Source: Bacteroidota bacterium
GTDB taxonomy: Bacteria; Bacteroidota; Bacteroidia; Chitinophagales; Chitinophagaceae
Assembly (NCBI GenBank): GCA_018267965.1
Contig: JAFDXK010000005.1
Coordinates: 62,001 to 126,000 of the forward strand
Reading direction: 5' to 3'
Length of the DNA: 64,000 nucleotides
Translations under genes and position numbers: made by a program
The notes under the pieces: generated by a model
What the model was told of the DNA's origin: nothing
The model's input: only the letters and a program-made list of their open reading frames with translations
Database searches by the model: none
In this document: in pieces, positions 1 through 64,000 of the stretch
Numbering within the stretch: position 1 is the first letter of the stretch
Layout: the number at the start of each line of letters is the position of its first letter

Positions 1-87
1 AAAGGATTACTTGTAAACGGCGCAGGTATATATACTCAAGAGCTAACAGATGAGATGCTAAAAATGCTCGACATCAAAAATCATTAA
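1..87 (+). CDS. C-terminal end of an unidentified protein (partial)
   Basis: An open frame enters from the left edge and ends at TAA (85-87), leaving 28 residues that finish MLDIKNH. The start lies outside the window. The fragment is too short to assign to a family. It is followed immediately by a strong hairpin terminator, which supports it as the true end of a plus-strand gene. Confidence 0.6.
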   Translation, partial: KGLLVNGAGIYTQELTDEMLKMLDIKNH

Positions 88-90
88 TTA

Positions 91-119
91 TAAAGGGCTT
101 GTGAATAACAAGCCCTTTA
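91..119. terminator. Bidirectional intrinsic terminator
   Basis: A 12-bp stem (AAAGGGCTTGT and its complement, extended by an outer T-A pair) closes a 5-nt loop at 103-107. It lies between the partial plus-strand gene and the convergent outer-membrane protein gene, so it can serve both. Confidence 0.8.
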
Positions 120-137
120 TTCTGATAGCCTGTTTCG

Positions 138-776
138 CTAGAAACCAAACATAAAACCTACGTTACCTCTTAATGTACTGTTCATATCGCCGTACACTGT
201 TGCCTGAGTTAAACCCTGGTAATATTCACCTTCAAGATTGAGCCATGTTTTAGGTGCAATTTTGATATTCAGTCCTACGCCGGTATTCACGCCAAAGTCT
301 AATACATTAAAATCGCCATACCTGTGTTTCATATCAATATCATAATCAGACAAAGGCATATTTTCATCAATATAATGGTCCTCTACCAATTTAATACCTA
401 ATGACGGGCCAAGGAATACTTTAGGCCTGACAACACTTTTATAGCTTCCAAAGAAATAATAGGCCCTTGGCACCATGCGCAGGTAAACTGGGTCTACAGT
501 ATTGTTATATAACCTTCCATTTCTCACATAATCATAGCTATACCCTTCATGAGATACAGTCAATAATCCACCCCATCCCCAATGCTCATATCTCGAGAAA
601 ACACCACCAATACCCAATTGACCGGAAAATGTGGCGTTCGTATTTGCATTACTGATCCGGCTTACACCCATACCCATCACGGGGCCTATAGATGAATTAT
701 AGCTTTCGGATTGACCAAAAGAAACAAATGATGTCAATAATGCGGCCGCAAGAACTAATGATTTGTACCTTTTCAT
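138..776 (-). CDS. Outer-membrane beta-barrel protein
   Basis: The 212-residue product begins with a clear signal peptide: two basic residues, a hydrophobic stretch of about 15 residues, and probable cleavage after FGQ near residue 22. The mature part alternates Gly/aromatic-rich strands with polar turns and ends in Phe (GFMFGF), the terminal aromatic that the BAM machinery reads in outer-membrane barrels. This fits the small 8-stranded 'outer membrane protein beta-barrel' families common in Bacteroidota. No catalytic motif is visible, so the role (adhesion, structure or transport) is unknown. The gene stands alone, convergent with the left-edge gene. The class is fairly sure and the function is not. 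Confidence 0.75.
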   Translation of the reverse strand: MKRYKSLVLAAALLTSFVSFGQSESYNSSIGPVMGMGVSRISNANTNATFSGQLGIGGVFSRYEHWGWGGLLTVSHEGYSYDYVRNGRLYNNTVDPVYLRMVPRAYYFFGSYKSVVRPKVFLGPSLGIKLVEDHYIDENMPLSDYDIDMKHRYGDFNVLDFGVNTGVGLNIKIAPKTWLNLEGEYYQGLTQATVYGDMNSTLRGNVGFMFGF

Positions 777-906
777 AACATTCAGTTTTGGTTCAGTACA
801 AAGAAACTATCTCGAAATACCCTTTTGAAAGCATTTGCTGTTAAAATATATTAACGTTTGAATTTTCTTAACAATAGAAGTGTCGATATGATAACATAAT
901 GCTAAA

Positions 907-1911
907 TCAATACTTAAACCAAACCTCGGTAGCACCAAATCCGTATTGTCCCAACCACTCATTAGAAAATCTGGTCACCTCTGGTATTTCTCTCAGTATT
1001 TTATGCACTTCATCTTTTAATACTCCTTTACCCAAACCATGTATTATGACTGTGCGTTCCTGCCTGTTTGCAATAACAGTATCAAGATGTTTATGTAATG
1101 TTTGCAACTGAAGTTGCAGTTTATCTGCATTGCTCATCCCTCTTACGTTATCTGCAATTTTTTCAAGGTGAAGGTCTATCTCAAAATGCGGCAGAGAAGT
1201 TCTCCAATCTTTATTTTTAGTCTTAGATTTATCCTTAGGTTTCACCTCAACAAAAAAATCATCCTGCACTTTTTTAGGAGCTGGCGTAAAGCCATCTATC
1301 AACAGATAACTAAAAGTTGGCTCGTTACTCAACAACAATTGATGAATGTGTTCAAATAGTTTTTGCGGTTTAATTCGCAACACACCTGTTTGCATGGTAG
1401 CCGCCACGTCATTACTATCAGACAACTCCCAATGAAAACGAGGTTGCTCATTCATCACATCAAAAGGGATGCTATGCAGATAGATATGACTGAACTTATG
1501 TAGTTTCCCTTCGTGTGAGAATAATATTTCTTGTTGATTATTTAAAAGTTTATAGTTGAAATAAATTGTTGTCGGCAATTCATTCAACAAATACACTTTT
1601 AAATCTTTCACCTCATCCTCAAAAACATCAGCTTTATATTCCGGCAAAAAAGAAAAATATACTCCTTTAGCCAGTTTAGGTGTTTTGAATTGATGCTTCT
1701 CAACAGGTAATTGCTCCGGCTGTGATTTTGATACCGTTTTCTTCTTTTCAGTAAACCACTTTAAATAAGGGTGGTCTATATCATCAATGTATACAGGGAA
1801 TGTAATACCGCTTACCTCCACCTCTATCATTTGCTCATTTATATATGCTGTTACCACACCTTCTTCTCCACTCTGTTTCAGTATGATTTTGTCTCCGATA
1901 GAAAATTTCAT
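907..1911 (-). CDS. DUF2027 / Smr domain protein
   Basis: This 334-residue protein has two parts. The N-terminal region (about 1-60) is a small beta-rich KOW/SH3-like segment opening with FSIGDKIILKQSGEEG, typical of Bacteroidota DUF2027 proteins. The C-terminal region (about 245-334) is an Smr domain, with an LDxH-like motif (IDLHLEKI) and the HGLGKG loop. Smr domains of MutS2 and its relatives nick or bind branched nucleic acids and in some bacteria act on collided ribosomes. Which applies here cannot be read from sequence. It starts 1 nt after the rdgB stop, so the two genes are surely co-transcribed from the rdgB promoter. A Lys-rich linker near residue 230 separates the middle region from Smr. 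Confidence 0.85.
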   Translation of the reverse strand: MKFSIGDKIILKQSGEEGVVTAYINEQMIEVEVSGITFPVYIDDIDHPYLKWFTEKKKTVSKSQPEQLPVEKHQFKTPKLAKGVYFSFLPEYKADVFEDEVKDLKVYLLNELPTTIYFNYKLLNNQQEILFSHEGKLHKFSHIYLHSIPFDVMNEQPRFHWELSDSNDVAATMQTGVLRIKPQKLFEHIHQLLLSNEPTFSYLLIDGFTPAPKKVQDDFFVEVKPKDKSKTKNKDWRTSLPHFEIDLHLEKIADNVRGMSNADKLQLQLQTLHKHLDTVIANRQERTVIIHGLGKGVLKDEVHKILREIPEVTRFSNEWLGQYGFGATEVWFKY

Positions 1912-1912
1912 C

Positions 1913-2494
1913 TCAGCCCTCCAATTTCTCTTTTATAAATGATACCATTTTTCTGGTAGCAATACCTCTATGACTGATTGTATTTTTTATATGGGGTTCT
2001 AATTCCGCAAAAGTTTTATCATATCCATCCGGGATAAAAATAGGGTCATATCCAAAACCACCATTGCCTCTCGGGGTTTCAATAATAGTTCCTTTGCAGA
2101 TACCCTCAAAAAAGTAGGTTTCATCATTCCATATAAGGCATATTACCGCTTTATAATAACCACTTCTATCTTCACTACCTTCTAATGCTTTCAGCAATGC
2201 GTTCAGGTTTGCCATATCATCTCTGCTACCTGAGTAATGCGCACTATCTATACCCGGAGCACCACCAAGTGCATTGGCACAAATACCACTATCATCTGCC
2301 ATCACATTCTTATTGCAAAAACGGTATACCGTATCAGCCTTTGTATGTGCATTTTCCTCAAAACTGTGAAATGGTTCAGGTATATCATCTGTAAAACCCA
2401 CATCTTGCAACGACAATAGGCTTAATCCCTCTATTATCTGTGCTATCTCAGCTATTTTACCCTTATTATTCGATGCAACAACCAGCTCTGTCAT
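1913..2494 (-). CDS. rdgB: XTP/dITP diphosphatase (HAM1/RdgB family)
   Basis: This enzyme hydrolyses non-canonical purine triphosphates (XTP, dITP, ITP) to monophosphates plus pyrophosphate, keeping them out of DNA and RNA. The 193 residues match the family length. Visible signatures are the N-terminal substrate loop (ASNNKGK), FEENAHTKA, the metal and catalytic ADDSGICANALGG segment, GFGYDPIF for base recognition, and SHRGIA near the C-terminus. It is the first gene of a two-gene unit with the Smr protein. A TAGATTTG box lies 5 nt before its ATG, so its mRNA may have almost no leader. Confidence 0.95.
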   Translation of the reverse strand: MTELVVASNNKGKIAEIAQIIEGLSLLSLQDVGFTDDIPEPFHSFEENAHTKADTVYRFCNKNVMADDSGICANALGGAPGIDSAHYSGSRDDMANLNALLKALEGSEDRSGYYKAVICLIWNDETYFFEGICKGTIIETPRGNGGFGYDPIFIPDGYDKTFAELEPHIKNTISHRGIATRKMVSFIKEKLEG

Positions 2495-2499
2495 ACATA

Positions 2500-2507
2500 C
2501 AAATCTA
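2500..2507 (-). promoter_or_regulatory. -7 box of the rdgB promoter
   Basis: On the minus strand this reads TAGATTTG, an exact match to the Bacteroidota -7 consensus TAnnTTTG. It lies 5 nt before the rdgB ATG. I saw no good -33 TTTG at the usual distance. Confidence 0.6.
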
Positions 2508-2591
2508 TGCTTTCAATGTTATACTAAAAAAAACATCAACTATCTTTAAACCTTCTTACAAAGCCTTAGTCTTATCTTAAAATTAACTTTT

Positions 2592-3443
2592 ATGCGAACA
2601 ATGAAATTAACAGCAATAGCAACTACGGTATTATTTGCAGCCGTTCTGGCGTTTGCAGCCTGCAAGCGCGAAAAAACTACTACCGATGATTTAACTATTA
2701 CTGAAGACACTTATTATGCCGATGATCAGGCCAAGGTAGACCAAACTTATAATGAAGTGGAAAACTTTACAGACCAGGCGGCAGTGAATGGTACAGTGGA
2801 AATGAAAGGCGGCGAAGACCCTAGTATTTTAAGTGCCTGTGCTACTGTAACTAAAGACACAACCTCTACTCCGCATAAAATCACAATAGATTTCGGAGCA
2901 ACAAATTGCCTTTGTAAAGATGGCCGTTACCGCCGTGGTAAAATCATCCTTACATACAATGGTAAATACAGAGATAGCGGATATGTGCACACCATTAGTT
3001 TCGACGGGTATTATGTGAACAACAACCGTGTAATTGGTGGTAAATCTGTAACCAACATGGGACACAATTCAAGCGGTCAAACATACTACAACGTTAGTGT
3101 AGATGGCGGACTTGTATTGACAACAGGTGACACTATAAAGCATGTATCAACCCGCACACGTACTTGGGTTAGTGGCGAAAGCACAACGATGCTAAGTGAT
3201 GACGCTTATGAAATTACAGGTAGCGGTACTAATACACGCGCTACAGGCAAGTCTGTTAGCTTCAATATTACAAGCCCGTTATTGATTGCACTAAACTGTA
3301 ACTGGATAAAATCTGGTACTATTGAATTTACACCTGCAGGTGCATCAAGTGCTAAACGCACTATCGACTATGGTACGGGTATATGCGACGACCAGGCAAC
3401 AGTTACTGTAGGAACTAAGACCAAAACGATAACTCTTAAGTAG
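2592..3443 (+). CDS. Hypothetical lipoprotein
   Basis: This 283-residue protein has a lipoprotein signal: basic N-terminus, hydrophobic stretch and FAAC with the lipidated Cys at residue 24, followed by KRE. Translation may start at the first Met or at Met4 (ATG at 2601). The mature part is Thr/Ser/Gly-rich and looks beta-structured. It has a Cys pair (TNCLCKDG, about 105-108) and other cysteines near 83, 235 and 264 that could form disulfides. I recognise no family; such proteins in this phylum are usually surface or periplasmic lipoproteins. It is a single-gene unit ending in a strong terminator shared with the convergent DUF983 gene. Confidence 0.75.
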   Translation: MRTMKLTAIATTVLFAAVLAFAACKREKTTTDDLTITEDTYYADDQAKVDQTYNEVENFTDQAAVNGTVEMKGGEDPSILSACATVTKDTTSTPHKITIDFGATNCLCKDGRYRRGKIILTYNGKYRDSGYVHTISFDGYYVNNNRVIGGKSVTNMGHNSSGQTYYNVSVDGGLVLTTGDTIKHVSTRTRTWVSGESTTMLSDDAYEITGSGTNTRATGKSVSFNITSPLLIALNCNWIKSGTIEFTPAGASSAKRTIDYGTGICDDQATVTVGTKTKTITLK

Positions 3444-3465
3444 TATAAATAAAAATGAACAGTGT

Positions 3466-3500
3466 AATAAAGGCAGCTATTTAGTTGCCTTTATTTTTTT
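3466..3500. terminator. Intrinsic terminator between convergent genes
   Basis: A 10-bp stem (AATAAAGGCA with TGCCTTTATT) closes a 10-nt loop and is followed by a T run on the plus strand. It overlaps the stop codon of the convergent DUF983 gene and ends the lipoprotein transcript. Confidence 0.8.
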
Positions 3501-3889
3501 ACAACATGATGGCTTCCGTAAGACACACTAAAATAGAGGAATAACGTTCTGGACAGACGCAAATACCATGGTTGTAATAATATAGTTACCAGTGTGCTAG
3601 CCCCCAAGTAATAAAAAATACTGTTGTCTTTCATACTGAAACCGAATATCGGCCAATACCACAGTATGTTCAAAAAGAAGGTAAGCATGGTCAGTACGTA
3701 ATTAATACCAAAACCATTATTATCTTCTTTCACCAGCTTCATACCGCAATGCTCACAATATGTGTGCATAGCAAGGTTTTTATTTACTGATACAGATGTA
3801 CGGTTTACAAACAACCTGCCTTTCCTGCAATTAGGGCATTTCATTTTTACTAGGCTGGGTACCAATAACGGTTTCTTTTCTTCAGACAT
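3491..3889 (-). CDS. DUF983 family membrane protein
   Basis: This 132-residue protein has a short cytoplasmic N-terminus with two Cys pairs (CPNCRKG near 18-24 and CEHCG near 44-48) that probably hold a zinc ribbon. Two transmembrane segments follow (about 64-84 and 92-112). This is the DUF983 arrangement, a family of unknown function widespread in Bacteroidota and Alphaproteobacteria. The gene is alone. A TATCTTTG promoter box lies 4 nt before the ATG, suggesting a leaderless or nearly leaderless mRNA. Confidence 0.85.
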   Translation of the reverse strand: MSEEKKPLLVPSLVKMKCPNCRKGRLFVNRTSVSVNKNLAMHTYCEHCGMKLVKEDNNGFGINYVLTMLTFFLNILWYWPIFGFSMKDNSIFYYLGASTLVTILLQPWYLRLSRTLFLYFSVSYGSHHVVKK

Positions 3890-3893
3890 AGTG

Positions 3894-3901
3894 CAAAGAT
3901 A
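3894..3901 (-). promoter_or_regulatory. -7 box abutting the DUF983 start codon
   Basis: The minus strand reads TATCTTTG, a perfect TAnnTTTG match, followed by only CACT and then ATG. Transcription starting about 5-8 nt downstream of the box would begin at or next to the start codon. Confidence 0.6.
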
Positions 3902-3933
3902 AAAAAGCCGCCCACTCTATTGAGGGACGGCTT
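3901..3933 (-). terminator. Intrinsic terminator of the hydroxyacyl-CoA dehydrogenase gene
   Basis: Read on the minus strand, AAGCCGTCCCTC and an imperfect complement form a GC-rich stem around an AATA loop and end in six T residues. It lies just beyond the stop codon at 3954 and also overlaps the DUF983 promoter region. Confidence 0.75.
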
Positions 3934-3953
3934 GTGATATGGTTGGAAGAAGG

Positions 3954-4940
3954 TTATATCTTCCAGCTTTTATTTTTAAACCTTTCACTTACTACCAGCT
4001 CTTTACTGCCAGGTGTGTGCACATAGAAACCTTCTCCGCTCTTAACACCCAGGTAGCCTGCCTGAACCATGTTTGCTAACAATGTTGCAGGGGCGTATTT
4101 CTGATTGCCAAAGCCCATGTGTAATACATTCATGATAGAATAGCAGGTATCCAAACCAATGAAATCAGCTAATTGCAATGGCCCCATCGGGTGTGCCATA
4201 CCTAATTTCATGATAGTATCTATTTCTTCAACACCTGCCACACCTTCCTGCAACGCCAGGATAGCTTCATTTATCAATGGCATCAGGATACGGTTAGAGA
4301 TAAAGCCCGGATAGTCATTAACAATACAAGGCACTTTACCCAAATAGCTTGATAATGCGTGGATAGTATTAGTCACATCCTTATCTGTAGCATAACCGTT
4401 GATGATCTCAACCAGTTTCATTACAGGTACAGGATTCATAAAGTGCATACCTATCACTTTACCGGGGCGTTTTGTAAACGAACCAATACGAGTAATAGAA
4501 ATAGAAGAAGTATTAGTTGCCAGGATACATTTAGCGGGAGCTAATTGGTCAAGCTGTTGGAAGATTTTGATTTTCAGGTCAATATTTTCCGTGGCAGCTT
4601 CAACTACCAGATCCGAATCTTTAACAGCTTCTGCCATATCCGTATATGTAGATATACGAGATAATGCTTGTTGTTTAGCTTCTTCTGTCAATGCATTTTT
4701 AGCAATCTGGCGGTCCATGTTTTTGCCAATGGTTGCTAATGCTTTATCCATAGCTGCCTGGTTGATGTCCATCATGTGAACGTTAAAACCACTTTGAGCA
4801 AAAACATGACAAATACCATTGCCCATTGTACCCGAACCGATAACGGTTACAACTTTAATTTTTTCTAACATAGCTTTTGTGTTGTCGTCGAGCGTAGTAT
4901 CGCCAAGCTTTACCTGCTCAACAGTTTGTTGTTGTATCAT
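3954..4940 (-). CDS. hbd: 3-hydroxybutyryl-CoA / 3-hydroxyacyl-CoA dehydrogenase
   Basis: This enzyme performs NAD(P)-dependent oxidation of 3-hydroxyacyl-CoA to 3-ketoacyl-CoA, or the reverse. It serves fatty acid or butanoate metabolism. The Rossmann dinucleotide motif GSGTMGNG lies at residues 35-42. Further on are the coenzyme-A and catalytic region with NTSS, HFMNP (active-site His), the family segment ending PGFISNR, and the C-terminal dimerisation domain with DFIGLD. At 328 residues it is about 30 longer than typical short-form enzymes because of an N-terminal extension (1-28). Met24, directly before the first beta strand, is an alternative start. It forms a monocistronic unit with its own terminator. 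Confidence 0.9.
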   Translation of the reverse strand: MIQQQTVEQVKLGDTTLDDNTKAMLEKIKVVTVIGSGTMGNGICHVFAQSGFNVHMMDINQAAMDKALATIGKNMDRQIAKNALTEEAKQQALSRISTYTDMAEAVKDSDLVVEAATENIDLKIKIFQQLDQLAPAKCILATNTSSISITRIGSFTKRPGKVIGMHFMNPVPVMKLVEIINGYATDKDVTNTIHALSSYLGKVPCIVNDYPGFISNRILMPLINEAILALQEGVAGVEEIDTIMKLGMAHPMGPLQLADFIGLDTCYSIMNVLHMGFGNQKYAPATLLANMVQAGYLGVKSGEGFYVHTPGSKELVVSERFKNKSWKI

Positions 4941-5091
4941 TTAAATAAATATTTTTAAAACGTGCCTAAGGTAACATTTTCTTCATAATTACCTCATGAC
5001 AGCACAGTATTAATTGTGGATAAGTTAATAAATAACAATACTTAATATGACCATGTTTTAACATTCATACAGCAATATTTTCTTTTAAATT

Positions 5092-5099
5092 TAGGCTTG
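5092..5099 (+). promoter_or_regulatory. Probable -7 box for the transglutaminase-like gene
   Basis: TAGGCTTG matches TAnnTTTG at all but one position and lies 6 nt before the ATG at 5106. This favours the ATG over the TTG at 5097, which would overlap the box. Confidence 0.4.
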
Positions 5100-5105
5100 T
5101 ATTGT

Positions 5106-7718
5106 ATGAGCATACAACGCGCTACTCCCGTTAATGAACTATTAGCAAAAGCAATATTCCTGCTTTTACCTACAGCATGTGCAGCATATTTTCTGCTGTT
5201 CAATGTAAATGACTATTTCGCTATCCCTAACAACGATGCATGGAGGCAGACATTATACTTTGCTGCCGGTATGGGAGGAGGAGCATTGTTGTATGCTTTC
5301 AGGTTTCGTTTTCTGCCAACATTTATACTATTAGCATTATGTCTGTTCAGTTTAAACAAAGGAATAGACAATTATGCATCCGGCGAGTTTGATTCCTTTT
5401 TCCTTAATGTACAGTTCAGGGTATTTGCCATTGTATTTACAACAGGATGGTTAATGGGATGGGGATTTATCCGTTTACGCTATTGGTCAATACTGGTAGC
5501 GTCTGCCGTATTGTGCGGATGCATATTAGTTATTGCCAAGCAACAAACAGACACCGTATACCACCTCCTTAAGGCTTTTGTTCCTGCCCTGCTCTATTCG
5601 GTATACATCATTTTTACTGCTGAACAGATTTATAATTATAAAGACAAATCTCAAAAATTCTGGTGGTATCTGACCAGAAGATTATCTCTTTTCGCGTTAC
5701 TGGTATCATTTATACTCGGCGCTGTTGTATATACCATGCGTAGTGAAATAAAAGAAACAGTTGCCAATTATGGTGGAGAAGGACAACAAGGGAAGAATAG
5801 CATGCTCAAAAAAAACAAGGATAATACCTTCGACCTTGAGCAGTATTCACGCCTCAGCAGCACTTTAGGCAGAAACAATGAATTACTTTTTTGCGCACAT
5901 ATCAATAATTTCTTCCCCGGCACAGAAGTACCCAACCCCTTATATCTCACAGCCTTTTACTATACTAAGTTCGATACACTGACCGAAACTTTTGAACGCG
6001 ACAAGTCAATACCTTTTAATGACTTGTTCGAACCCAAACCGGCGCAATTACCTATGTTCTTTACGAAGATGGATTCTTCGGTTATTAAAAATAGCTTAGC
6101 TAACAAACTGAGGAAGATAGTTGATGTTGAGATATATAGCCTTTCCTTATCGCCAAATACCTACCTGGCTCCCAACGTAGGTTATTTTGTTCAACCTATA
6201 ACGGTAGAAAAAGATTTCCGAGAACAGTTTAAATCTGCATTCAGGGCCAAAGGTTATGTATCTGAACTTAACAGTGCCTATTTCGTATACAATTCACCCG
6301 ATACAAGCATCAGAAAATTCCAGGAGCAACGCTTTGAGGTATTGAGAAAAGCGGGAGGTTATGATGACATGGATAAAAAATTCATGTCTTACTACACCTT
6401 TATGCCCGGCGACGCAAAGTTTAAAAGCATTAGCGACTTAGCCCATAAAATCACTCAGGGTAAAAATACACCGGTTGATAAAGTAATAGCCATCAGAGAT
6501 TATTTCTTATCAAAAGATGAAAATGGCGAACGTCTTTTTAAATATACTGACAACCCCGGCATACCTGATATTCCAAGCGCATCAAAACTGATGTACTTCC
6601 TTTTTGAGAACAGGAAAGGTTATTGCGCTTATTACGCAGGTGCTACATTATTCATGTTACGCTCATTAGGCATACCGTCTCGTATAGCAGTTGGGTTCCT
6701 GACAGTAGATAGGAGCGATAAAAACAAGGGCTGGTATTGGTATTACGGCGACCAGGCACATGCATGGGTACAGGTTTATTTCCCGGGCTATGGCTGGCTC
6801 GATTTTGATACTACCGTTGGTAATGACGAAGCACATGAAAGCCCTAAGCCCGATGGCACCCCGCCTATGCAACCACCTCGTGCATGGTTTGCTGCAGATG
6901 GCATAATTGAGAATATTGATACGCTCAAAAAGCTGATGACCATGAAAATCAATCACATGGTTTTTCACGACAAAGAATATGGTATAGAAAAACCTACTGA
7001 CGTAAGTATGGATGTAAAAATTGCAGCCATACATCGCGATAGTATTGATGTACCATTATCAAATATTCAAAAAGGAGACCAGGCTACTGTCGTTTCTTAT
7101 GCAGAAGCAATGAAACTTCTCGAGGCTCAACCAAATGAAAAAGGTATTTCGCTGGTTAATCGTTTCCCTAAACCTGCACCTATAGATGAAGTTTACCTGA
7201 AACGAAAAGATACTGCTCAACCTGAACCACAAAAACAAACAGAAACACAAAGCAAACCGGTAAACGTAAAAAGCATTTTGCTAACAACAGCCATTGTCGC
7301 TATTTGTGTTCTATTATTCTTGTTGTTTTTACCAACATTGGTTTACTATTACTATAGGCTCAGGTACAGTAATGCAAAAACTGAAGCCAAACCATATTGG
7401 GCATACCGCACGGCAAGTTATTACCTGCACATGTGTGGTATCATTCGTGGCAATGAAACGCCTATGCAATATGCTAAAAATGTAGTCGACCCTGCATTAG
7501 GCACATCTATGGTTTCGTTTATGAATATTTACCTGAAGCAGAAATATGCTAAACAACCATTGAATGCAGACGAGCAGAAATATGTTGCTCAGTTTTTAGC
7601 ACCTTTCATCAAAACAACCAGGAACAAAATAGGATTGGGTATACGAATAAAAGGTTTCATCAATACGCTTCGCATGTTCAGCTTCTTTATTAAGCCCGAA
7701 GACGACAGCACCTTATAA
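5106..7718 (+). CDS. Transglutaminase-like membrane protein
   Basis: This 870-residue protein has about seven N-terminal transmembrane helices (roughly 10-210) and a large extracytoplasmic region. A transglutaminase-core domain follows near 440-580, then another transmembrane helix near 720-745 and a cytoplasmic tail. The papain-like triad is intact: Cys507 (KGYCAYYAG), His552 (DQAHAWV) and Asp566 (WLDFDTT), with the normal spacing. The layout is that of TgpA-like proteins, whose substrates are mostly unknown; protease or cross-linking activity at the envelope is likely. I chose ATG 5106 over TTG 5097 because of the promoter box. It precedes the class A PBP gene by 73 nt on the same strand, consistent with a cell-envelope role. 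Confidence 0.85.
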   Translation: MSIQRATPVNELLAKAIFLLLPTACAAYFLLFNVNDYFAIPNNDAWRQTLYFAAGMGGGALLYAFRFRFLPTFILLALCLFSLNKGIDNYASGEFDSFFLNVQFRVFAIVFTTGWLMGWGFIRLRYWSILVASAVLCGCILVIAKQQTDTVYHLLKAFVPALLYSVYIIFTAEQIYNYKDKSQKFWWYLTRRLSLFALLVSFILGAVVYTMRSEIKETVANYGGEGQQGKNSMLKKNKDNTFDLEQYSRLSSTLGRNNELLFCAHINNFFPGTEVPNPLYLTAFYYTKFDTLTETFERDKSIPFNDLFEPKPAQLPMFFTKMDSSVIKNSLANKLRKIVDVEIYSLSLSPNTYLAPNVGYFVQPITVEKDFREQFKSAFRAKGYVSELNSAYFVYNSPDTSIRKFQEQRFEVLRKAGGYDDMDKKFMSYYTFMPGDAKFKSISDLAHKITQGKNTPVDKVIAIRDYFLSKDENGERLFKYTDNPGIPDIPSASKLMYFLFENRKGYCAYYAGATLFMLRSLGIPSRIAVGFLTVDRSDKNKGWYWYYGDQAHAWVQVYFPGYGWLDFDTTVGNDEAHESPKPDGTPPMQPPRAWFAADGIIENIDTLKKLMTMKINHMVFHDKEYGIEKPTDVSMDVKIAAIHRDSIDVPLSNIQKGDQATVVSYAEAMKLLEAQPNEKGISLVNRFPKPAPIDEVYLKRKDTAQPEPQKQTETQSKPVNVKSILLTTAIVAICVLLFLLFLPTLVYYYYRLRYSNAKTEAKPYWAYRTASYYLHMCGIIRGNETPMQYAKNVVDPALGTSMVSFMNIYLKQKYAKQPLNADEQKYVAQFLAPFIKTTRNKIGLGIRIKGFINTLRMFSFFIKPEDDSTL

Positions 7719-7791
7719 CATACATTAATCACATATATTTAAACAGTTTAGTCTTAATATAGATTGCCATATTGAGGCATTATAGTTAGAT

Positions 7792-10074
7792 TTGCTAACG
7801 CCTAAAAAAGACATTTTGCAGCAAGACAAAAATCCGACGGGGAAAAAGAGAAGTGTAAAATTACTGTGGAACTTCTTCATTATTGGAGTTGTTGCATTCA
7901 ACTTACTCATTCTCATGATCAACTGGGGATGGTTGGGTTATATGCCTTCCATGAAGGAACTGGAAAATCCGAGCAGCGCTTTGTCATCAGATGTTTATGC
8001 TGCAGATGGCACATTATTAGGCAGGTACTACGTACAAGACAGGTCTACCAGCAAATTCAAAGACATTTCCCCCAATATCATTGCTGCTTTATTAGCTACA
8101 GAAGATTCCCGCTTTTATGAGCATTCTGGCATTGACCCGATAGGCACCATAGCGATTCCATTTTATATGGTTACGGGTAAGAAAAGAGGCTCGTCAACCA
8201 TCTCACAACAATTAGCTAAAAACCTTTTCCCCCGCGAAAATCAAAATGCCTTAACCCTCCCCTTTCTGAAGTTGAAAGAATGGGTAATGGCTGTAAAACT
8301 GGAACGTAACCTTACAAAAAACGAGATCATTACACTTTACCTCAATACGGTTCCTTTCGGAGATAATGTTTATGGTATTCGTAATGCCTCACTTACTTTT
8401 TATAATGTACCACCTGATAAAGTAAGTATAGATCAGGCAGCTATGCTGATTGGTATGCTGAAGGGTAATACTATGTATAACCCTCGCCGTAACCCCGAAC
8501 GTGCTTTAGAACGCCGGAATGTAGTATTAGACCAAATGGTAAAATATGACTACTTAAAAGAGGCAGATGCTGAGCGCCTGATGAAATTGCCTATTGTATT
8601 AAACTATCATAAGCTTGATTATCACGAAGGTGCTGCACCTTACTTCAGGCAAGTTGTTGAGCAGGAAGTAAAACGTGTATGCAAAGAGCTAAAAAAATCA
8701 GACGGTACACCATACAATATTTATAAAGACGGGCTGAAAATCTACACTACTATCAACACGCACATGCAGCGCTATGCTGAGCAGGCGGTTGAAGAGCATA
8801 TCAGTGAAATACAAAAAATATTCAATGCACAATCAGGCTATAAGGACGGTGCTATATGGGCAAAATACCAACAGTATCTCGACCAATCAATAAAAGAATG
8901 TGACCGTTATCAAAATCTGAAAGAAGATAATAAATCTCATGATGAGATCATTCGCGAGTTGAGTAAGCCGGTTAAAATGAAAGTATTTGCATGGAACGAC
9001 AAACATTACAAAGACACAGTAATGAGCCCTATCGATTCTATCAAATACATGAAGCTATTCCTGCAGGCAGGCTTCATGGCTATGGACCCATACACAGGAG
9101 AAGTAAAAGCATGGGTGGGTGGTATAGACCATACTTATTTCCAATTTGACCACGTAAATATCAATACCAAAAGGCAGGTAGGTTCTACCATTAAACCATT
9201 GTTATACTGTCTTGCGGTAGATAATGGATTTTCTCCTTGTGGTATAGTATCCACCATGCCACAGGACTTCCCTACGAAAAAAGGATACAATGCAGGTGGT
9301 GCTAAATACGGACAATTGCCTATGTCTACTGCATTAGCATTATCGGTAAACAATGCTGCACTTTATCTCATTAAACAAGTTGGTATCAATGCTTTTGCAG
9401 ACTTCATACAGAAATGCGGCATTAAAAGTGATATAGACAAGGTACCGGCACTTGCATTAGGCGTACCAAGCATTTCATTATTCGAAATGATGGGAGCATA
9501 TACCATGTTTCCGAGTGGTGGTATTAATGTACAGCCCATGTTCATTACAAAGATTGAAGACAAGAATGGTAACCTCATCAAAAACTACGTACCCGAACAA
9601 AAAGAGCTTATCAATGCAAAAACCGCCTACAAAATGGTGAAACTGATGCGTGGTGTTATCGACAGGGGTACCGGTAGAAGGTTACGTGGCAGGTTTGGAT
9701 TTACTTCTGACATAGCAGGCAAAACAGGTACTACCAACAGCCAGGCGGATGCATGGTTCATTGGATACACACCTCAATTATTAGCAGGTGTATGGGTGGG
9801 CCACGATGACCGTTACCTGCGATTCAACAGCGAAGCATTAGGTCAGGGTTCTGCTGCAGCCTTACCTATCTGGGGGTTATTTATGAAAAAAGTATACGCC
9901 GATAAATCTTTAGATATACGTACAGATGTAACGTTTCAGGAACCTGAAGGATTTGACAATTGCGATGGCATTGACCCAACAAGCTTAGACAGGAGTAAAA
10001 CAACCGGGTATCATTCCGGATATGTAATTCCAACAGATACAATAAAAGACGATAAAGAAGAGACGACCTGGTAG
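7792..10074 (+). CDS. Class A penicillin-binding protein (PBP1A)
   Basis: This bifunctional peptidoglycan synthase polymerises lipid II with its GT51 domain and cross-links stems with its transpeptidase domain. It has a membrane anchor at about 24-44. The GT51 domain includes the catalytic Glu104 (TEDSRFYEH) and the SSTISQQLAKNL motif. The transpeptidase has S465-T-I-K468, S518-V-N520 and K644-T-G, all intact. Length (760) is normal for Bacteroidota PBP1A. The only in-frame start upstream of the anchor is TTG (7792, or TTG at 7816); the first in-frame ATG falls inside the anchor, so a TTG start is likely. The HD gene begins 4 nt after its stop, suggesting one transcript. Confidence 0.93.
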   Translation: MLTPKKDILQQDKNPTGKKRSVKLLWNFFIIGVVAFNLLILMINWGWLGYMPSMKELENPSSALSSDVYAADGTLLGRYYVQDRSTSKFKDISPNIIAALLATEDSRFYEHSGIDPIGTIAIPFYMVTGKKRGSSTISQQLAKNLFPRENQNALTLPFLKLKEWVMAVKLERNLTKNEIITLYLNTVPFGDNVYGIRNASLTFYNVPPDKVSIDQAAMLIGMLKGNTMYNPRRNPERALERRNVVLDQMVKYDYLKEADAERLMKLPIVLNYHKLDYHEGAAPYFRQVVEQEVKRVCKELKKSDGTPYNIYKDGLKIYTTINTHMQRYAEQAVEEHISEIQKIFNAQSGYKDGAIWAKYQQYLDQSIKECDRYQNLKEDNKSHDEIIRELSKPVKMKVFAWNDKHYKDTVMSPIDSIKYMKLFLQAGFMAMDPYTGEVKAWVGGIDHTYFQFDHVNINTKRQVGSTIKPLLYCLAVDNGFSPCGIVSTMPQDFPTKKGYNAGGAKYGQLPMSTALALSVNNAALYLIKQVGINAFADFIQKCGIKSDIDKVPALALGVPSISLFEMMGAYTMFPSGGINVQPMFITKIEDKNGNLIKNYVPEQKELINAKTAYKMVKLMRGVIDRGTGRRLRGRFGFTSDIAGKTGTTNSQADAWFIGYTPQLLAGVWVGHDDRYLRFNSEALGQGSAAALPIWGLFMKKVYADKSLDIRTDVTFQEPEGFDNCDGIDPTSLDRSKTTGYHSGYVIPTDTIKDDKEETTW

Positions 10075-10078
10075 TACT

Positions 10079-11308
10079 ATGACTAGCGGCAAAGGGAAAA
10101 TAATCAACGATCCCGTTTACGGATTTATACGATTTCCCGAAAAAGAATTACTGCAAATTATCAATCACCCATTGTTTCAACGTTTAAGAAACATTAAACA
10201 AATGGGGCTGGCACAATTGGTATACCCGGGTGCAGTGCATACACGTTTTCATCACTCATTGGGGGCTTGTCACCTGATGGGTAAAGCATTAGATGAATTA
10301 AGCGCAAAAGGTGTTACCATTACCAAAGAAGAATCTCTTGCTGCAAGAATAGCAATACTACTACACGATGTAGGCCATGCGCCCTACTCTCATGCACTTG
10401 AAAACACTTTGATTGAAGGCATATCCCATGAAAATATTTCAAGGCTCATCATGCATCAACTGAACAGTGAGTTTTGCGGCATGTTAGATATGGCCATAGA
10501 AATTTTTAACAACACTTATCACAAGCAGTTCCTGCATAAATTAGTTTCAAGCCAGTTGGATGTTGATAGAATGGACTACCTGAACAGGGATAGTTTTTAT
10601 ACAGGTGTATCGGAAGGTGTTATTGGTTATGACAGGATATTGCAGATGCTCTCCATTCATGATGGTGAATTGGCAGTGGAAGAAAAAGGTGTTCACTCTG
10701 TAGAGAAATTCATCATTGCACGCAGGTTAATGTACTGGCAGGTTTATTTGCATAAAACAGTACTGTCTGCCGAAATACTGCTCATAAATATTCTTAGAAG
10801 AGCACGCGAATTAGCTGTTGATGGTGCAGACCTGTTCACCACTCCATCATTACATTATTTCCTGTATCAGCAACATACAGCTAAGGATATGAAAAGCAAC
10901 TCTGATATGCTGTCTCATTATTGCAATCTTGACGATAATGATATCATGACTTCGATTAAAGTTTGGCAGAAATACCCCGACCAAATACTTGCTACTTTAT
11001 GTAAAATGCTGACAGAACGAAAATTATATAAAGTAATATTAAGCTCTCAGAGTCTGGACAACGAATATAATTTGAAGGCAGAACAAATTAAGAAAACACA
11101 CAATGTAAATAATGCCGATTTGCAATATTTTCTTTCTACGGGCGTTACATCTAATGATACTTATAATATCAACGATGACCGTATTCAAATAGCTATGAAA
11201 AACGGCACATTACTTGATATATCAGAAATCGATAACCCAATAATCAGTCAGGCTCTTGCAATGCCCATACATAAAAACTACATTTGCTATGCCCAACCCC
11301 TTATATAG
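10079..11308 (+). CDS. HD-superfamily phosphohydrolase (dNTPase-like)
   Basis: This 409-residue protein resembles bacterial SAMHD1-like proteins. The metal ligands of an HD domain are visible: His in RFHHSLG (about residue 60), the HD pair in LLHDVGHAPYSH (about 98-107), and the distal Asp in QLDVDRMDYLNRD (about 160-170). Members hydrolyse dNTPs or other phosphorylated nucleotides; the substrate here is unknown. The start ATG lies 4 nt after the PBP1A stop. It stands directly before the lipid A genes, an arrangement I recall as common in Bacteroidota genomes, though no mechanistic link to lipid A is visible. Confidence 0.85.
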   Translation: MTSGKGKIINDPVYGFIRFPEKELLQIINHPLFQRLRNIKQMGLAQLVYPGAVHTRFHHSLGACHLMGKALDELSAKGVTITKEESLAARIAILLHDVGHAPYSHALENTLIEGISHENISRLIMHQLNSEFCGMLDMAIEIFNNTYHKQFLHKLVSSQLDVDRMDYLNRDSFYTGVSEGVIGYDRILQMLSIHDGELAVEEKGVHSVEKFIIARRLMYWQVYLHKTVLSAEILLINILRRARELAVDGADLFTTPSLHYFLYQQHTAKDMKSNSDMLSHYCNLDDNDIMTSIKVWQKYPDQILATLCKMLTERKLYKVILSSQSLDNEYNLKAEQIKKTHNVNNADLQYFLSTGVTSNDTYNINDDRIQIAMKNGTLLDISEIDNPIISQALAMPIHKNYICYAQPLI

Positions 11309-11377
11309 CAATATGGCTTATGTGTATTTCTTATTGATAGGGTTAATGTAAATTACAGCTATAATAAAAATCGGAAA

Positions 11378-12451
11378 ATGCAGTTCACCGCGCTACAGAT
11401 AGCTACACTTATTAAAGGAAGCATAGAAGGAAACCCGGATGCCAAAGTGAGCCACGTAGCAAAAATAGAAGAGGCTGGCGAAGGTTCGTTAAGTTTTATT
11501 GCCAATCCCAAATACGAAGAGTATCTGTATACTACCAATGCCAGTATCATCATTGTAAATGATACACTTGAAGTAATAGAGAAAGTAAAGCCTACCCTCA
11601 TAAGGGTAAAGGATGCCTATAGTGGTTTTGCTTCGTTATTGGAAAAGTATAACGAGATGATGTCTCGCAGTGGCAAAAATGGTATTGAACAACCCTCTTA
11701 TGTGTCTAAAACAGCCTCGATAGGCAAAAATGTATATATAGGAGCCTTTACTTACGTTGGTGATAATGTGCTGATTGGCGATAATGTGAAAATATACCCT
11801 GGTTGCTATATCGGTGATAATGTTGTAGTGAATGAGGATTCTAAGATATTTGCGGGAGTAAAAATATATGATGGCTGCTCTCTGGGTGCCCGTGTTATTA
11901 TCCATTCCGGTTCGGTTATAGGCGGTGACGGCTTTGGCTTTGCACCTCAAAACGATGGCACATATCGAAAAGTACCGCAAATTGGCAATGTGATTATTGA
12001 AGATGATGTAGAAATAGGTGCCAATACCACCATCGACCGCGCTACAATGGGTTCTACCCTCATCAAGAAAGGTGTTAAACTGGATAACCTGATACAAATA
12101 GCCCATAATGCAGAAATTGGCGACAATACAGTAATTGCGGCACAAACAGGCGTATCCGGCAGCACAAAACTGGGTAAAAACTGTATTGTTGGTGGCCAGG
12201 TTGGTATCGTTGGGCATATCCAAATAGCTGACGGTACGCGAATCAACGCACAAAGTGGGTTATCAAAGTCAGTCGCAGAACCTAATACCGCTTTAACAGG
12301 CTCTCCTGCATACGATTACAAAAGTTCATTGAGAAGTCAGGCAATTTTTAGAAATTTGCCTGAATTGCAACAACGCATCTTCAAATTAGAAGAAATGGTG
12401 GAGCAACTTACAGCATTGTTAAACAATCAAGGTGTAAAGCAAAACCAATAG
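11378..12451 (+). CDS. lpxD: UDP-3-O-acylglucosamine N-acyltransferase
   Basis: The third committed step of lipid A synthesis: transfer of a second 3-hydroxyacyl chain from ACP to the amine of UDP-3-O-acyl-glucosamine, in the cytosol. The 357 residues show the N-terminal uridine-binding domain (1-105), a long left-handed beta helix of hexapeptide repeats (about 110-310) and a C-terminal helix. The catalytic His is His243 in IQIAHNAEIG. Product and length fit LpxD. Its stop is separated by a single nucleotide from the lpxC/fabZ GTG start, so the two are translationally linked. Confidence 0.96.
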   Translation: MQFTALQIATLIKGSIEGNPDAKVSHVAKIEEAGEGSLSFIANPKYEEYLYTTNASIIIVNDTLEVIEKVKPTLIRVKDAYSGFASLLEKYNEMMSRSGKNGIEQPSYVSKTASIGKNVYIGAFTYVGDNVLIGDNVKIYPGCYIGDNVVVNEDSKIFAGVKIYDGCSLGARVIIHSGSVIGGDGFGFAPQNDGTYRKVPQIGNVIIEDDVEIGANTTIDRATMGSTLIKKGVKLDNLIQIAHNAEIGDNTVIAAQTGVSGSTKLGKNCIVGGQVGIVGHIQIADGTRINAQSGLSKSVAEPNTALTGSPAYDYKSSLRSQAIFRNLPELQQRIFKLEEMVEQLTALLNNQGVKQNQ

Positions 12452-12452
12452 C

Positions 12453-13913
12453 GTGGATACATTAATACAAACGGAAGCAAGAAAAAAAACTGAAGCAGTG
12501 CAGGATAATTCAAATTCAGAATACCAGCATACCTTAAAAGGGTCTGTTAGTATGCCGGGTGTTGGTTTACATACCGGCGAACCCGTTACAATGACACTTA
12601 AACCTGCTAACCCGGGTTTTGGAATACGTTTTCAACGTATAGACTTACCCGACAAACCGGTAGTCAAAGCCGACTGCGATTATGTAGTTGACACATCAAG
12701 AGGTACAACATTAGAATATAATGGTGCAAGAGTAAGTACAGTAGAACATACTTTGGCTGCCTTAGTAGGTATGGGTATTGATAATGTGCTGATAGAATTG
12801 GATGGACCCGAAGTACCTATCATGGATGGTAGCTCCAAAATGTTTATGGAAGCTATTGAAAGTGTGGGTGTTCAGGTTCAGGATGCTAAACGTATTGTTT
12901 ACACTATCGATACGAATATCCATTACTACGACCCTGTAAAGAATGTGGATATGCTGGCCGTTCCGTCAAATGAATACCAGATAACTACACTTATCGACTT
13001 CAACTCTCCGGTTCTGGGTACGCAACACGCTACCCTGAAACATATAGCAGAGTTCAACAACGAAATCGCTCCGTGTAGAACATTCTGTTTTTTGCATGAG
13101 TTAGAATACCTTCTTGATAATAATCTTATTAAAGGAGGCGACTTAAGTAACGCTATCGTAGTAGTAGATAAAGTGGTGAGCCAGGGAGAATTGGACAGGC
13201 TTGCTAAAGTTTTCAATAAAACACATATTGAAGTAAAGCAGGAAGGTATATTGAATAATATCCAATTACACTTCCCTAATGAACCTGCACGTCATAAATT
13301 ATTGGATGTTGTTGGTGACTTAGCGTTAGTTGGTTATAATATCAAAGCTCACATCATAGCCAGCCGTCCGGGTCATGCTACCAATGTAGAGTTTGCTAAG
13401 AAAATCAAACAGTTCATCAAAAAGAACAAACATCTTTCTGATGTTCCGCATTACGACCCTAATCAACCTGCTATATATGATATCACTCGTATCGAAAAGG
13501 CGCTTCCGCATAAGTTCCCTTTCTTGTTGGTTGATAAAATAATTGAGCTGAGCGATAACCATGTAGTGGGCATCAAGAATGCAACATATAATGAGCATTT
13601 CTTCCAGGGACACTTCCCGGGTAATCCTGTAATGCCGGGTGTATTGCAAATCGAAGCGCTTGCACAAACAGGTGGTATCCTTGCATTGAACAATTATACC
13701 GACCCTGAAAATTATGATACTTACTTCCTGAAAATAGATAAAGTACGTTTCAAGCACAGGGTTTTACCGGGCGATACACTTATCTTAAAACTCGATTTGA
13801 TGAATCCTATCCGTCGTGGTATATGCGAAATGAGAGGTACGGTATATGTGGGTAATAAATTAGTAACAGAAGCAGAATTAGTGGCTCAAATTATCAGAAA
13901 AGACAAGAAATGA
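12453..13913 (+). CDS. lpxC/fabZ: Bifunctional LpxC deacetylase / FabZ dehydratase
   Basis: This is a fusion of two enzymes. Residues about 25-320 are LpxC, the zinc deacetylase that commits UDP-acyl-GlcNAc to lipid A; its zinc ligands are His99 (VEHTLAAL), His281 and Asp285 (RHKLLDVVGD). Residues about 345-486 are a FabZ hot-dog dehydratase with catalytic His387 (GHFPGNP) and Glu401 (LQIEALAQ). The fusion is a hallmark of Bacteroidota and joins lipid A commitment to 3-hydroxyacyl-ACP dehydration, which compete for the same acyl pool. The start is GTG, 1 nt after lpxD. The ATGA at the end overlaps the lpxA start, a classic translational-coupling junction. Confidence 0.97.
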   Translation: MDTLIQTEARKKTEAVQDNSNSEYQHTLKGSVSMPGVGLHTGEPVTMTLKPANPGFGIRFQRIDLPDKPVVKADCDYVVDTSRGTTLEYNGARVSTVEHTLAALVGMGIDNVLIELDGPEVPIMDGSSKMFMEAIESVGVQVQDAKRIVYTIDTNIHYYDPVKNVDMLAVPSNEYQITTLIDFNSPVLGTQHATLKHIAEFNNEIAPCRTFCFLHELEYLLDNNLIKGGDLSNAIVVVDKVVSQGELDRLAKVFNKTHIEVKQEGILNNIQLHFPNEPARHKLLDVVGDLALVGYNIKAHIIASRPGHATNVEFAKKIKQFIKKNKHLSDVPHYDPNQPAIYDITRIEKALPHKFPFLLVDKIIELSDNHVVGIKNATYNEHFFQGHFPGNPVMPGVLQIEALAQTGGILALNNYTDPENYDTYFLKIDKVRFKHRVLPGDTLILKLDLMNPIRRGICEMRGTVYVGNKLVTEAELVAQIIRKDKK

Positions 13914-14710
13914 TTCACCCTCTTACGTACATACACCCGGATGCCAAAATAGGCCCGAATGTGAAAATAGACCCGTTTACTACTGTACATAAAAATGTAG
14001 AGATAGGCGAAGGGACATGGATAGGTTCTAACGTCACCATCATGGAAGGTGCAAGGATAGGTAAGAATTGCAGAATATTCCCAAGCTCTGTTATATCTGC
14101 CATTCCTCAGGATTTGAAGTACAAAGGAGAAGACACTCAAACTATCATAGGAGATAACACCACTATACGTGAGTGTGTAACCATCAACAGAGGGACAACA
14201 GACAGAAGCAAGACTAAAATAGGCAGCAACTGCCTGATAATGGCATACAGCCACATAGCACACGATTGCGAAGTGGGTAACTACTGCATATTCTCTAACA
14301 ACACTACCCTTGCCGGTCACATTACCGTCGGCGACAACGTAGTGCTGGCAGGTCTTACTGCTGTTCAGCAATTTGTACGTATAGGTTCGCATGCATTTGT
14401 GACAGGTGGTTCTTTGGTTCGTAAAGACGTTCCACCTTATGTAAAAGCTGCACGTGAGCCTCTTTCATATGTAGGTGTAAACTCAGTTGGGCTTAAGCGT
14501 CGCGGCTATTCTATCGAAAAGATCAACCATATTCTGGATATATATCGTATCATGTTTGTTCGCGGCTTTAATGTATCCAAAGCATTGAGTATTATCGAAG
14601 CCGAAATACCTGTATCTGACGAACGCGATGAGATCATTTCTTTTGTACGTGATACCGGGCGTGGTATTATGAAAGGTTATGCCCGCAGGCACAATGAAGA
14701 TATCTCTTGA
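13910..14710 (+). CDS. lpxA: UDP-N-acetylglucosamine O-acyltransferase
   Basis: First step of lipid A synthesis: reversible transfer of a 3-hydroxyacyl chain from ACP to the 3-OH of UDP-GlcNAc. The 266 residues are normal. Hexapeptide repeats (I/V-G-x-x-x-x) fill about residues 1-190 and form the left-handed beta helix; the catalytic base is His118 in HIAHDCEVG. The C-terminal helical part begins GLKRRGYS. The start codon overlaps the lpxC/fabZ stop by 4 nt, and the end overlaps the downstream ABC ATPase gene. Confidence 0.97.
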   Translation: MIHPLTYIHPDAKIGPNVKIDPFTTVHKNVEIGEGTWIGSNVTIMEGARIGKNCRIFPSSVISAIPQDLKYKGEDTQTIIGDNTTIRECVTINRGTTDRSKTKIGSNCLIMAYSHIAHDCEVGNYCIFSNNTTLAGHITVGDNVVLAGLTAVQQFVRIGSHAFVTGGSLVRKDVPPYVKAAREPLSYVGVNSVGLKRRGYSIEKINHILDIYRIMFVRGFNVSKALSIIEAEIPVSDERDEIISFVRDTGRGIMKGYARRHNEDIS

Positions 14711-15308
14711 CAACATAAGTAAACGCTTTCAGCGCCACTGGATATTTAAAGATATCAGCTATACATTTAATGGGCCCAATACCTATGCCATACTTGGTCC
14801 GAATGGTAGTGGTAAATCTACCTTTATGCGTGTCATTGCAGGTATGCAATCTGCCAGCAAAGGCAAGGTATCTTACGAGCTCAGTAATAATGTTCAGCCT
14901 AATAAGATATTTAATCACATTAGCTTTACTGCTCCGGGACAAGAAATAGTCGAAGAAATGACAATGAAGGAATTCTTAGAGTTCCACTTTAGTTTCAAGA
15001 AACCCATTAGCGGATTAAGCATAGCATCTATTATAGAACTTACCGGATTAGGTAACACCGCTCTCAAACCTATAGGAGAATATTCATCAGGTATGAAGCA
15101 GAGAGTAAAACTGGCACAAGCAATCTTCTCAGATACCCCTATCCTGCTGCTTGATGAACCTTGTACGAACCTCGATCAGGCCGGTGTAGAACAGTACAGA
15201 GAGTGGATTGAGAAGTATACAGCTAATCGATTAGTGATAGTTGCGTCAAACGATGTTCGTGAATACTACTTCTGCAAAGAACATATATCAATAGCCGATT
15301 ACAAATAA
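14694..15308 (+). CDS. Small ABC transporter ATPase lacking the H-loop histidine
   Basis: A 204-residue nucleotide-binding subunit. Walker A (GPNGSGKST), the signature (YSSGMKQRVKLA), Walker B (ILLLDEP) and the D-loop (NLD) are intact. The switch (H-loop) position reads VASND, with Asn where His is normal. I start it at ATG 14694, giving a 17-nt overlap with lpxA; an upstream ATG at 14679 would add only five residues. No permease gene is adjacent. Position in the lpx operon hints at a role in envelope lipid or polysaccharide export, but its partner is unknown. It may hydrolyse ATP slowly, or work with a partner ATPase that supplies the His. Confidence 0.85.
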   Translation: MKISLDNISKRFQRHWIFKDISYTFNGPNTYAILGPNGSGKSTFMRVIAGMQSASKGKVSYELSNNVQPNKIFNHISFTAPGQEIVEEMTMKEFLEFHFSFKKPISGLSIASIIELTGLGNTALKPIGEYSSGMKQRVKLAQAIFSDTPILLLDEPCTNLDQAGVEQYREWIEKYTANRLVIVASNDVREYYFCKEHISIADYK

Positions 15309-15343
15309 GATTTACTGCACATATAACAAATACGGTAAATCAT

Positions 15344-15351
15344 TACATTTG
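15344..15351 (+). promoter_or_regulatory. -7 box for the MBOAT gene
   Basis: TACATTTG is an exact TAnnTTTG match, 33 nt before the MBOAT ATG and after the end of the lpx operon, so the acyltransferase genes likely have their own promoter. Confidence 0.5.
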
Positions 15352-15384
15352 CCCTTACCGACAACACATTAGAACAAAGAAGTA

Positions 15385-16809
15385 ATGCTATTTAACTCGC
15401 TGCATTTTGTTGCCTATTTCTTTATCACTACCATCATCTATTTTCTATTACCTCATAAATACCGTTGGTTTTTCCTGCTGGCCATTAGTTGTTATTTCTA
15501 CATGGCATTCATTCCTGTATACATCCTCATACTCTTCTTCACCATTATAGTAGATTATTTTGCAGGAATACTGATAGAGCAACAAACCAATAAGCGAAAT
15601 AAGAAACTACTACTGGCATGGAGCATTATAGTTAATACAGGTTGCTTATGCTTTTTCAAATACTACAATTTTCTGAATGAAAACCTGACTACCCTATTGG
15701 GTGGAATGAGTATTCAAAACCCCATCCCGGCATTAAAGATTATTCTACCTATAGGTTTATCGTTCCATACTTTCCAGGCCATGAGCTATACCATTGAGGT
15801 ATATCGTGGTCATCAAAAGGCTGAAAGGCATTTTGGTATCTATGCTTTGTATGTCATGTTCTACCCACAATTGGTAGCCGGCCCTATAGAACGCCCGCAA
15901 AACATGATACACCAGTTTTATAATAAGATTGATTTTGACTACAATCGTATTATAAGCGGCATGCGACTAATGTTATGGGGATTGTTTAAGAAAATAGTAA
16001 TTGCAGACAGGCTGGCTATCTATGTTGATGCTGTATACAATAACCCTCAGCATCATAGCGGTATATCATGTGCAGTAGCGACAGTCTTCTTTGCCTTCCA
16101 GATATATTGTGACTTTTCAGGATACTCTACAATAGCTATCGGTTGTGCACGTGTACTGGGTATTGATTTAATGGAAAACTTCCGGCGTCCATATCTCTCC
16201 AAATCCATCAAAGAGTTTTGGGGACGCTGGCATATATCATTATCTACATGGTTCAGGGATTATCTATACATACCTATTGGTGGTAGTCGTGTCAAGTTTC
16301 CAAGGCACATGTTCAACTTGCTCATTGTGTTTTTGGTAAGCGGTTTATGGCATGGTGCCAACTGGACCTTCATTGTATGGGGTGCACTGCATGGTACTTA
16401 CCAGGTGATTGAGATACTCATTAATAAATACATGAGGAAAGGAACAGAAAAACCAAAGAGCTTTTTATCTAATACATTCTCATACATTATAACGTTTGCA
16501 TTAGTTTGTTTGGCATGGGTATTCTTCAGAGCAAACAACGTACATGATGGAATGCTTATCGTTCAAAACATACTTACTTTCAAAAGCGGTAGTTTATTTA
16601 TCGGTTTTGCTGCAGGTTTTGCTTATGCTGTATTGCTTATCATCTTCCTGATGATTGCAGAAGTTAATTACGAATACTTCGATAATAAATTATCGCTGAT
16701 ATATAGCAATCATACTTATAAACGCCTGGCTGGATATGCTATGCTCATCATTATCATTCTGCTGATAGGTGTATTTAATGGCGGACAATTTATTTATTTC
16801 CAATTTTAA
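15385..16809 (+). CDS. MBOAT family O-acyltransferase (AlgI-like)
   Basis: This 474-residue polytopic membrane protein has about 11 hydrophobic segments. The family core is clear: FPYQ-like segments early on (LPIGLSFHTFQAMSYT), the substrate region FWGRWHISLSTWFRDYLYIP, and the active-site His in SGLWHGANWTFIVWG. Members such as AlgI and DltB pass acyl groups across the membrane for O-acetylation or D-alanylation of extracellular polymers. The next gene, 3 nt downstream, encodes an SGNH protein of the AlgJ/AlgX/DltD type, the usual partner that performs the final transfer. Together they probably acylate a surface polysaccharide; the polymer is unknown. Confidence 0.93.
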   Translation: MLFNSLHFVAYFFITTIIYFLLPHKYRWFFLLAISCYFYMAFIPVYILILFFTIIVDYFAGILIEQQTNKRNKKLLLAWSIIVNTGCLCFFKYYNFLNENLTTLLGGMSIQNPIPALKIILPIGLSFHTFQAMSYTIEVYRGHQKAERHFGIYALYVMFYPQLVAGPIERPQNMIHQFYNKIDFDYNRIISGMRLMLWGLFKKIVIADRLAIYVDAVYNNPQHHSGISCAVATVFFAFQIYCDFSGYSTIAIGCARVLGIDLMENFRRPYLSKSIKEFWGRWHISLSTWFRDYLYIPIGGSRVKFPRHMFNLLIVFLVSGLWHGANWTFIVWGALHGTYQVIEILINKYMRKGTEKPKSFLSNTFSYIITFALVCLAWVFFRANNVHDGMLIVQNILTFKSGSLFIGFAAGFAYAVLLIIFLMIAEVNYEYFDNKLSLIYSNHTYKRLAGYAMLIIIILLIGVFNGGQFIYFQF

Positions 16810-16812
16810 CGC

Positions 16813-17760
16813 ATGAAAGGACAATTGTTACTATTAATAAAACGGGGATTGATACTACTGGCAGTAGTGTTTGTGCTCGATTTTGCAATAGGTTCATGGT
16901 TGAAACAAATGTTCTTTAAACAAAAACACGGTGATGATGCGGTAACAAGTTATGTAATTGAGCACGCTAATGATTCTATATTAATATTCGGCAGCTCTCG
17001 TGCTTCGCACCACTATGTACCGGATGTATTAAGTGCTGCAACAGGCGAGACTGTATATAACGCAGGTCGAGACGAAATGACCATTACTTATACCGATGCG
17101 ATTCTGCCGTTGGTTTATAAAAGATATTCTCCTTCAGTAGTAATCATAGAGATTGCCCCGTTTGAATTGAACATTGGTAATTACGAACCAATTATCAGGC
17201 AGCGTATATCTACAGTACTGCTTCCGTTCGCTGCTAAATATGCCGAACTTATTCCTACAGTTTGCCTTGCAAGCGAGACAGAACGTTATAAAATGATGGT
17301 ATCAAGAATATATCCTTACAATTCTCTGGCAGGCACCATCATCCAAAACACGTATACCCACATTGGGCATGTGTCTATAAAGGGTTATGAACCTTTGTCA
17401 GGCGCTATTGATTCTATAAACTATACCAAACCTATCTGGGGTGATTTCACAAAAGACAAACCTCTTGAACCTGCGTTGGTAAAAACGCTAAAACACATCA
17501 TTACCTTAACACGTGAGCATAATACCAAACTCATTCTTACAATATCACCTTTTTATTTCGCTCACGATTTTTCTAACAACAGCAGCTATCATAAAATACA
17601 GAAAATAGCTGCTAACAATAATATTCCTTTCTACGATTTCAGTCATGAAATACCGTATTTGATGAACCCGCATCTGTTCAAGGATGATGTGCACCTGAAT
17701 GACAGCGGAGCACAGATATACAGCCGCATGTTTGCAGAAAAAATAAATGCGCTCAGGTAA
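16813..17760 (+). CDS. SGNH hydrolase-like acyltransferase partner
   Basis: This 315-residue protein has one N-terminal membrane anchor (about 8-28) and an extracytoplasmic SGNH fold. The nucleophile is Ser61 (FGSSRASHH), an Asn block follows (VYNAGRDE), and the C-terminal Asp-His pair sits in DDVHLNDSGA (about 294-303). It is 3 nt downstream of the MBOAT gene, the genetic arrangement of AlgI/AlgJ or DltB/DltD pairs. The likely role is receiving acetyl groups from the MBOAT protein and passing them to a surface polymer. Confidence 0.85.
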   Translation: MKGQLLLLIKRGLILLAVVFVLDFAIGSWLKQMFFKQKHGDDAVTSYVIEHANDSILIFGSSRASHHYVPDVLSAATGETVYNAGRDEMTITYTDAILPLVYKRYSPSVVIIEIAPFELNIGNYEPIIRQRISTVLLPFAAKYAELIPTVCLASETERYKMMVSRIYPYNSLAGTIIQNTYTHIGHVSIKGYEPLSGAIDSINYTKPIWGDFTKDKPLEPALVKTLKHIITLTREHNTKLILTISPFYFAHDFSNNSSYHKIQKIAANNNIPFYDFSHEIPYLMNPHLFKDDVHLNDSGAQIYSRMFAEKINALR

Positions 17761-17792
17761 GCATTGTTTTGTTCGCTATCTTTATTCCATTA

Positions 17793-19016
17793 GTGAAAAA
17801 GATACTCAGCTTATATACCAACGCTTATAGTGGACTTACCGCCGAATCATGGTGGCTTTCCTTTGTCATGCTCATCAATCGTATGGGCACAATGGTATTG
17901 CCTTTTATGACGCTGTACCTTACGCAAGCCAGGCACTATAGCATCGGCAAAGCAGGATTGGTGGTTAGTATTTTCGGACTGGGCTCTATCTGCGGTGGTT
18001 TCCTTGGTGGAAAGTTCACAGATAAATTCGGTTTTTATTTCCTGCAGATCTTTTCATTGATTGGCGGTGGTATTTTATTTATAGCATTGGGGCAAATGGA
18101 ATCATTCCCTGCTATTTGCATTACTACTTTTATACTTAGCATGGTGAATGACGCTTTTCGTCCTGCGAATGCTGCTGCAATTGCTCACTATTGTACCGAA
18201 GAGAACCGAACACGTTCCTACTCCCTCAATCGTCTTGCCATCAACTTAGGATGGGCGGCAGGTGGTGCTTTGGGTGGATTTATTGCCTCTAAGAACTATC
18301 AACTTCTATTTTGGATAGATGGGCTCACTAACATTAGTGCCGCATTCCTGCTTTGGTTGCGGTTAGCGCCATCAAAAAACACCGCTACAGCCAAAAAGCC
18401 TATCGTTAAAGATGCCAACGCAAGGTCAGCATATAAAGATAAACCATACATAGCATTCATATTACTGAGTGTCATGTACTCATTTTGCTTCTTTCAATTC
18501 TTTACGACCATGCCCGTGTTTTATCGTGAGGGTTTGCACCTTACAGAAACAGAGATTGGTTTATTGATGGCATTCAACGGAATTGGCATAGTATTGTTCG
18601 AAATGGTTGCTGTTCACAAGCTTGAGGGGCGCAAGCATATACTCAGGTATATCACAATGGGTGTGTTCCTTACATCATTCTCTTTTACAATCTTCAATAT
18701 ATTGCCGGGTGCAGGCTTAATTGCATTAGCGTCAATGGCTATTGCTACAATAGGTGAAATATTGTCCATGCCATTTATGAATACGTTTTGGATAAGCCGC
18801 TCGTCTGATAGCACACGTGGCCAGTATGCAGGCCTATACACGATATGCTGGAGTACCGCACAGGTGATAGGTCCAACAACAGGTTCTCAAATAGCAGAAA
18901 AATGGGGATTCAATACATTATGGTGGATGATAGGTGGCGTATGTATTGCATCAGCAATAGGATATCGTTGGCTTTATCTGAAAATTAATAAAACCGACAT
19001 GAGCATCTGCAAGTAG
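17793..19016 (+). CDS. Major facilitator superfamily transporter
   Basis: A polytopic protein of about 407 residues with 12 hydrophobic segments in two halves and a central loop at about 200-215. The family motif A is recognisable after TM2 (GGKFTDKFG). There is no ATG at the 5' end: GTG at 17793 puts the start just before the amphipathic LYTNAYSGL segment, where I recall relatives beginning. An upstream TTG at 17769 would add eight hydrophobic residues. It lies behind the SGNH gene on the same strand. Substrate is unknown; drug or metabolite efflux would be usual. Confidence 0.85.
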   Translation: MKKILSLYTNAYSGLTAESWWLSFVMLINRMGTMVLPFMTLYLTQARHYSIGKAGLVVSIFGLGSICGGFLGGKFTDKFGFYFLQIFSLIGGGILFIALGQMESFPAICITTFILSMVNDAFRPANAAAIAHYCTEENRTRSYSLNRLAINLGWAAGGALGGFIASKNYQLLFWIDGLTNISAAFLLWLRLAPSKNTATAKKPIVKDANARSAYKDKPYIAFILLSVMYSFCFFQFFTTMPVFYREGLHLTETEIGLLMAFNGIGIVLFEMVAVHKLEGRKHILRYITMGVFLTSFSFTIFNILPGAGLIALASMAIATIGEILSMPFMNTFWISRSSDSTRGQYAGLYTICWSTAQVIGPTTGSQIAEKWGFNTLWWMIGGVCIASAIGYRWLYLKINKTDMSICK

Positions 19017-19134
19017 CAGGGATTCGATCATAGAGATAAACGTCATTCGAGAAATATCCCGTTTAGTCTATTTAAACGTTGGGGGCTGTTGTATTTTCAA
19101 TATATTCATATGGTAACCTTGTAAATTTACCTGT

Positions 19135-21792
19135 ATGACTGTATATCCCGATTTACGGAAGTTATTTTTATGTTGCGTGATATTCATATCGGTGTTATTT
19201 CCCAATATCTTATCTGCACAACAATATGGTCATAACCTATCAGATAAAATTGAGAAGGCACATCGTTCAGGCATAGTGTTTCAAGAACTTAATCTGTTCA
19301 GTGAAATGCCGTCAACTCCTCAGCAATACGTAACGAAATACACTGCATTAAAGCCCAATACAGACAACATTGCCCGGTTATATTCTGACAAGCCAACTGC
19401 AGTAAGCTATGAAATACATACTGCAACAGGTAAAGTATATACTTTAGAAATGACCCAATCACATCCGGCATCTCCGGATGCACAAATAGGGTACATCGAT
19501 GCTGAAGGAAGACATATGGCAAATTATGATGCAGGTTTGCACTACCAGGGCGCTATAAAAGGATATCAGAAATCAGTCGCAGCTATGAGCGTGTTTGCTA
19601 ATGGCGAGGTCATGATATTATTCTCCAATGATGACGGGAATTATGTGCTGGGTAAGATGAATGACAACAGCGGGCTGTATTCTCTGTATAATACAAAAGA
19701 CAGATTAGAGCGTATTCCTTTTCATTGTGAAACAGATAAAAAAGATTTCAACCCGGGTTCTGCATCATCGGCCAACAAAACAACCGGTGCTATCATGTGC
19801 AAAAAACTAAGGCTGTATTGGGAGTGTGACTATAATTTATATCAGTTAAAAGGCAGCTTATCGGCTACCCAATTATATGTACTGAGTATTTTCAACTTTG
19901 TACAAACTATATATTATAATGACGGCATAGCCATAGAAATGAGCAGTTTGTATATCTGGACTGTGCCTGACCCTTATATGAAAACAGGGGCATTTGATGC
20001 CCTGTATCATTTTGCTGCTTATTGGTCTTCTCAAAACCATAGCTTTTACGGCGATCAGGCAAGCCTTTTAACTGAACTGACGGGTTCACAGGGATACGCA
20101 TATTTGGATGGGCTGTGCAATAATGTGGCCTATGCCTCTAATAATTTGTACGGGCAACCATTTGCTACATTTCCCGCCTTTGATATAGATATTTATCTGC
20201 TGGCACATGAAACCGGTCATAATATCGGAGCCGTTCATTCACATTCATGTTCCTGGAATACGGGTCCGGGGGGCACGTGTGGTTCTATCGACAATTGCAC
20301 AATACAGGAAGGAGGTTCTAACTGTGCAACATGTCCATCTACAGACAGCATCAGTAAAACAGGATGGAGTGGCACTGTGATGAGCTATTGCAGTACACTT
20401 ATCAATTTTTCAGCAGGGTTCGGGCCGGTAATTTCTGCTTATTTACGCAATAAAATAAACAGCAAAGCATGCTTACAACCGGTTATCAGCACAGACTTAA
20501 TTGTACAAAATATTTGCAATAGTGATGGAGCTATCACCTTATCATACAAACCCAACAATTTCGGCGTAGCACCTTATAATTACGTGTGGTCAAGCGGGCA
20601 AACCACAAAAGACCTGAATGGCTTATCTGCTGCGGGGAAATACATAGTAACGATTATTGACTCGAACAACTGTAGTGTTAAAGATACCGCAGAGGTAATA
20701 GAACTTGCAAAACCCGGCGACGGGCAACCAGTACAAGGCACTATGCCTTTGTGTTGCATGGACACATCTTTCAAAGTTATTATCAAGTCTTTTTTACCTT
20801 CAAAAATCACAAATTGTCAAACTATCAGTTGGTTACGCACCTCAGCACCTGTTACTTCATACGCTGATGCCAAAACAGCTTATCAGAATGCCACAACAGC
20901 AGATATACTGCCAAGCGATAATGAATTGACAGTAAGCAATAGTGTAGCAGCAGAACTAACCATCAAATCTCCAGACTCCTGCAATACTACATCTGTCCAT
21001 TATTATACGCCTTATATAAGCCGTAAACCTAAAGCAAAAAATATATACACTGCTACAGCCATTAACCCTGTGCCTATAAAACACTACTCTATCTATACCT
21101 TAGGTACATCTTACACGATACCTGCACAAACGGGCGTACCATCTGGCTGCGAAAAGGCAGGTGTGCCTGTACACGACACCATAACTGTAACGGTTAGTAA
21201 CTATACAGGCCGTGCCAACAAGTTGGCAATTCGAATAGTAGGCGTCGATAAACAAGAGTTATTCAGAAAAATAGATTACCCCGGTGATGGCACATACAAA
21301 ATACCAGTCATCACAGATAATCATTTTCAGGAAATGGCAGTTAAAGTATTTGATTTCAACTGCAAAAGGTACGACTCCTGTATCTCCTGCAGCATGAATG
21401 TGTCTGCATTGCGGGAAGTAACTTTTGATTCTTTGGCTTCGGGCATAATGGATGAGAGCTGCACAACAGGCACTTCTGTTTTAGTAAGCTTTGGGCCTGA
21501 TAATTGCAATCTGGGTATATCAGGCTACGGAAAACCTATACACAATATCGCATTACATCCCAACCCTGCCACTAACAATACTGTGCTAGAGTTTTATGCT
21601 GCAAAAAAAGGAGATGGCAGCATACGTCTTAACGATGCCACAGGTAAACTCATACAGGAAGAAACCATACATTATATTGCAGGCAGCAATAGGTACACAA
21701 TACCTCTTTCAGGTTTAGCGCAAGGCATATATTTTGTTGCACTCAAAGTAAATAACGAATCGACTTATAATATGAAATTGCAGGTGAGGTAA
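19135..21792 (+). CDS. T9SS-secreted reprolysin-like zinc metalloprotease
   Basis: An 885-residue secreted protease. It has a signal peptide (about 1-30, ending SAQ) and a propeptide-like region to about 190. The metzincin domain carries the zinc motif HETGHNIGAVH (His358, Glu359, His362, His368) and a Met-turn (VMSYC near 418). Cysteines are dense around the active site. Beyond about 455 come beta-sandwich domains, one resembling the SprB-type repeat (VWSSGQTTKDL...DSNNC). The last 80 residues are a T9SS type A sorting domain (LHPNPATNN ... LAQGIYFVALK ... KLQVR), which targets it to the cell surface or medium. Stand-alone gene; protein degradation outside the cell is likely. Confidence 0.92.
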   Translation: MTVYPDLRKLFLCCVIFISVLFPNILSAQQYGHNLSDKIEKAHRSGIVFQELNLFSEMPSTPQQYVTKYTALKPNTDNIARLYSDKPTAVSYEIHTATGKVYTLEMTQSHPASPDAQIGYIDAEGRHMANYDAGLHYQGAIKGYQKSVAAMSVFANGEVMILFSNDDGNYVLGKMNDNSGLYSLYNTKDRLERIPFHCETDKKDFNPGSASSANKTTGAIMCKKLRLYWECDYNLYQLKGSLSATQLYVLSIFNFVQTIYYNDGIAIEMSSLYIWTVPDPYMKTGAFDALYHFAAYWSSQNHSFYGDQASLLTELTGSQGYAYLDGLCNNVAYASNNLYGQPFATFPAFDIDIYLLAHETGHNIGAVHSHSCSWNTGPGGTCGSIDNCTIQEGGSNCATCPSTDSISKTGWSGTVMSYCSTLINFSAGFGPVISAYLRNKINSKACLQPVISTDLIVQNICNSDGAITLSYKPNNFGVAPYNYVWSSGQTTKDLNGLSAAGKYIVTIIDSNNCSVKDTAEVIELAKPGDGQPVQGTMPLCCMDTSFKVIIKSFLPSKITNCQTISWLRTSAPVTSYADAKTAYQNATTADILPSDNELTVSNSVAAELTIKSPDSCNTTSVHYYTPYISRKPKAKNIYTATAINPVPIKHYSIYTLGTSYTIPAQTGVPSGCEKAGVPVHDTITVTVSNYTGRANKLAIRIVGVDKQELFRKIDYPGDGTYKIPVITDNHFQEMAVKVFDFNCKRYDSCISCSMNVSALREVTFDSLASGIMDESCTTGTSVLVSFGPDNCNLGISGYGKPIHNIALHPNPATNNTVLEFYAAKKGDGSIRLNDATGKLIQEETIHYIAGSNRYTIPLSGLAQGIYFVALKVNNESTYNMKLQVR

Positions 21793-21836
21793 CAAACATC
21801 AAAATAACAACGGACACTCTCAATAGTATTAGCCTA

Positions 21837-22619
21837 TTATTGGCAAACATTCTTCAAAATTTTCCATTCTGTATCGTTTAGTGTCGGAATATCATTCAGA
21901 CAACGATTACTTTCTCTTATTCTTTTAGCCCTGCTCTTAGAATTAGGGTGTGTACTTGCCCATTCCAGCATACCATCCATATCCCCATGCGTTTGGGACA
22001 TCTTATCGAAAAAATCGGCCAGTGGTTTGGTATTGATATGAGTGTGCTGCATGTACTGAATGGCAGCATCGTCTGCTTCACATTCTTGTGAACGGTCAAA
22101 CTTATTTGATGAGAATGAACGTACCAATTCTTTAAAAATTCCCAAGTGCTCACCGCCAAACATCATAACAATCGATAAACCTACCTCCTTAAAAAAACGT
22201 TTGCTGAAATGTCCTTTTTCGATATGCCCTATTTCATGAGATATTACCCCGGCTAGCATATCAGGGTTATCACAGTATCGTACTAGTGCACTATTCACAA
22301 TAATATGTCCACCAGGAATGGCGTAAGCATTTACTTCATAATCCCTGAAAATATGCAGATGTATATCTGTGGTATCAATATGATTTGCAATGCACAGCCT
22401 GTCTCTTACTGTGTTCATGATTACCATTGCTGAATCGTTATACAATTCATGTTTCTCTAAACGATGCAACTTCAGGAATACCTCACTTAATTCCTTCTTT
22501 CTTTTTGTACTAAACTCATCAGCCTTAAACCACTTTACCCATGGCAGCATGCTTAAACCAAACCACAACCCGGAGACGAGAGCAAACGATACTATAAATT
22601 GGGTGAATATTTTCTTCAT
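21837..22619 (-). CDS. M48 family metallopeptidase
   Basis: This 260-residue protein has an N-terminal membrane anchor or signal (about 6-26) and an M48 (HtpX/Oma1/BepA-like) domain. The zinc motif is HEIGH starting at His128, and the third ligand is probably Glu in DRSQECEADDAA (about residue 190). Late WASTHPNSKSRAKRI matches the conserved THPxxxxRI block of this family. Such proteases act in envelope protein quality control. It is the last gene of a four-gene minus-strand cluster (23816 to 21837), 3 nt after the preceding gene. Confidence 0.92.
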   Translation of the reverse strand: MKKIFTQFIVSFALVSGLWFGLSMLPWVKWFKADEFSTKRKKELSEVFLKLHRLEKHELYNDSAMVIMNTVRDRLCIANHIDTTDIHLHIFRDYEVNAYAIPGGHIIVNSALVRYCDNPDMLAGVISHEIGHIEKGHFSKRFFKEVGLSIVMMFGGEHLGIFKELVRSFSSNKFDRSQECEADDAAIQYMQHTHINTKPLADFFDKMSQTHGDMDGMLEWASTHPNSKSRAKRIRESNRCLNDIPTLNDTEWKILKNVCQ

Positions 22620-22622
22620 CTC

Positions 22623-23075
22623 TTATCGTTTAGCTACAAGCATTTGAGTTAATGTGCCCCAAAACCAATATTCAACATGCTTGCCTTTTCTAACACGTAC
22701 GGCTGCGGAAATATTGAGTATTATTTCAAAGATGTTGAGCGCTATTACCATAATCATGTAGGCAAAATATTGGTTAGTAAACGGCGAATACCCCGTGAAT
22801 ACACGTATTGTCCATGTGAGGGCAATACTATTAATAACCAATATGGTAAGCTGCGACAGCAATGCCTGCATACAATGCCAACGCACATAATAACTGGCCC
22901 TTCGGTTAAATAAATAAAACAAACCAGTGGCCAACAGGTTAATGATTGGCAGGGGTAAGCCGGCCATAATAACCATTACAGACATTAAGTAACCGTTAGA
23001 AGCTTTTTCACGTTCATCCTCGCGAGGTGTATATACTCGCATATCTGAAGGAACTACATTTTGTATATATTCCAT
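22623..23075 (-). CDS. Small membrane protein (DUF4870/Tic20-like)
   Basis: A 150-residue protein with a soluble N-terminus (about 35 residues) and three hydrophobic segments at about 36-56, 75-100 and 107-128. The order of a short helix, an aromatic patch with YYVRWHCMQALLSQ, then two more helices resembles DUF4870 and Tic20-like proteins of unknown function. It begins 22 nt inside the upstream DUF2752 gene and ends 3 nt before the M48 gene, so it is part of the same operon. Confidence 0.7.
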   Translation of the reverse strand: MEYIQNVVPSDMRVYTPREDEREKASNGYLMSVMVIMAGLPLPIINLLATGLFYLFNRRASYYVRWHCMQALLSQLTILVINSIALTWTIRVFTGYSPFTNQYFAYMIMVIALNIFEIILNISAAVRVRKGKHVEYWFWGTLTQMLVAKR

Positions 23076-23476
23076 ATCCAGTTGACAGCTATTATGGACA
23101 ACAGGGTTATTAAAACAATTTTCTTTTTAAGAAGTTTATTCAGCAATTGAAATGCTATGTATATCGTTCCCTTAGCATTCAATATATCATACAATAGCCA
23201 TAGTGGCATAGTAATAGCCAATACGCTGGCAACATACCCTAACGGATTTATTAATAATGCATGATAAAATTCACCGTGGCATATAGCAAGCAGAGACCTT
23301 GTTGTACCGCATGAAGGACAAGGGAGACTTGTAATGTTTTTAAACCAACATACTTGCAGCCCGTTACCTTCACCCGATAATGACAAAGCATATATCAACC
23401 ACGCCCAACCTAAAGTTACAACCAGCGTTATATTGATATAAAAACGGCTTGCCTGATTACGTACATAATGCAACAT
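23054..23476 (-). CDS. DUF2752 membrane protein
   Basis: A 140-residue protein with three membrane segments. The DUF2752 signature is present: an aromatic-rich helix, then PCPSCGTTRS and a long helix starting near NPLGYV. The two cysteines flanking Pro-Ser may form a redox or metal site, but no activity is established for the family. Genes of this type often neighbour TM2-domain genes, as here: the TM2 gene ends 1 nt upstream. Confidence 0.85.
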   Translation of the reverse strand: MLHYVRNQASRFYINITLVVTLGWAWLIYALSLSGEGNGLQVCWFKNITSLPCPSCGTTRSLLAICHGEFYHALLINPLGYVASVLAITMPLWLLYDILNAKGTIYIAFQLLNKLLKKKIVLITLLSIIAVNWIWNIYKM

Positions 23477-23477
23477 A

Positions 23478-23816
23478 CTATAACAATGCCATTTGTACCC
23501 TTTGCATATTTACTTCGCGTGTTCTGCCCATTATCAGGAACCAGTCTATGATGGTCCAAATACCAAAACCACCGCAGGTAAGTAATTTAGCAATACCAAT
23601 ACCAGTTTCGCCTATCATAAAGCGGTCTATACCCAAACCACCGGCCAATAATGAAATAATGAGCATTGTAGTTGGGTCTTTAGTATTGGCTGTCTGAAGC
23701 ATGAGAAATTTTGAATCATCTGCATTGATGAGCATATCTCTGAGGATACCTATTTGATGTGGTTCAAACAATTTGGCATTCGACATAAGGTACATGTCTA
23801 CTTTCTGTGAGTCCAT
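23478..23816 (-). CDS. TM2 domain protein
   Basis: The 112 residues have a soluble N-terminal half and a TM2 domain (about 47-105): two helices joined by a short loop with GGLGIDRFMIG, the DRF-type signature, then CGGFGIWTIIDWFLI. Cellular role unknown. First gene of the four-gene minus-strand cluster. I see no perfect promoter box upstream. Confidence 0.88.
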   Translation of the reverse strand: MDSQKVDMYLMSNAKLFEPHQIGILRDMLINADDSKFLMLQTANTKDPTTMLIISLLAGGLGIDRFMIGETGIGIAKLLTCGGFGIWTIIDWFLIMGRTREVNMQRVQMALL

Positions 23817-23886
23817 AAGGATGTATGTTTAGACTAACAAAATAACATATTCCTCTATATAATCAAATAAAGTGAAAAGAAATAAC

Positions 23887-24576
23887 TCATTTAGGATTAT
23901 TGTATTGGCGCTCGCCAAACAGCATACTTCCTATCCTCACCATAGTACTACCCTCTTCTATGGCTATTTTGTAATCGCTGCTCATACCCATAGAAATACT
24001 ATTAAAAGAATCCTTGAGCAGGAAAGCGCTATGCAGCAGGTTATCAAATATATTTTTAAGTTGTGCAAACTCCCTTTTGATCTTCACTTCATCATCAGTA
24101 AAGCTGGCCATACCCATTACACCACATATCTGCACATGTTGTAACTCTGCCTGTTGCGATTCGTAATAACTCAGAAATTCAACCAACTCTGTATTATTCA
24201 TACCAAACTTGGTTTCTTCATCTGCAATGTGCATTTGAAGCAACACTTTAATAGTGCGGTTGTTTTTAGCAGCCTGTTTATTGATTTCCTTCAGCAGATT
24301 GAAACTATCTACTGCGTGAATGAGGTGGACGAAAGGCGCTATATATTTTACTTTATTACTTTGCAAGTGGCCTATATAATGCCAGCGAATATCCTGAGGT
24401 AATTGCGCATGTTTATCTACTAACTCTTGCACATAGTTCTCACCAAAATCACGCTGCCCAAGCGCATACATTTCCTGTATATCGCTTGCAGGTTTGGTTT
24501 TAGAAACAGCTATCAGCGTAACACCTTTAGCTTGCAGTTCTGCAGTTAGTGATTGCCACGCTGCTACATTCACCAT
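23887..24576 (-). CDS. YggS family pyridoxal phosphate homeostasis protein
   Basis: This 229-residue alanine-racemase-fold protein binds PLP and keeps free PLP and amino/keto acid balance in check. The PLP lysine is Lys26 in AVSKTKP. FGENYVQE, WHYIGHLQSNK and, near the C-terminus, GMSSDY and VRIGSMLFGER (phosphate-binding region) are all diagnostic. It starts 2 nt after the panB stop, so the two are one operon. Confidence 0.95.
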   Translation of the reverse strand: MVNVAAWQSLTAELQAKGVTLIAVSKTKPASDIQEMYALGQRDFGENYVQELVDKHAQLPQDIRWHYIGHLQSNKVKYIAPFVHLIHAVDSFNLLKEINKQAAKNNRTIKVLLQMHIADEETKFGMNNTELVEFLSYYESQQAELQHVQICGVMGMASFTDDEVKIKREFAQLKNIFDNLLHSAFLLKDSFNSISMGMSSDYKIAIEEGSTMVRIGSMLFGERQYNNPK

Positions 24577-24578
24577 GA

Positions 24579-25394
24579 TTAGTACTGTTCGTTCTCGTTA
24601 GGGAAATCTTTGCTCTTCACGTCAGCAATGTATTGCCTGGTTGCGTCATGTATCTGGTCGTAAAGGTTGGCATAACGACGCAGAAAGCGTGGTGAGAATT
24701 CTTTATTAATGCCCAGCATGTCGTGCATTACCAATACTTGTCCGTCAACACCACTACCCGCACCTATTCCTATCAATGGTATTTTCAATTCTTCTGCTAC
24801 ACGCTTAGCCAATGCTGCAGGAATTTTTTCCAACACAATAGCAAAGCAACCTGCCTCTTGTAGTATATGTGCATTCTTAACCAACTGCTCTGCTTCTGCT
24901 TCTTCTTTAGCACGCACTACATAAGTACCGAATTTATAGATAGACTGTGGAGTCAATCCTAAGTGCCCCATAACAGGTACACCAGCACCAACAATACGTT
25001 TAATAGAATCTGCTACTTCTTCACCACCCTCTAATTTAATGGCATGTGCACCAGTTTCTTTCATGATGCGTATAGCAGAGTTCAATGCTTCCTTACTATT
25101 GCCCTGGTATGTACCGAAAGGTAGGTCAACAACTACCAAACAACGGTTGATAGCACGCACTACACTCTGTGCATGGTAAATCATTTGGTCGAGGGTAATA
25201 GGCAATGTCGTTTCGTGTCCTGCCATTACATTCGATGCACTATCACCTACCAGCAATACATCGATACCGGCATCATCCAATATACGCGCCATCGAAAAAT
25301 CGTAAGCCGTAAGCATAGATATCTTCTCACCCTGCTGCTTCATACGTTGCAGCGTATTGGTGGTAACCTTCGTAACTTCTTTGTGTACTGACAT
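24579..25394 (-). CDS. panB: 3-methyl-2-oxobutanoate hydroxymethyltransferase
   Basis: First dedicated step of pantothenate (coenzyme A) synthesis: transfer of a hydroxymethyl group from methylene-tetrahydrofolate to alpha-ketoisovalerate. The 271 residues are normal. Visible are [17 protein letters not shown], the metal-binding [17 protein letters not shown], and [30 protein letters not shown] box 33 nt before the ATG is the probable promoter of panB and the yggS-like gene. Confidence 0.97.
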
Positions 25395-25427
25395 AAAAGC
25401 CCCTAATGAGGATATTTAATGAGATGT

Positions 25428-25435
25428 CAAAGATA
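25428..25435 (-). promoter_or_regulatory. -7 box for panB
   Basis: The minus strand reads TATCTTTG, an exact TAnnTTTG match. It lies 33 nt before the panB ATG in the gap after the transposase gene. Confidence 0.55.
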
Positions 25436-25457
25436 ATGACAATATAACAGATGCCTG

Positions 25458-25919
25458 CTATTCGGGTAGTTTAAAGATGTATGCTTCGTTATATTCTACA
25501 TTAAACTTATCTAACATATCCTTATATTCTTCCATAAAGCTGTACTTCTTGTGATGTTCTTGCTGATTTGCGATATACTGTATAACAGTATCAATTTGAG
25601 ATTTGGAATAAGAAAATGCGCCATAACCCTCTTGCCACTGGAATTTATGACGTGTTAATTGCTCTTTATTTATCCATTCAGAGGAATCACCTTTTACAAA
25701 TTGCATGAGTTCAGATACTGACTGCGAAGGATGTAAACCAATAAGCATGTGTATGTGGTCTGTCATATTATTTATTGCCAGCATTTTGTGTTTATGGTTT
25801 TGAACAATTGCTGTAATATATAAACGCAACCTTTCATCCCATTCATAACTTAACACAGCAGCTCGGTATTTCACAGCAAATACAAAATGAATGTATAATT
25901 GTGTATAGGTGTTTGCCAT
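25458..25919 (-). CDS. IS200/IS605-type (REP-associated) Y1 transposase
   Basis: A 153-residue single-strand transposase of the Y1/HUH class. The HUH motif is His55-Ile-His57 (DHIHMLIG), and the catalytic tyrosine is probably Tyr115 (IQYIANQQEHH). These enzymes cut single-stranded DNA next to hairpins. No tnpB or guide-RNA gene accompanies it. Instead, four short palindromes of a shared style lie within 180 nt of its start codon, as expected for a REP-associated tyrosine transposase that acts on chromosomal palindromes rather than a classic IS. The reading frame is intact. Confidence 0.88.
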   Translation of the reverse strand: MANTYTQLYIHFVFAVKYRAAVLSYEWDERLRLYITAIVQNHKHKMLAINNMTDHIHMLIGLHPSQSVSELMQFVKGDSSEWINKEQLTRHKFQWQEGYGAFSYSKSQIDTVIQYIANQQEHHKKYSFMEEYKDMLDKFNVEYNEAYIFKLPE

Positions 25920-25933
25920 TGGTGTCTGCTGTT

Positions 25934-25950
25934 TTGTCCCGATGGGACAA
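25934..25950. repeat. REP-like palindrome 1
   Basis: TTGTCCC, loop GAT, GGGACAA: a perfect 7-bp stem, 14 nt upstream of the transposase start codon. Confidence 0.75.
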
Positions 25951-25971
25951 TAACAAAATGATAATGATGTG

Positions 25972-25998
25972 CTACAAAGCTATTGTTCCTACGGAACA
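25972..25998 (+). repeat. REP-like unit 2 (guide segment plus hairpin)
   Basis: CTACAAAGCTAT (25972-25983) is followed by a perfect hairpin TGTTCC-TAC-GGAACA (25984-25998). The 12-nt segment recurs exactly, in inverted orientation, in unit 3. Confidence 0.78.
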
Positions 25999-26032
25999 TC
26001 GCAAATTATATAATACAAATATTACTGAAAAA

Positions 26033-26059
26033 TGCCTCGTAGAGGCTATAGCTTTGTAG
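26033..26059 (-). repeat. REP-like unit 3 (inverted copy of unit 2 architecture)
   Basis: Hairpin GCCTC-GTA-GAGGC (26034-26046) followed by ATAGCTTTGTAG (26048-26059), the exact reverse complement of the 12-nt segment of unit 2. The two units face each other, a BIME-like arrangement. Confidence 0.78.
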
Positions 26060-26081
26060 AAAAACAATAAATGAAAAATAC

Positions 26082-26098
26082 CTGCCCCGTAGGGACAG
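26082..26098. repeat. REP-like palindrome 4
   Basis: CTGCCCC, loop GTA, GGGACAG: a 7-bp stem with one C/A mismatch. It lies just beyond the end of the HMG-CoA lyase gene and could also act on its transcript end. Confidence 0.7.
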
Positions 26099-26108
26099 AA
26101 CATTCAAC

Positions 26109-26960
26109 CTATACAAATATCTCAGCAGCCATGCGCCATGCCTCTGAGAAGGCTTCTGTATTTAGTTTCAGCGGTATATTCTTATTACCTGCCCATTGCA
26201 CTATGTTCTCTGTAGCTATATTACCTACCAGTTCATCCTCTGCCATCGGGCAACCACCAATACCTTTCATTGCACTGTCAAAACGCACACAACCATTACC
26301 GTATGCCGTTTGTATTTTCTCTTCCCATGTATCAGGCGTACTATGGAAATGTGCTCCTATATGTACGTCCTTAAATTCAGGCACTAATGTTTTGAAGATG
26401 TATTCGATATTATCAGGTTTAGCTACACCTACTGTGTCCGACATAGCTATCGTTTTGATACCCATAGCTGCTAACTGCCCTACCCATTTGATGGCTACTT
26501 CTGCACTATACTCATCACCATACGGATTGCCAAAACCCATAGATATATACACTACCAATTCTTTACCATGCTTTACACACAATTGTTGAATTTCTTCTAC
26601 TTGCTTTAATGATTCTGCAATGGTCTTATTCGTGTTTCTAAGTTGGAATGTTTCTGATATCGAGAATGGGAAACCTAAATAATGTATCTCGTCATACACT
26701 ACAGCTTCTTCTGCACCACGGGTATTTGCAATGATAGCAAGCAGTTTAGTTTTACCATCTAACTGCAATTGCGGTATCACTTCTTTGGTATCTGCCAGTT
26801 GAGGAATAGCTTTTGCAGAAACGAACGAACCAAAATCCAGCACATCAAAACCACATTTCAATAGTTGGTTCAGGTAGTTCACTTTCGTCTGCGTAGGAAT
26901 AAAATGTTTCCATCCCTGCATCGCATCACGCGGACATTCAACTAAGGTTATATTATTCAT
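26109..26960 (-). CDS. Hydroxymethylglutaryl-CoA lyase
   Basis: Cleaves HMG-CoA to acetoacetate and acetyl-CoA, the last step of leucine breakdown. The 283-residue TIM-barrel protein has the N-terminal metal and catalytic motif (ECPRDAMQG), FVSAKAIPQLAD, the metal-binding HFH (GAHFHST), and the C-terminal catalytic-cysteine loop GIGGCPMA. The usual RDGLQ is RDAMQ here, as in some Bacteroidota copies. The promoter box TATCTTTG lies 10 nt before the ATG. REP-like hairpins follow its stop. Confidence 0.92.
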   Translation of the reverse strand: MNNITLVECPRDAMQGWKHFIPTQTKVNYLNQLLKCGFDVLDFGSFVSAKAIPQLADTKEVIPQLQLDGKTKLLAIIANTRGAEEAVVYDEIHYLGFPFSISETFQLRNTNKTIAESLKQVEEIQQLCVKHGKELVVYISMGFGNPYGDEYSAEVAIKWVGQLAAMGIKTIAMSDTVGVAKPDNIEYIFKTLVPEFKDVHIGAHFHSTPDTWEEKIQTAYGNGCVRFDSAMKGIGGCPMAEDELVGNIATENIVQWAGNKNIPLKLNTEAFSEAWRMAAEIFV

Positions 26961-26970
26961 AAAGAGGATG

Positions 26971-26978
26971 CAAAGATA
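26971..26978 (-). promoter_or_regulatory. -7 box for HMG-CoA lyase
   Basis: The minus strand reads TATCTTTG (exact TAnnTTTG), 10 nt before the ATG. Confidence 0.55.
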
Positions 26979-27025
26979 CTATACAATACCTATGATATAT
27001 ATAGCCGTATTCAATGCGGGTATAT

Positions 27026-27376
27026 CTAATCCATTAGTGTTATTATCCAGAAAATCTCACCTTTAATCTCCGAGCATACTGACATCGAAGATTTCCCATA
27101 CATATCAAAGTTTATGAAAAATTGTATCTCTTTTCCTATAATGTAGTCTTTCAAAACAGTAGATGCTTTTACCATATCTTGAAACTGCAACTTCAGGTTT
27201 TGCAAATCTTCAAGAACATTACTTTGATTCAGATGCTCAAATATATTATAGCTGGTAAAACCTGTAACACCTACAATGTCAGTTGCAACCATACGTAGCA
27301 ATATATCATCTACAGGGAATGATTTCCCTTCTTTTAAAAGCGCAACTGCTATATCTATTCTGTCTACTATGCTCAT
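27026..27376 (-). CDS. Hypothetical protein downstream of mqnA
   Basis: This 116-residue protein has no signal or membrane segment and no motif I recognise. The first half looks helical (leucine-rich, residues 1-75), the end beta-like. Its ATG overlaps the mqnA stop (ATGA), so it is expressed with mqnA by translational coupling. That coupling is the main reason to believe it is real. Confidence 0.6.
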   Translation of the reverse strand: MSIVDRIDIAVALLKEGKSFPVDDILLRMVATDIVGVTGFTSYNIFEHLNQSNVLEDLQNLKLQFQDMVKASTVLKDYIIGKEIQFFINFDMYGKSSMSVCSEIKGEIFWIITLMD

Positions 27377-28110
27377 TTTATCATTTGCAGGAATAGTTCC
27401 AATCCATTTTTCTTCTGTTCATCCAGCATGTAGTGGATATTCTCGGTATAGTAAGTCTTAAGGTCGTAGTAAGGAAAAGGATTTTCAGCCACCACTTCAT
27501 CTATATGTTGCAACCCTTCGGCATTGGCAGTGTTAAAAGCAGCTTTAAATGTTTCGGGCAGTTCTTTATTAGCTACCCATGCAGCAAACACAAATGGCAA
27601 TCCTGTTAATTCCTTCCAGCCATCAGCAAGGTCGTACACATACTCAAAATTGGTACGTTGTTTCAATGCCCTGTCGCCGATGATAACACCTGCCGTAGTA
27701 CCGTTAATGTAGTCTATATAATTTTCAGGAGCAGGTTTGAACGCTACATCCTGTTTCCATAGTTTTTCAAATAACAGTTGTGCTAATCTTACCGATGTAC
27801 GGCTCTGATAATCGAGATACACGGTTTTTATCTCACTCATAGGCACCATGCTAAACACTGATACCGAAGCCACATTGCCATCTGCAGCTATACCGTAATC
27901 GCTGATGATATTTGCACCTGTTATGGTAGGAATTGCTGCTACAGGTAATAAAGCCACATCTATTTTACCTTCAGATAAGTCTTTGGCTAGATTAGAGGGA
28001 TAATCGAGCAATAAATCTATGTCATTCATCACAGCACTGCGCTCTATACCATACAGCAGGGGTTTGGTATTCAAATAACTTACAGCTGCAACTTTTATCT
28101 TAGCGCTCAA
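27373..28110 (-). CDS. mqnA: Chorismate dehydratase MqnA
   Basis: First enzyme of the futalosine route to menaquinone: dehydrates chorismate to 3-enolpyruvyl-benzoate. Its periplasmic-binding-protein fold is marked by VAAVSYLNTKPLLYG at the N-terminus, SEGKIDVALLPVAAIP, VYLDYQSRTSVRLAQLL and IGDRAL. I start it at TTG 28110 (245 residues), just before the first beta strand. An ATG at 28155 would add 15 residues, but a TATCTTTG promoter box lies inside that extension (28128-28135), so transcripts should begin downstream of that ATG. The last bases overlap the next gene's start. Confidence 0.9.
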   Translation of the reverse strand: MSAKIKVAAVSYLNTKPLLYGIERSAVMNDIDLLLDYPSNLAKDLSEGKIDVALLPVAAIPTITGANIISDYGIAADGNVASVSVFSMVPMSEIKTVYLDYQSRTSVRLAQLLFEKLWKQDVAFKPAPENYIDYINGTTAGVIIGDRALKQRTNFEYVYDLADGWKELTGLPFVFAAWVANKELPETFKAAFNTANAEGLQHIDEVVAENPFPYYDLKTYYTENIHYMLDEQKKNGLELFLQMIK

Positions 28111-28127
28111 CAGGTTAAATTTGGGCG

Positions 28128-28135
28128 CAAAGATA
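28128..28135 (-). promoter_or_regulatory. -7 box for mqnA
   Basis: The minus strand reads TATCTTTG, about 17 nt before the TTG start at 28110. It makes the upstream ATG at 28155 unlikely as the mqnA start. Confidence 0.6.
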
Positions 28136-28153
28136 GCGGAACTAACCAAATTC

Positions 28154-28615
28154 ATGTCGCAACAATTAATAATTTATACAGACGGAGCTTCTCGTGGCAA
28201 CCCCGGTCCCGGTGGCTATGGTATCATCCTGCAATGGGGCGATAAAGTAAAGGAGCTATCACAGGGTTTCCGCAAAACCACCAACAACCGTATGGAGCTG
28301 ATGGCTGTGGTAGTAGCCCTGCAATCGCTGAAAAAAGAAGGTTTGGACGTGGTGATATACAGCGACAGCAGCTATGTGGTAAATGCCATAGACAAAGGCT
28401 GGATTTGGGGATGGATAAAAAAAGGCTGGAAAGACGTAAAAAACACCGACCTGTGGCAGGAATACCTGAAATATCACAACAAACACCGTGTGAAATTTGT
28501 ATGGGTAAAAGGCCATGCCGACAACCCTATGAACAACCGTTGCGATGAACTGGCAACTATGGCCGCCGATAGCAAAAAATGGCTGGTAGATATTGGGTAT
28601 GAGGCAGGAAATTAA
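28154..28615 (+). CDS. rnhA: Ribonuclease HI
   Basis: Degrades the RNA strand of RNA-DNA hybrids, removing primers and R-loops. The 153 residues carry the full acidic catalytic set: Asp10 (YTDGASRGNPGPGGYG), Glu in NNRMEL, Asp in YSDSSYV and the late Asp in GHADNPMNNRCDELA. The start at ATG 28154 gives the canonical N-terminus (MSQQLIIYTDG); a longer frame from 28121 has no support. It diverges from mqnA, and CATG (28153-28156) would contain an ATG on each strand. Confidence 0.96.
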   Translation: MSQQLIIYTDGASRGNPGPGGYGIILQWGDKVKELSQGFRKTTNNRMELMAVVVALQSLKKEGLDVVIYSDSSYVVNAIDKGWIWGWIKKGWKDVKNTDLWQEYLKYHNKHRVKFVWVKGHADNPMNNRCDELATMAADSKKWLVDIGYEAGN

Positions 28616-28707
28616 TTAGCCATACAAAGTCTCACTGTTGTCATATTTTATACAGCCCCCAACTTAAAACATATTATCAGCGTCTTTGAACGTGAAAAAT
28701 TAACCAG

Positions 28708-29964
28708 ATGAAACACAATAGTTGGTTTATTATCCTATTTAGTATCATTATTTCCGGCAATGCGTCTGCTACTACACGCAGGGTATTGTTCCTGGGCAAT
28801 AGTTACATTTTTACAAACAACCTGCCATCGCTCATACAGCAAATGGCAACTTCCATGGGCGATACGCTCATATATGATGAGAACAACATTGGTGGTTATA
28901 CTATGCAGGCTCATAGTACAGATGCCACGTCTATAAGTAAAATATACGCCCAACCCTGGGATATAGTGATATTGCAGGAGCAAAGTCAACGACCTGCTTT
29001 CGACCCGGCACAGGTGGCTACAGACACTTATCCTTATGCCAGAAAACTGGATAGTCTGGTGCGCGACCAGAGGGCGTGCACAGAAACCATGTTTTTTATG
29101 ACATGGGGCTACAAAAACGGTGATGCTTCTAACTGCGCTGCTTACCCGCCTATATGCACTTATGCAGGTATGCAACAACGCTTGCGAGAAAGTTACCTGC
29201 AAATGGCGCAGGATAATAATGCGATAGTGTCTCCTGTAGGTGCTGTATGGAAAATAGCAAGGGATAGTTTCCCTTCTATCGACCTCTATTCTGCCGATGA
29301 ATCTCATCCTAATATCAATGGTTCTTATTTGGCAGCTGCTGTTTTCTACACCGCTATATTTCATAAAAAACCTATCAACAGTAGTTACACCGCAGGGCTC
29401 AGCACTACCGATGCACAAAACCTGAGACGCATTGCAGGAAATATAGTGTTAGACAGTTTCACTAAATGGAACCAATACGGCAATTATACTTATGCTAATT
29501 TCAACAAGAGCTTAGCGGGCAATACAGTTACGCTCACCAATACATCTGTATATGCTACTGCCTACTACTGGACTTTTGGTGATGGTGGCAACAGCACTGC
29601 TACCAACACAAATCATAGCTATACTGCTAATGGCAAATACTACATCAACCTCACTGCATCTAATACCTGTTATAGCGAAACCAGGAAAGACAGCGTAACC
29701 ATCGGGGCTACAAGCATATCTAACCTGGTATCATCAGCCTCTATAGATGTGTATGCCATAGGCAATGGTAAGATGAGGATAAATAATCGCCACAACTCTG
29801 AAACGCTGCAAATAGAAATTGTAGACCTGACTGGCAAATCCATATACAAAACAACCGTAGCTGCAGGAAACACTATTGACGAGAGCTTTATTCCGGGCTT
29901 ATACCTGTACAGGATATGGGATGGCAACCATGCGCTACCTGCCAACAAGATATTTGTGTATTGA
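28708..29964 (+). CDS. Secreted SGNH hydrolase-like protein with PKD domain and T9SS tail
   Basis: A 418-residue exported protein with a signal peptide (1-22, NASA). An SGNH/DUF4886-type domain (about 24-235) has FLGNSYIFTNNLP as the nucleophile block and DESHPNINGSYLAA as the Asp-x-x-His block. A PKD-like beta-sandwich (about 260-335) contains YYWTFGDGGNS. The last 80 residues form a T9SS type A sorting domain (VDLTGKSIYKTT ... PGLYLYRIWDG ... KIFVY). It probably removes acyl groups from a polysaccharide or other ester outside the cell. The gene is single and is followed by the nested repeat region. Confidence 0.88.
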   Translation: MKHNSWFIILFSIIISGNASATTRRVLFLGNSYIFTNNLPSLIQQMATSMGDTLIYDENNIGGYTMQAHSTDATSISKIYAQPWDIVILQEQSQRPAFDPAQVATDTYPYARKLDSLVRDQRACTETMFFMTWGYKNGDASNCAAYPPICTYAGMQQRLRESYLQMAQDNNAIVSPVGAVWKIARDSFPSIDLYSADESHPNINGSYLAAAVFYTAIFHKKPINSSYTAGLSTTDAQNLRRIAGNIVLDSFTKWNQYGNYTYANFNKSLAGNTVTLTNTSVYATAYYWTFGDGGNSTATNTNHSYTANGKYYINLTASNTCYSETRKDSVTIGATSISNLVSSASIDVYAIGNGKMRINNRHNSETLQIEIVDLTGKSIYKTTVAAGNTIDESFIPGLYLYRIWDGNHALPANKIFVY

Positions 29965-29984
29965 TTGAATTAGGATAAGATTTT

Positions 29985-30046
29985 TGTTTCACGTTGTTTC
30001 ATTGTTTCAGGGATAGAGTTGTGAAACGGTGAAACAGATGAAACAG
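29985..30046 (+). repeat. Module A, left arm (GTTTCA/TGAAAC clusters)
   Basis: Three copies of TGTTTCA, a central GGGATAGAGTTG, then three copies of TGAAAC. The central part is not palindromic, yet an inverted copy of it (GGGATGGTGTTG) is found in the right arm, so this is a true repeat pair with A'. Confidence 0.85.
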
Positions 30047-30069
30047 ACCCCCCCCTTACGGACAAACTT

Positions 30070-30137
30070 CATTTCAGTCCATTTCAGCATTTCATTGTTT
30101 CAGCCCTGAAATGGTGAAATGGGTGAAACGGTGAAAT
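30070..30137 (+). repeat. Module B, left arm (ATTTCA/TGAAAT clusters)
   Basis: Three ATTTCA copies and one GTTTCA, then TGAAAT and TGAAAC copies with matching spacing (GAAATGGTGAAATGGG). An inverted, diverged counterpart (B') lies at 31055-31111. Confidence 0.82.
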
Positions 30138-30140
30138 AAG

Positions 30141-30193
30141 CTGTTCCAACCTGTTCCGGTTGTTCCATCCCCATAAGTTGGAACATGGAACAA
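30141..30193 (+). repeat. Module C, left arm (TGTTCC/GGAACA clusters)
   Basis: Three TGTTCC copies, a spacer, then two GGAACA copies. The inverted counterpart C' is at 31001-31052. Confidence 0.82.
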
Positions 30194-30197
30194 CACA

Positions 30198-30292
30198 CGT
30201 CATTATTCAGCTTCGCTCCATGAGAAAAGTTGCGAGGGAGTATTTGCGAAAGCAAATAGAAACGTGGCAATCTCTGGGAATGAGGGTAATTT
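30198..30292 (+). repeat. Module D, left arm (CGTCATT...GCAATCTC element)
   Basis: It starts CGTCATT and contains GCGAGGGAGTATTTGCGA, then GGCAATCTCTGGGAATG. The inverted copy D' ends at the ORF stop. Compared with D' this copy carries about 27 extra bases after CGTCATT. Elements with CATTGCGAG...GCAATCTC ends are, from memory, scattered in many bacterial genomes. Confidence 0.82.
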
Positions 30293-30323
30293 ATCGTAAT
30301 TTCATAACTACTTGGCATAATTA

Positions 30324-30929
30324 ATGCGTAATCCTTTTTATAGTACATTTTTGGGGTGTTTTATTATATCTATATGCTTGGGGCTACCATACTTCATACC
30401 ATGTAGTAAACAATTCTTATCCTCTCATTCAAGATTAGATGGTCTATTACTAGGTGTATTATCATCTGTATTTCTTCTTCTATTTATTGAAATCATTAAT
30501 TGGTACAGAGATAAAAGGTTATATGGGTTTATTAAAGGAAAATATAAACGTATTAGTATTTATCAAACTAATGAAAACGATGCAAGAGGGAATAACGATA
30601 CTATCTACAGTGAATTAGAGTATTATAAAAGTATAGATTGGGACATTCATTTAAAGTATCATTATAATGGTATTTATACTGGAACAGCTGAATATTATAA
30701 CCATTCTTCTTCTGATAACAAGAAAACACTTGTAAGTATTACGCTCAACTTAAATACTGCAAATAGAATGATAGGTGAAGGGAGTTATAAATACATTAGT
30801 AAAAATGATTTCGGTATATATAGTTTTCATGTTGACAATGATAATCATAACAGAATCATATTAACATATAAGAATACAATCCCTAGTGGTCTTGCTAGAG
30901 GTTATGAAATATGGGAAAAAGTAAAATAA
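30324..30929 (+). CDS. Hypothetical two-TM, beta-rich membrane protein inside the nested repeats
   Basis: This 201-residue protein has two N-terminal transmembrane helices (about 8-27 and 39-60) and a soluble domain of about 135 residues. The soluble part is rich in Tyr, Ile, Asn and alternating beta-like patterns (YNGIYTGTAEYYN, SITLNLN, GEGSYKY, FGIYSFHVD) and ends EIWEKVK. I recognise no family by motif. The architecture resembles small 2TM-plus-beta-barrel effectors such as Cap15, but no nucleotide cyclase gene is near, so this is only a structural analogy. Codon use looks more AT-rich than in its neighbours. The stop codon lies inside inverted repeat D', so the gene may have been truncated by, or travel with, the repeats. 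Confidence 0.6.
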   Translation: MRNPFYSTFLGCFIISICLGLPYFIPCSKQFLSSHSRLDGLLLGVLSSVFLLLFIEIINWYRDKRLYGFIKGKYKRISIYQTNENDARGNNDTIYSELEYYKSIDWDIHLKYHYNGIYTGTAEYYNHSSSDNKKTLVSITLNLNTANRMIGEGSYKYISKNDFGIYSFHVDNDNHNRIILTYKNTIPSGLARGYEIWEKVK

Positions 30930-30991
30930 CCCACATTCCCCGAGATTGCTTTGTCCATATTTACATTCGTAAATATTCCCTCGCAATGACG
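30924..30991 (-). repeat. Module D', right arm
   Basis: The reverse complement reads CGTCATTGCGAGGGAATATT ... GCAATCTCGGGGAATG and pairs with module D across the ORF. Its inner edge includes the ORF's last codons and stop. Confidence 0.85.
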
Positions 30992-31000
30992 TCAGTAGTT

Positions 31001-31052
31001 TTGTTCCACAAATAGCAATGGAAAACTTGGAACAACTGGAACATTGGAACAA
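31001..31052 (-). repeat. Module C', right arm
   Basis: One TTGTTCC, a spacer, then three GGAACA copies: the mirror order of module C. Confidence 0.82.
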
Positions 31053-31054
31053 GA

Positions 31055-31111
31055 TTTCCCATTTCACCATTTCACAATACCCACACCTGAAATGATGAAA
31101 TGACTGAAATA
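31055..31111 (-). repeat. Module B', right arm
   Basis: Two CATTTCA copies, a spacer, then three TGAAAT copies; inverted counterpart of module B. Confidence 0.8.
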
Positions 31112-31114
31112 GTG

Positions 31115-31193
31115 TAAGGATACCCCCTTGCTCCTCTCTTTAGCAAGGAGGGGATGTTGAACGAAGTGAGACAGGAGAGGTCTAACGAAACAC
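31115..31193. repeat. Extra repeat E between B' and A'
   Basis: It contains CCCCTTGCTCC, later AGCAAGGAGGGG, then GAACGAAGTGAGACAGGAGA. It is a short stem-bearing element with no full counterpart in the left arm, where only CCCCCCCCTTACGGAC lies between A and B. It appears to be a later insertion, or a copy lost on the left. Confidence 0.65.
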
Positions 31194-31194
31194 C

Positions 31195-31257
31195 TTGTTT
31201 CACTGTTTCACAACACCATCCCTGAAACAATGAAACAAATGAAACAACATGAAACAG
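31195..31257 (-). repeat. Module A', right arm
   Basis: Two TGTTTCA copies, CAACACCATCCC, then four TGAAACA copies. The centre is the inverted form of the centre of module A. Confidence 0.85.
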
Positions 31258-31277
31258 AGCAATCAGTATAATCCTGG

Positions 31278-32249
31278 TTACTCCTTCCCGTGTTTAGAAT
31301 CGTGCCACACATTAGCCAGCTTCCATTCAAGCTGCTGTGTGTACGGCGCTTTGCGTTCAGGGCAGTTTTCCAAAGCGCATAGTTTGCATTGGTAGGGCTG
31401 GCAGGCATCTATATGTACAAATACTTCTACCCTGTTCTCGAAACGTTGTTTTATCATACTCTCCAGCACATGTATTTCTGCATCAGCTTCCTTCACACTA
31501 TAGTACCAGGGCAGTGTCATGTGTGCATCTAAGTGCAGCATATCGCCGTATTGCATCACCCTCAGGTTGTGCAGGTCTACCCAATCATTTTTGCGGTTTT
31601 GTTGTAAAAAGGTAATCACATCCTGCAATAGTTTCTCGTCAGCTTCATCCATTATCCCCGACATCGACCTCCGCACCAGCTTATAGCCCGTAACCATAAT
31701 GACCACAGAAAACACCAAAGCCACTACACTATCCAGCCATTGCAATTTGGTAATTAAAATAAGCGCCAAACCTATTACTATAGCAAAGGTGGAATACGCA
31801 TCTACCCTCAGGTGCTTGCCTGCGCTCTCTACTATCAGTGATTTCTGTTTCTTACCCACCTTCACTGCGTAAGTACCTACTATAAAGTTCAGCACACCGG
31901 TAGCTCCTGTTATGTATATACCTACGTCCAACTGGTGTAGCGGTTTGGGTTGCAGCAACTGGTCTATGGCCTCGTACACTATCATCAATCCTGCTATAAA
32001 TATCAGCGAACCTTCTACCGCACTCGATACAAACTCTGCCTTGCTATGCCCGTAAGGATGGTCAAAATCTCTGGGTTTGGCTGCCAGTATAATGCTGTAC
32101 AACCCGATAAAACCTGCAATTACATTCACCGTACTTTCCAGCGCATCGGTTAATACAGTTACAGAATGCGTAAGGTACCATGCCCAAAGCTTGCCTATGA
32201 AGAGTACTACTGAAAGAATAGCAATATTGCGCTGTAAACGGATGGGCAT
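31278..32249 (-). CDS. Cation diffusion facilitator (CDF) metal transporter
   Basis: A proton-coupled exporter of divalent metals (Zn, Fe, Mn or Co; the specific ion cannot be read). The 323 residues contain six transmembrane segments. TM2 carries the metal-site Asp in TDALESTVN, the DHPYGHSKAE loop follows, and TM5 carries the second HxxxD-type site (HLRVDAYST). A cytoplasmic ferredoxin-like domain extends to about 280. The C-terminal tail is Cys-rich (CQPYQCKLCALENC) and may bind metal. The start is ATG 32249; a TTG at 32255 overlaps the promoter box and is unlikely. Confidence 0.93.
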   Translation of the reverse strand: MPIRLQRNIAILSVVLFIGKLWAWYLTHSVTVLTDALESTVNVIAGFIGLYSIILAAKPRDFDHPYGHSKAEFVSSAVEGSLIFIAGLMIVYEAIDQLLQPKPLHQLDVGIYITGATGVLNFIVGTYAVKVGKKQKSLIVESAGKHLRVDAYSTFAIVIGLALILITKLQWLDSVVALVFSVVIMVTGYKLVRRSMSGIMDEADEKLLQDVITFLQQNRKNDWVDLHNLRVMQYGDMLHLDAHMTLPWYYSVKEADAEIHVLESMIKQRFENRVEVFVHIDACQPYQCKLCALENCPERKAPYTQQLEWKLANVWHDSKHGKE

Positions 32250-32252
32250 AAA

Positions 32253-32260
32253 CAAAAGTA
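32253..32260 (-). promoter_or_regulatory. -7 box abutting the CDF transporter start
   Basis: The minus strand reads TACTTTTG (exact TAnnTTTG), followed by TTT and ATG. This predicts an essentially leaderless transcript. Confidence 0.55.
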
Positions 32261-32360
32261 ACTAAAACCGTTTAATGTACTCTTTGACAAACATCAGTCG
32301 GAAAACTGAGCATTATCATATTTGTTATATGAGTTTACTGCTTCCTTTGTAAAAAAAAGT

Positions 32361-32948
32361 ATGGCAACGGAGAATAGAGTACTCATGCAAATGGCAAGAA
32401 AATCTCTTGAGGGAAAATGGGGGCTTGCTATAGGAACGTTTCTCGTATACACATTAATAACATCTTCTTTCGGGGCAATGCAACAATGGGGCGTTCTGGC
32501 GCTGCTGATAGCGGGGCCATTGATGCTGGGTATTTCCATATTCTCATTAGCCATATCACGCGGCAAAGATGCAAGGTTAGAACAGCTGTTCGAAGGCTTT
32601 CAACATTACAGCAGGGCATTGGTCACTTATCTGCTCATGTTTCTATATATCCTGTTATGGATGCTGCTATTCATCATACCGGGTATTATTGCAGCGTTGT
32701 CATATTCCATGTCGTTTTATATACTGGCAGATGACCCGTCTTTAACACCCCGCCAGGCAATGGATAAGAGCAAGGCTATGATGAATGGGTATAAAGCAAA
32801 GTTGTTCTACTTATACCTTCGGTTTTTTCCGTTAGCGCTGCTTTGTATACTCACTTTGGGAATAGGGTTCCTTTGGCTGGTACCTTACATGAACATAGCG
32901 ACAGCAAAATTTTACGACGATATAAAAGACAGTAGCATTACGACATAA
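32361..32948 (+). CDS. DUF975 family integral membrane protein
   Basis: A 195-residue protein with a basic, amphipathic N-terminus (RKSLEGKWGLAIG) and four or five hydrophobic helices, matching DUF975 (YciC/glycerophosphoryl-like membrane family of unknown function). The typical ISRGKDARLEQLFEGF and MDKSKAMMNGYK loops are present. I start at ATG 32361 (MATENRV); a TTG at 32322 would add residues that look non-coding. Convergent with the small membrane gene at 32959. Confidence 0.8.
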   Translation: MATENRVLMQMARKSLEGKWGLAIGTFLVYTLITSSFGAMQQWGVLALLIAGPLMLGISIFSLAISRGKDARLEQLFEGFQHYSRALVTYLLMFLYILLWMLLFIIPGIIAALSYSMSFYILADDPSLTPRQAMDKSKAMMNGYKAKLFYLYLRFFPLALLCILTLGIGFLWLVPYMNIATAKFYDDIKDSSITT

Positions 32949-32958
32949 GCATCCAAGG

Positions 32959-33312
32959 CTATTTCCTGAATGCTTTATTCATTATTGCGCCACTCCACCC
33001 GGCAAGGCCACCTATTAGCCCGCCTAAAATAACTGTGAGCAGCATCAGCATCCAACCATTGGGCAAAGGCAACAATCCCGGCCCAACCAACCGGTTTGCC
33101 AAAATATGCTCGTTCGGAATATCTCGCCATAATACAAAACCCAACCATAGCAATGCAACACCAATAAAGCCCGACAAAAACCCATCACGCGGTTTTAGTT
33201 TATGATTCACAGTCACAACAAATGAAACAGCCGCTATCATCCACCATGCTACCAACCACGATAGAATGCCTGCTAAAAAAGCTATGATAATTATTGGCTT
33301 AAGATTTCGCAT
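32959..33312 (-). CDS. Small hypothetical membrane protein
   Basis: A 117-residue, very hydrophobic protein with about four transmembrane segments (5-22, 24-36, 46-63, 86-106). No family recognised. Its ATG lies 14 nt inside the end of the penicillin-acylase gene, indicating translational coupling and a possibly shared envelope task. Confidence 0.65.
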   Translation of the reverse strand: MRNLKPIIIIAFLAGILSWLVAWWMIAAVSFVVTVNHKLKPRDGFLSGFIGVALLWLGFVLWRDIPNEHILANRLVGPGLLPLPNGWMLMLLTVILGGLIGGLAGWSGAIMNKAFRK

Positions 33313-35677
33313 GAATTGTCCAAATATATTTTGGTGTTTGCTTTTTATCTGTGGTATAGAAATTCAATTTATAATACTCCCCTTTCACCCACTTATCTAA
33401 AAACGTGGCGTAGTATTTACTACCGGGGTTACCTGATTGCCCTCCGGGATAAACGCCATAAGCGTCAATATTTTTACTCATTTGCACCACCATACGCCAT
33501 GATGGCCCGTGGTCGCCTTTGGCTGCATTCACCACATTGCCCCAGCCTCCCAATTTCAAATCACTAAAACTAAATGGTGCAAGGCGAGCTAAATGTTTGA
33601 TGGTAGTATTCTTGGCATGATACCACTCTAATCTGTTTTCATGCTTCAATTTATCCAAACTATCAATACTGTTATGCAGGCTATTGGCTACTGCATCATC
33701 TACATTACCCAAATACGGGCTGCCTTGCAACAACAATTGCATAGTACGTTCAGGCGAAGGCTTAATGGCATTATGTATTTTAGAAAGCTTAGCATTCCAC
33801 AGAACATTATAAAAGTTCTCCCACCATACCTGGAACACAGTTGCTGCTTTGCTCTCAGCTGTCAAACAATAATCCCAATTACCCAACATATCCAGATAGC
33901 CACGTTCTTTATCGGTTATAGTTGACGCATTGATGTGTTGCAACATGACAGGCAATACATTAGCAGCCAATATAGAATACACATCATTCTGCAACGCAAA
34001 CATATCCTGCACTGTTGCATGATGCGTTTGGCGCAATACACTATTTATCCTCCAAGAACGAAACTCGTAGAAGGTGCCATTATACCAATACGGGTACGTA
34101 GTATCTGTTACAGTTTGATTGGCCGATGCCAGATACCCTTGTGCGGGATTGTATGCATGTGGGTTCTCACTCACTGGTATCTTCTCGCCCCAAAGCGTAC
34201 TGCTATCAGCACCATTCATCACATAACGCCCCTGCTCTTTCCATTTATTAATGAATTGCCCTTGTCCCCATAGAGCTATATTACCTGCCTTATCGGCATA
34301 CAACATATTCTGTGCAGGACATAAGAAATTCCAGATAGCTTTGGTATACGTTTCATAATTATTTGCCCTGTTCAATAAATACAGTGCCAGCATTTCATTG
34401 CTTGGTTGATGTGCCATCCAACACATAGCCATTGGTCTCTTCAATCCACCCGGCCCATGAAAACGCTCATCGTACATCACAGGGCCTTGCACGGTATAAT
34501 GCACCGTATCATTATAATCAGGCTTTCCTTTTATTTTTATTACCTCTACCCTGTTTTCATACTGTGTCTCTTTGCCATTAAACCAATAACTGTTCTTGCC
34601 AGTTTCTTTTAGTGTATAAAAATCTTTTACATCGCGGTAGTTATTAGTAAAACCCCATGATATATTATCATTAAAGCCAATCACCACTCCCGGTGCGCCG
34701 GGCAATGTAGCACCAAATACATTCACACCAGGTGCTGTAAGCTGCGCTACAAACCACAATGATGGCATACTCAAACCTAAATGCGGGTCATTAGATAATA
34801 TAGGTGCACCGCTTTTTGTACGACTACCACTCAATGCCCAGTTATTACTTCCTTTGCCTTCTTCTGTTTTCTCGAAATCATCGGCATTCAAATGTGCCCA
34901 TGCGATACTGTCTGCAGGCGCAACAGGTATTTTCAAACTTGGCACTTGCTGAATGGTATCATGTGGTATTACAGTATTTACCCCACTCAACCGCTCAGGA
35001 TATAACATTGCAAATTCATCTGCACTCAGCGCATCACGTAATGCCGTCATAGCAATATCTTCTGTATAGCCCGTAAGGTCATCAGCCATGTATTTAAGTA
35101 ACAATGCAGTTTTAAGATTAGTCCATTGTTCCGGCTTAAACCCAATAAGTTTATATTCTAAAGGATAGGTTCTGAATATTCTTGAATCAATAAACGCATT
35201 GATACCTGCAGTGTAGGCATCCAACATTTGTTTGCTTCTTGGGTCAGCTTCCATTGCCTTTAGCGATTGTTCCGCACCATACACCATACCCTTACGGCGC
35301 TGCAAACGATCAAAACTTAATGTCTTATCTCCTAATATCTCACTCAATCTGCCTGCTGCTGCACGTGTTTGCAGGTCCATTTGCCACAAACGAAAATACG
35401 CGTGTACATACCCCTGTATATAATACAGGTCATAGTCATTCTTAGCATTGATATGGGGTATCAAGTTCTCATCAAACGACACACTCGCTTCATCCTTCAA
35501 TCCCGGGAAATTATCTTCTCTTGTAAAATCCTTATTTACGGGCTCAGCATTCGCCCAGCAACCGCTAATAGGGTCTAAGAGTTTGCCTACAGCAGGCAAA
35601 CTACCCAACGGTTTATCCAACATGTAAACTATCGCTGTAGTTACTACCAATAATAATATAGCAGGCAGTTTGCGCAA
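33299..35677 (-). CDS. Penicillin acylase family (Ntn-hydrolase) protein
   Basis: A 792-residue precursor exported to the periplasm, anchored or cleaved at a hydrophobic segment (3-19). The family's self-processing site is Gly276-Ser277 (GKGSNNWAL): Ser277 becomes the N-terminal nucleophile of the beta chain. Downstream landmarks are NDPHLGLSMPSLW, GAPGVVIGFNDNISWGFTN and a late SNPGSKYY-like block (GQSGNPGSKYY). Relatives cleave penicillins, acyl-homoserine lactones or other N-acyl compounds; the substrate here is open. The start must be TTG (35677), since the frame is closed by a stop 15 nt upstream and the next Met lies within the hydrophobic segment. Confidence 0.92.
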   Translation of the reverse strand: MRKLPAILLLVVTTAIVYMLDKPLGSLPAVGKLLDPISGCWANAEPVNKDFTREDNFPGLKDEASVSFDENLIPHINAKNDYDLYYIQGYVHAYFRLWQMDLQTRAAAGRLSEILGDKTLSFDRLQRRKGMVYGAEQSLKAMEADPRSKQMLDAYTAGINAFIDSRIFRTYPLEYKLIGFKPEQWTNLKTALLLKYMADDLTGYTEDIAMTALRDALSADEFAMLYPERLSGVNTVIPHDTIQQVPSLKIPVAPADSIAWAHLNADDFEKTEEGKGSNNWALSGSRTKSGAPILSNDPHLGLSMPSLWFVAQLTAPGVNVFGATLPGAPGVVIGFNDNISWGFTNNYRDVKDFYTLKETGKNSYWFNGKETQYENRVEVIKIKGKPDYNDTVHYTVQGPVMYDERFHGPGGLKRPMAMCWMAHQPSNEMLALYLLNRANNYETYTKAIWNFLCPAQNMLYADKAGNIALWGQGQFINKWKEQGRYVMNGADSSTLWGEKIPVSENPHAYNPAQGYLASANQTVTDTTYPYWYNGTFYEFRSWRINSVLRQTHHATVQDMFALQNDVYSILAANVLPVMLQHINASTITDKERGYLDMLGNWDYCLTAESKAATVFQVWWENFYNVLWNAKLSKIHNAIKPSPERTMQLLLQGSPYLGNVDDAVANSLHNSIDSLDKLKHENRLEWYHAKNTTIKHLARLAPFSFSDLKLGGWGNVVNAAKGDHGPSWRMVVQMSKNIDAYGVYPGGQSGNPGSKYYATFLDKWVKGEYYKLNFYTTDKKQTPKYIWTIHAKS

Positions 35678-35726
35678 GACTTGTTGTTTTATCTAAAGCT
35701 AATAAAACAAAAGCAATAAAGCTATA

Positions 35727-36653
35727 CTACTGTTTATCTAAAGGCAAATCTACCATGTAGGTTTTACCCTTCTTGGCAGGCAGCGAATGAGAACGCATCC
35801 ATGGGTTTGCCAATTTCAGCATTTTGTATGTACTGCCGTTTGCCAATGCAAACTCAGCAAGATTTTTAATAGTTGTATCTACTGATAATGTTCTCACTTT
35901 TAACGGCCTGTACTGTTCTTCGGGATTCAGTATATAACCGTATCTCTTAGGCTCGCTCAATATCAGTTTCAGTGCCAGTATCCTGAAAATATACCTGCTG
36001 GTTTCTTCAGGCAATGCAACATCATAGTAATTGCTCTTCTGTTGAAACTCTACTTGTTTGGTATACCCTGCCTGTCCACAGTTATATGACGCAGCTGCTG
36101 CAGTCCAGCTAAAGAACTTACCGTAAGACTCCTTCAGATAATAACAGGCAGCATCAGTTGCTTTGCTAACATTATAACGTTCATCTACATCTTCATTCAC
36201 CTCAAGTCCGTAACGGGGTCCTGTATCTTTCATAAACTGCCACAAACTTGCTGCACCTACCGGCGATGTAACCAATGGCTGCAAAGAACTCTCTGCAACA
36301 CACAAATATTTAAAATCATCAGGCACACCATTTGCCTTTAACTGTTGCTCTATCTGCGGAAAATATCTTGTAGACATGCGCAGCATTTGCAACGTAGTTC
36401 CGTGCATATAATAGTTGATGGTCAACTCACGTTCCAAACGCTCTCTTACTTCCCAACGCTCTAATGGCACTCGTTCACCTGCAAACATCAACGTTTTAGG
36501 TAGTTCAGGTACAAACCACTTATACTGTAATCTGCCGTCTTCTTTTACATCTACCAATCCGTCATTTTTATTGCCACCAATAAATGACTGTACCAATAGC
36601 GCAATTGCAACTACAGCTATTGTATATGCTGTATAGTTTATGACCTTCTTCAT
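35727..36653 (-). CDS. Lytic transglycosylase (SLT family)
   Basis: The 308-residue envelope enzyme cleaves peptidoglycan strands with formation of 1,6-anhydro-muropeptides. An N-terminal membrane segment (about 7-23) precedes the SLT domain: catalytic Glu in CVAESSLQP, then PVGAASLWQFM, and ASYNCGQAGY for substrate binding. The last 60 residues (TIKNLAEFALANGSTYKMLKLANPW) look like a LysM-type or related wall-binding segment. It follows no partner closely; msrB diverges from it. Confidence 0.9.
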   Translation of the reverse strand: MKKVINYTAYTIAVVAIALLVQSFIGGNKNDGLVDVKEDGRLQYKWFVPELPKTLMFAGERVPLERWEVRERLERELTINYYMHGTTLQMLRMSTRYFPQIEQQLKANGVPDDFKYLCVAESSLQPLVTSPVGAASLWQFMKDTGPRYGLEVNEDVDERYNVSKATDAACYYLKESYGKFFSWTAAAASYNCGQAGYTKQVEFQQKSNYYDVALPEETSRYIFRILALKLILSEPKRYGYILNPEEQYRPLKVRTLSVDTTIKNLAEFALANGSTYKMLKLANPWMRSHSLPAKKGKTYMVDLPLDKQ

Positions 36654-36780
36654 ATTATCCTGTTATGTAACTGAAACTACTAAAAAAACCTTAAACATAT
36701 TCACAATATCCTTGCTAGCCTTTGGGCTTAAATCCGAAAAACCATATCTGACGTATATAAGCTATCAAATTCAAACTAAG

Positions 36781-37290
36781 ATGAAAATAATATCAAAGCT
36801 ATCGGTTATCACTGCTTTGTGCCTCTGTACAAGTATCAGCCATGCGCAGTCAGACCCACTGAAAGAAAAACAGAAAATAAATCCATACTATTCGCATACT
36901 GATACTAAACCCGTAAGTATACCGAATGAAAAATGGAAGAAAATACTCTCTGCAGGTGAATATCAAATAGCGCGAGAAGCAGCTACGGAAAGAGCATACA
37001 CAGGTGCATACTGGAACAATCACAAACAAGGCACTTACTATTGCTCTTGTTGTGGTAACCTACTTTTTACATCAGATACTAAATTTGATAGTGGTACAGG
37101 ATGGCCAAGTTTTTACAAATCTGCATCTGACAATAGCCTGAAAGAAAAACAAGACCCTGATGGCATGCGTACCGAGGTAGAATGTAAACGTTGCAGCGCT
37201 CATTTAGGCCACGTGTTTGATGATGGACCAAAGCCTACAGGATTACGTTATTGTATGAATTCTGCCGTACTGGATTTTGTGAAAAAGTGA
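36781..37290 (+). CDS. msrB: Peptide-methionine (R)-S-oxide reductase, exported
   Basis: Repairs oxidised methionine (R-form) in proteins. The 169-residue precursor starts at ATG 36781 with a signal peptide (SISHAQ, cleaved near residue 23), so it acts in the periplasm. An earlier in-frame start would hide this signal. The two zinc CxxC pairs (CSCCG and CKRC), the GTGWPSF and HLGHVFDDGP motifs, and the catalytic Cys in RYCMNSAVL are intact. No msrA is adjacent. It ends at a strong terminator. Confidence 0.95.
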   Translation: MKIISKLSVITALCLCTSISHAQSDPLKEKQKINPYYSHTDTKPVSIPNEKWKKILSAGEYQIAREAATERAYTGAYWNNHKQGTYYCSCCGNLLFTSDTKFDSGTGWPSFYKSASDNSLKEKQDPDGMRTEVECKRCSAHLGHVFDDGPKPTGLRYCMNSAVLDFVKK

Positions 37291-37316
37291 GGCGTATACT
37301 ATTACGCCAATTTTAC

Positions 37317-37344
37317 AAAGCTCATCATTTGATGGGCTTTATTT
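37317..37344 (+). terminator. Terminator of msrB
   Basis: AAAGCTCATC, loop ATTT, GATGGGCTTT with one G-T pair, followed by ATTTATT. Confidence 0.75.
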
Positions 37345-37361
37345 ATTAATTTAGAACACAT

Positions 37362-37904
37362 ATGGTTGACAATATAGATTATCTAAAATCCAGACAAAAG
37401 AACAGAATTGTTTTTAAAAGCTGGATGGATAATTATATAGAACCAATTACATTCTATTCAACTTGTTTAATTTTTTGTTTTACCCTTACATTATGTGCAG
37501 TTGAAGCTGATTATTCCAATGTAAATGATTACATAATTTGCGTTTATATTTTCCCAATCATCGGTCTTTTCATAGCATACTCAATTTACAAGAAAATAAT
37601 ATCCTATAAATTCAGAAAAATCAACACGATACACACTAAAGAATCGGCAAGAGCAATTATTGAAAAAATGACAACTGACTTTGGGTGGAACATACGCTAC
37701 AATAATCGCAACTTCTTAATAGCAGATTCAGACTGGGATATCAATGGGGTTGGCAATCAAATCACAGTATTATTCGAAGACAACCATATACTTGTCAACG
37801 TTATAAAAAAAACATTCAGGGGTGTACGATTACCTCTTTTGATAGATGATTGGGATACCACAAATGATATCAGAAAATACATAACAGAAAACGCCCCTCA
37901 ATGA
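37362..37904 (+). CDS. Hypothetical two-TM protein
   Basis: A 180-residue protein with two hydrophobic segments (about 28-46 and 59-78) and a cytoplasmic C-terminal domain (about 85-180) containing an amphipathic helix and beta-like segments (WDINGVGNQITVLFEDNHI). I recognise no family. The stop codon is part of the terminator shared with rpoC. It appears as an isolated gene between msrB and rpoC and looks more AT-rich than either. Confidence 0.6.
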   Translation: MVDNIDYLKSRQKNRIVFKSWMDNYIEPITFYSTCLIFCFTLTLCAVEADYSNVNDYIICVYIFPIIGLFIAYSIYKKIISYKFRKINTIHTKESARAIIEKMTTDFGWNIRYNNRNFLIADSDWDINGVGNQITVLFEDNHILVNVIKKTFRGVRLPLLIDDWDTTNDIRKYITENAPQ

Positions 37905-37913
37905 GGGGCGTTT
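37889..37913. terminator. Bidirectional terminator for rpoC and the 37362 gene
   Basis: AAACGCCCCTC with its perfect complement around a 3-nt loop (37900-37902). T-rich on the plus side. On the minus side it follows the rpoC stop by about 25 nt. Confidence 0.85.
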
Positions 37914-37937
37914 AATATTCAATCAAATAGTTTAAAA

Positions 37938-40900
37938 CTATTCTTCTTCGTCAAATTGAAGTACATCACGGTTAGCCATCAGTAAGTCGAATTCTTCTTT
38001 AGAACCAACTACCAGGTCATCAAAGTCGCGCATACCGGTACCTGCAGGAATGAGGTTACCCGTAATAACGTTTTCTTTCAAGCCCATCAGGTTATCTGAT
38101 TTACCGTTGATAGCAGCCTGAGAAAGTACTTTCGTAGTTTCCTGGAACGATGCTGCTGATATCCAGCTTTGTGTACCTAATGATGCTTTAGTGATACCTA
38201 ACAACAACGGAGCCGATGTTGCAGGGTTTGCATCGCGGTATTCAATCACTTTCTTATCAGAACGACGCAGCATACTGTTCTCTTCACGTATTTCACGCAG
38301 TGTTGCTATCTGGCCCGGATGCAGTTTTTCTGAATCACCTGCTTCGGTTACTACTTTCTTGTCAAATATCCAGTCGTTTTCAACCTGGAAGTCGAATTTA
38401 TCAACTGTATCATCTTCCAAGAATTTAGTATCACCCGGATCAACGATTGTTACTTTACGCATCATCTGGCGTACGATTACTTCGATGTGTTTATCATTAA
38501 TCTTCACACCTTGTAAACGGTATACTTCCTGAATTTCATTCACCAAGTATTCCTGTACTGCGAACGGACCTTTAATTGCAAGGATATCGCCCGGAGTTGT
38601 AGCACCATCAGATAATGAAGTACCTGCTTTTACGAAGTCACCATCCTGAACCATGATGTGGCGTGTAAGAGGTACTAAGTACTTCTTCACCAAACCTTCA
38701 CGAGATTCAACGATGATCTCACGGTTACCACGTTTAACGTTACCGAATGTTACCACACCATCAATCTCAGCTACGATAGCCGGGTTGCTTGGGTTACGTG
38801 CTTCAAACAATTCAGTTACACGCGGAAGACCACCCGTGATATCTCGGCTACGGCCCATGATACGTGGTATCTTAACGATAACCTGTCCATTGTTCACTTC
38901 ATCATCAGCCGAAACTATGATGTGAGAACCAACAGGTAAGTTGTATGATTTTTCTTCTTTAGCACCAACTACGATGATAGAAGGAATCTTTGTTTTATCC
39001 TTAGTTTCGATAACCACTTTTTCGCGGTGACCTGTTTGTTCGTCAGCCTCTTCACGATAAGTGATACCCTCGATAACATTATCAAATTTGATTTTACCCG
39101 GAACTTCAGATACGATAACGGCGTTGAACGGATCCCATGTACAGATAACATCACCTTTCTTCACTTTCTGTCCGTTCTTCACTTTCAGGTGCGAACCATA
39201 AGGAATGTTATTAGTAATCAAAAGGCGGTCGTTAGCAACGTCTACTATACGCATTTCACCTGTACGTCCGATAACCACATTAATGTTGTCACCTTCAGCA
39301 TCAGTAAATGATGTAGTACGTAAACCATCGAACTGAACGTTACCATCAAACTTAGCAACCAATTGAGATTCGATAGCAGAAGAACCAGCCACACCACCCA
39401 CGTGGAATGTACGAAGTGTCAACTGTGTACCAGGCTCACCGATTGACTGTGCAGCGATGATACCAACAGCATCACCTTTCTGCGTCATGTAACCCGTAGC
39501 AAGGTTTTTACCATAACATTTAGCACACACACCACGACGAGCCTCACAAGTCAATACAGAACGAATTTCAACTGTATCTATCGCGCTGTCTTCTATACGC
39601 TGTGCAACATCTTGTGTTATTTCTTCACCTGCAGACACCAGTAATTCATCAGATACCGGATCGTAAACATCATGCAATGAAGTACGTCCCAGGATACGGT
39701 CATACAATGGCTCTACTATCTCTTCATTGTCTTTCAATGCCGATGTAGCAATACCGCGCAGTGTACCACAATCTTCTTCATTAATTACCACGTCTTGTGC
39801 AACGTCCACCAAACGACGTGTCAGGTAACCCGCATCCGCTGTTTTAAGGGCGGTATCCGCAAGACCTTTACGCGCACCGTGCGTAGAGATGAAGTATTCT
39901 AATACCGACAAGCCCACTTTGAAGTTTGACAAGATCGGGTTTTCGATAATTTCAGAACCTGTAGAACCACTTCGACGAGGTTTAGCCATCAGACCTCTTA
40001 AGCCTGCAAGCTGTTTAACCTGTTGTTTAGAACCACGCGCACCTGAATCCAGCATCATGTAAACAGAGTTGAAACCTTGTTTATCATTAGCCATTTCACG
40101 TATCAATGTTTCTGTTACACGCGTATCAACACGAGACCAGATATCGATGATTTGGTTATAACGTTCGTTGTTCGTGATAAGACCCATGTTGTAGTTTTCC
40201 CACACTTCATCAACTTCTGCCTGTGCAGACTGAATCAGCTCTTCTTTCACATCAGGTACTTTCAGGTCATTGATATTGAATGACAAACCACCACGGAACG
40301 CTGTACGGAAACCAAGTGTTTTGATATCATCCAGGAATTGAACCGTTTTAGGGATACCTGCATTTTTCAGGATATCACCGATGATCTCACGCAATGATTT
40401 TTTAGTCAGCAATGCGTTTACATAACCCGATTCTTTAGGTACAAATTGGTTGAACATTACACGGCCAACAGTAGTTTCCAGTAATTGTTTTTCCAGTTTG
40501 CCTTCTTTATTCAGAACGTCAACTTTTACTTTAATGAAAGCGTGTAAGTCAACTTGTCCTTCGTTATAAGCAATGATCACTTCATCAGGGCTGTAGAATG
40601 CTTTGCCTTCACCTTTTACAGGGTCACCAGGCAAGTTTCTCTTTCCTTTAGTGATGTAATACAGCCCAAGCACCATGTCCTGAGAAGGAAGTGTGATTGG
40701 AGTACCGTTTTGCGGGTTCAGGATATTGTGAGAAGCCAGCATCAATATCTGTGCTTCCAATATCGCAGCACTGCTCAATGGTACGTGTACCGCCATCTGG
40801 TCACCGTCAAAGTCGGCGTTGAACGCAGAACACACTAACGGGTGTAATTGTATCGCTTTACCTTCAATCAATTTAGGTTGGAAGGCCTGGATTGACAAAC

Positions 40901-42263
40901 GGTGAAGTGTTGGGGCACGGTTAAGCATAACCGGGTGTCCTTTCAATACATTTTCCAAGATATCCCAAACAACAGCTTCTTTGCGCTCTACTAATTTCTT
41001 AGCGCTCTTCACTGTTTTTACGATACCTCTTTCAATAAGCTTACGTATGATAAATGGCTTAAACAATTCAGCAGCCATATCTTTTGGCAAACCACACTCA
41101 TGCAGTTTCATTTCAGGGCCTACAACGATAACAGAACGACCGGAATAGTCAACACGTTTACCCAATAAGTTCTGACGGAAACGACCTTGTTTACCTTTCA
41201 GTACATCTGATAATGATTTCAATGCACGTCCACCTTCTGCTTTTACAGCGTTTGATTTACGGCTGTTATCAAACAAAGAGTCAACCGCTTCCTGCAACAT
41301 ACGTTTTTCGTTACGTAAGATTACTTCAGGTGCTTTGATCTCTATCAGACGCTTCAAACGGTTGTTACGAATGATAACACGGCGATATAAATCGTTCAAA
41401 TCAGATGATGCAAAACGGCCGCCATCCAATGGTACTAACGGACGCAATTCAGGTGGTATTACAGGGATGTACTGCATCACAGTCCATTCCAGCCTGTTCT
41501 CTACCCTTGTGTTTGCATCACGGAAAGCTTCTACAACGCTAAGGCGTTTCAAAGCTTCTTGTTTACGTTGCTGAGAAGTTTCGTTAGCTGCAGCATTACG
41601 CAAATCATAAGATAATTGGTCTAAATCAATACGGCTCAATAAAGAGTGTACAGCTTCAGCACCCATCTTAGCGATGAACTTATTAGGATCTTCATCAGAC
41701 AAATGATGATTGTCTTTAGATATTGTATCCAGTATCTCTAAATACTCATCTTCAGTCAGTAACTGCAGGTAAGTATTTTCTGAATCTTTCAGGTTCAATT
41801 TTTGACGTATCAAACCATCAGCTTCACCCGCTTGTACTACTACATAACGTTCGTAGTAAACGATGCTCTCTAATTTCTTAGAGCTGCTACCTAATAAATA
41901 ACCTATTTTATTAGGCAAGCTTTTGAAATACCATATATGCACGATAGGCACCACCAATTTAATGTGGCCTAAACGCTCACGACGTACTTTCTTTTCAGTT
42001 ACTTCAACACCGCAACGGTCACACACGATACCCTTATAACGGATACGTTTGTACTTACCGCAGTAACATTCGTAATCCTTTACAGGGCCGAATATTTTTT
42101 CGCAGAACAAACCATCACGTTCAGGTTTGTACGTACGGTAGTTGATAGTTTCAGGCTTCAATACTTCACCATAAGAACGGTCGAGGATAGTATCCGGAGA
42201 CGCGAGACTGATGGTTATTTTATTAAACCCTGCTTTAGGACGATTATCTTTCTTTACTGCCAT
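37938..42263 (-). CDS. rpoC: RNA polymerase subunit beta'
   Basis: Catalytic subunit of RNA polymerase, 1441 residues, normal for the phylum. The zinc ribbon with CYCGKYKR and CDRCG is near the N-terminus. The active-site NADFDGDQM places its metal-binding aspartates at 484, 486 and 488. The trigger loop/bridge helix region is in the middle, and the second zinc site is [13 protein letters not shown]. It lies 62 nt after rpoB on the same strand, so they form one operon. Confidence 0.98.
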
Positions 42264-42325
42264 ATCAAAAAAGAAATATTTTTTAAAAATTTTGTTACGA
42301 ACTATTCTATTAAAAACAGTTCAGG

Positions 42326-45300
42326 TTATTCAAATTTCAGTTCAAGGCCTAATCCACGCAATTCATTTACCAACACGTTGAATGATTCAGGTATACCTGC
42401 TTTAGGTATGTTGTCACCTTTAACGATGGCTTCATACGTTTTAGCGCGGCCTACTATATCATCCGATTTCAGTGTCAATAATTCTTGCAGGATATTTGAT
42501 GCACCATATGCTTCAAGCGCCCAAACCTCCATTTCACCAAAACGCTGACCACCGAACTGAGCTTTACCACCCAATGGTTGTTGTGTGATAAGGCTGTATG
42601 GCCCGATAGAACGAGCGTGCATCTTATCATCTACCATGTGGTGCAGTTTGATCATATAAATGATACCAACTGTAGCTTTTTGGTGGAAACGTTCACCGGT
42701 TTCACCATCATATAAGTGTGTATGACCGAAGCCGGGTAATCCTGCCTGATCTATCAAACCTGCAATTTCATCAACACTCGCACCATCGAAGATTGGAGTT
42801 GCGAAACGTAAACCAAGTTTTTCACCGGCCCAACCAAGAACAGTTTCATAAATCTGTCCGAGGTTCATACGAGAAGGTACACCAAGCGGGTTCAATACGA
42901 TATCTACAGGAGTACCGTCTTCTAAGAACGGCATATCCTCTTCACGTACTATTTTAGCTACGATACCTTTATTACCGTGACGGCCTGCCATCTTATCACC
43001 CACTTTCAGCTTACGCTTGCTCGCGAGATAAACTTTAGCCAGTTTCAACACACCTGCAGGTAATTCATCACCAATGCTCAGGTTGAACTTCTCACGTTTG
43101 TAACGACCTAACTCTTCGTTGAATTTGATGTTATAGTTGTGCAATAATTGGTTGATTAACTCGTCAACTGCTTTATCACCAGTCCAACCCAATGGGTTTA
43201 CATTCTGGAAGTCGATAGAGCCTAATGTTTTAGAATTGAACTTACCGCCTTTGCTCAGTACCAGTTCACCAAAGTTGTTTGTGATACCGGCTGATGATTT
43301 GTCTTTCAACAGTGTCATCAACTTATCCAACAACAGGTTTTTCAGGTCTTCAAGATTCTTTTCGTGCACTTTTTCTATTTTCTCTAGAGCCGCCTTCTCA
43401 CGCACTTTAGAGTTTTTGTCTTTCTTAGCACGTTGGAAAAGTTCTTTAGAAATAACGATACCTTCTGTACCACTTGGTGCTTTCAATGAAGCATCTTTTG
43501 CATCACCTGCTTTGTCACCAAAGATGGCACGCAATAGTTTTTCTTCAGGAGTAGGGTCAGTTTCACCTTTAGGAGTAATCTTACCTATCAGGATATCACC
43601 TTCACCTACGTGAGCACCGATACGGATGATACCATTCTCATCAAGGTCTTTAGTAGCCTCTTCTGATACGTTTGGTATATCCGGAGTTAATTCTTCTTCA
43701 CCCAGTTTAGTATCACGCACTTCCAGTTCGTATTCATCAATGTGAATAGAAGTGAACAAGTCGTCACGCACTACTTTTTCATTGATTACAATCGCATCCT
43801 CGAAGTTGTAACCTTTCCATGGCATGAACGCCACTTTCAGGTTACGTCCTAACGCCAGTTCACCACCTTTAGTTGCATAACCTTCTGTAAGGAAGTCATG
43901 CTCTTTTACTTTTTGTCCTGCTACTACGCAAGGCCTTAAAGTAATGCTGGTGCTTTGGTTAGTTTTCTTATACTTAGTAAGTGAGTATACTTTCAAGTCA
44001 TCTTCAAAAGATACGAGGCGTGCAGTTTCACCGCGGTCGTAACGAACATGTATTTCGTTAGCATCTACGTATTCTACCACACCATTACCTTCTGCGTGTA
44101 TTTGAATCCTTGCATCGCGTGCAGCTTTACCTTCCAAACCTGTACCTACTATAGGCACCTGAGGAAGAATCAATGGTACTGCCTGGCGTTGCATGTTCGA
44201 ACCCATCAATGCACGGTTGGCATCATCGTGTTCAAGGAACGGAATCAGTGACGCACTCAAACCTACGATTTGGTTTGGTGCAACGTCCATGTATTCTACT
44301 TCTTCACGCTCCAGAATAGGGAAGTCACCTGTCTGGCGTGATTTAATTTTATCTTCAACGAAGTGTCCTTTATCATCTAAAGGCACATTCGCTTGCGCGA
44401 TTTTTGCTTCATCTTCTTCTTCAGCACTCAGGTAATGATGATGTTTCAAATCAACTTTACCTTCTTTCACCTTACGATATGGAGTTTCGATAAAGCCCAT
44501 GTCATTGATCTTAGCGTGTACGCAAAGCGTAGAGATAAGACCGATGTTCGGACCTTCCGGTGTTTCAATAGTACACAGACGGCCGTAGTGGCTATAGTGT
44601 ACGTCACGCACCTCGAAACCTGCACGTTCACGGCTCAAGCCACCAGGGCCTAACGCAGAGATACGACGCTTGTGCGTGATTTCTGAAAGTGGGTTAGTTT
44701 GATCTAAGAACTGAGATAACTGTGATGTACCGAAGAACGAGTTGATAACTGAAGACAACGTACGTGCGTTGATAAGGTCGATTGGCGTGAACACCTCGTT
44801 ATCACGAACATTCATACGTTCGCGGATAGTACGAGCCATACGAGCCAGACCAACACCAAACTGAGCAAACAATTGTTCACCCACAGTACGCACACGACGG
44901 TTGCTTAAGTGATCGATATCGTCTATTTCCGCTTTACCATTAGTAAGGCGAACCAGGTATTTAATAATTGAAATGATATCTTCCTTGCTCAATACTTTCG
45001 TATCCAGGTTGATATCCAAACCGAGTTTACGGTTGATTTTGTAACGGCCTACTTCACCTAAGTCATAACGCTTGTCGCTGAAGAACAATTTCTCGATGAT
45101 ACCACGAGCTGTTTCATCATCCGGAGCATCAGAACCACGTAACTGGCGATAGATATGTTGTACCGCTTCCAGTTCAGAGTTTGAAGTATCCTTGTTTAAT
45201 GTATTATAGATGATAGAGAAATCACCACTCACTTCTTCTTTCTGCAAGAAGACAGTAGGAATGTTCATTTCATGTATCATTGCTGCATTATCCTCATCCA

Positions 45301-46138
45301 ACACACTGTCACGGTCAAGCACAACTTCGTTACGCTCGATAGTTACAACCTCACCTGTATCTTCATCAACGAAGTCTTCTGTCCATGTACGTAATACACG
45401 AGCAGCTAAACGACGGCCTATGTGTTTTTCAAGTGTCTTCTTATCAGTTTTCACTTCATCAGCCATACCAAACAGCTCAAGGATATCCTTGTCTGTTTCA
45501 AAACCGATGGCACGTAACAAAGTAGTTACAGGGAATTTCTTTTTACGGTCGATGTAAGCATACATTACATTGTTGATGTCTGTAGCAAACTCCATCCACG
45601 CACCTTTGAAAGGAATTACGCGGGCACTGTATATTTTAGTACCGTTAGGGTGAACACTCTGTCCGAAGAATACGCCCGGAGAACGGTGAAGCTGAGAAAC
45701 TACTACACGTTCAGCACCATTGATAACGAAAGTACCACGAGGTGTCATGTATGGGATATTGCCCAAAAACACATCCTGAACAATAGTTTCGAAGTCTACG
45801 TGCTCTTCATCATTACAGCTCAGTTTCAATTTCGCTTTCAGCGGAACTGAGTATGTAAGGCCGCGCTCCATACACTCATCGATAGTGTAACGTGGAGGGT
45901 CGATGAAATAATCCAGGAACTCAAGAACGAAGATATTGCGCGTATCCGTGATAGGAAAATTTTCCTTGAACACACGGAAGAGTCCTTCGTTGTTACGCTT
46001 ATCAGGCGTAGTTTCTAACTGGAAGAAATCCTTGAACGATTGCAACTGAATACCCAACAAATCTGGTGTTTCGGCAACATCATGAATCTTACCAAAGTTA
46101 ACCCTGCCTGTTGAAGTACGTTTTTGTGGTATAGCCAT
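42326..46138 (-). CDS. rpoB: RNA polymerase subunit beta
   Basis: The 1270-residue subunit carries the fork, rifampicin-binding pocket and flap. Recognisable blocks include [33 protein letters not shown] split over the Rif region, [20 protein letters not shown] and, at the end, [23 protein letters not shown]. The Rif pocket residues visible look wild type (Q in SQLSQF, D in LDQTN, H in THKRR, S in RRISAL). The start is ATG 46138; TTG 46144 would add two residues. Unlike in most bacteria it is not preceded by rplJ-rplL; it has its own promoter and a leader of about 135 nt. Confidence 0.98.
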
Positions 46139-46183
46139 AATCAATTAAAAAACTACTTTTTAAAAACAAATTTTCCCCATCCC

Positions 46184-46200
46184 GAAAAGCGTTGCTTTTC
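46184..46200 (-). promoter_or_regulatory. Hairpin in the rpoB leader
   Basis: A perfect 7-bp stem GAAAAGC/GCTTTTC with a 3-nt loop, 46 nt upstream of the rpoB ATG. Another small hairpin (TCCC-GAAAA-GGGA, 46264-46276) sits right at the predicted transcript start. Role unknown; a control element is possible. Confidence 0.4.
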
Positions 46201-46279
46201 AGCACAGGTTTTATCAAACTGTAACAATAAAATCAATCAAAATAAAATGGTACACGTGCCAGGTCCCGAAAAGGGATTG

Positions 46280-46311
46280 CAAATATAGAGAATGTATCCC
46301 TATTAAGCAAA
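46280..46311 (-). promoter_or_regulatory. rpoBC promoter
   Basis: The minus strand carries TTTG (46311-46308), a 20-nt spacer and TATATTTG (46287-46280), matching the Bacteroidota -33/-7 promoter at both elements. The predicted leader is about 135 nt. This is the best-formed promoter I saw in the window. Confidence 0.7.
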
Positions 46312-46525
46312 AAATATTCCAAAAAACACAAATCGGTCAAAAAACACCCCAAATGTGAACAAAAATAGGATAAATATATTTTATTCTACTGCATATACAC
46401 AAAACACATTAGATCATTTAAAAATATTAATTCCTCCGACCAAACCTGCCATTCGGCAAATGGGTGAGGTTCTCAGATAAAAGTACACCTACCTTGGTGT
46501 TATAACCTTAAAAAACTCAAATTTT

Positions 46526-46857
46526 ATGAAAAAACCATCCTAATAATCCGTCTATTATTTTCAAATGGTCAATTAGTTGTTGGTCATTAGACGATTTTCA
46601 ATTCCCGCGACCGCTTCCACTTGCAGCTCAAGAACGAGAGAAAATCCACTTCCCACAATCAGTTGTGGAGAAGCAATTCCTTTCAAGATTCAATCTTACG
46701 CACCTAATATAGAGGTACCACTGTTTATCAATCTCCAGTACAAGGTGCTAAGAAAACCCAGATACAAATGGACAAAGAGCTACCGGGTGGCTCTTGTAAT
46801 GTTCACTTAATTGGCAAAGACGTCAATTACATCGAAAAGCTTATCATCAGCAAATAG
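46526..46857 (+). pseudogene. Decayed T9SS cargo gene
   Basis: The remnant opens with ATG and six A's, which frameshift at once. One frame over, the next bases encode a signal-peptide-like run (TILIIRLLFSNGQLVVG). The same frame then meets TAG (46588) and TAA (46705). From 46711 it encodes 48 residues with the form of a T9SS sorting domain (RGTTVYQS ... KELPGG ... VHLIGKDVNYIEKLIISK) ending at TAG 46857. A different frame between 46627 and 46710 reads GEAIPFKIQSYAPNIEV, like the first strands of the same domain, so a frameshift lies near 46710. The body of the protein is gone. A palindromic terminator follows. Confidence 0.65.
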
Positions 46858-46863
46858 TTCTAA

Positions 46864-46889
46864 ACAAAGCCTGCAATTGCAGGCTTTGT
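46864..46889. terminator. Perfect 26-nt palindrome after the T9SS remnant
   Basis: ACAAAGCCTGCAA and its exact complement. The T run is poor on the plus side (GTTCCC) and better on the minus side. Probably the original terminator of the dead gene. Confidence 0.65.
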
Positions 46890-46959
46890 TCCCTTATCCG
46901 TGCTACCACGTACTAAAATTTACCCGCAAAGGGGTATATCTTGTAATGATTTACATAAA

Positions 46960-46967
46960 TACTTTTG
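46960..46967 (+). promoter_or_regulatory. -7 box for the first small lipoprotein
   Basis: TACTTTTG is an exact TAnnTTTG match. A TTG lies 19 nt upstream. The predicted leader to ATG 47059 is about 85 nt. Confidence 0.55.
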
Positions 46968-47058
46968 TATCAGTTCTTTGAAACATCAGGAAAACACAAA
47001 AACAAAAATGGTATTCTTAAGGATGGTTTTTACATTTGTAAGGTAACACAATCAACAA

Positions 47059-47277
47059 ATGCTCAAAAAATCCTTTTCGGCTATAATATTCATATCTGTT
47101 TTAATGAGTTTTTCTTGCAAAAAGAACTACAATTGTACTTGCACCTACCCTGCGGGCTCAGGCTATGAACCATATAATAACGAAACCGGTAAGGTGAGCC
47201 GCAAGGAAGCCCGTGAATTTTGTGAAAAAGCAGACAAAGGTGCTAAGATTTTAGGAGGTAAATGCGTAATACAATAA
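47059..47277 (+). CDS. Tiny cysteine-rich lipoprotein 1
   Basis: A 72-residue lipoprotein: signal with LMSFSC, lipidated Cys at residue 20, then KKNYNCTCTYP. The mature part has four further cysteines (CTC pair, one in EFCEK, one in GGKCVIQ), enough for two disulfides. It shares the pattern CKK-x-Y-x-CTC, a later lone Cys and GG-x-C-x-I with the next gene, so they are paralogs. Function unknown; probably a periplasm-facing or surface lipoprotein. Confidence 0.8.
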   Translation: MLKKSFSAIIFISVLMSFSCKKNYNCTCTYPAGSGYEPYNNETGKVSRKEAREFCEKADKGAKILGGKCVIQ

Positions 47278-47329
47278 AATAATAGACACAACATATTTTT
47301 AAAAATTTAAAATGTTTTATATTTAATAC

Positions 47330-47360
47330 TTGACATTTAACTTCTTTACTTATAATTTTA
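47330..47360 (+). promoter_or_regulatory. Promoter of the second small lipoprotein
   Basis: TTGACA (47330-47335) and TATAAT (47351-47356) are exact enteric-style hexamers but only 15 nt apart. Read in Bacteroidota style it is TTG, 20 nt, then TAATTTTA, one base from the -7 consensus. Either way it lies shortly upstream of ATG 47388. Confidence 0.45.
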
Positions 47361-47387
47361 AACTATCAAAATCAAAAAACAGTAATT

Positions 47388-47594
47388 ATGAAAAAAATCG
47401 CCCCAATTGTAGCGCTCGCTGTAATCGCAGCTTTCGCTTCTTGCAAAAAAGATTACACTTGCACATGTAAAGACAGTGCTGGTAAGGAAACTGCCAAGTA
47501 CACTTACCCAAAAGTTAAAAAGAAAGACGCTCAGGCTGCTTGCGATGTTTGGAACAACGCAGTTAAATCTAGCGGTGGTAGCTGCTCAATCTAA
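47388..47594 (+). CDS. Tiny cysteine-rich lipoprotein 2
   Basis: A 68-residue lipoprotein with signal ending FASC (lipidated Cys19) followed by KKDYTCTCKDSAG. Four mature cysteines are placed as in the gene 110 nt upstream, so this is a tandem paralog. It has its own promoter-like sequence and a strong terminator, which suggests high, independent expression. No known function. Confidence 0.82.
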   Translation: MKKIAPIVALAVIAAFASCKKDYTCTCKDSAGKETAKYTYPKVKKKDAQAACDVWNNAVKSSGGSCSI

Positions 47595-47616
47595 TTGAAT
47601 AGCGAAAAATATAAAG

Positions 47617-47640
47617 AGGCACCTTAGGGTGCCTTTTTTA
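47617..47640 (+). terminator. Strong intrinsic terminator
   Basis: AGGCACC, loop TTAG, GGTGCCT, then six T residues. Confidence 0.88.
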
Positions 47641-47682
47641 TTTGTTGTAACTTATGTGCTGTATCATACGATGTATTAAAAC

Positions 47683-48504
47683 ATGTCTTTCAAAAACAAA
47701 ACCGTTCTCATAACCGGGGCCAGCCGGGGCATTGGCAAAGCTATTGCCTTAAAGCTTGCAGCAGAAGGTGCCAATATTATAATTGCGGCAAAATCCGTAG
47801 AAGTTAACCCCAGGCTCGATGGCACTATCTATACAGCTGCAAAAGAAATCGAGGCCGCAGGCGGCAATGCATTACCCGTCCAGTGCGATATCAGATACGA
47901 AGATCAAATACAACATACAATAGAAGCAGGCGTTAAAGCGTTTAATGGTATTGACATAATAATCAACAATGCTTCAGCCATTACACTTACTAATACAGAA
48001 AACACCACGTCCAAAAGATTTGATTTAATGCACAATATCAATGTTCGTGGTACGTATCTGGTTACTCAACTCTCCATACCGTACCTGAAACAATCTGCAA
48101 ACCCTCACATACTTACCCTCTCCCCCCCTATTAATATGAGCCCTAAATGGCTTTCAGCTCATATTGCCTATACGATGAGCAAATACAACATGACCATGAT
48201 GGCTTTGGCTTGGGCAGCAGAGTTTAAGAAAAATAATATTGCATCAAACGCCCTGTGGCCTGTTACTACCATCGCCACTGCAGCTATTCAAAACATTCTG
48301 GGTGGTGAGATGTTGATGCAATGCAGTCGCAAACCGGAGATTCTTGCCGATGCTGCATACTATATTTTATCACAACCATCATCTACCTATACAGGGCAAA
48401 CGCTTACTGATGAAGAAGTTTTAAAAGCTACGGGCATCACAGACTTTTCTCATTATGCTGTTAATGCGCAACTACCCTTACAAAAAGATATTTTTCTCGA
48501 CTAA
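47683..48504 (+). CDS. SDR family oxidoreductase (HSDL2-like)
   Basis: A 273-residue short-chain dehydrogenase. NAD(P)-binding GASRGIG is near residue 11, followed by NNAS, then the catalytic Ser in LTLSPP and Tyr-x-x-x-Lys in YTMSKYN. The SPPINMSPKW pattern after the catalytic Ser is like that of hydroxysteroid dehydrogenase-like protein 2 and bacterial relatives. The substrate is unknown; fatty-acid-related hydroxyl compounds are plausible. It ends 9 nt before an ABC ATPase gene. Confidence 0.88.
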   Translation: MSFKNKTVLITGASRGIGKAIALKLAAEGANIIIAAKSVEVNPRLDGTIYTAAKEIEAAGGNALPVQCDIRYEDQIQHTIEAGVKAFNGIDIIINNASAITLTNTENTTSKRFDLMHNINVRGTYLVTQLSIPYLKQSANPHILTLSPPINMSPKWLSAHIAYTMSKYNMTMMALAWAAEFKKNNIASNALWPVTTIATAAIQNILGGEMLMQCSRKPEILADAAYYILSQPSSTYTGQTLTDEEVLKATGITDFSHYAVNAQLPLQKDIFLD

Positions 48505-48513
48505 ACAATACAC

Positions 48514-49404
48514 ATGGGCAACATACTCAGCATCAATAATATCTCAAAAGCTTATGGCACAATACAGGCATTAAAGTCGGTATCATTTGATGTACCCGAA
48601 GGTTCTGTATTTGGTATCCTGGGCCCCAATGGCAGTGGTAAAACTACGCTGCTGGGTATCATCCTCGATATTCTAAAATCTGATAATGGCAGTTATAGTT
48701 GGTTTGATGGCATACAGCATGACGAAGCCCGACGTAGAATCGGTTCTTTACTGGAGACACCCAATTTCTACCATTACATGTCTGCAACAGACAATTTGAA
48801 TATTGCAGCATCAATTAAACAACATGGAAAAGGTGACATCTTAAATGTCTTGGAGAAAGTAAATCTCTCACAACGCAAAGACAGTAAATTCCGCACTTAT
48901 TCATTAGGTATGAAACAACGCCTTGCAATTGCTTCAGCTTTATTAGGCAGTCCTAAAGTGTTGGTTTTTGACGAACCTACCAACGGATTAGACCCGGTTG
49001 GTATTGCAGAGATAAGGGGTTTGATTCAACGCCTGAATGCCGAAGGATATACCATTATTATGGCCAGCCACTTGTTAGATGAAGTGGAGAAAGTATGTAC
49101 ACACGTTGCGATACTTAAACAAGGCAACTTACTGCTATCCGGGCCTGTAAATGAAGTCTTGAGCAGCGATGACCAGATTGAAATAAGTGCTTCTGACGTC
49201 AGCCTGCTGCAACAAATCATTTCAGCTATGCCCGGTATCCACCAGGTGAAACAACAAAATGGAAATTTATTATTGTCGGCAAGTTCAAACATACATCCTG
49301 CACTGGTAAATGAATATTGCAATGCCAAAGGCATAACCCTTTCTCACCTGCTGTTAAAAAAGAAAAGCCTCGAAACCAAATTCATGGAACTCACAAACAA
49401 CTAA
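48514..49404 (+). CDS. ABC transporter ATP-binding protein
   Basis: The 296-residue ATPase has Walker A (GPNGSGKTT), signature (YSLGMKQRLAIA), Walker B (VLVFDEP), D-loop (NGLD) and a normal H-loop (MASHLLDE). The C-terminal 75 residues form the accessory domain typical of the BcrA/DrrA exporters. The permease gene follows 4 nt downstream, giving a complete ABC-2 exporter. Substrate unknown. Confidence 0.93.
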   Translation: MGNILSINNISKAYGTIQALKSVSFDVPEGSVFGILGPNGSGKTTLLGIILDILKSDNGSYSWFDGIQHDEARRRIGSLLETPNFYHYMSATDNLNIAASIKQHGKGDILNVLEKVNLSQRKDSKFRTYSLGMKQRLAIASALLGSPKVLVFDEPTNGLDPVGIAEIRGLIQRLNAEGYTIIMASHLLDEVEKVCTHVAILKQGNLLLSGPVNEVLSSDDQIEISASDVSLLQQIISAMPGIHQVKQQNGNLLLSASSNIHPALVNEYCNAKGITLSHLLLKKKSLETKFMELTNN

Positions 49405-49408
49405 AACT

Positions 49409-50203
49409 ATGATGTCTTTATTATCTATAGAATGGCTTAAAGTAAAAAAGTATATCACCTTCTGGGTGCTTCTTTCTTTATTCTGTGTATTCCTGCTTAT
49501 CTGGAATTTATCCATCAGCGGCGGTTTCCTAACTATTGGCAAAGGGGCTCCCAATATATTTGGCGGCACCAAAACATATGACCAGATATGGTCTACCATA
49601 TGTTTTTATAGTAGCCACTTTGTAATATTCATATCTATTCTGGTGGTGATACTCACTACGAACGAATACCAATTCAAAACCAACAGGCAAAATGTAATTG
49701 ATGGATGGCAAAGGTTGCAGTTTTATCATGCCAAATGGATGGTTATACTGGTATTAAGTGTTGGTGTAACGCTATTTGCTGCTATAAACGGTGTGATAAT
49801 GGGCAATATGGAGCACGCTGCTTTTTCAAACATCGGGTTAAATAGTATTAAATTATTCTGGTTGTTTATTCTTACTGTCAACTACCTTGGCTTTGCATAT
49901 ACGTTGTCGCTCTTGCTTAAACGTAGTGGTATCGCCATAGCTCTGTTATTACTGTATTACATGATAATAGAAACCATTATTCATAGCATATTCTTTTTTA
50001 AGTATCAATGGTTTGTAGGTGATATGTTCCTGCCATTACAGTCCTCTGATGAATTACTGAGGCAACCTGCTATGGAACAAATAATAGCTATGATGAAAGA
50101 CAAACCCGACATACCATCTTATGCTTATGCACTTGCAAGTTGCGGCTGGATAGCGTTTTACTATATTTTAGGAAGGTGGAGAATGGTAAAAAGTGATTGG
50201 TAA
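49409..50203 (+). CDS. ABC-2 type permease
   Basis: A 264-residue membrane protein with six hydrophobic segments and the N-terminal LLSIEWLKVKKY pattern shared by BcrB-like permeases. TM1 is followed by a large extracytoplasmic loop. It pairs with the ATPase 4 nt upstream. Its stop codon lies inside the -7 box of surE. ATG 49412 is an equally possible start. Confidence 0.88.
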   Translation: MMSLLSIEWLKVKKYITFWVLLSLFCVFLLIWNLSISGGFLTIGKGAPNIFGGTKTYDQIWSTICFYSSHFVIFISILVVILTTNEYQFKTNRQNVIDGWQRLQFYHAKWMVILVLSVGVTLFAAINGVIMGNMEHAAFSNIGLNSIKLFWLFILTVNYLGFAYTLSLLLKRSGIAIALLLLYYMIIETIIHSIFFFKYQWFVGDMFLPLQSSDELLRQPAMEQIIAMMKDKPDIPSYAYALASCGWIAFYYILGRWRMVKSDW

Positions 50204-50208
50204 CTTTG
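50201..50208 (+). promoter_or_regulatory. -7 box abutting surE
   Basis: TAACTTTG (exact TAnnTTTG) starts with the stop codon of the permease gene and ends 4 nt before the surE ATG. It predicts a leaderless surE mRNA. Confidence 0.55.
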
Positions 50209-50212
50209 CAAA

Positions 50213-51004
50213 ATGACAAACACCGAAAAACCGGTTATATTAATTACTAACGATGATGGTATCACTGCTCCGGGTATAAGCAACCTGGTGGAAGCAGTCA
50301 GGGATTTAGGACAGATATATGTAGTGGCACCCGATAGTCCTCAATCAGGCATGGGGCATGCCATCACTATAGGAGAACCACTGCGCTTGCATAAATCAGA
50401 TGTATTTGATGGCATAGCAGCCTGGGAATGCAGTGGCACACCTGCCGATTGCGTAAAGCTGGCAAGAGATAAAATATTGCACCGCAAACCGGATTTATGT
50501 CTTAGCGGCATCAATCATGGAGCTAACCATTCTATCAATATCATTTATTCTGGCACGATGAGTGCCGCAATGGAAGCAGCTATTGAAGGTATTCCTTCTG
50601 CAGGTTTTTCTCTACTTGATTTTAAATATGAAGCTGATTTTTCCGTAGCACGACAAGTAGTTCGTTCAATAGCAATACAAATGCTGCAAAGTAATTTGCC
50701 TGTGCATACATTGCTCAATGTAAACATTCCTAAAGTAACCTCAGATAATTTCAAAGGTATCAAAATATGCAGGCAAGCCTACGCCAAGTGGCAGGAAGAA
50801 TTTGACCAACGTACCGACCCGCGAGGTAAGGACTACTACTGGATGACTGGCAAATTCATCAACCTTGACAAAGGAGATGATACTGATGTTCAGGCACTTG
50901 CAGACGGTTATTCATCAGTGGTGCCTATCAAATTCGATTTTACTGATACCGTAATGAAAACAACATTAGAAAATAGCTGGAAAGATATACTAACCAAAAG
51001 TTAA
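50213..51004 (+). CDS. surE: 5'/3'-nucleotidase SurE
   Basis: Dephosphorylates nucleoside 5'- and 3'-monophosphates; linked to stationary-phase survival in E. coli. The 263 residues have the metal-binding ITNDDG at residues 12-17, the phosphate loop (PDSPQSGMGHAIT), CSGTPADCVKL and the Asn in SGINHGANHS. Normal length. It is separated from the ABC genes by a promoter box, so it may be expressed independently. Confidence 0.95.
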   Translation: MTNTEKPVILITNDDGITAPGISNLVEAVRDLGQIYVVAPDSPQSGMGHAITIGEPLRLHKSDVFDGIAAWECSGTPADCVKLARDKILHRKPDLCLSGINHGANHSINIIYSGTMSAAMEAAIEGIPSAGFSLLDFKYEADFSVARQVVRSIAIQMLQSNLPVHTLLNVNIPKVTSDNFKGIKICRQAYAKWQEEFDQRTDPRGKDYYWMTGKFINLDKGDDTDVQALADGYSSVVPIKFDFTDTVMKTTLENSWKDILTKS

Positions 51005-51101
51005 ATACGGAGCTATTTAATTAGGTTTTAATTGAAACAGCTACCACCATGCTAAGGGTGTGATTAATTTTACACTCGAAACCACCTTTAACCTTTCTAT
51101 T

Positions 51102-53072
51102 ATGCAAAGACCCTTTTTCTATTTTATCCTGCTACTTATTTTATTATCAACAACATTTACCCAAAAAGCTTATGCTAATCACATCGCCGGCGGCGATATA
51201 TACTATGTCCATGTCGACGACTCAACGTATGACATTTTCGCACGTATTTATTGGGATTGTAAGAATGATGGTATGTTTTTACCTCCGCCTACTACTTTTC
51301 CCTTATGCATCTCCAACTCTTGTACAGGTAGCACCGTCTCAATAAATATGAGTCAGGAAAATATTGCAGCTGAGAATTCGTATTGCCCTGGTTTCGCTAC
51401 TACTTGCACTAGCACCACATCACCTTATTTAGGATTCAAACAGACTACTTATAAGTACAGGTTTACAACTCCTTTCAGATGCAGCACCTGGAAATTTGCT
51501 GTCTATTACGACCATCGTATTGGATTTGGTAATTGCGGCACTGTTCAATATTACTATGTAGCTACCGAATATAATAACACAGGCAGTTACAGGATAAACT
51601 CATCGCCCAAATCAAACAGCATTGGTAATTTTGTGGTTGCAAACGGGCAGCCCTTTACTTATAACAATGATGTGACCGACCCCGATGGAGACTCAATAAC
51701 AACTGAAGTTGTATGGCCTCTTTTACTATCTCCACTTAACTGCAACGGTACGGCAACCCCGGTTAGTTGTGCCACTACATCGCCACCTTTCTCATTACCC
51801 AATAATCCATTTCAAACCAACAATACATTTAAGTGCGATACCACGTCAGGCGGCATTACATTCACTCCGGGCAACCTATCTGTTAATGTTTTTGCAGTAC
51901 GCCTTAAAGAATACAGGGCAGGTGTTCAAATCGGGTATACCACTAAAGAAATTGCTTTATTTGTTTTTAATAGCAGTTCATCGGCAAGTTATAAGATCAC
52001 TTCTACATCAGGTTGCAAAGACTCTTTAGGTACTATATATGCTTGTCCAGGGCAGCCCATCAGCTTCACCGCAAAAATATGTTCTTCGCAACAAGGGAGT
52101 ATTTATTTAGTATCTGACAATCATACCCGTACCATCCCTTCAGCTACAGTCAGCTATAGTAATCAGGGGAAAGACACAGTGCTTTCTACATTTTCATGGG
52201 TTACACCGATGTCAGCAAACAAATACAATCTCGTATATACCATCCGCGATTCAAGCTGCACATCTCCCGGAGCCATAATTTACAAATCGGTAACCATTCC
52301 TGTAGTTGTATTGCAAACACCATCTGCATACCCCGACACTACTGTTTGTAATGGTCAAACACTTACGCTACGGGCAGCGGGTGGCAGCAATTACTTATGG
52401 TCTGTAGTTAGCGGAACATTGGGTAGCCTTAGCTGTAGCACATGTATTAACCCGGTAGCATCACCCACAACTACCACTAAATACGCCTTAAAATCATCAA
52501 TTGCCAGTTGTAATAATTATTACGATACAATAACAGTAAATGTTGTAAGCAGCATGACACCATCTATTGCGATAACTGCTAACCCTGCTGGCACTATCCA
52601 GTTCGGAACAAATGTAAGCTTCGCTGCTACAGGCAATGGATGCGGCAACCCTACTTATATATGGAAAGTCAATGGAGTTACTGTCGGTACAGGGCTAAGT
52701 TATAATTCTAAAACTTTGCATAACAACGATAAGGTAACTTGCGATTTACAATGTGCTGACAACTGTGCAAATCCAAATAAAGTCACCAGTGCCGCTATTA
52801 ATATGAGTGTGGGCATCAACGAGTTGGAAACCAAGAATGTATTTTATGTAGTTCCGAATCCAAACAACGGCTATTTTACCTTACAGGGCAAGGTAATTGA
52901 CAATCAACCTATATCGGTTGAAATCACAAATATGGTTGGACAGATTGTTTACAAAGGCAGGTTAACCCCTGCCAATGGCTATATAAACAATGAAATCAAA
53001 CTCGATGTTCTGAACGGCGTGTATATTTTAAGAGCTGGAAATTTTACTGCCCTATTAACGATAAAAAATTAA
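51102..53072 (+). CDS. Secreted T9SS protein, paralog 1
   Basis: A 656-residue exported protein starting at ATG 51102 (signal peptide with AYA near residue 26). The mature part begins NHIAGGDIYY, the N-terminal domain seen at the start of many large Bacteroidota surface proteins. Cys-rich beta domains follow. A repeat of the form LSCSTCINPVASPTTTTKY (about 445-465) is the Ig/PKD-like CxxC...P...P-x-x-TT-x-Y unit. The last 80 residues are a T9SS type A sorting domain (VVPNPNNGYF ... NGVYILRAG). It is similar along its length to the next gene. Role probably adhesive or structural. Confidence 0.85.
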   Translation: MQRPFFYFILLLILLSTTFTQKAYANHIAGGDIYYVHVDDSTYDIFARIYWDCKNDGMFLPPPTTFPLCISNSCTGSTVSINMSQENIAAENSYCPGFATTCTSTTSPYLGFKQTTYKYRFTTPFRCSTWKFAVYYDHRIGFGNCGTVQYYYVATEYNNTGSYRINSSPKSNSIGNFVVANGQPFTYNNDVTDPDGDSITTEVVWPLLLSPLNCNGTATPVSCATTSPPFSLPNNPFQTNNTFKCDTTSGGITFTPGNLSVNVFAVRLKEYRAGVQIGYTTKEIALFVFNSSSSASYKITSTSGCKDSLGTIYACPGQPISFTAKICSSQQGSIYLVSDNHTRTIPSATVSYSNQGKDTVLSTFSWVTPMSANKYNLVYTIRDSSCTSPGAIIYKSVTIPVVVLQTPSAYPDTTVCNGQTLTLRAAGGSNYLWSVVSGTLGSLSCSTCINPVASPTTTTKYALKSSIASCNNYYDTITVNVVSSMTPSIAITANPAGTIQFGTNVSFAATGNGCGNPTYIWKVNGVTVGTGLSYNSKTLHNNDKVTCDLQCADNCANPNKVTSAAINMSVGINELETKNVFYVVPNPNNGYFTLQGKVIDNQPISVEITNMVGQIVYKGRLTPANGYINNEIKLDVLNGVYILRAGNFTALLTIKN

Positions 53073-53128
53073 ATAATCGTTATCAAATTATTATCTTTAG
53101 CTATATCTGACAATCAAAACCATACCTA

Positions 53129-55420
53129 ATGAAAAAGCTGATTTTTATTATTGCAGTAGTTGCAATGTGCTTTTTGTCATTGCGCCCTCAAACAGCTAAG
53201 GCCAACAATTTTGCCGGTGGCGAAATTTTTTACGAGTGGATTAGCGACTCTACTTATCGTTTTTTTGTAGTGGTCTATCGCGACTGTGCTGGCAGTACGC
53301 TCCCCTCTACTATGCCGCTGTGTTTTAAAAATCCTTGTAATGCCTCACAGAACTTTTCTGCAACTATGGCATTGTGGACAGGCTCTATTCCTGGCGGAGG
53401 TACCAATGGCGGAACAATGCCTGTAGGTTGTTCTCAATACAAAACCAATTGTGACAGCCCAGCGTCAGCTTTACAAGGTTTTCAAAGAACATGGTATTAT
53501 GCAAACGTAACACTACCATCACGTTGTAATGCATGGCGTGCATTTACTTATGCCAGCAACAGAAGCGTTAGTGCCAATTTACTGAACTCTACATCAAAAC
53601 CATTTTACCTGGAATGCAGGTTCAATAATGTAGGCACATTCCAAGGCAATTCATCGCCTTATTTTTCTATATCAGGCGCAGTATATGCTCCTACTATTCA
53701 GCCTTTTTCATACAATGCCGGAGCCATCGACCCTAATGGAGATTCTATAGTAACAGAAGTCATCAATCCTATGACCGATGTAACAGCCTGTAGCGATACA
53801 GGTGGTGTAAACATAGGATTTGTTACTGTTAGTCCTGCACTATCAATACCAGCCAACCCATTTCAAACTAACAATACTTTTACTATCAATTCTGCAACCG
53901 GCAATACCACATTCACAGCAAATATTGTTGGCAAGCATGTTTATACCATTCGTGTAAAAGAATACAGAGGTGGTGTATTAGTCGGCTCTGTAATGCGCGA
54001 TGTAATTACGAATGTAATGTCGTATTCAGCCACAGCCCCAATCTATACTTTAAATACAGCTGCTATTACAGGCGGCACATGGGATGGCAATAAAATAAAT
54101 GGATGTACGAATCAAACAATAGGTTTCAATTTCTATGTTAAGTCTGCTGATCCCTCAGCCATACTGGTATTATCAGACAATCATACTTTTACTCTGCCAA
54201 GTGCAACAGTTACTTACAATAATCAAAGAAAAGACTCTGTCAGAGGCTTTGTGACTGTATTTCCTTCAATAAACGATACAGGAACTAAAAATATTATCAT
54301 TACTACAAAGGACTCTACTTGTAAACCTCCGGGCCTACAACTATACTATACTTTCTCTATTCCGATAAAAATATGGGCACGAACAAGAGCTGTTGATGAC
54401 ACTGCTATTTGCCTTGGAGCTTCTGCCTTACTTAACATAAACACCGGTGGCGGCAATTATACATGGTCTGTTTTATCGGGTGGCTCGCCTGTAACGACTC
54501 TCAGTTGCACTACCTGCGTAGCACCTTTAGCGTCACCCACTAACACCACTAGATATGTCGTAACATCAAGCGCTACTAACAGCATCTGTCCTAATCAAAG
54601 CAAAGACACAGTACAAGTAACCGTCAACCCTGCATACCCACCAACTATTGGTTCTAACGATACTGCTATTTGCTATGGCGAATGGTTACAACTAAATGTA
54701 ACAAATGGTGTTAGCCCTGTATGGAGTGTTGCTCAAGGCAGTAAGTATAGCTTGAGTTGCACACCATGTGTCAACCCGATAGCCAGGCCCAATACCACGA
54801 CCAAGTATGTGGTCACTTCAATTACCAATTATTGCAAAAACAATATAGATACTGTTACTGTAAGAGTAATACCAATTAAAACAGAAGTACCTTTGGTAAG
54901 CATTTACGCCAGCCCCGGCACAGAACTACTCAAAGGCATGAATGTTACATTCAGGTCTATTGTACGCAGATGCGATAGCAGTACAATACAGTGGTATGTA
55001 AATGGTATATACCTGGCAGGAGCTTCTTATGATACACTCAGTATACCTGCATTCGTTAGTGACGGTGATGTCATAAGTTGCTACTTAACCTGCTACGACC
55101 CATGTGCAAAAGTGACAACAGTTCAAAGCAATAAGCTAAGAATGTCTATTGCCGTACTCACAGGTGTTGGAGAAATTGAGCAAAACCAAATCAAAATATA
55201 CCCTAACCCAAATAACGGAACATTCAATATCAATGCGCATGTAAACAATAACGGCATCTTACCGTTAGAAATACTAAATACATTAGGACAAGTTGTGTAT
55301 CTGGATAAAATATCCGTAACTAACAATGAAGTAAATCAGCAAGTTAAATTAGAGCTTCCTGATGGCATGTATATCATCAAACTGGATGGATATATGTATA
55401 AATTCAGCGTGGCACATTAA
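53129..55420 (+). CDS. Secreted T9SS protein, paralog 2
   Basis: This 763-residue product is a longer version of the preceding gene. Its signal peptide ends KA near residue 25, and the mature start NNFAGGEIFYEW parallels the paralog's. The segment around PFQTNNTF is shared nearly word for word. Two tandem CxxC...P...TT-x-Y units (about 460-480 and 540-560) replace the single one in paralog 1, explaining the extra length. A T9SS sorting domain (IYPNPNNGTF ... DGMYIIKLDG) ends the chain. It ends in a perfect palindromic terminator. Confidence 0.85.
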   Translation: MKKLIFIIAVVAMCFLSLRPQTAKANNFAGGEIFYEWISDSTYRFFVVVYRDCAGSTLPSTMPLCFKNPCNASQNFSATMALWTGSIPGGGTNGGTMPVGCSQYKTNCDSPASALQGFQRTWYYANVTLPSRCNAWRAFTYASNRSVSANLLNSTSKPFYLECRFNNVGTFQGNSSPYFSISGAVYAPTIQPFSYNAGAIDPNGDSIVTEVINPMTDVTACSDTGGVNIGFVTVSPALSIPANPFQTNNTFTINSATGNTTFTANIVGKHVYTIRVKEYRGGVLVGSVMRDVITNVMSYSATAPIYTLNTAAITGGTWDGNKINGCTNQTIGFNFYVKSADPSAILVLSDNHTFTLPSATVTYNNQRKDSVRGFVTVFPSINDTGTKNIIITTKDSTCKPPGLQLYYTFSIPIKIWARTRAVDDTAICLGASALLNINTGGGNYTWSVLSGGSPVTTLSCTTCVAPLASPTNTTRYVVTSSATNSICPNQSKDTVQVTVNPAYPPTIGSNDTAICYGEWLQLNVTNGVSPVWSVAQGSKYSLSCTPCVNPIARPNTTTKYVVTSITNYCKNNIDTVTVRVIPIKTEVPLVSIYASPGTELLKGMNVTFRSIVRRCDSSTIQWYVNGIYLAGASYDTLSIPAFVSDGDVISCYLTCYDPCAKVTTVQSNKLRMSIAVLTGVGEIEQNQIKIYPNPNNGTFNINAHVNNNGILPLEILNTLGQVVYLDKISVTNNEVNQQVKLELPDGMYIIKLDGYMYKFSVAH

Positions 55421-55442
55421 GCATATTTGTACATTTTTACTG

Positions 55443-55476
55443 AATAGCCTTACAATATTGTAAGGCTATTTTATTT
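55443..55476 (+). terminator. Terminator after paralog 2
   Basis: A perfect 28-nt palindrome (AATAGCCTTACAAT and its complement) followed by TTATTT. Confidence 0.82.
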
Positions 55477-55488
55477 ACTTTGCTTGCA

Positions 55489-56172
55489 ATGGGGAGGTTT
55501 ATAACCGTTGTTCTTGCTGTATTGTTGCCAAACATAGTGCTTGCTCAGCATAAATGTTATTGTGATTATGCAGGTGACAGTATTCCGAAAAAAGTATTCA
55601 CTTTCGCCAATGGCAAACACATATATGTCTGTGGTAAACAGAAAAATGAATACTATAAAGGGCAGGCCATTTTTTCAGAGATATGTGTAAATAAGGATGT
55701 AGAGCCCGGGGCTATCATAGAGACTAAAGAAGATTGTGTTATTTGTTTATTTCATGATACACTATATGTCAAGTTCTTTGATTATTTCGCTATTGGGGCA
55801 GGCCTGCACCTAATTAAAGTACCTTATCTAAGCTATAAATATTACTATGACAACCAGAATGGTGACAACCTGCTGCAGACCCAAAATTTCAATACAGACA
55901 TTCATTACACTCCTTTGCAAATAGCAATAGTCCTCAACAAATACAACCAAACAGAATGGGTAACGCAAACCGAAACAGGAAATGATGAACGTATTGAGTA
56001 CATGATGCGGCTTGCTAACCAGCTAATGGTTGCTGCTATTTCTGGTAATAAAATAGCTGAAGAATGCTTTTATCATTTCAAAGAAAAATTCAAACCGCAA
56101 GGCATTTGGGCAGATTGGTATGAAGAAATGAAAACTACTATTAGCTATGCCAAATCATTTCAAGACAATTAA
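55489..56172 (+). CDS. Hypothetical exported protein
   Basis: The 227-residue precursor starts at ATG 55489 with a signal peptide (LLPNIVLAQ, cleaved near residue 20). The mature N-terminus HKCYCDY and later CVICLF contain Cys pairs. The rest is mixed, with no motif I recognise. Its last four bases overlap the stop of the convergent PagL-like gene. Confidence 0.65.
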   Translation: MGRFITVVLAVLLPNIVLAQHKCYCDYAGDSIPKKVFTFANGKHIYVCGKQKNEYYKGQAIFSEICVNKDVEPGAIIETKEDCVICLFHDTLYVKFFDYFAIGAGLHLIKVPYLSYKYYYDNQNGDNLLQTQNFNTDIHYTPLQIAIVLNKYNQTEWVTQTETGNDERIEYMMRLANQLMVAAISGNKIAEECFYHFKEKFKPQGIWADWYEEMKTTISYAKSFQDN

Positions 56173-57386
56173 AATGTATATCCTGCGCTAAGCAGGAATG
56201 GTATCAGCACACCGGGATTATGATAAAATAGATTGCCATTTGAATAGTGTGCAATTCTTATCTCTGCATTAATGTGTCTTTTACGGCCCGCAAAAACACC
56301 CATACCCATCATGTCATAAAATGTAAAATGCTCTCCTGTATTCAGGCCATCAAGCATAGGCTCCGAAATATATGTTGGTCCGGCAAGTGCATAATTAAAA
56401 TATAGATCAAATGGTTTGGTGCGTAACGGATAAAAACGCAACAATGGAAATAATGATGCCGCAAAAAATGTCTGATTATTCAATTCAGTTTGCATCACTG
56501 ATACATTAGCACCCCAGTCTAATGCAAAAAACTTCCTTCCGTGAAAAACGTTGCGCTGGTATTGTATCGCTACCCCACTCTTCAGCCGCACATTACCATC
56601 CCAGAAAATAGGTATCGGCCTGGTAGAAAAATAATAGTTTAATCCATACCCCAGTGCATTGGTAGACACCCCTACCTGTATCAGGTTTTCAGGGAATATG
56701 CAGCCTCCGCTTGCATTTCTTTGTGCTGTCTCTTCAGAAAGACGCCTCATATGATATGTAACACCTGCAGAATAAAACAAAGTGTATGGTTGCTTTACGT
56801 CTTCTTTACCTGCAGCGTATACAACGCTGGCATTTACATTCCAACGCTTATTGAGTTTATATTGTACACCACCACATAACTGAAAGCTGGCATAATTCAC
56901 ACTGCTTGCTACTTCTGTATCATTAATATTAAAACCTGCACGTGTAACTACACTTAACCCGCCTTCGCCATATACAGATAGTCTCTTTGTGACGGGCAGC
57001 GTCAGTTTGCCTGTTAGTCCGCCAACGTTCATAAACACATCATGCTCACCTTTATCTCCATTTACATCTCTGTAATGCACCCATAAAATGGGGCGCATAT
57101 AGCTTATCTGAGCAGAAAAATATTTATTGAATTCATGACCAAGTGTAATGCGTAGTGCAACTCCGGGATTATTGATACTGCTTGCTTTATATCCGGGTTT
57201 TAAAAGATCGTTGCTAAACGGATATTGAATATAACCTACATTAACACCTACATAAGAATTGGCTAATAAGCTTGGGTACTGGCCACGGCTATCTTTTAAC
57301 TGTGCATTGGCAATATTGCTATTATACAGCAACATACCTAAAATGAAAATAGCAACATTAAATCTGGTCATATACATCTGAAACAT
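56169..57386 (-). CDS. Outer-membrane protein with PagL-like (lipid A deacylase/acyloxyacyl hydrolase) domain
   Basis: A 405-residue exported protein (signal peptide ending NANAQ). Residues about 40-215 resemble an OmpA-type eight-strand barrel; residues about 235-405 form a second barrel. The latter ends RIAHYSNGNLFYHNPGV and LLSAGYTF. The His-x-Ser-Asn string is the active-site pattern of PagL, which removes the 3-O-acyl chain of lipid A in the outer membrane. I could not place the third catalytic residue (Glu) with confidence. The double-barrel layout is unusual beside single-barrel PagL (about 170 residues). It overlaps the convergent gene by 4 nt. Confidence 0.75.
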   Translation of the reverse strand: MFQMYMTRFNVAIFILGMLLYNSNIANAQLKDSRGQYPSLLANSYVGVNVGYIQYPFSNDLLKPGYKASSINNPGVALRITLGHEFNKYFSAQISYMRPILWVHYRDVNGDKGEHDVFMNVGGLTGKLTLPVTKRLSVYGEGGLSVVTRAGFNINDTEVASSVNYASFQLCGGVQYKLNKRWNVNASVVYAAGKEDVKQPYTLFYSAGVTYHMRRLSEETAQRNASGGCIFPENLIQVGVSTNALGYGLNYYFSTRPIPIFWDGNVRLKSGVAIQYQRNVFHGRKFFALDWGANVSVMQTELNNQTFFAASLFPLLRFYPLRTKPFDLYFNYALAGPTYISEPMLDGLNTGEHFTFYDMMGMGVFAGRKRHINAEIRIAHYSNGNLFYHNPGVLIPFLLSAGYTF

Positions 57387-57424
57387 AATCCTTTAAAGCG
57401 GACGCAATTTACTCAGAAAAAAAT

Positions 57425-57448
57425 AAAGCCCCGAAATATCGGGGCTTT
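57425..57448 (-). terminator. Terminator of the thioredoxin-like T9SS gene
   Basis: AAAGCCCCGA, loop AATA, TCGGGGCTTT: a perfect 10-bp stem 21 nt beyond the stop at 57470 on the minus strand. Confidence 0.82.
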
Positions 57449-57469
57449 AACTATCCTGTATAGTATTAA

Positions 57470-59164
57470 TTATAGTTTTTCAAACTTAACGCTCGACTCT
57501 TCACCGTTAGCATGACTCACTCTGATAAGATAATGACCTTTACTATATTCACCTGTATAGATGTTTACCAGATCAATACCTTTATCTGCAACCATATTTA
57601 TTATCCTCTTCCCTGTCATATCATACACCGATATATGGTCTCCATCTGCTATACCTGAGATATGAACGTAATCGGTAGCAGGTGAAGGATAAACATGAAT
57701 CTTATTTTCATTATTTATCACAGCATTCACACCTGTTGGCACACCAAAAGGATATACAATGTTCGACGATACATAATAATCAGCAGTGGTCTTACTTGGG
57801 GAACACCCGCCGGGAACAACAACATCTAATCGGTATACCGCTCCGCTCGGTGCGCTGCTGATAGTATACGTTGTTGCAGTTGGACTTAATGTAGCAATCG
57901 GCGTATAGGGTCCGCTACCCACTTGTTCCATAACAACAGCACTGGTAAATGGTCGTCCTTCATATAGATTCCAATTCAGTATAACACTAGTTCCCGACAA
58001 GGTAGAAGTTAGAAATACTGTTCTGTGTGCATGTACTGATGTATCTATCCACGGCACTTCATTGCTGCAAGAATCAACCATCACTAGTTTATACCTGTAA
58101 CTGAAAGAATCAGGATAAGACGTTGTATCCAGATAAGTGCTAAAAGCATTCGACGGTTGACTCCCTAACAATGTATAGATTCCGGATGATAAAGGCGTCT
58201 CTCTGTATATTTTATACTGCATAGCATAGGTAACACCCGTTTTTTCCCATATCACTTTATTTTTGTTTGTTGCAGAGTCTTTTGCCACAATACAGATAGG
58301 GACAACTCTAGGAGCCGGACAACCAGAAGCCGTTGCAACCATCGGCGATTTAACCGCGTTCATTACCTCTCTGTCGTTCACATTAGATGCATTATATTTC
58401 ATCACCATACCAACTAACCTTATTCTGCTCATCTTATATCCAGCAGGCACTATGTAGGTAAATGTTTTAGTAGTTGACGTACTCGCACTTGGGCTTGTAA
58501 CTCCATATACACCCCATGTTCCTCCTAACATAGCCCTTACAACTTGCATATGTTTAAAACCTACAATCGGGTTACCTGCACCAAAATACTTATGTCCTAC
58601 GGTTGTATTCATGTAGTTATTTTGATCATAACCACCACCATAGCCATCAGTTACACTGTCTTCTACAACATAAACATTAAAGTTATAGTCGCCGGATAAT
58701 GAAGCTAGAGCTGTACCAGTAAGCGTAATATTAATAGTTCTTGTACTGGTATTGGCAGTATATGTCATTGACACATCATATTTGGCTGTAGCAGCCAAAC
58801 GTTGCACAATAGCCAAATAATAATAATTCCGGCCTATGCCTATGGTGGGGTAAGCAAGATTATTAACAGTTCTATCCACTGTTGCCATAGGTGCTCCGCC
58901 TACATAAGCATGTTGCCAGGTATCACAATCAGATACAGCCATTTTATCACCGTATGGCTGGAAGTGATTTTGTACAACAATAGCCTTAGGGTAGGTAGAT
59001 TTGATAGTATCCAAATATGGTATACCATCTGTTTCCCATCCGGACCAAGCTGCTCCGGTAGCTTCCATCAACACGTATTTATTACCGCTTGTAGATACTG
59101 TAGTTTGTGCAATCGTCGAAAATGAGGCTGAAAACAACAAAACAGAAGTGAGAATTTTTCTCAT
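57470..59164 (-). CDS. T9SS protein with Omp28/thioredoxin-like N-terminus
   Basis: A 564-residue secreted protein with a signal peptide (1-19, FSTIAQ). The segment KYVLMEATGAAWSGWETDGIPYL...AIVVQNHF resembles the Omp28-type thioredoxin-like fold, but the CxxC redox pair of that family is replaced by residues without Cys (AAWSGW). Fibronectin/PKD-like domains follow (about 290-460). The C-terminal 80 residues are a T9SS sorting domain (VYPSPATDYVHI ... YDMTGKRII ... KGHYLIRVSH). Probably a non-catalytic surface protein. Confidence 0.78.
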   Translation of the reverse strand: MRKILTSVLLFSASFSTIAQTTVSTSGNKYVLMEATGAAWSGWETDGIPYLDTIKSTYPKAIVVQNHFQPYGDKMAVSDCDTWQHAYVGGAPMATVDRTVNNLAYPTIGIGRNYYYLAIVQRLAATAKYDVSMTYTANTSTRTINITLTGTALASLSGDYNFNVYVVEDSVTDGYGGGYDQNNYMNTTVGHKYFGAGNPIVGFKHMQVVRAMLGGTWGVYGVTSPSASTSTTKTFTYIVPAGYKMSRIRLVGMVMKYNASNVNDREVMNAVKSPMVATASGCPAPRVVPICIVAKDSATNKNKVIWEKTGVTYAMQYKIYRETPLSSGIYTLLGSQPSNAFSTYLDTTSYPDSFSYRYKLVMVDSCSNEVPWIDTSVHAHRTVFLTSTLSGTSVILNWNLYEGRPFTSAVVMEQVGSGPYTPIATLSPTATTYTISSAPSGAVYRLDVVVPGGCSPSKTTADYYVSSNIVYPFGVPTGVNAVINNENKIHVYPSPATDYVHISGIADGDHISVYDMTGKRIINMVADKGIDLVNIYTGEYSKGHYLIRVSHANGEESSVKFEKL

Positions 59165-59668
59165 AAAAAGGATTATTTAGGTTTAAAATCAAATGGATAT
59201 ATGAGATTATAGACGACCCTAATTAAAAAAGAGTTGGGTTAAAAAATTATTCCATATTTTAAATTATAGATTATAGTTACAATACTTCATGGTCTATAAG
59301 TAATCAAATGAACACAAACAGGATTAAATATTTATAATACAAATAAATAACGTATATTTGTTGTATAAAAGAATATCATTCTGTCTATAATACATTGTCA
59401 ACAATACCTGTACATCAGAATAAATTCACGTAGATATGTTGCAACAAATAACAACAAAATGCAACATCCGGCAAAACACGTCATTGTATATCATATTAAA
59501 TATCAATAGATTAACTATACAAAGTCTCTGAATCGACAAAAAACTTCAGTTTTCGCAACAAAACACAACAATTTGCAACAAATATAACAAAACACTATAC
59601 AAGCAATCTAAAATCATCCGTCCCAAATGATTTATCTTGCAGCCTAATATTTTACAAGGACTTACAGA
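59165..59668. other. Divergent intergenic region upstream of metG
   Basis: These 504 nt between divergent genes hold no plausible gene. They are AT-rich and contain several CAACAA runs, one inverted repeat (59436-59467) and a plus-strand TATATTTG at 59353-59360 that could be a promoter with a long leader. I see no T-box or other known riboswitch. Confidence 0.55.
59436..59467. promoter_or_regulatory. Inverted repeat upstream of metG
   Basis: ATGTTGCA (59436-59443) and TGCAACAT (59460-59467) are perfect inverted half-sites 24 nt apart centre to centre, the size of a dimeric regulator site. Purely sequence-based. Confidence 0.35.
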
Positions 59669-61780
59669 ATGGATTTTAAACGAATATTGGTTACTGCTGC
59701 CCTGCCCTATGCCAACGGTCCGGTGCATATAGGACACCTTGCCGGCTGTTACCTGCCCGCAGATATCTATGTGCGTTATCAGCGTGCCCAAAAAAGAGAT
59801 ATCAAGTTTGTATGTGGTAGCGATGAGCACGGTGTGCCCATCACTATCCGTGCTATGAAAGAAGGTATCACCCCTCAGGATGTGGTAGATAAGTACAACG
59901 CCATCATTAAAGATAGTTTCGAGCAAATGGGTATCTCTTTCGATATCTATTCACGCACCAGCAATAAAATCCACCACGAAACATCACAGGCTTTCTTCAA
60001 AAAACTATATGACGATGGATTGTTTGAAGAAAAAGAAAGCGAGCAATACTATGATGAAGAGGCTAAGGTTTTCCTTGCCGACCGTTATATCCTTGGCACC
60101 TGTCCTGTTTGTGCTAATGAAAATGCCTATGGCGACCAGTGCGAGAAATGCGGCAGTTCTTTATCTCCCGAACAACTGATTAATCCGCGTAGTGCTTTAA
60201 GCAAAGCTGTGCCTGTTAAGAAGAAAACCAAGCATTGGTACTTCCCGCTTAATAAATATGAACAATGGCTGAAGGAATGGATAGTAGAGGGTAAAAAAGA
60301 CGAGTGGAAAGCAAATGTATATGGTCAGTGCAAAAGCTGGTTGGACAATGGTTTGCAACCACGCGCCATGACCCGAGATAGCAACTGGGGTGTTTCTGTA
60401 CCATTACCGGATGCAGAAGGCAAAGTGTTGTATGTATGGTTTGATGCTCCTATTGGCTATATCAGTGCCACTAAAGAATTGACTCCAATGTGGAGTGATT
60501 ACTGGCAACAGGAAGATACTAAGCTGGTGCACTTCATTGGTAAAGACAATATTGTATTCCACTGCATCATTTTCCCGGCAATGCTCAAAGCACATGGCAA
60601 ATACGTGTTGCCTGACAATGTGCCTGCAAATGAATTTTTGAATATTGAAGGTGATAAAGTATCTACATCACGCAACTGGGCTGTATGGGTGCATGAATAC
60701 ATAAAAGATTTCCCGGAACAACAGGATGTATTACGTTACGTATTGTGCGCTAATGCACCAGAAACAAAGGACAACGACTTCACATGGAAAGATTTCCAGG
60801 ATAGAACCAACAGTGAGCTGGTTTCCATCTTCGGCAACTTTGTGAACCGTGCATTTGTGCTCATGCACAAACTCTGCAATGGCAAAGTACCTAAGCTGCA
60901 TCAGGATGTACTGGACGATGCCGATAAAGCATTGATTCAGGATATACAAAATGCAAAAACGAATGTAGAAGCGGATATTGAAAACTATAAGTTCCGCGAT
61001 GCACTCTACGAAATAATAGACCTTGCTCGCAAAGGCAACAAATATATGCAGGATAAAGAGCCATGGATTGTGGCTAAATCGCTTGCTGAAAATCCTGACA
61101 ATCAAAAATTGATTGATAATTGCCTGCATCTGTGCCTGCAGTTAACAGCCAATCTTGCGATACTCATTAATCCATTCCTACCTTACACAGCTAAGAAAAT
61201 GTGCGGTATGATGAAGGTGGTAGACCGTATGCTGGAATGGGAAAATGCAGGTAAACTCAATTTGCTAAACGTATGTTATCCTTTAAAAGCACCTGAATTG
61301 TTATTCCGAAAAATAGAAGACGATGAGATAAAAGCTCAGGTAGAAAAGCTACATGCTAATCTTGTTCAAAGTCAAAACGCTGCAAAAAAGATGGAAGAAA
61401 CGCAACAGAATGCAACAAATAATGCTGATGCTACACCAGATGTAACTCAGAAAGCAGAGATCACTATTGATGATTTCATGAAGATTGACCTGCGCGTAGC
61501 TACCATCCTTCATGCAGAAAAAGTGGAGAAGGCGGACAAGTTGCTGAAACTGGAACTGGACCTCGGCTTTGAAAAAAGAACCGTTGTTTCGGGAATCGCC
61601 CAGCATCACAAACCTGAAGATATCATCGGCAAACAAGTAACAGTTGTTGCCAACCTTGCTCCCCGCAAAATGAAAGGGATTGAGAGCAAAGGCATGATAT
61701 TAATGGCGCAAAACAATGATGGAAGACTTATATTCGTTTCACCTTTAGAAACTGCCGACAATGGCAGTGATGTAAAATAA
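59669..61780 (+). CDS. metG: Methionyl-tRNA synthetase
   Basis: Charges tRNA-Met. The 703 residues comprise the class I core, the zinc knuckle ([18 protein letters not shown]), the anticodon-binding helical domain and a C-terminal OB-fold tRNA-binding domain (about 605-700, [12 protein letters not shown]...). The HIGH motif is HIGH near residue 20 (PVHIGHLAG) and the KMSKS loop is K330-V-S-T-S. A Gln/Asn-rich linker precedes the OB fold. The RND adaptor gene starts 8 nt downstream, suggesting co-transcription. Confidence 0.98.
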
Positions 61781-61788
61781 CATCACAA

Positions 61789-63123
61789 ATGAAAAAGAAA
61801 ACACTTTGGTGGATTATTATTGGTGGTGTAGCGCTGCTCATCATACTTATCCTAATAGGGAAAGCTAATAGCAATGATGGTACAAAAGTGGCAATAGAAA
61901 AAGTTGCTCCTCATACCGTTATTGAAACCGTTACGGCTACAGGTAAAATATATCCCGAAACTGAAGTAAAAATCAGCCCTGAAGTGAGTGGTGAGATTAT
62001 TGAACTGCCTATACAGGAAGGTGATAGTGTTCACAAAGGAGAATTACTGGTACATATTAACCCTGCTATCTATTCATCATTGGTTAAACAAGCTGAGGCA
62101 AACGTAGAAGAGACCCGTGCACGTGCTACCAATTCAGGACAAATGGTACAGCAGGCAAAAGCCAACTTCGAACAGGCACAGGCCAACTACGACAGAAACA
62201 AGAAACTATATAACGACAAGGTTATCTCTGCAATGGAGTTCGAACAGGCACAGGCAAGTTACCTGAGTGCTAAGGCTAGTTACGAAGCATCTAAAGCCAA
62301 TGCGGCAGGTGGCACTTACGGCGTGAGGGCTGCTGATGCAGGTTTATCTCAATCCAGAGAGAACCTGCGCAAAACAACTATCATGGCTCCTCGTTCGGGC
62401 GTTGTATCTGCACTAAATGTAAAATTGGGCGAGCGTGTTGTCGGTACGGCACAAATGGCAGGTACAGAGATGCTCACGATTGCTGATATGAGCCGCATAG
62501 AAGTACGTGTGGATGTAAGCGAAACAGATATTGCTAAAGTAAAAATCGGCGACACTACAATAATAGAAGCTGATGCCTACCGCGACCGCAAGTTCACAGG
62601 CATTGTTTCTAAAGTAGGTCTATCAAGCAAGTCAGGACAATCACAGGTTAGCACAGATCAGGTAACTAATTACACTGTTCATATTCTTATCCTGCCATCT
62701 AGTTATGCGGACCTCACTGCAAAATTGGAGAAAGGTGCATTTGTTTTCAAACCGGGCATGAGTGCTTCTGTTGAGATTCAGACAAGACGAGCTGCAAACA
62801 TCTTATCAGTTCCGGTAAACGCCGTAACAACCAGAGAATATGCAGACAGCGTAAAGAAAAAAATGAAAGAAACATCCGGCACAGAGAATAATGATATTCG
62901 CCAGGTTGTATTCGTTTATAATGCTAAGGAAAAGAAGGTATACCTGCGCGATGTAAAAACAGGGATACAAGACAATCAATACATAGAGATAACAAGTGGA
63001 TTGAAGGAAGGAGAAGAAGTAGTAATAGCACCATACGGTGCCATTGCGCGTACTTTAAAAGACAAGTCTTTAGTTACAATAACAGATAAAGAAAAATTGT
63101 TTGAATCTAAAAGCGAAGATTAG
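61789..63123 (+). CDS. Periplasmic adaptor of an efflux system (HlyD/MacA-like)
   Basis: A 444-residue membrane-fusion protein with one N-terminal helix (about 5-23), a lipoyl half-motif (GEIIELPIQEGDSV), an alpha-helical coiled-coil hairpin (about 95-190, rich in Gln/Ala) and a beta-barrel domain (MSRIEVRVDVSETDI). Such adaptors bridge an inner-membrane RND or ABC pump to an outer-membrane channel. No pump gene is next to it here; gpsA follows. The pump may lie elsewhere. Confidence 0.9.
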   Translation: MKKKTLWWIIIGGVALLIILILIGKANSNDGTKVAIEKVAPHTVIETVTATGKIYPETEVKISPEVSGEIIELPIQEGDSVHKGELLVHINPAIYSSLVKQAEANVEETRARATNSGQMVQQAKANFEQAQANYDRNKKLYNDKVISAMEFEQAQASYLSAKASYEASKANAAGGTYGVRAADAGLSQSRENLRKTTIMAPRSGVVSALNVKLGERVVGTAQMAGTEMLTIADMSRIEVRVDVSETDIAKVKIGDTTIIEADAYRDRKFTGIVSKVGLSSKSGQSQVSTDQVTNYTVHILILPSSYADLTAKLEKGAFVFKPGMSASVEIQTRRAANILSVPVNAVTTREYADSVKKKMKETSGTENNDIRQVVFVYNAKEKKVYLRDVKTGIQDNQYIEITSGLKEGEEVVIAPYGAIARTLKDKSLVTITDKEKLFESKSED

Positions 63124-63128
63124 CAATA

Positions 63129-64000
63129 GTGAAGGATAGCGTATTAGGAAATATAGGCATTATAGGTAATGGCAGTTGGGGAACAGCTCTAGCCAAAATA
63201 CTTACTGATAATAACAATCAAATCCATTGGTGGGTAAGGAATAGCGAGGCGTTAGAACAGCTAAAAAACAGGGGCAATAACCCTCATTACCTTACATCTG
63301 TTCGCTTTCCACAAAACAGCATTCTACCAACAAACAATCTGGCTGATGTCTTACAAAATTGTAAGACCGTGATTATGGGTGTGCCATCAGCGTACACACA
63401 GGATGTATTTAAGAGTGTTGATACTAGCCTATGGAAGGATAAGCAAATCATTTCTGCCATTAAAGGTATATTGCCTGACTGCAACTTATTATTCAACGAT
63501 TACCTTGCCACACATGACTGGTTCAACCTGCAAAACTATGTAGCCATAACAGGCCCTTGCCATGCAGAGGAAGTAGCACAGGAGCGACTCTCCTATCTCA
63601 CCTTCTCAGGATTGAATGATACGCTGACAAGTGCCGTTGCTAAAGCCTTTCAAAACACTTACCTCTACACTACCTACAATCACGATATCTGGGGCGCACA
63701 GTTTGCAGCCGTGTTGAAGAATATATACGCTATTGGCGCAGGCATAGCTCACGGACTTGATTATGGTGATAACTTTCTGAGTGTATACATTACCAACTGC
63801 TATCGCGAAATGTACCGTTTCCTTGAAATGCACTTCGACAAAGTGCATCCTTCAAACGAACGCCCTGACTTTCATACCAGCGCATATTTAGGTGACTTAT
63901 TAGTCACCTGCTATTCGCTGCATAGCCGAAACCGTATGTTTGGCACTATGTTAGGCAAAGGCTATTCAGTACAGAACGCGCAATTGGAAATGAATATGGT
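63129..64000 (+). CDS. gpsA: NAD(P)-dependent glycerol-3-phosphate dehydrogenase (partial)
   Basis: The frame starts at GTG 63129 and is open to the window edge (290 codons), so the C-terminus is missing. It converts dihydroxyacetone phosphate to sn-glycerol-3-phosphate for phospholipid synthesis. The Rossmann motif GIIGNGSWGTALAKIL is at residues 10-25. Downstream are MGVPSAYT, IKGI, ITGPCHAEEVA and the catalytic Lys region QFAAVLKNIYAIGAGIAHGL. The GTG lies 5 nt after the adaptor stop, so metG, the adaptor and gpsA are probably one unit. Confidence 0.93.
   Translation, partial: MKDSVLGNIGIIGNGSWGTALAKILTDNNNQIHWWVRNSEALEQLKNRGNNPHYLTSVRFPQNSILPTNNLADVLQNCKTVIMGVPSAYTQDVFKSVDTSLWKDKQIISAIKGILPDCNLLFNDYLATHDWFNLQNYVAITGPCHAEEVAQERLSYLTFSGLNDTLTSAVAKAFQNTYLYTTYNHDIWGAQFAAVLKNIYAIGAGIAHGLDYGDNFLSVYITNCYREMYRFLEMHFDKVHPSNERPDFHTSAYLGDLLVTCYSLHSRNRMFGTMLGKGYSVQNAQLEMNM

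Follow-up and report, generated by a model that had tools for sequence, protein, structure and literature searches.

Mirrored word arrays around a small gene: probable protein-addressed ends of exchangeable cassettes, many with antiviral-type genes

Iteron origins recognised by plasmid Rep proteins, and the helicase and primase system of RSF1010, bring together short tandem words at regular spacing and the protein that reads them with a ring helicase and a primase. In integrons, a gene cassette consists of one gene and one palindromic site that form a unit. Defence hotspots in mobile elements, among them Tn7-like transposons, have a conserved frame that holds interchangeable defence genes (PMC8649781). 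For Tn4555, a passage of one 2026 report lists TnpA, an integrase, TnpC, an excisionase, an AAA ATPase, DUF6371, a hypothetical protein and CfxA (PMC13183296), and a passage of another states that optimal excision needs a further Tn4555 protein, the ATPase not being named in that passage (PMC5704250). The ATPase and DUF6371 genes that recur below are already known parts of Tn4555.

A mirrored block and its recurrence

The window (the whole 64,000-nucleotide stretch of Chitinophagaceae DNA analysed here) holds at positions 29985-31257, between two convergent stop codons, the modules A, B, C and D, an ORF of 201 aa, and then D', C', B' and A':

28708..29964, + strand: DUF4886/PKD gene, stop codon 20 nt before A
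29985..30045, + strand: array A, word TGTTTCA, three + three copies, loop GGGATAGAGTTG
30070..30138, + strand: array B, word ATTTCA
30140..30195, + strand: array C, word TGTTCCA
30196..30295, + strand: module D, REP-type repeat (CGTCATT...GCAATCTC)
30324..30929, + strand: cargo ORF between the arms, 201 aa
30924..31000, - strand: module D', D in inverted copy
31001..31052, - strand: array C', inverted, degenerate
31058..31112, - strand: array B', inverted
31112..31186, no strand assigned: extra repeat within the right arm, no left counterpart
31187..31257, - strand: array A', inverted copy of A, loop included
31278..32255, - strand: cation-efflux gene, stop codon 20 nt from the end of A'

An earlier note on this DNA had described the mirrored, inverted order of the modules and A' as repeating the loop of A in inverted copy, and both observations were reproduced. 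Judged against 300 dinucleotide shuffles (mean 28, maximum 44), the inverted alignment of the whole arms scores 116 (z 23) and the direct one 47, and the single modules also stand out in inverted alignment (z 12.9 for A, 9.6 for B, 8.4 for C and 11.6 for D). Because the alignment also takes in pieces of the spacers, the arms behave as one inverted repeat of about 300 nt, as the note had proposed. Same-word inverted arrays around one gene are clear for A and C and weak for B, whose inverted score is barely above its direct score (30.9 vs 26.4) and which ties in a second comparison restricted to same-word pairs. The extra repeat of the right arm, approximately 75 nt long (31112-31186), belongs to a second repeat type (CCCCTTGCTCC...AGGAGAGG), and similar-looking repeats lie beside other cassettes, such as L018 and L038.

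Two further claims of the note held in part. Modules A, B, B' and A' do fold well on themselves (z -5.2, -5.0, -5.9 and -3.6), while C folds weakly (-2.8) and C' does not (-1.0); and while A, B and C are arrays of the words TGTTTCA, ATTTCA and TGTTCCA, D is a REP-type repeat that contains no word array and has 12 further matches in the same genome. We take module D to resemble the REP elements that occur with Y1 transposases. An IS200-like Y1 transposase gene (Y1_Tnp) lies at window positions 25458-25919 (- strand) and is a possible partner of the module D repeats. The 201-aa cargo, the largest ORF within the block, has two hydrophobic segments starting at residues 7 and 36; it gave one sub-cut-off Pfam match and no family above the cut-off, no PADLOC match and no relative in the genome contigs searched. 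The regular direct repeats and unique spacers of a CRISPR array are absent from the block, judged by its repeat families and spacings, as the note had also concluded. Terminal inverted repeats, as in an insertion sequence or MITE, are present; many copies with one common end sequence were not found, and the words vary by locus. These general, non-dedicated searches gave no match to a known IS or attC.

A strict pattern scan for TGTTTCA in the window's own genome yielded 16 matches, 14 of which fall within two inverted pairs: the one in the window and one at C5:1017524-1018813 around a 324-aa gene. The remaining two lie at a mixed-word site (C9:19297) and inside a 492-aa ORF (C8:107539). A second nested set, or onion, surrounds a 590-aa ATPase/methyltransferase gene at C5:960880-963971, with shells of TGTCCC, TGTGCA, TGTCCGG, TGTCCAA and TTCCGGGA plus REP; its right side is mirrored but for one swap, and its left arm contains a small gene flanked by other repeats. 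This inserted gene (L038, 1083-1580) encodes a 130-aa endonuclease-like protein, presumably of DUF559 type, and is surrounded by CCCCCTC repeats. Three more TGTCCC arrays occur within 2.3 kb at C5:1099699-1101956.

Across 15 genomes of the genus and three words, a second array of the same word lies 250-4000 nt away for 71 of 85 array sites (17/19, 34/42 and 20/24 by word) where random placement gives means below 1, in a test that is blind to orientation. Of the 14 unpaired sites, two do have partners, which escaped the strict pattern; the two TGTTTCA sites left without a partner lie near contig ends. Backward-read control patterns gave 0 matches. A looser scan flagged 2 places in 11 control stretches of the own genome (L086-L096) and 3 places in 8 stretches from G009 and G014 (L129-L136), which by eye hold no word arrays of this kind. 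The note had named single, random occurrence of the arrays as the finding that would make the symmetry coincidental; genome-wide, arrays instead pair around genes, and with the arm alignment this places the symmetry beyond chance. When orientation was scored for 51 same-word pairs in 26 loci, the inverted alignment was better in 37, the direct one in 12 (5 in L127, 4 in L081 and one each in L077, L082 and L124), and two tied. TAACTG-containing loops were found in arrays of different words (TGTCCCA, TGCTCCA, TGTCCA), as if, to judge from these sequences, the words had been rewritten around a retained loop.

A candidate reader of the words

The candidate reader is a 352-aa AAA_25 ATPase with a C-terminal helix-turn-helix (HTH), found at 20 places in 10 of the 15 genus genomes, with a reading frame free of stops in all 20. 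A same-word array pair lies directly behind it in 17 of these 20 places at the strict scan and in two more (L122, L112) with looser settings; L114 showed none. Using a profile of 17 ATPase copies, 425 relatives were found among genome contigs in one scan, and the best 80 of these, together with three loci from the own genome, were examined as a set of 83. An array is present at the ATPase stop codon in 73 of the 83 Bacteroidota loci, compared with 1 of 441 control windows (57 others, beyond locus ends, were dropped), and no clear array was seen there in the other 10. In L177 (RUG11609), where the stop itself has no clear array, a nine-copy GTTCAA array lies 3452 nt behind it, and in L199 (RYN_297) four successive TGTAAC arrays lie 0-880 nt behind the stop. 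The spacing of words peaks at 9 nt (188/266), and the commonest arrangement is 3+3 (22/74).

The relation between word and protein was examined in the 74 of 83 loci that remained after nine with fewer than four words were dropped. The word is predicted best by the recognition helix, which ranks at the top of 346 seven-residue windows with a partial r of 0.63 given core distance (median over the windows, 0.015). In a permutation of one helix window (r 0.56), 0 of 2000 rounds reached the observed value, and without the TGTAACA and TCGTAC classes r is 0.67 (n=39). In leave-one-out prediction, with five loci of ambiguous word TGTTCA grouped under TGTTCAC, neighbours below 70% core identity gave 0.79 for the helix, 0.26 for the core and 0.16 at random (n=65), and neighbours below 60% gave 0.64, 0.30 and 0.12 (n=18). 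The helix/word pairs include HMKVSR with TGTAACA, EGA[IV]RK with TCGTAC, LGAVNK with TGTTCAC, K[ST]TV.R with TGTCCCA, and AATVNR with TGTTTCA.

Individual pairs of loci illustrate the same relation. L120 and L125, whose orthology is marked by a common neighbour gene (87% identical), have ATPase cores that are 92.7% identical and last 40 residues that are 47.5% identical; their words (ATTCACG and TGCTCAC) and their cargo differ. Conversely, L116 and L121 are 72% identical in the core and 92.5% in the last 40 residues, and share the word TGTCCCA. L117 and L118, two ATPases from a single genome with 92% overall identity, stand beside GCCCACG and TGCTCCA, respectively; core dN/dS is approximately 0.1 in both L117/L118 and L120/L125. 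The predicted ATPase model (mean pLDDT 68, HTH approximately 90) matches KaiC and DnaB with E near 1e-8 and TM of only 0.3-0.6. A solved-structure match for the HTH, 8vd6, was set aside on account of its origin in protein design. Based on sequence comparison, predicted recognition of the word by the HTH of the ATPase is strongly supported.

The window block consists of arrays only, and the three ATPase matches of its genome (C5:1018828, C9:542533 and C9:21111) lie outside the window. Array A has the same word as the array pair at the own ATPase locus L009, and a related loop (89% over 62 nt, 84% over 60 nt), which pairs word A with a matching ATPase of the same genome; word C resembles, in a loose fit, the looser array of the own ATPase L112; and word B has no reader among the three. 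For these reasons the most fitting reading of the block is a cassette that lacks an ATPase of its own, probably with one currently readable address and two that are doubtful or lost. Seven genomes of the genus have TGTTTCA arrays; of these, only G000 and G011 were found to encode an ATPase whose helix is of the TGTTTCA type. Additionally, array pairs persist in G012 and G014, where no ATPase was detected, which argues that a resident reader is not needed for pair survival.

The same ATPase and array occur in Tn4555. In the plasmid record, the order is integrase, tnpC, excisionase, ATPase and a DUF6371-type zinc-ribbon gene. A few codons past the helix KSTVNR, and still inside the end of the annotated ATPase gene, comes a TGTCCCA array, in agreement with the word-helix relation. 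A Chryseobacterium locus (L172) similarly runs integrase, 234-aa gene, HTH_17, 98-aa gene, ATPase, array, DUF6371. The predicted model of DUF6371 (mean pLDDT 68, TOPRIM part approximately 90) matches DnaG primases (best E 3.7e-5, TM 0.2-0.5), and a DnaG-type primase is the likely role, by modelling, of this zinc-ribbon domain of unknown function. An ATPase and a primase around an iteron-like array would suggest a start of replication.

The number of arrays follows what lies behind the ATPase. Among the 74 loci with an array, a second same-word array downstream was found in 0 of 50 with DUF6371 directly behind, within 450 nt (three of these canonical loci have a further word cluster upstream), in 9 of 9 loci where a gene displaces DUF6371, and in 13 of 15 where DUF6371 was not detected, one of the 13 (L199) having no room for a gene. 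In the 22 loci with a second array, the inverted alignment is clearly better in 14 (margin >5) and the direct one in one (L186), the others being close. Of 42 canonical loci, 33 have an integrase upstream; among 17 cargo-type loci with sufficient sequence, the count is 0. Of 22 cargo-type loci, 13 showed no primase behind them, one of these 13 having just 1.2 kb of sequence. Behind the own TGTTTCA ATPase (L009, 676-1568, - strand), the DUF6371 primase gene is split over two reading frames. As the primase is often not found, and split at L009, replication is not obviously the present job of cargo-type loci.

Cargo genes and orthologous slots

Two genera of the family were seen to have cargo-type loci, the window's own and g83 (L244, and L161/L193, taken to be G188 from the identical ATPase end). 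In all 19 of 19 loci the cargo is the ATPase's neighbour and points the same way, and arrays sit at the ATPase stop codon and mostly also near that of the cargo (70-170 nt off in L111, L123, L124 and L128). In a scan of one gene per locus with PADLOC or Pfam (L127 with Pfam only; L112 left out), 12 of 19 ATPase-locus cargoes contained defence-type domains: Fic, TIR or TIR-like (5, one of them SEFIR), SIR2 (2), OLD/AAA_15 (2), AIPR/AbiU and PDC-S31. At sites without an ATPase, such a domain was found in 1 of 8 cargoes (the L038 protein, by Pfam). None of the cargo proteins scanned is a transposase. Related cargo can stand under different words, as in L111 and L117 (64% over 213 aa) and in L009 and L193 (40% identical).

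To follow one orthologous slot, the cation-efflux gene was used as the marking neighbour in 15 genomes. Array pairs are present in five (G000, G004, G006, G009, G014), a single array in one (G007), and no array at the scan's threshold in nine (one of them G010, whose copy of the gene is spread over two contigs). The words at this slot differ, save that G009 equals G014 and G000 equals G006 (TGTTTCA), and the bracketed ORFs of G000, G004, G006 and G014 have no mutual similarity (the short interior of G009 was left out). In G006, the cargo between TGTTTCA arrays (L079, 10224-10971) consists of two overlapping ORFs in different frames. The empty site for which the earlier note had suggested a search exists: the efflux gene abuts the RNase H gene in G001, G003, G005 and G013 (gap -9 to 11 nt). 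In G009, an insert of 724 nt separates this pair of stop codons and has the outermost TGTCCA arrays at both of its ends, which favours the note's suggestion of the ends of a small mobile element. No target duplication was seen at this insert beside the empty junctions, which are so diverged that one may be hidden.

G009 and G014 carry perfect three-shell onions at the window's orthologous site, next to which G014 has an additional 189-aa ORF. At another locus of these genomes (L081, L082), five array types occur on both sides with the right-side order scrambled, so perfect nesting is not universal. An additional gene of G009, and the four-type array block that accompanies it, are both absent from G014. 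One shell per insertion, and with it the nested insertion series that the note had considered, is not supported, since arms and clusters look copied as whole blocks. For array type c, left and right copies are 93% identical in G009, orthologous copies are 81% and 76%, and left and right in G014 only 79%; within-genome concerted evolution is clear for type c only, weak for a+b and mixed for e and d.

Interpretation and comparison with known systems

With somewhat better than even chances, in our estimate, the block is a single-gene cassette with mirrored protein-binding arrays at its ends, addressed by an ATPase and descended from a Tn4555-type site. Each array, about 3+3 copies of a 7-nt word at 9-nt pitch, would serve as the address for a DnaB/KaiC-like ring-type ATPase, which would recognise the word through its C-terminal HTH, presumably by direct binding. 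The ancestor of the array would be the lone origin-like site that lies, in Tn4555-type elements, between the ATPase and DUF6371, the DnaG-like primase; in the window's genus, where no integrase was seen near the ATPase, the array would have been duplicated so that two copies, mostly inverted to each other, flank one gene, frequently of defence type, and cassettes of this sort would also occupy other sites without an ATPase, as in the window. The array may then act as a helicase-loading, origin-like site, an ATPase loaded on both ends may copy or mobilise the gene between them, and the shells A, B and C may record successive or alternative ATPase specificities. More speculatively, and with clearly less confidence, this could be a recombinase-free system in which a ring helicase recognises a programmable word in each of the two mirrored ends and copies or moves a defence gene between slots, helix and word changing together to create non-interfering addresses and the shells being an address record or giving access to several helicases. 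A literature search, with most subscription journals outside its reach, noticed no report of a word-helix relation, paired arrays or cassettes.

The same recognition could instead serve control, with ATPase at both ends silencing, insulating or activating the cargo and neither copying nor moving it. We regard this as rather unlikely. It would fit the open ATPase frames (20/20) where the integrase (0/17) and often the primase are not found, the cargo codirectional with and adjacent to the ATPase in every one of the 19 loci, and the arrays at the stop codons of the ATPase and, in most loci, close to those of the cargo. It leaves unexplained the cassettes of G012 and G014, the inverted block copies with matching loops, and the turnover of words and content at one site. 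It is because cassettes with block-copied ends occur at ATPase-free sites that we place somewhat more weight on loading or mobilisation.

That the arrays are the terminal repeats of a transposon with an unknown transposase, the ATPase being a passenger or regulator with shared words, seems improbable to us: the insert limited by outermost arrays at an otherwise empty junction and the mostly inverted ends (37/51 pairs; direct 12, tie 2) would fit, but no scanned cargo protein is a transposase, target duplication was not seen, and a shared transposase would not cause words to vary by locus and track the ATPase helix. Least credible of all, and very improbable, are RNA hairpins at gene ends that act as bidirectional terminators or stabilisers, even though arrays adjoin stop codons and several fold well. 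The spacers between words are barely complementary (0.35 vs 0.295 +/- 0.03 shuffled) though the words are kept, and the words track a DNA-reading protein helix across the phylum, which together disfavour the structured RNA on both sides that the note had allowed. Paired arrays also share words, and often loops, over 0.4-3 kb, and no Rfam family was found, the two matches in the window block both lying under gathering scores. The first interpretation of this locus is thus partly supported, and the repeats look like the protein-addressed ends of exchangeable cassettes.

These findings make a helix-to-7-nt-word relation readable from sequence in a widespread mobile-element family that includes Tn4555, the carrier of cfxA, and link this family to a place where defence-type genes are swapped. 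The relation predicts binding sites, separate specificities and small-cassette ends missed by annotation, and natural helix swaps are available for tests of DNA recognition.

Tn4555-type integrative mobilizable elements have the same ATPase family, a word array just after the recognition helix and the DUF6371 gene. They differ in having an integrase, an excisionase and one array, whereas none of these genes is present in the window block, and in its relatives a single cargo gene stands between two arrays. Compared with iterons and RSF1010, the reader of the word is here part of the ATPase, the array is mirrored, and array pairs bracket a gene. As in integron cassettes, one gene and its site go together, the extra gene of G009 being present along with a whole array block; unlike them, the ends are mostly inverted, the words vary by locus, and no tyrosine integrase was detected near 17 of 17 cargo-type ATPase loci. 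Arrays A-C are unlike REP elements in that they are not of the D type. Finally, what sets the present loci apart from defence hotspots such as Tn7-like transposons is the word-addressed mirrored ends.
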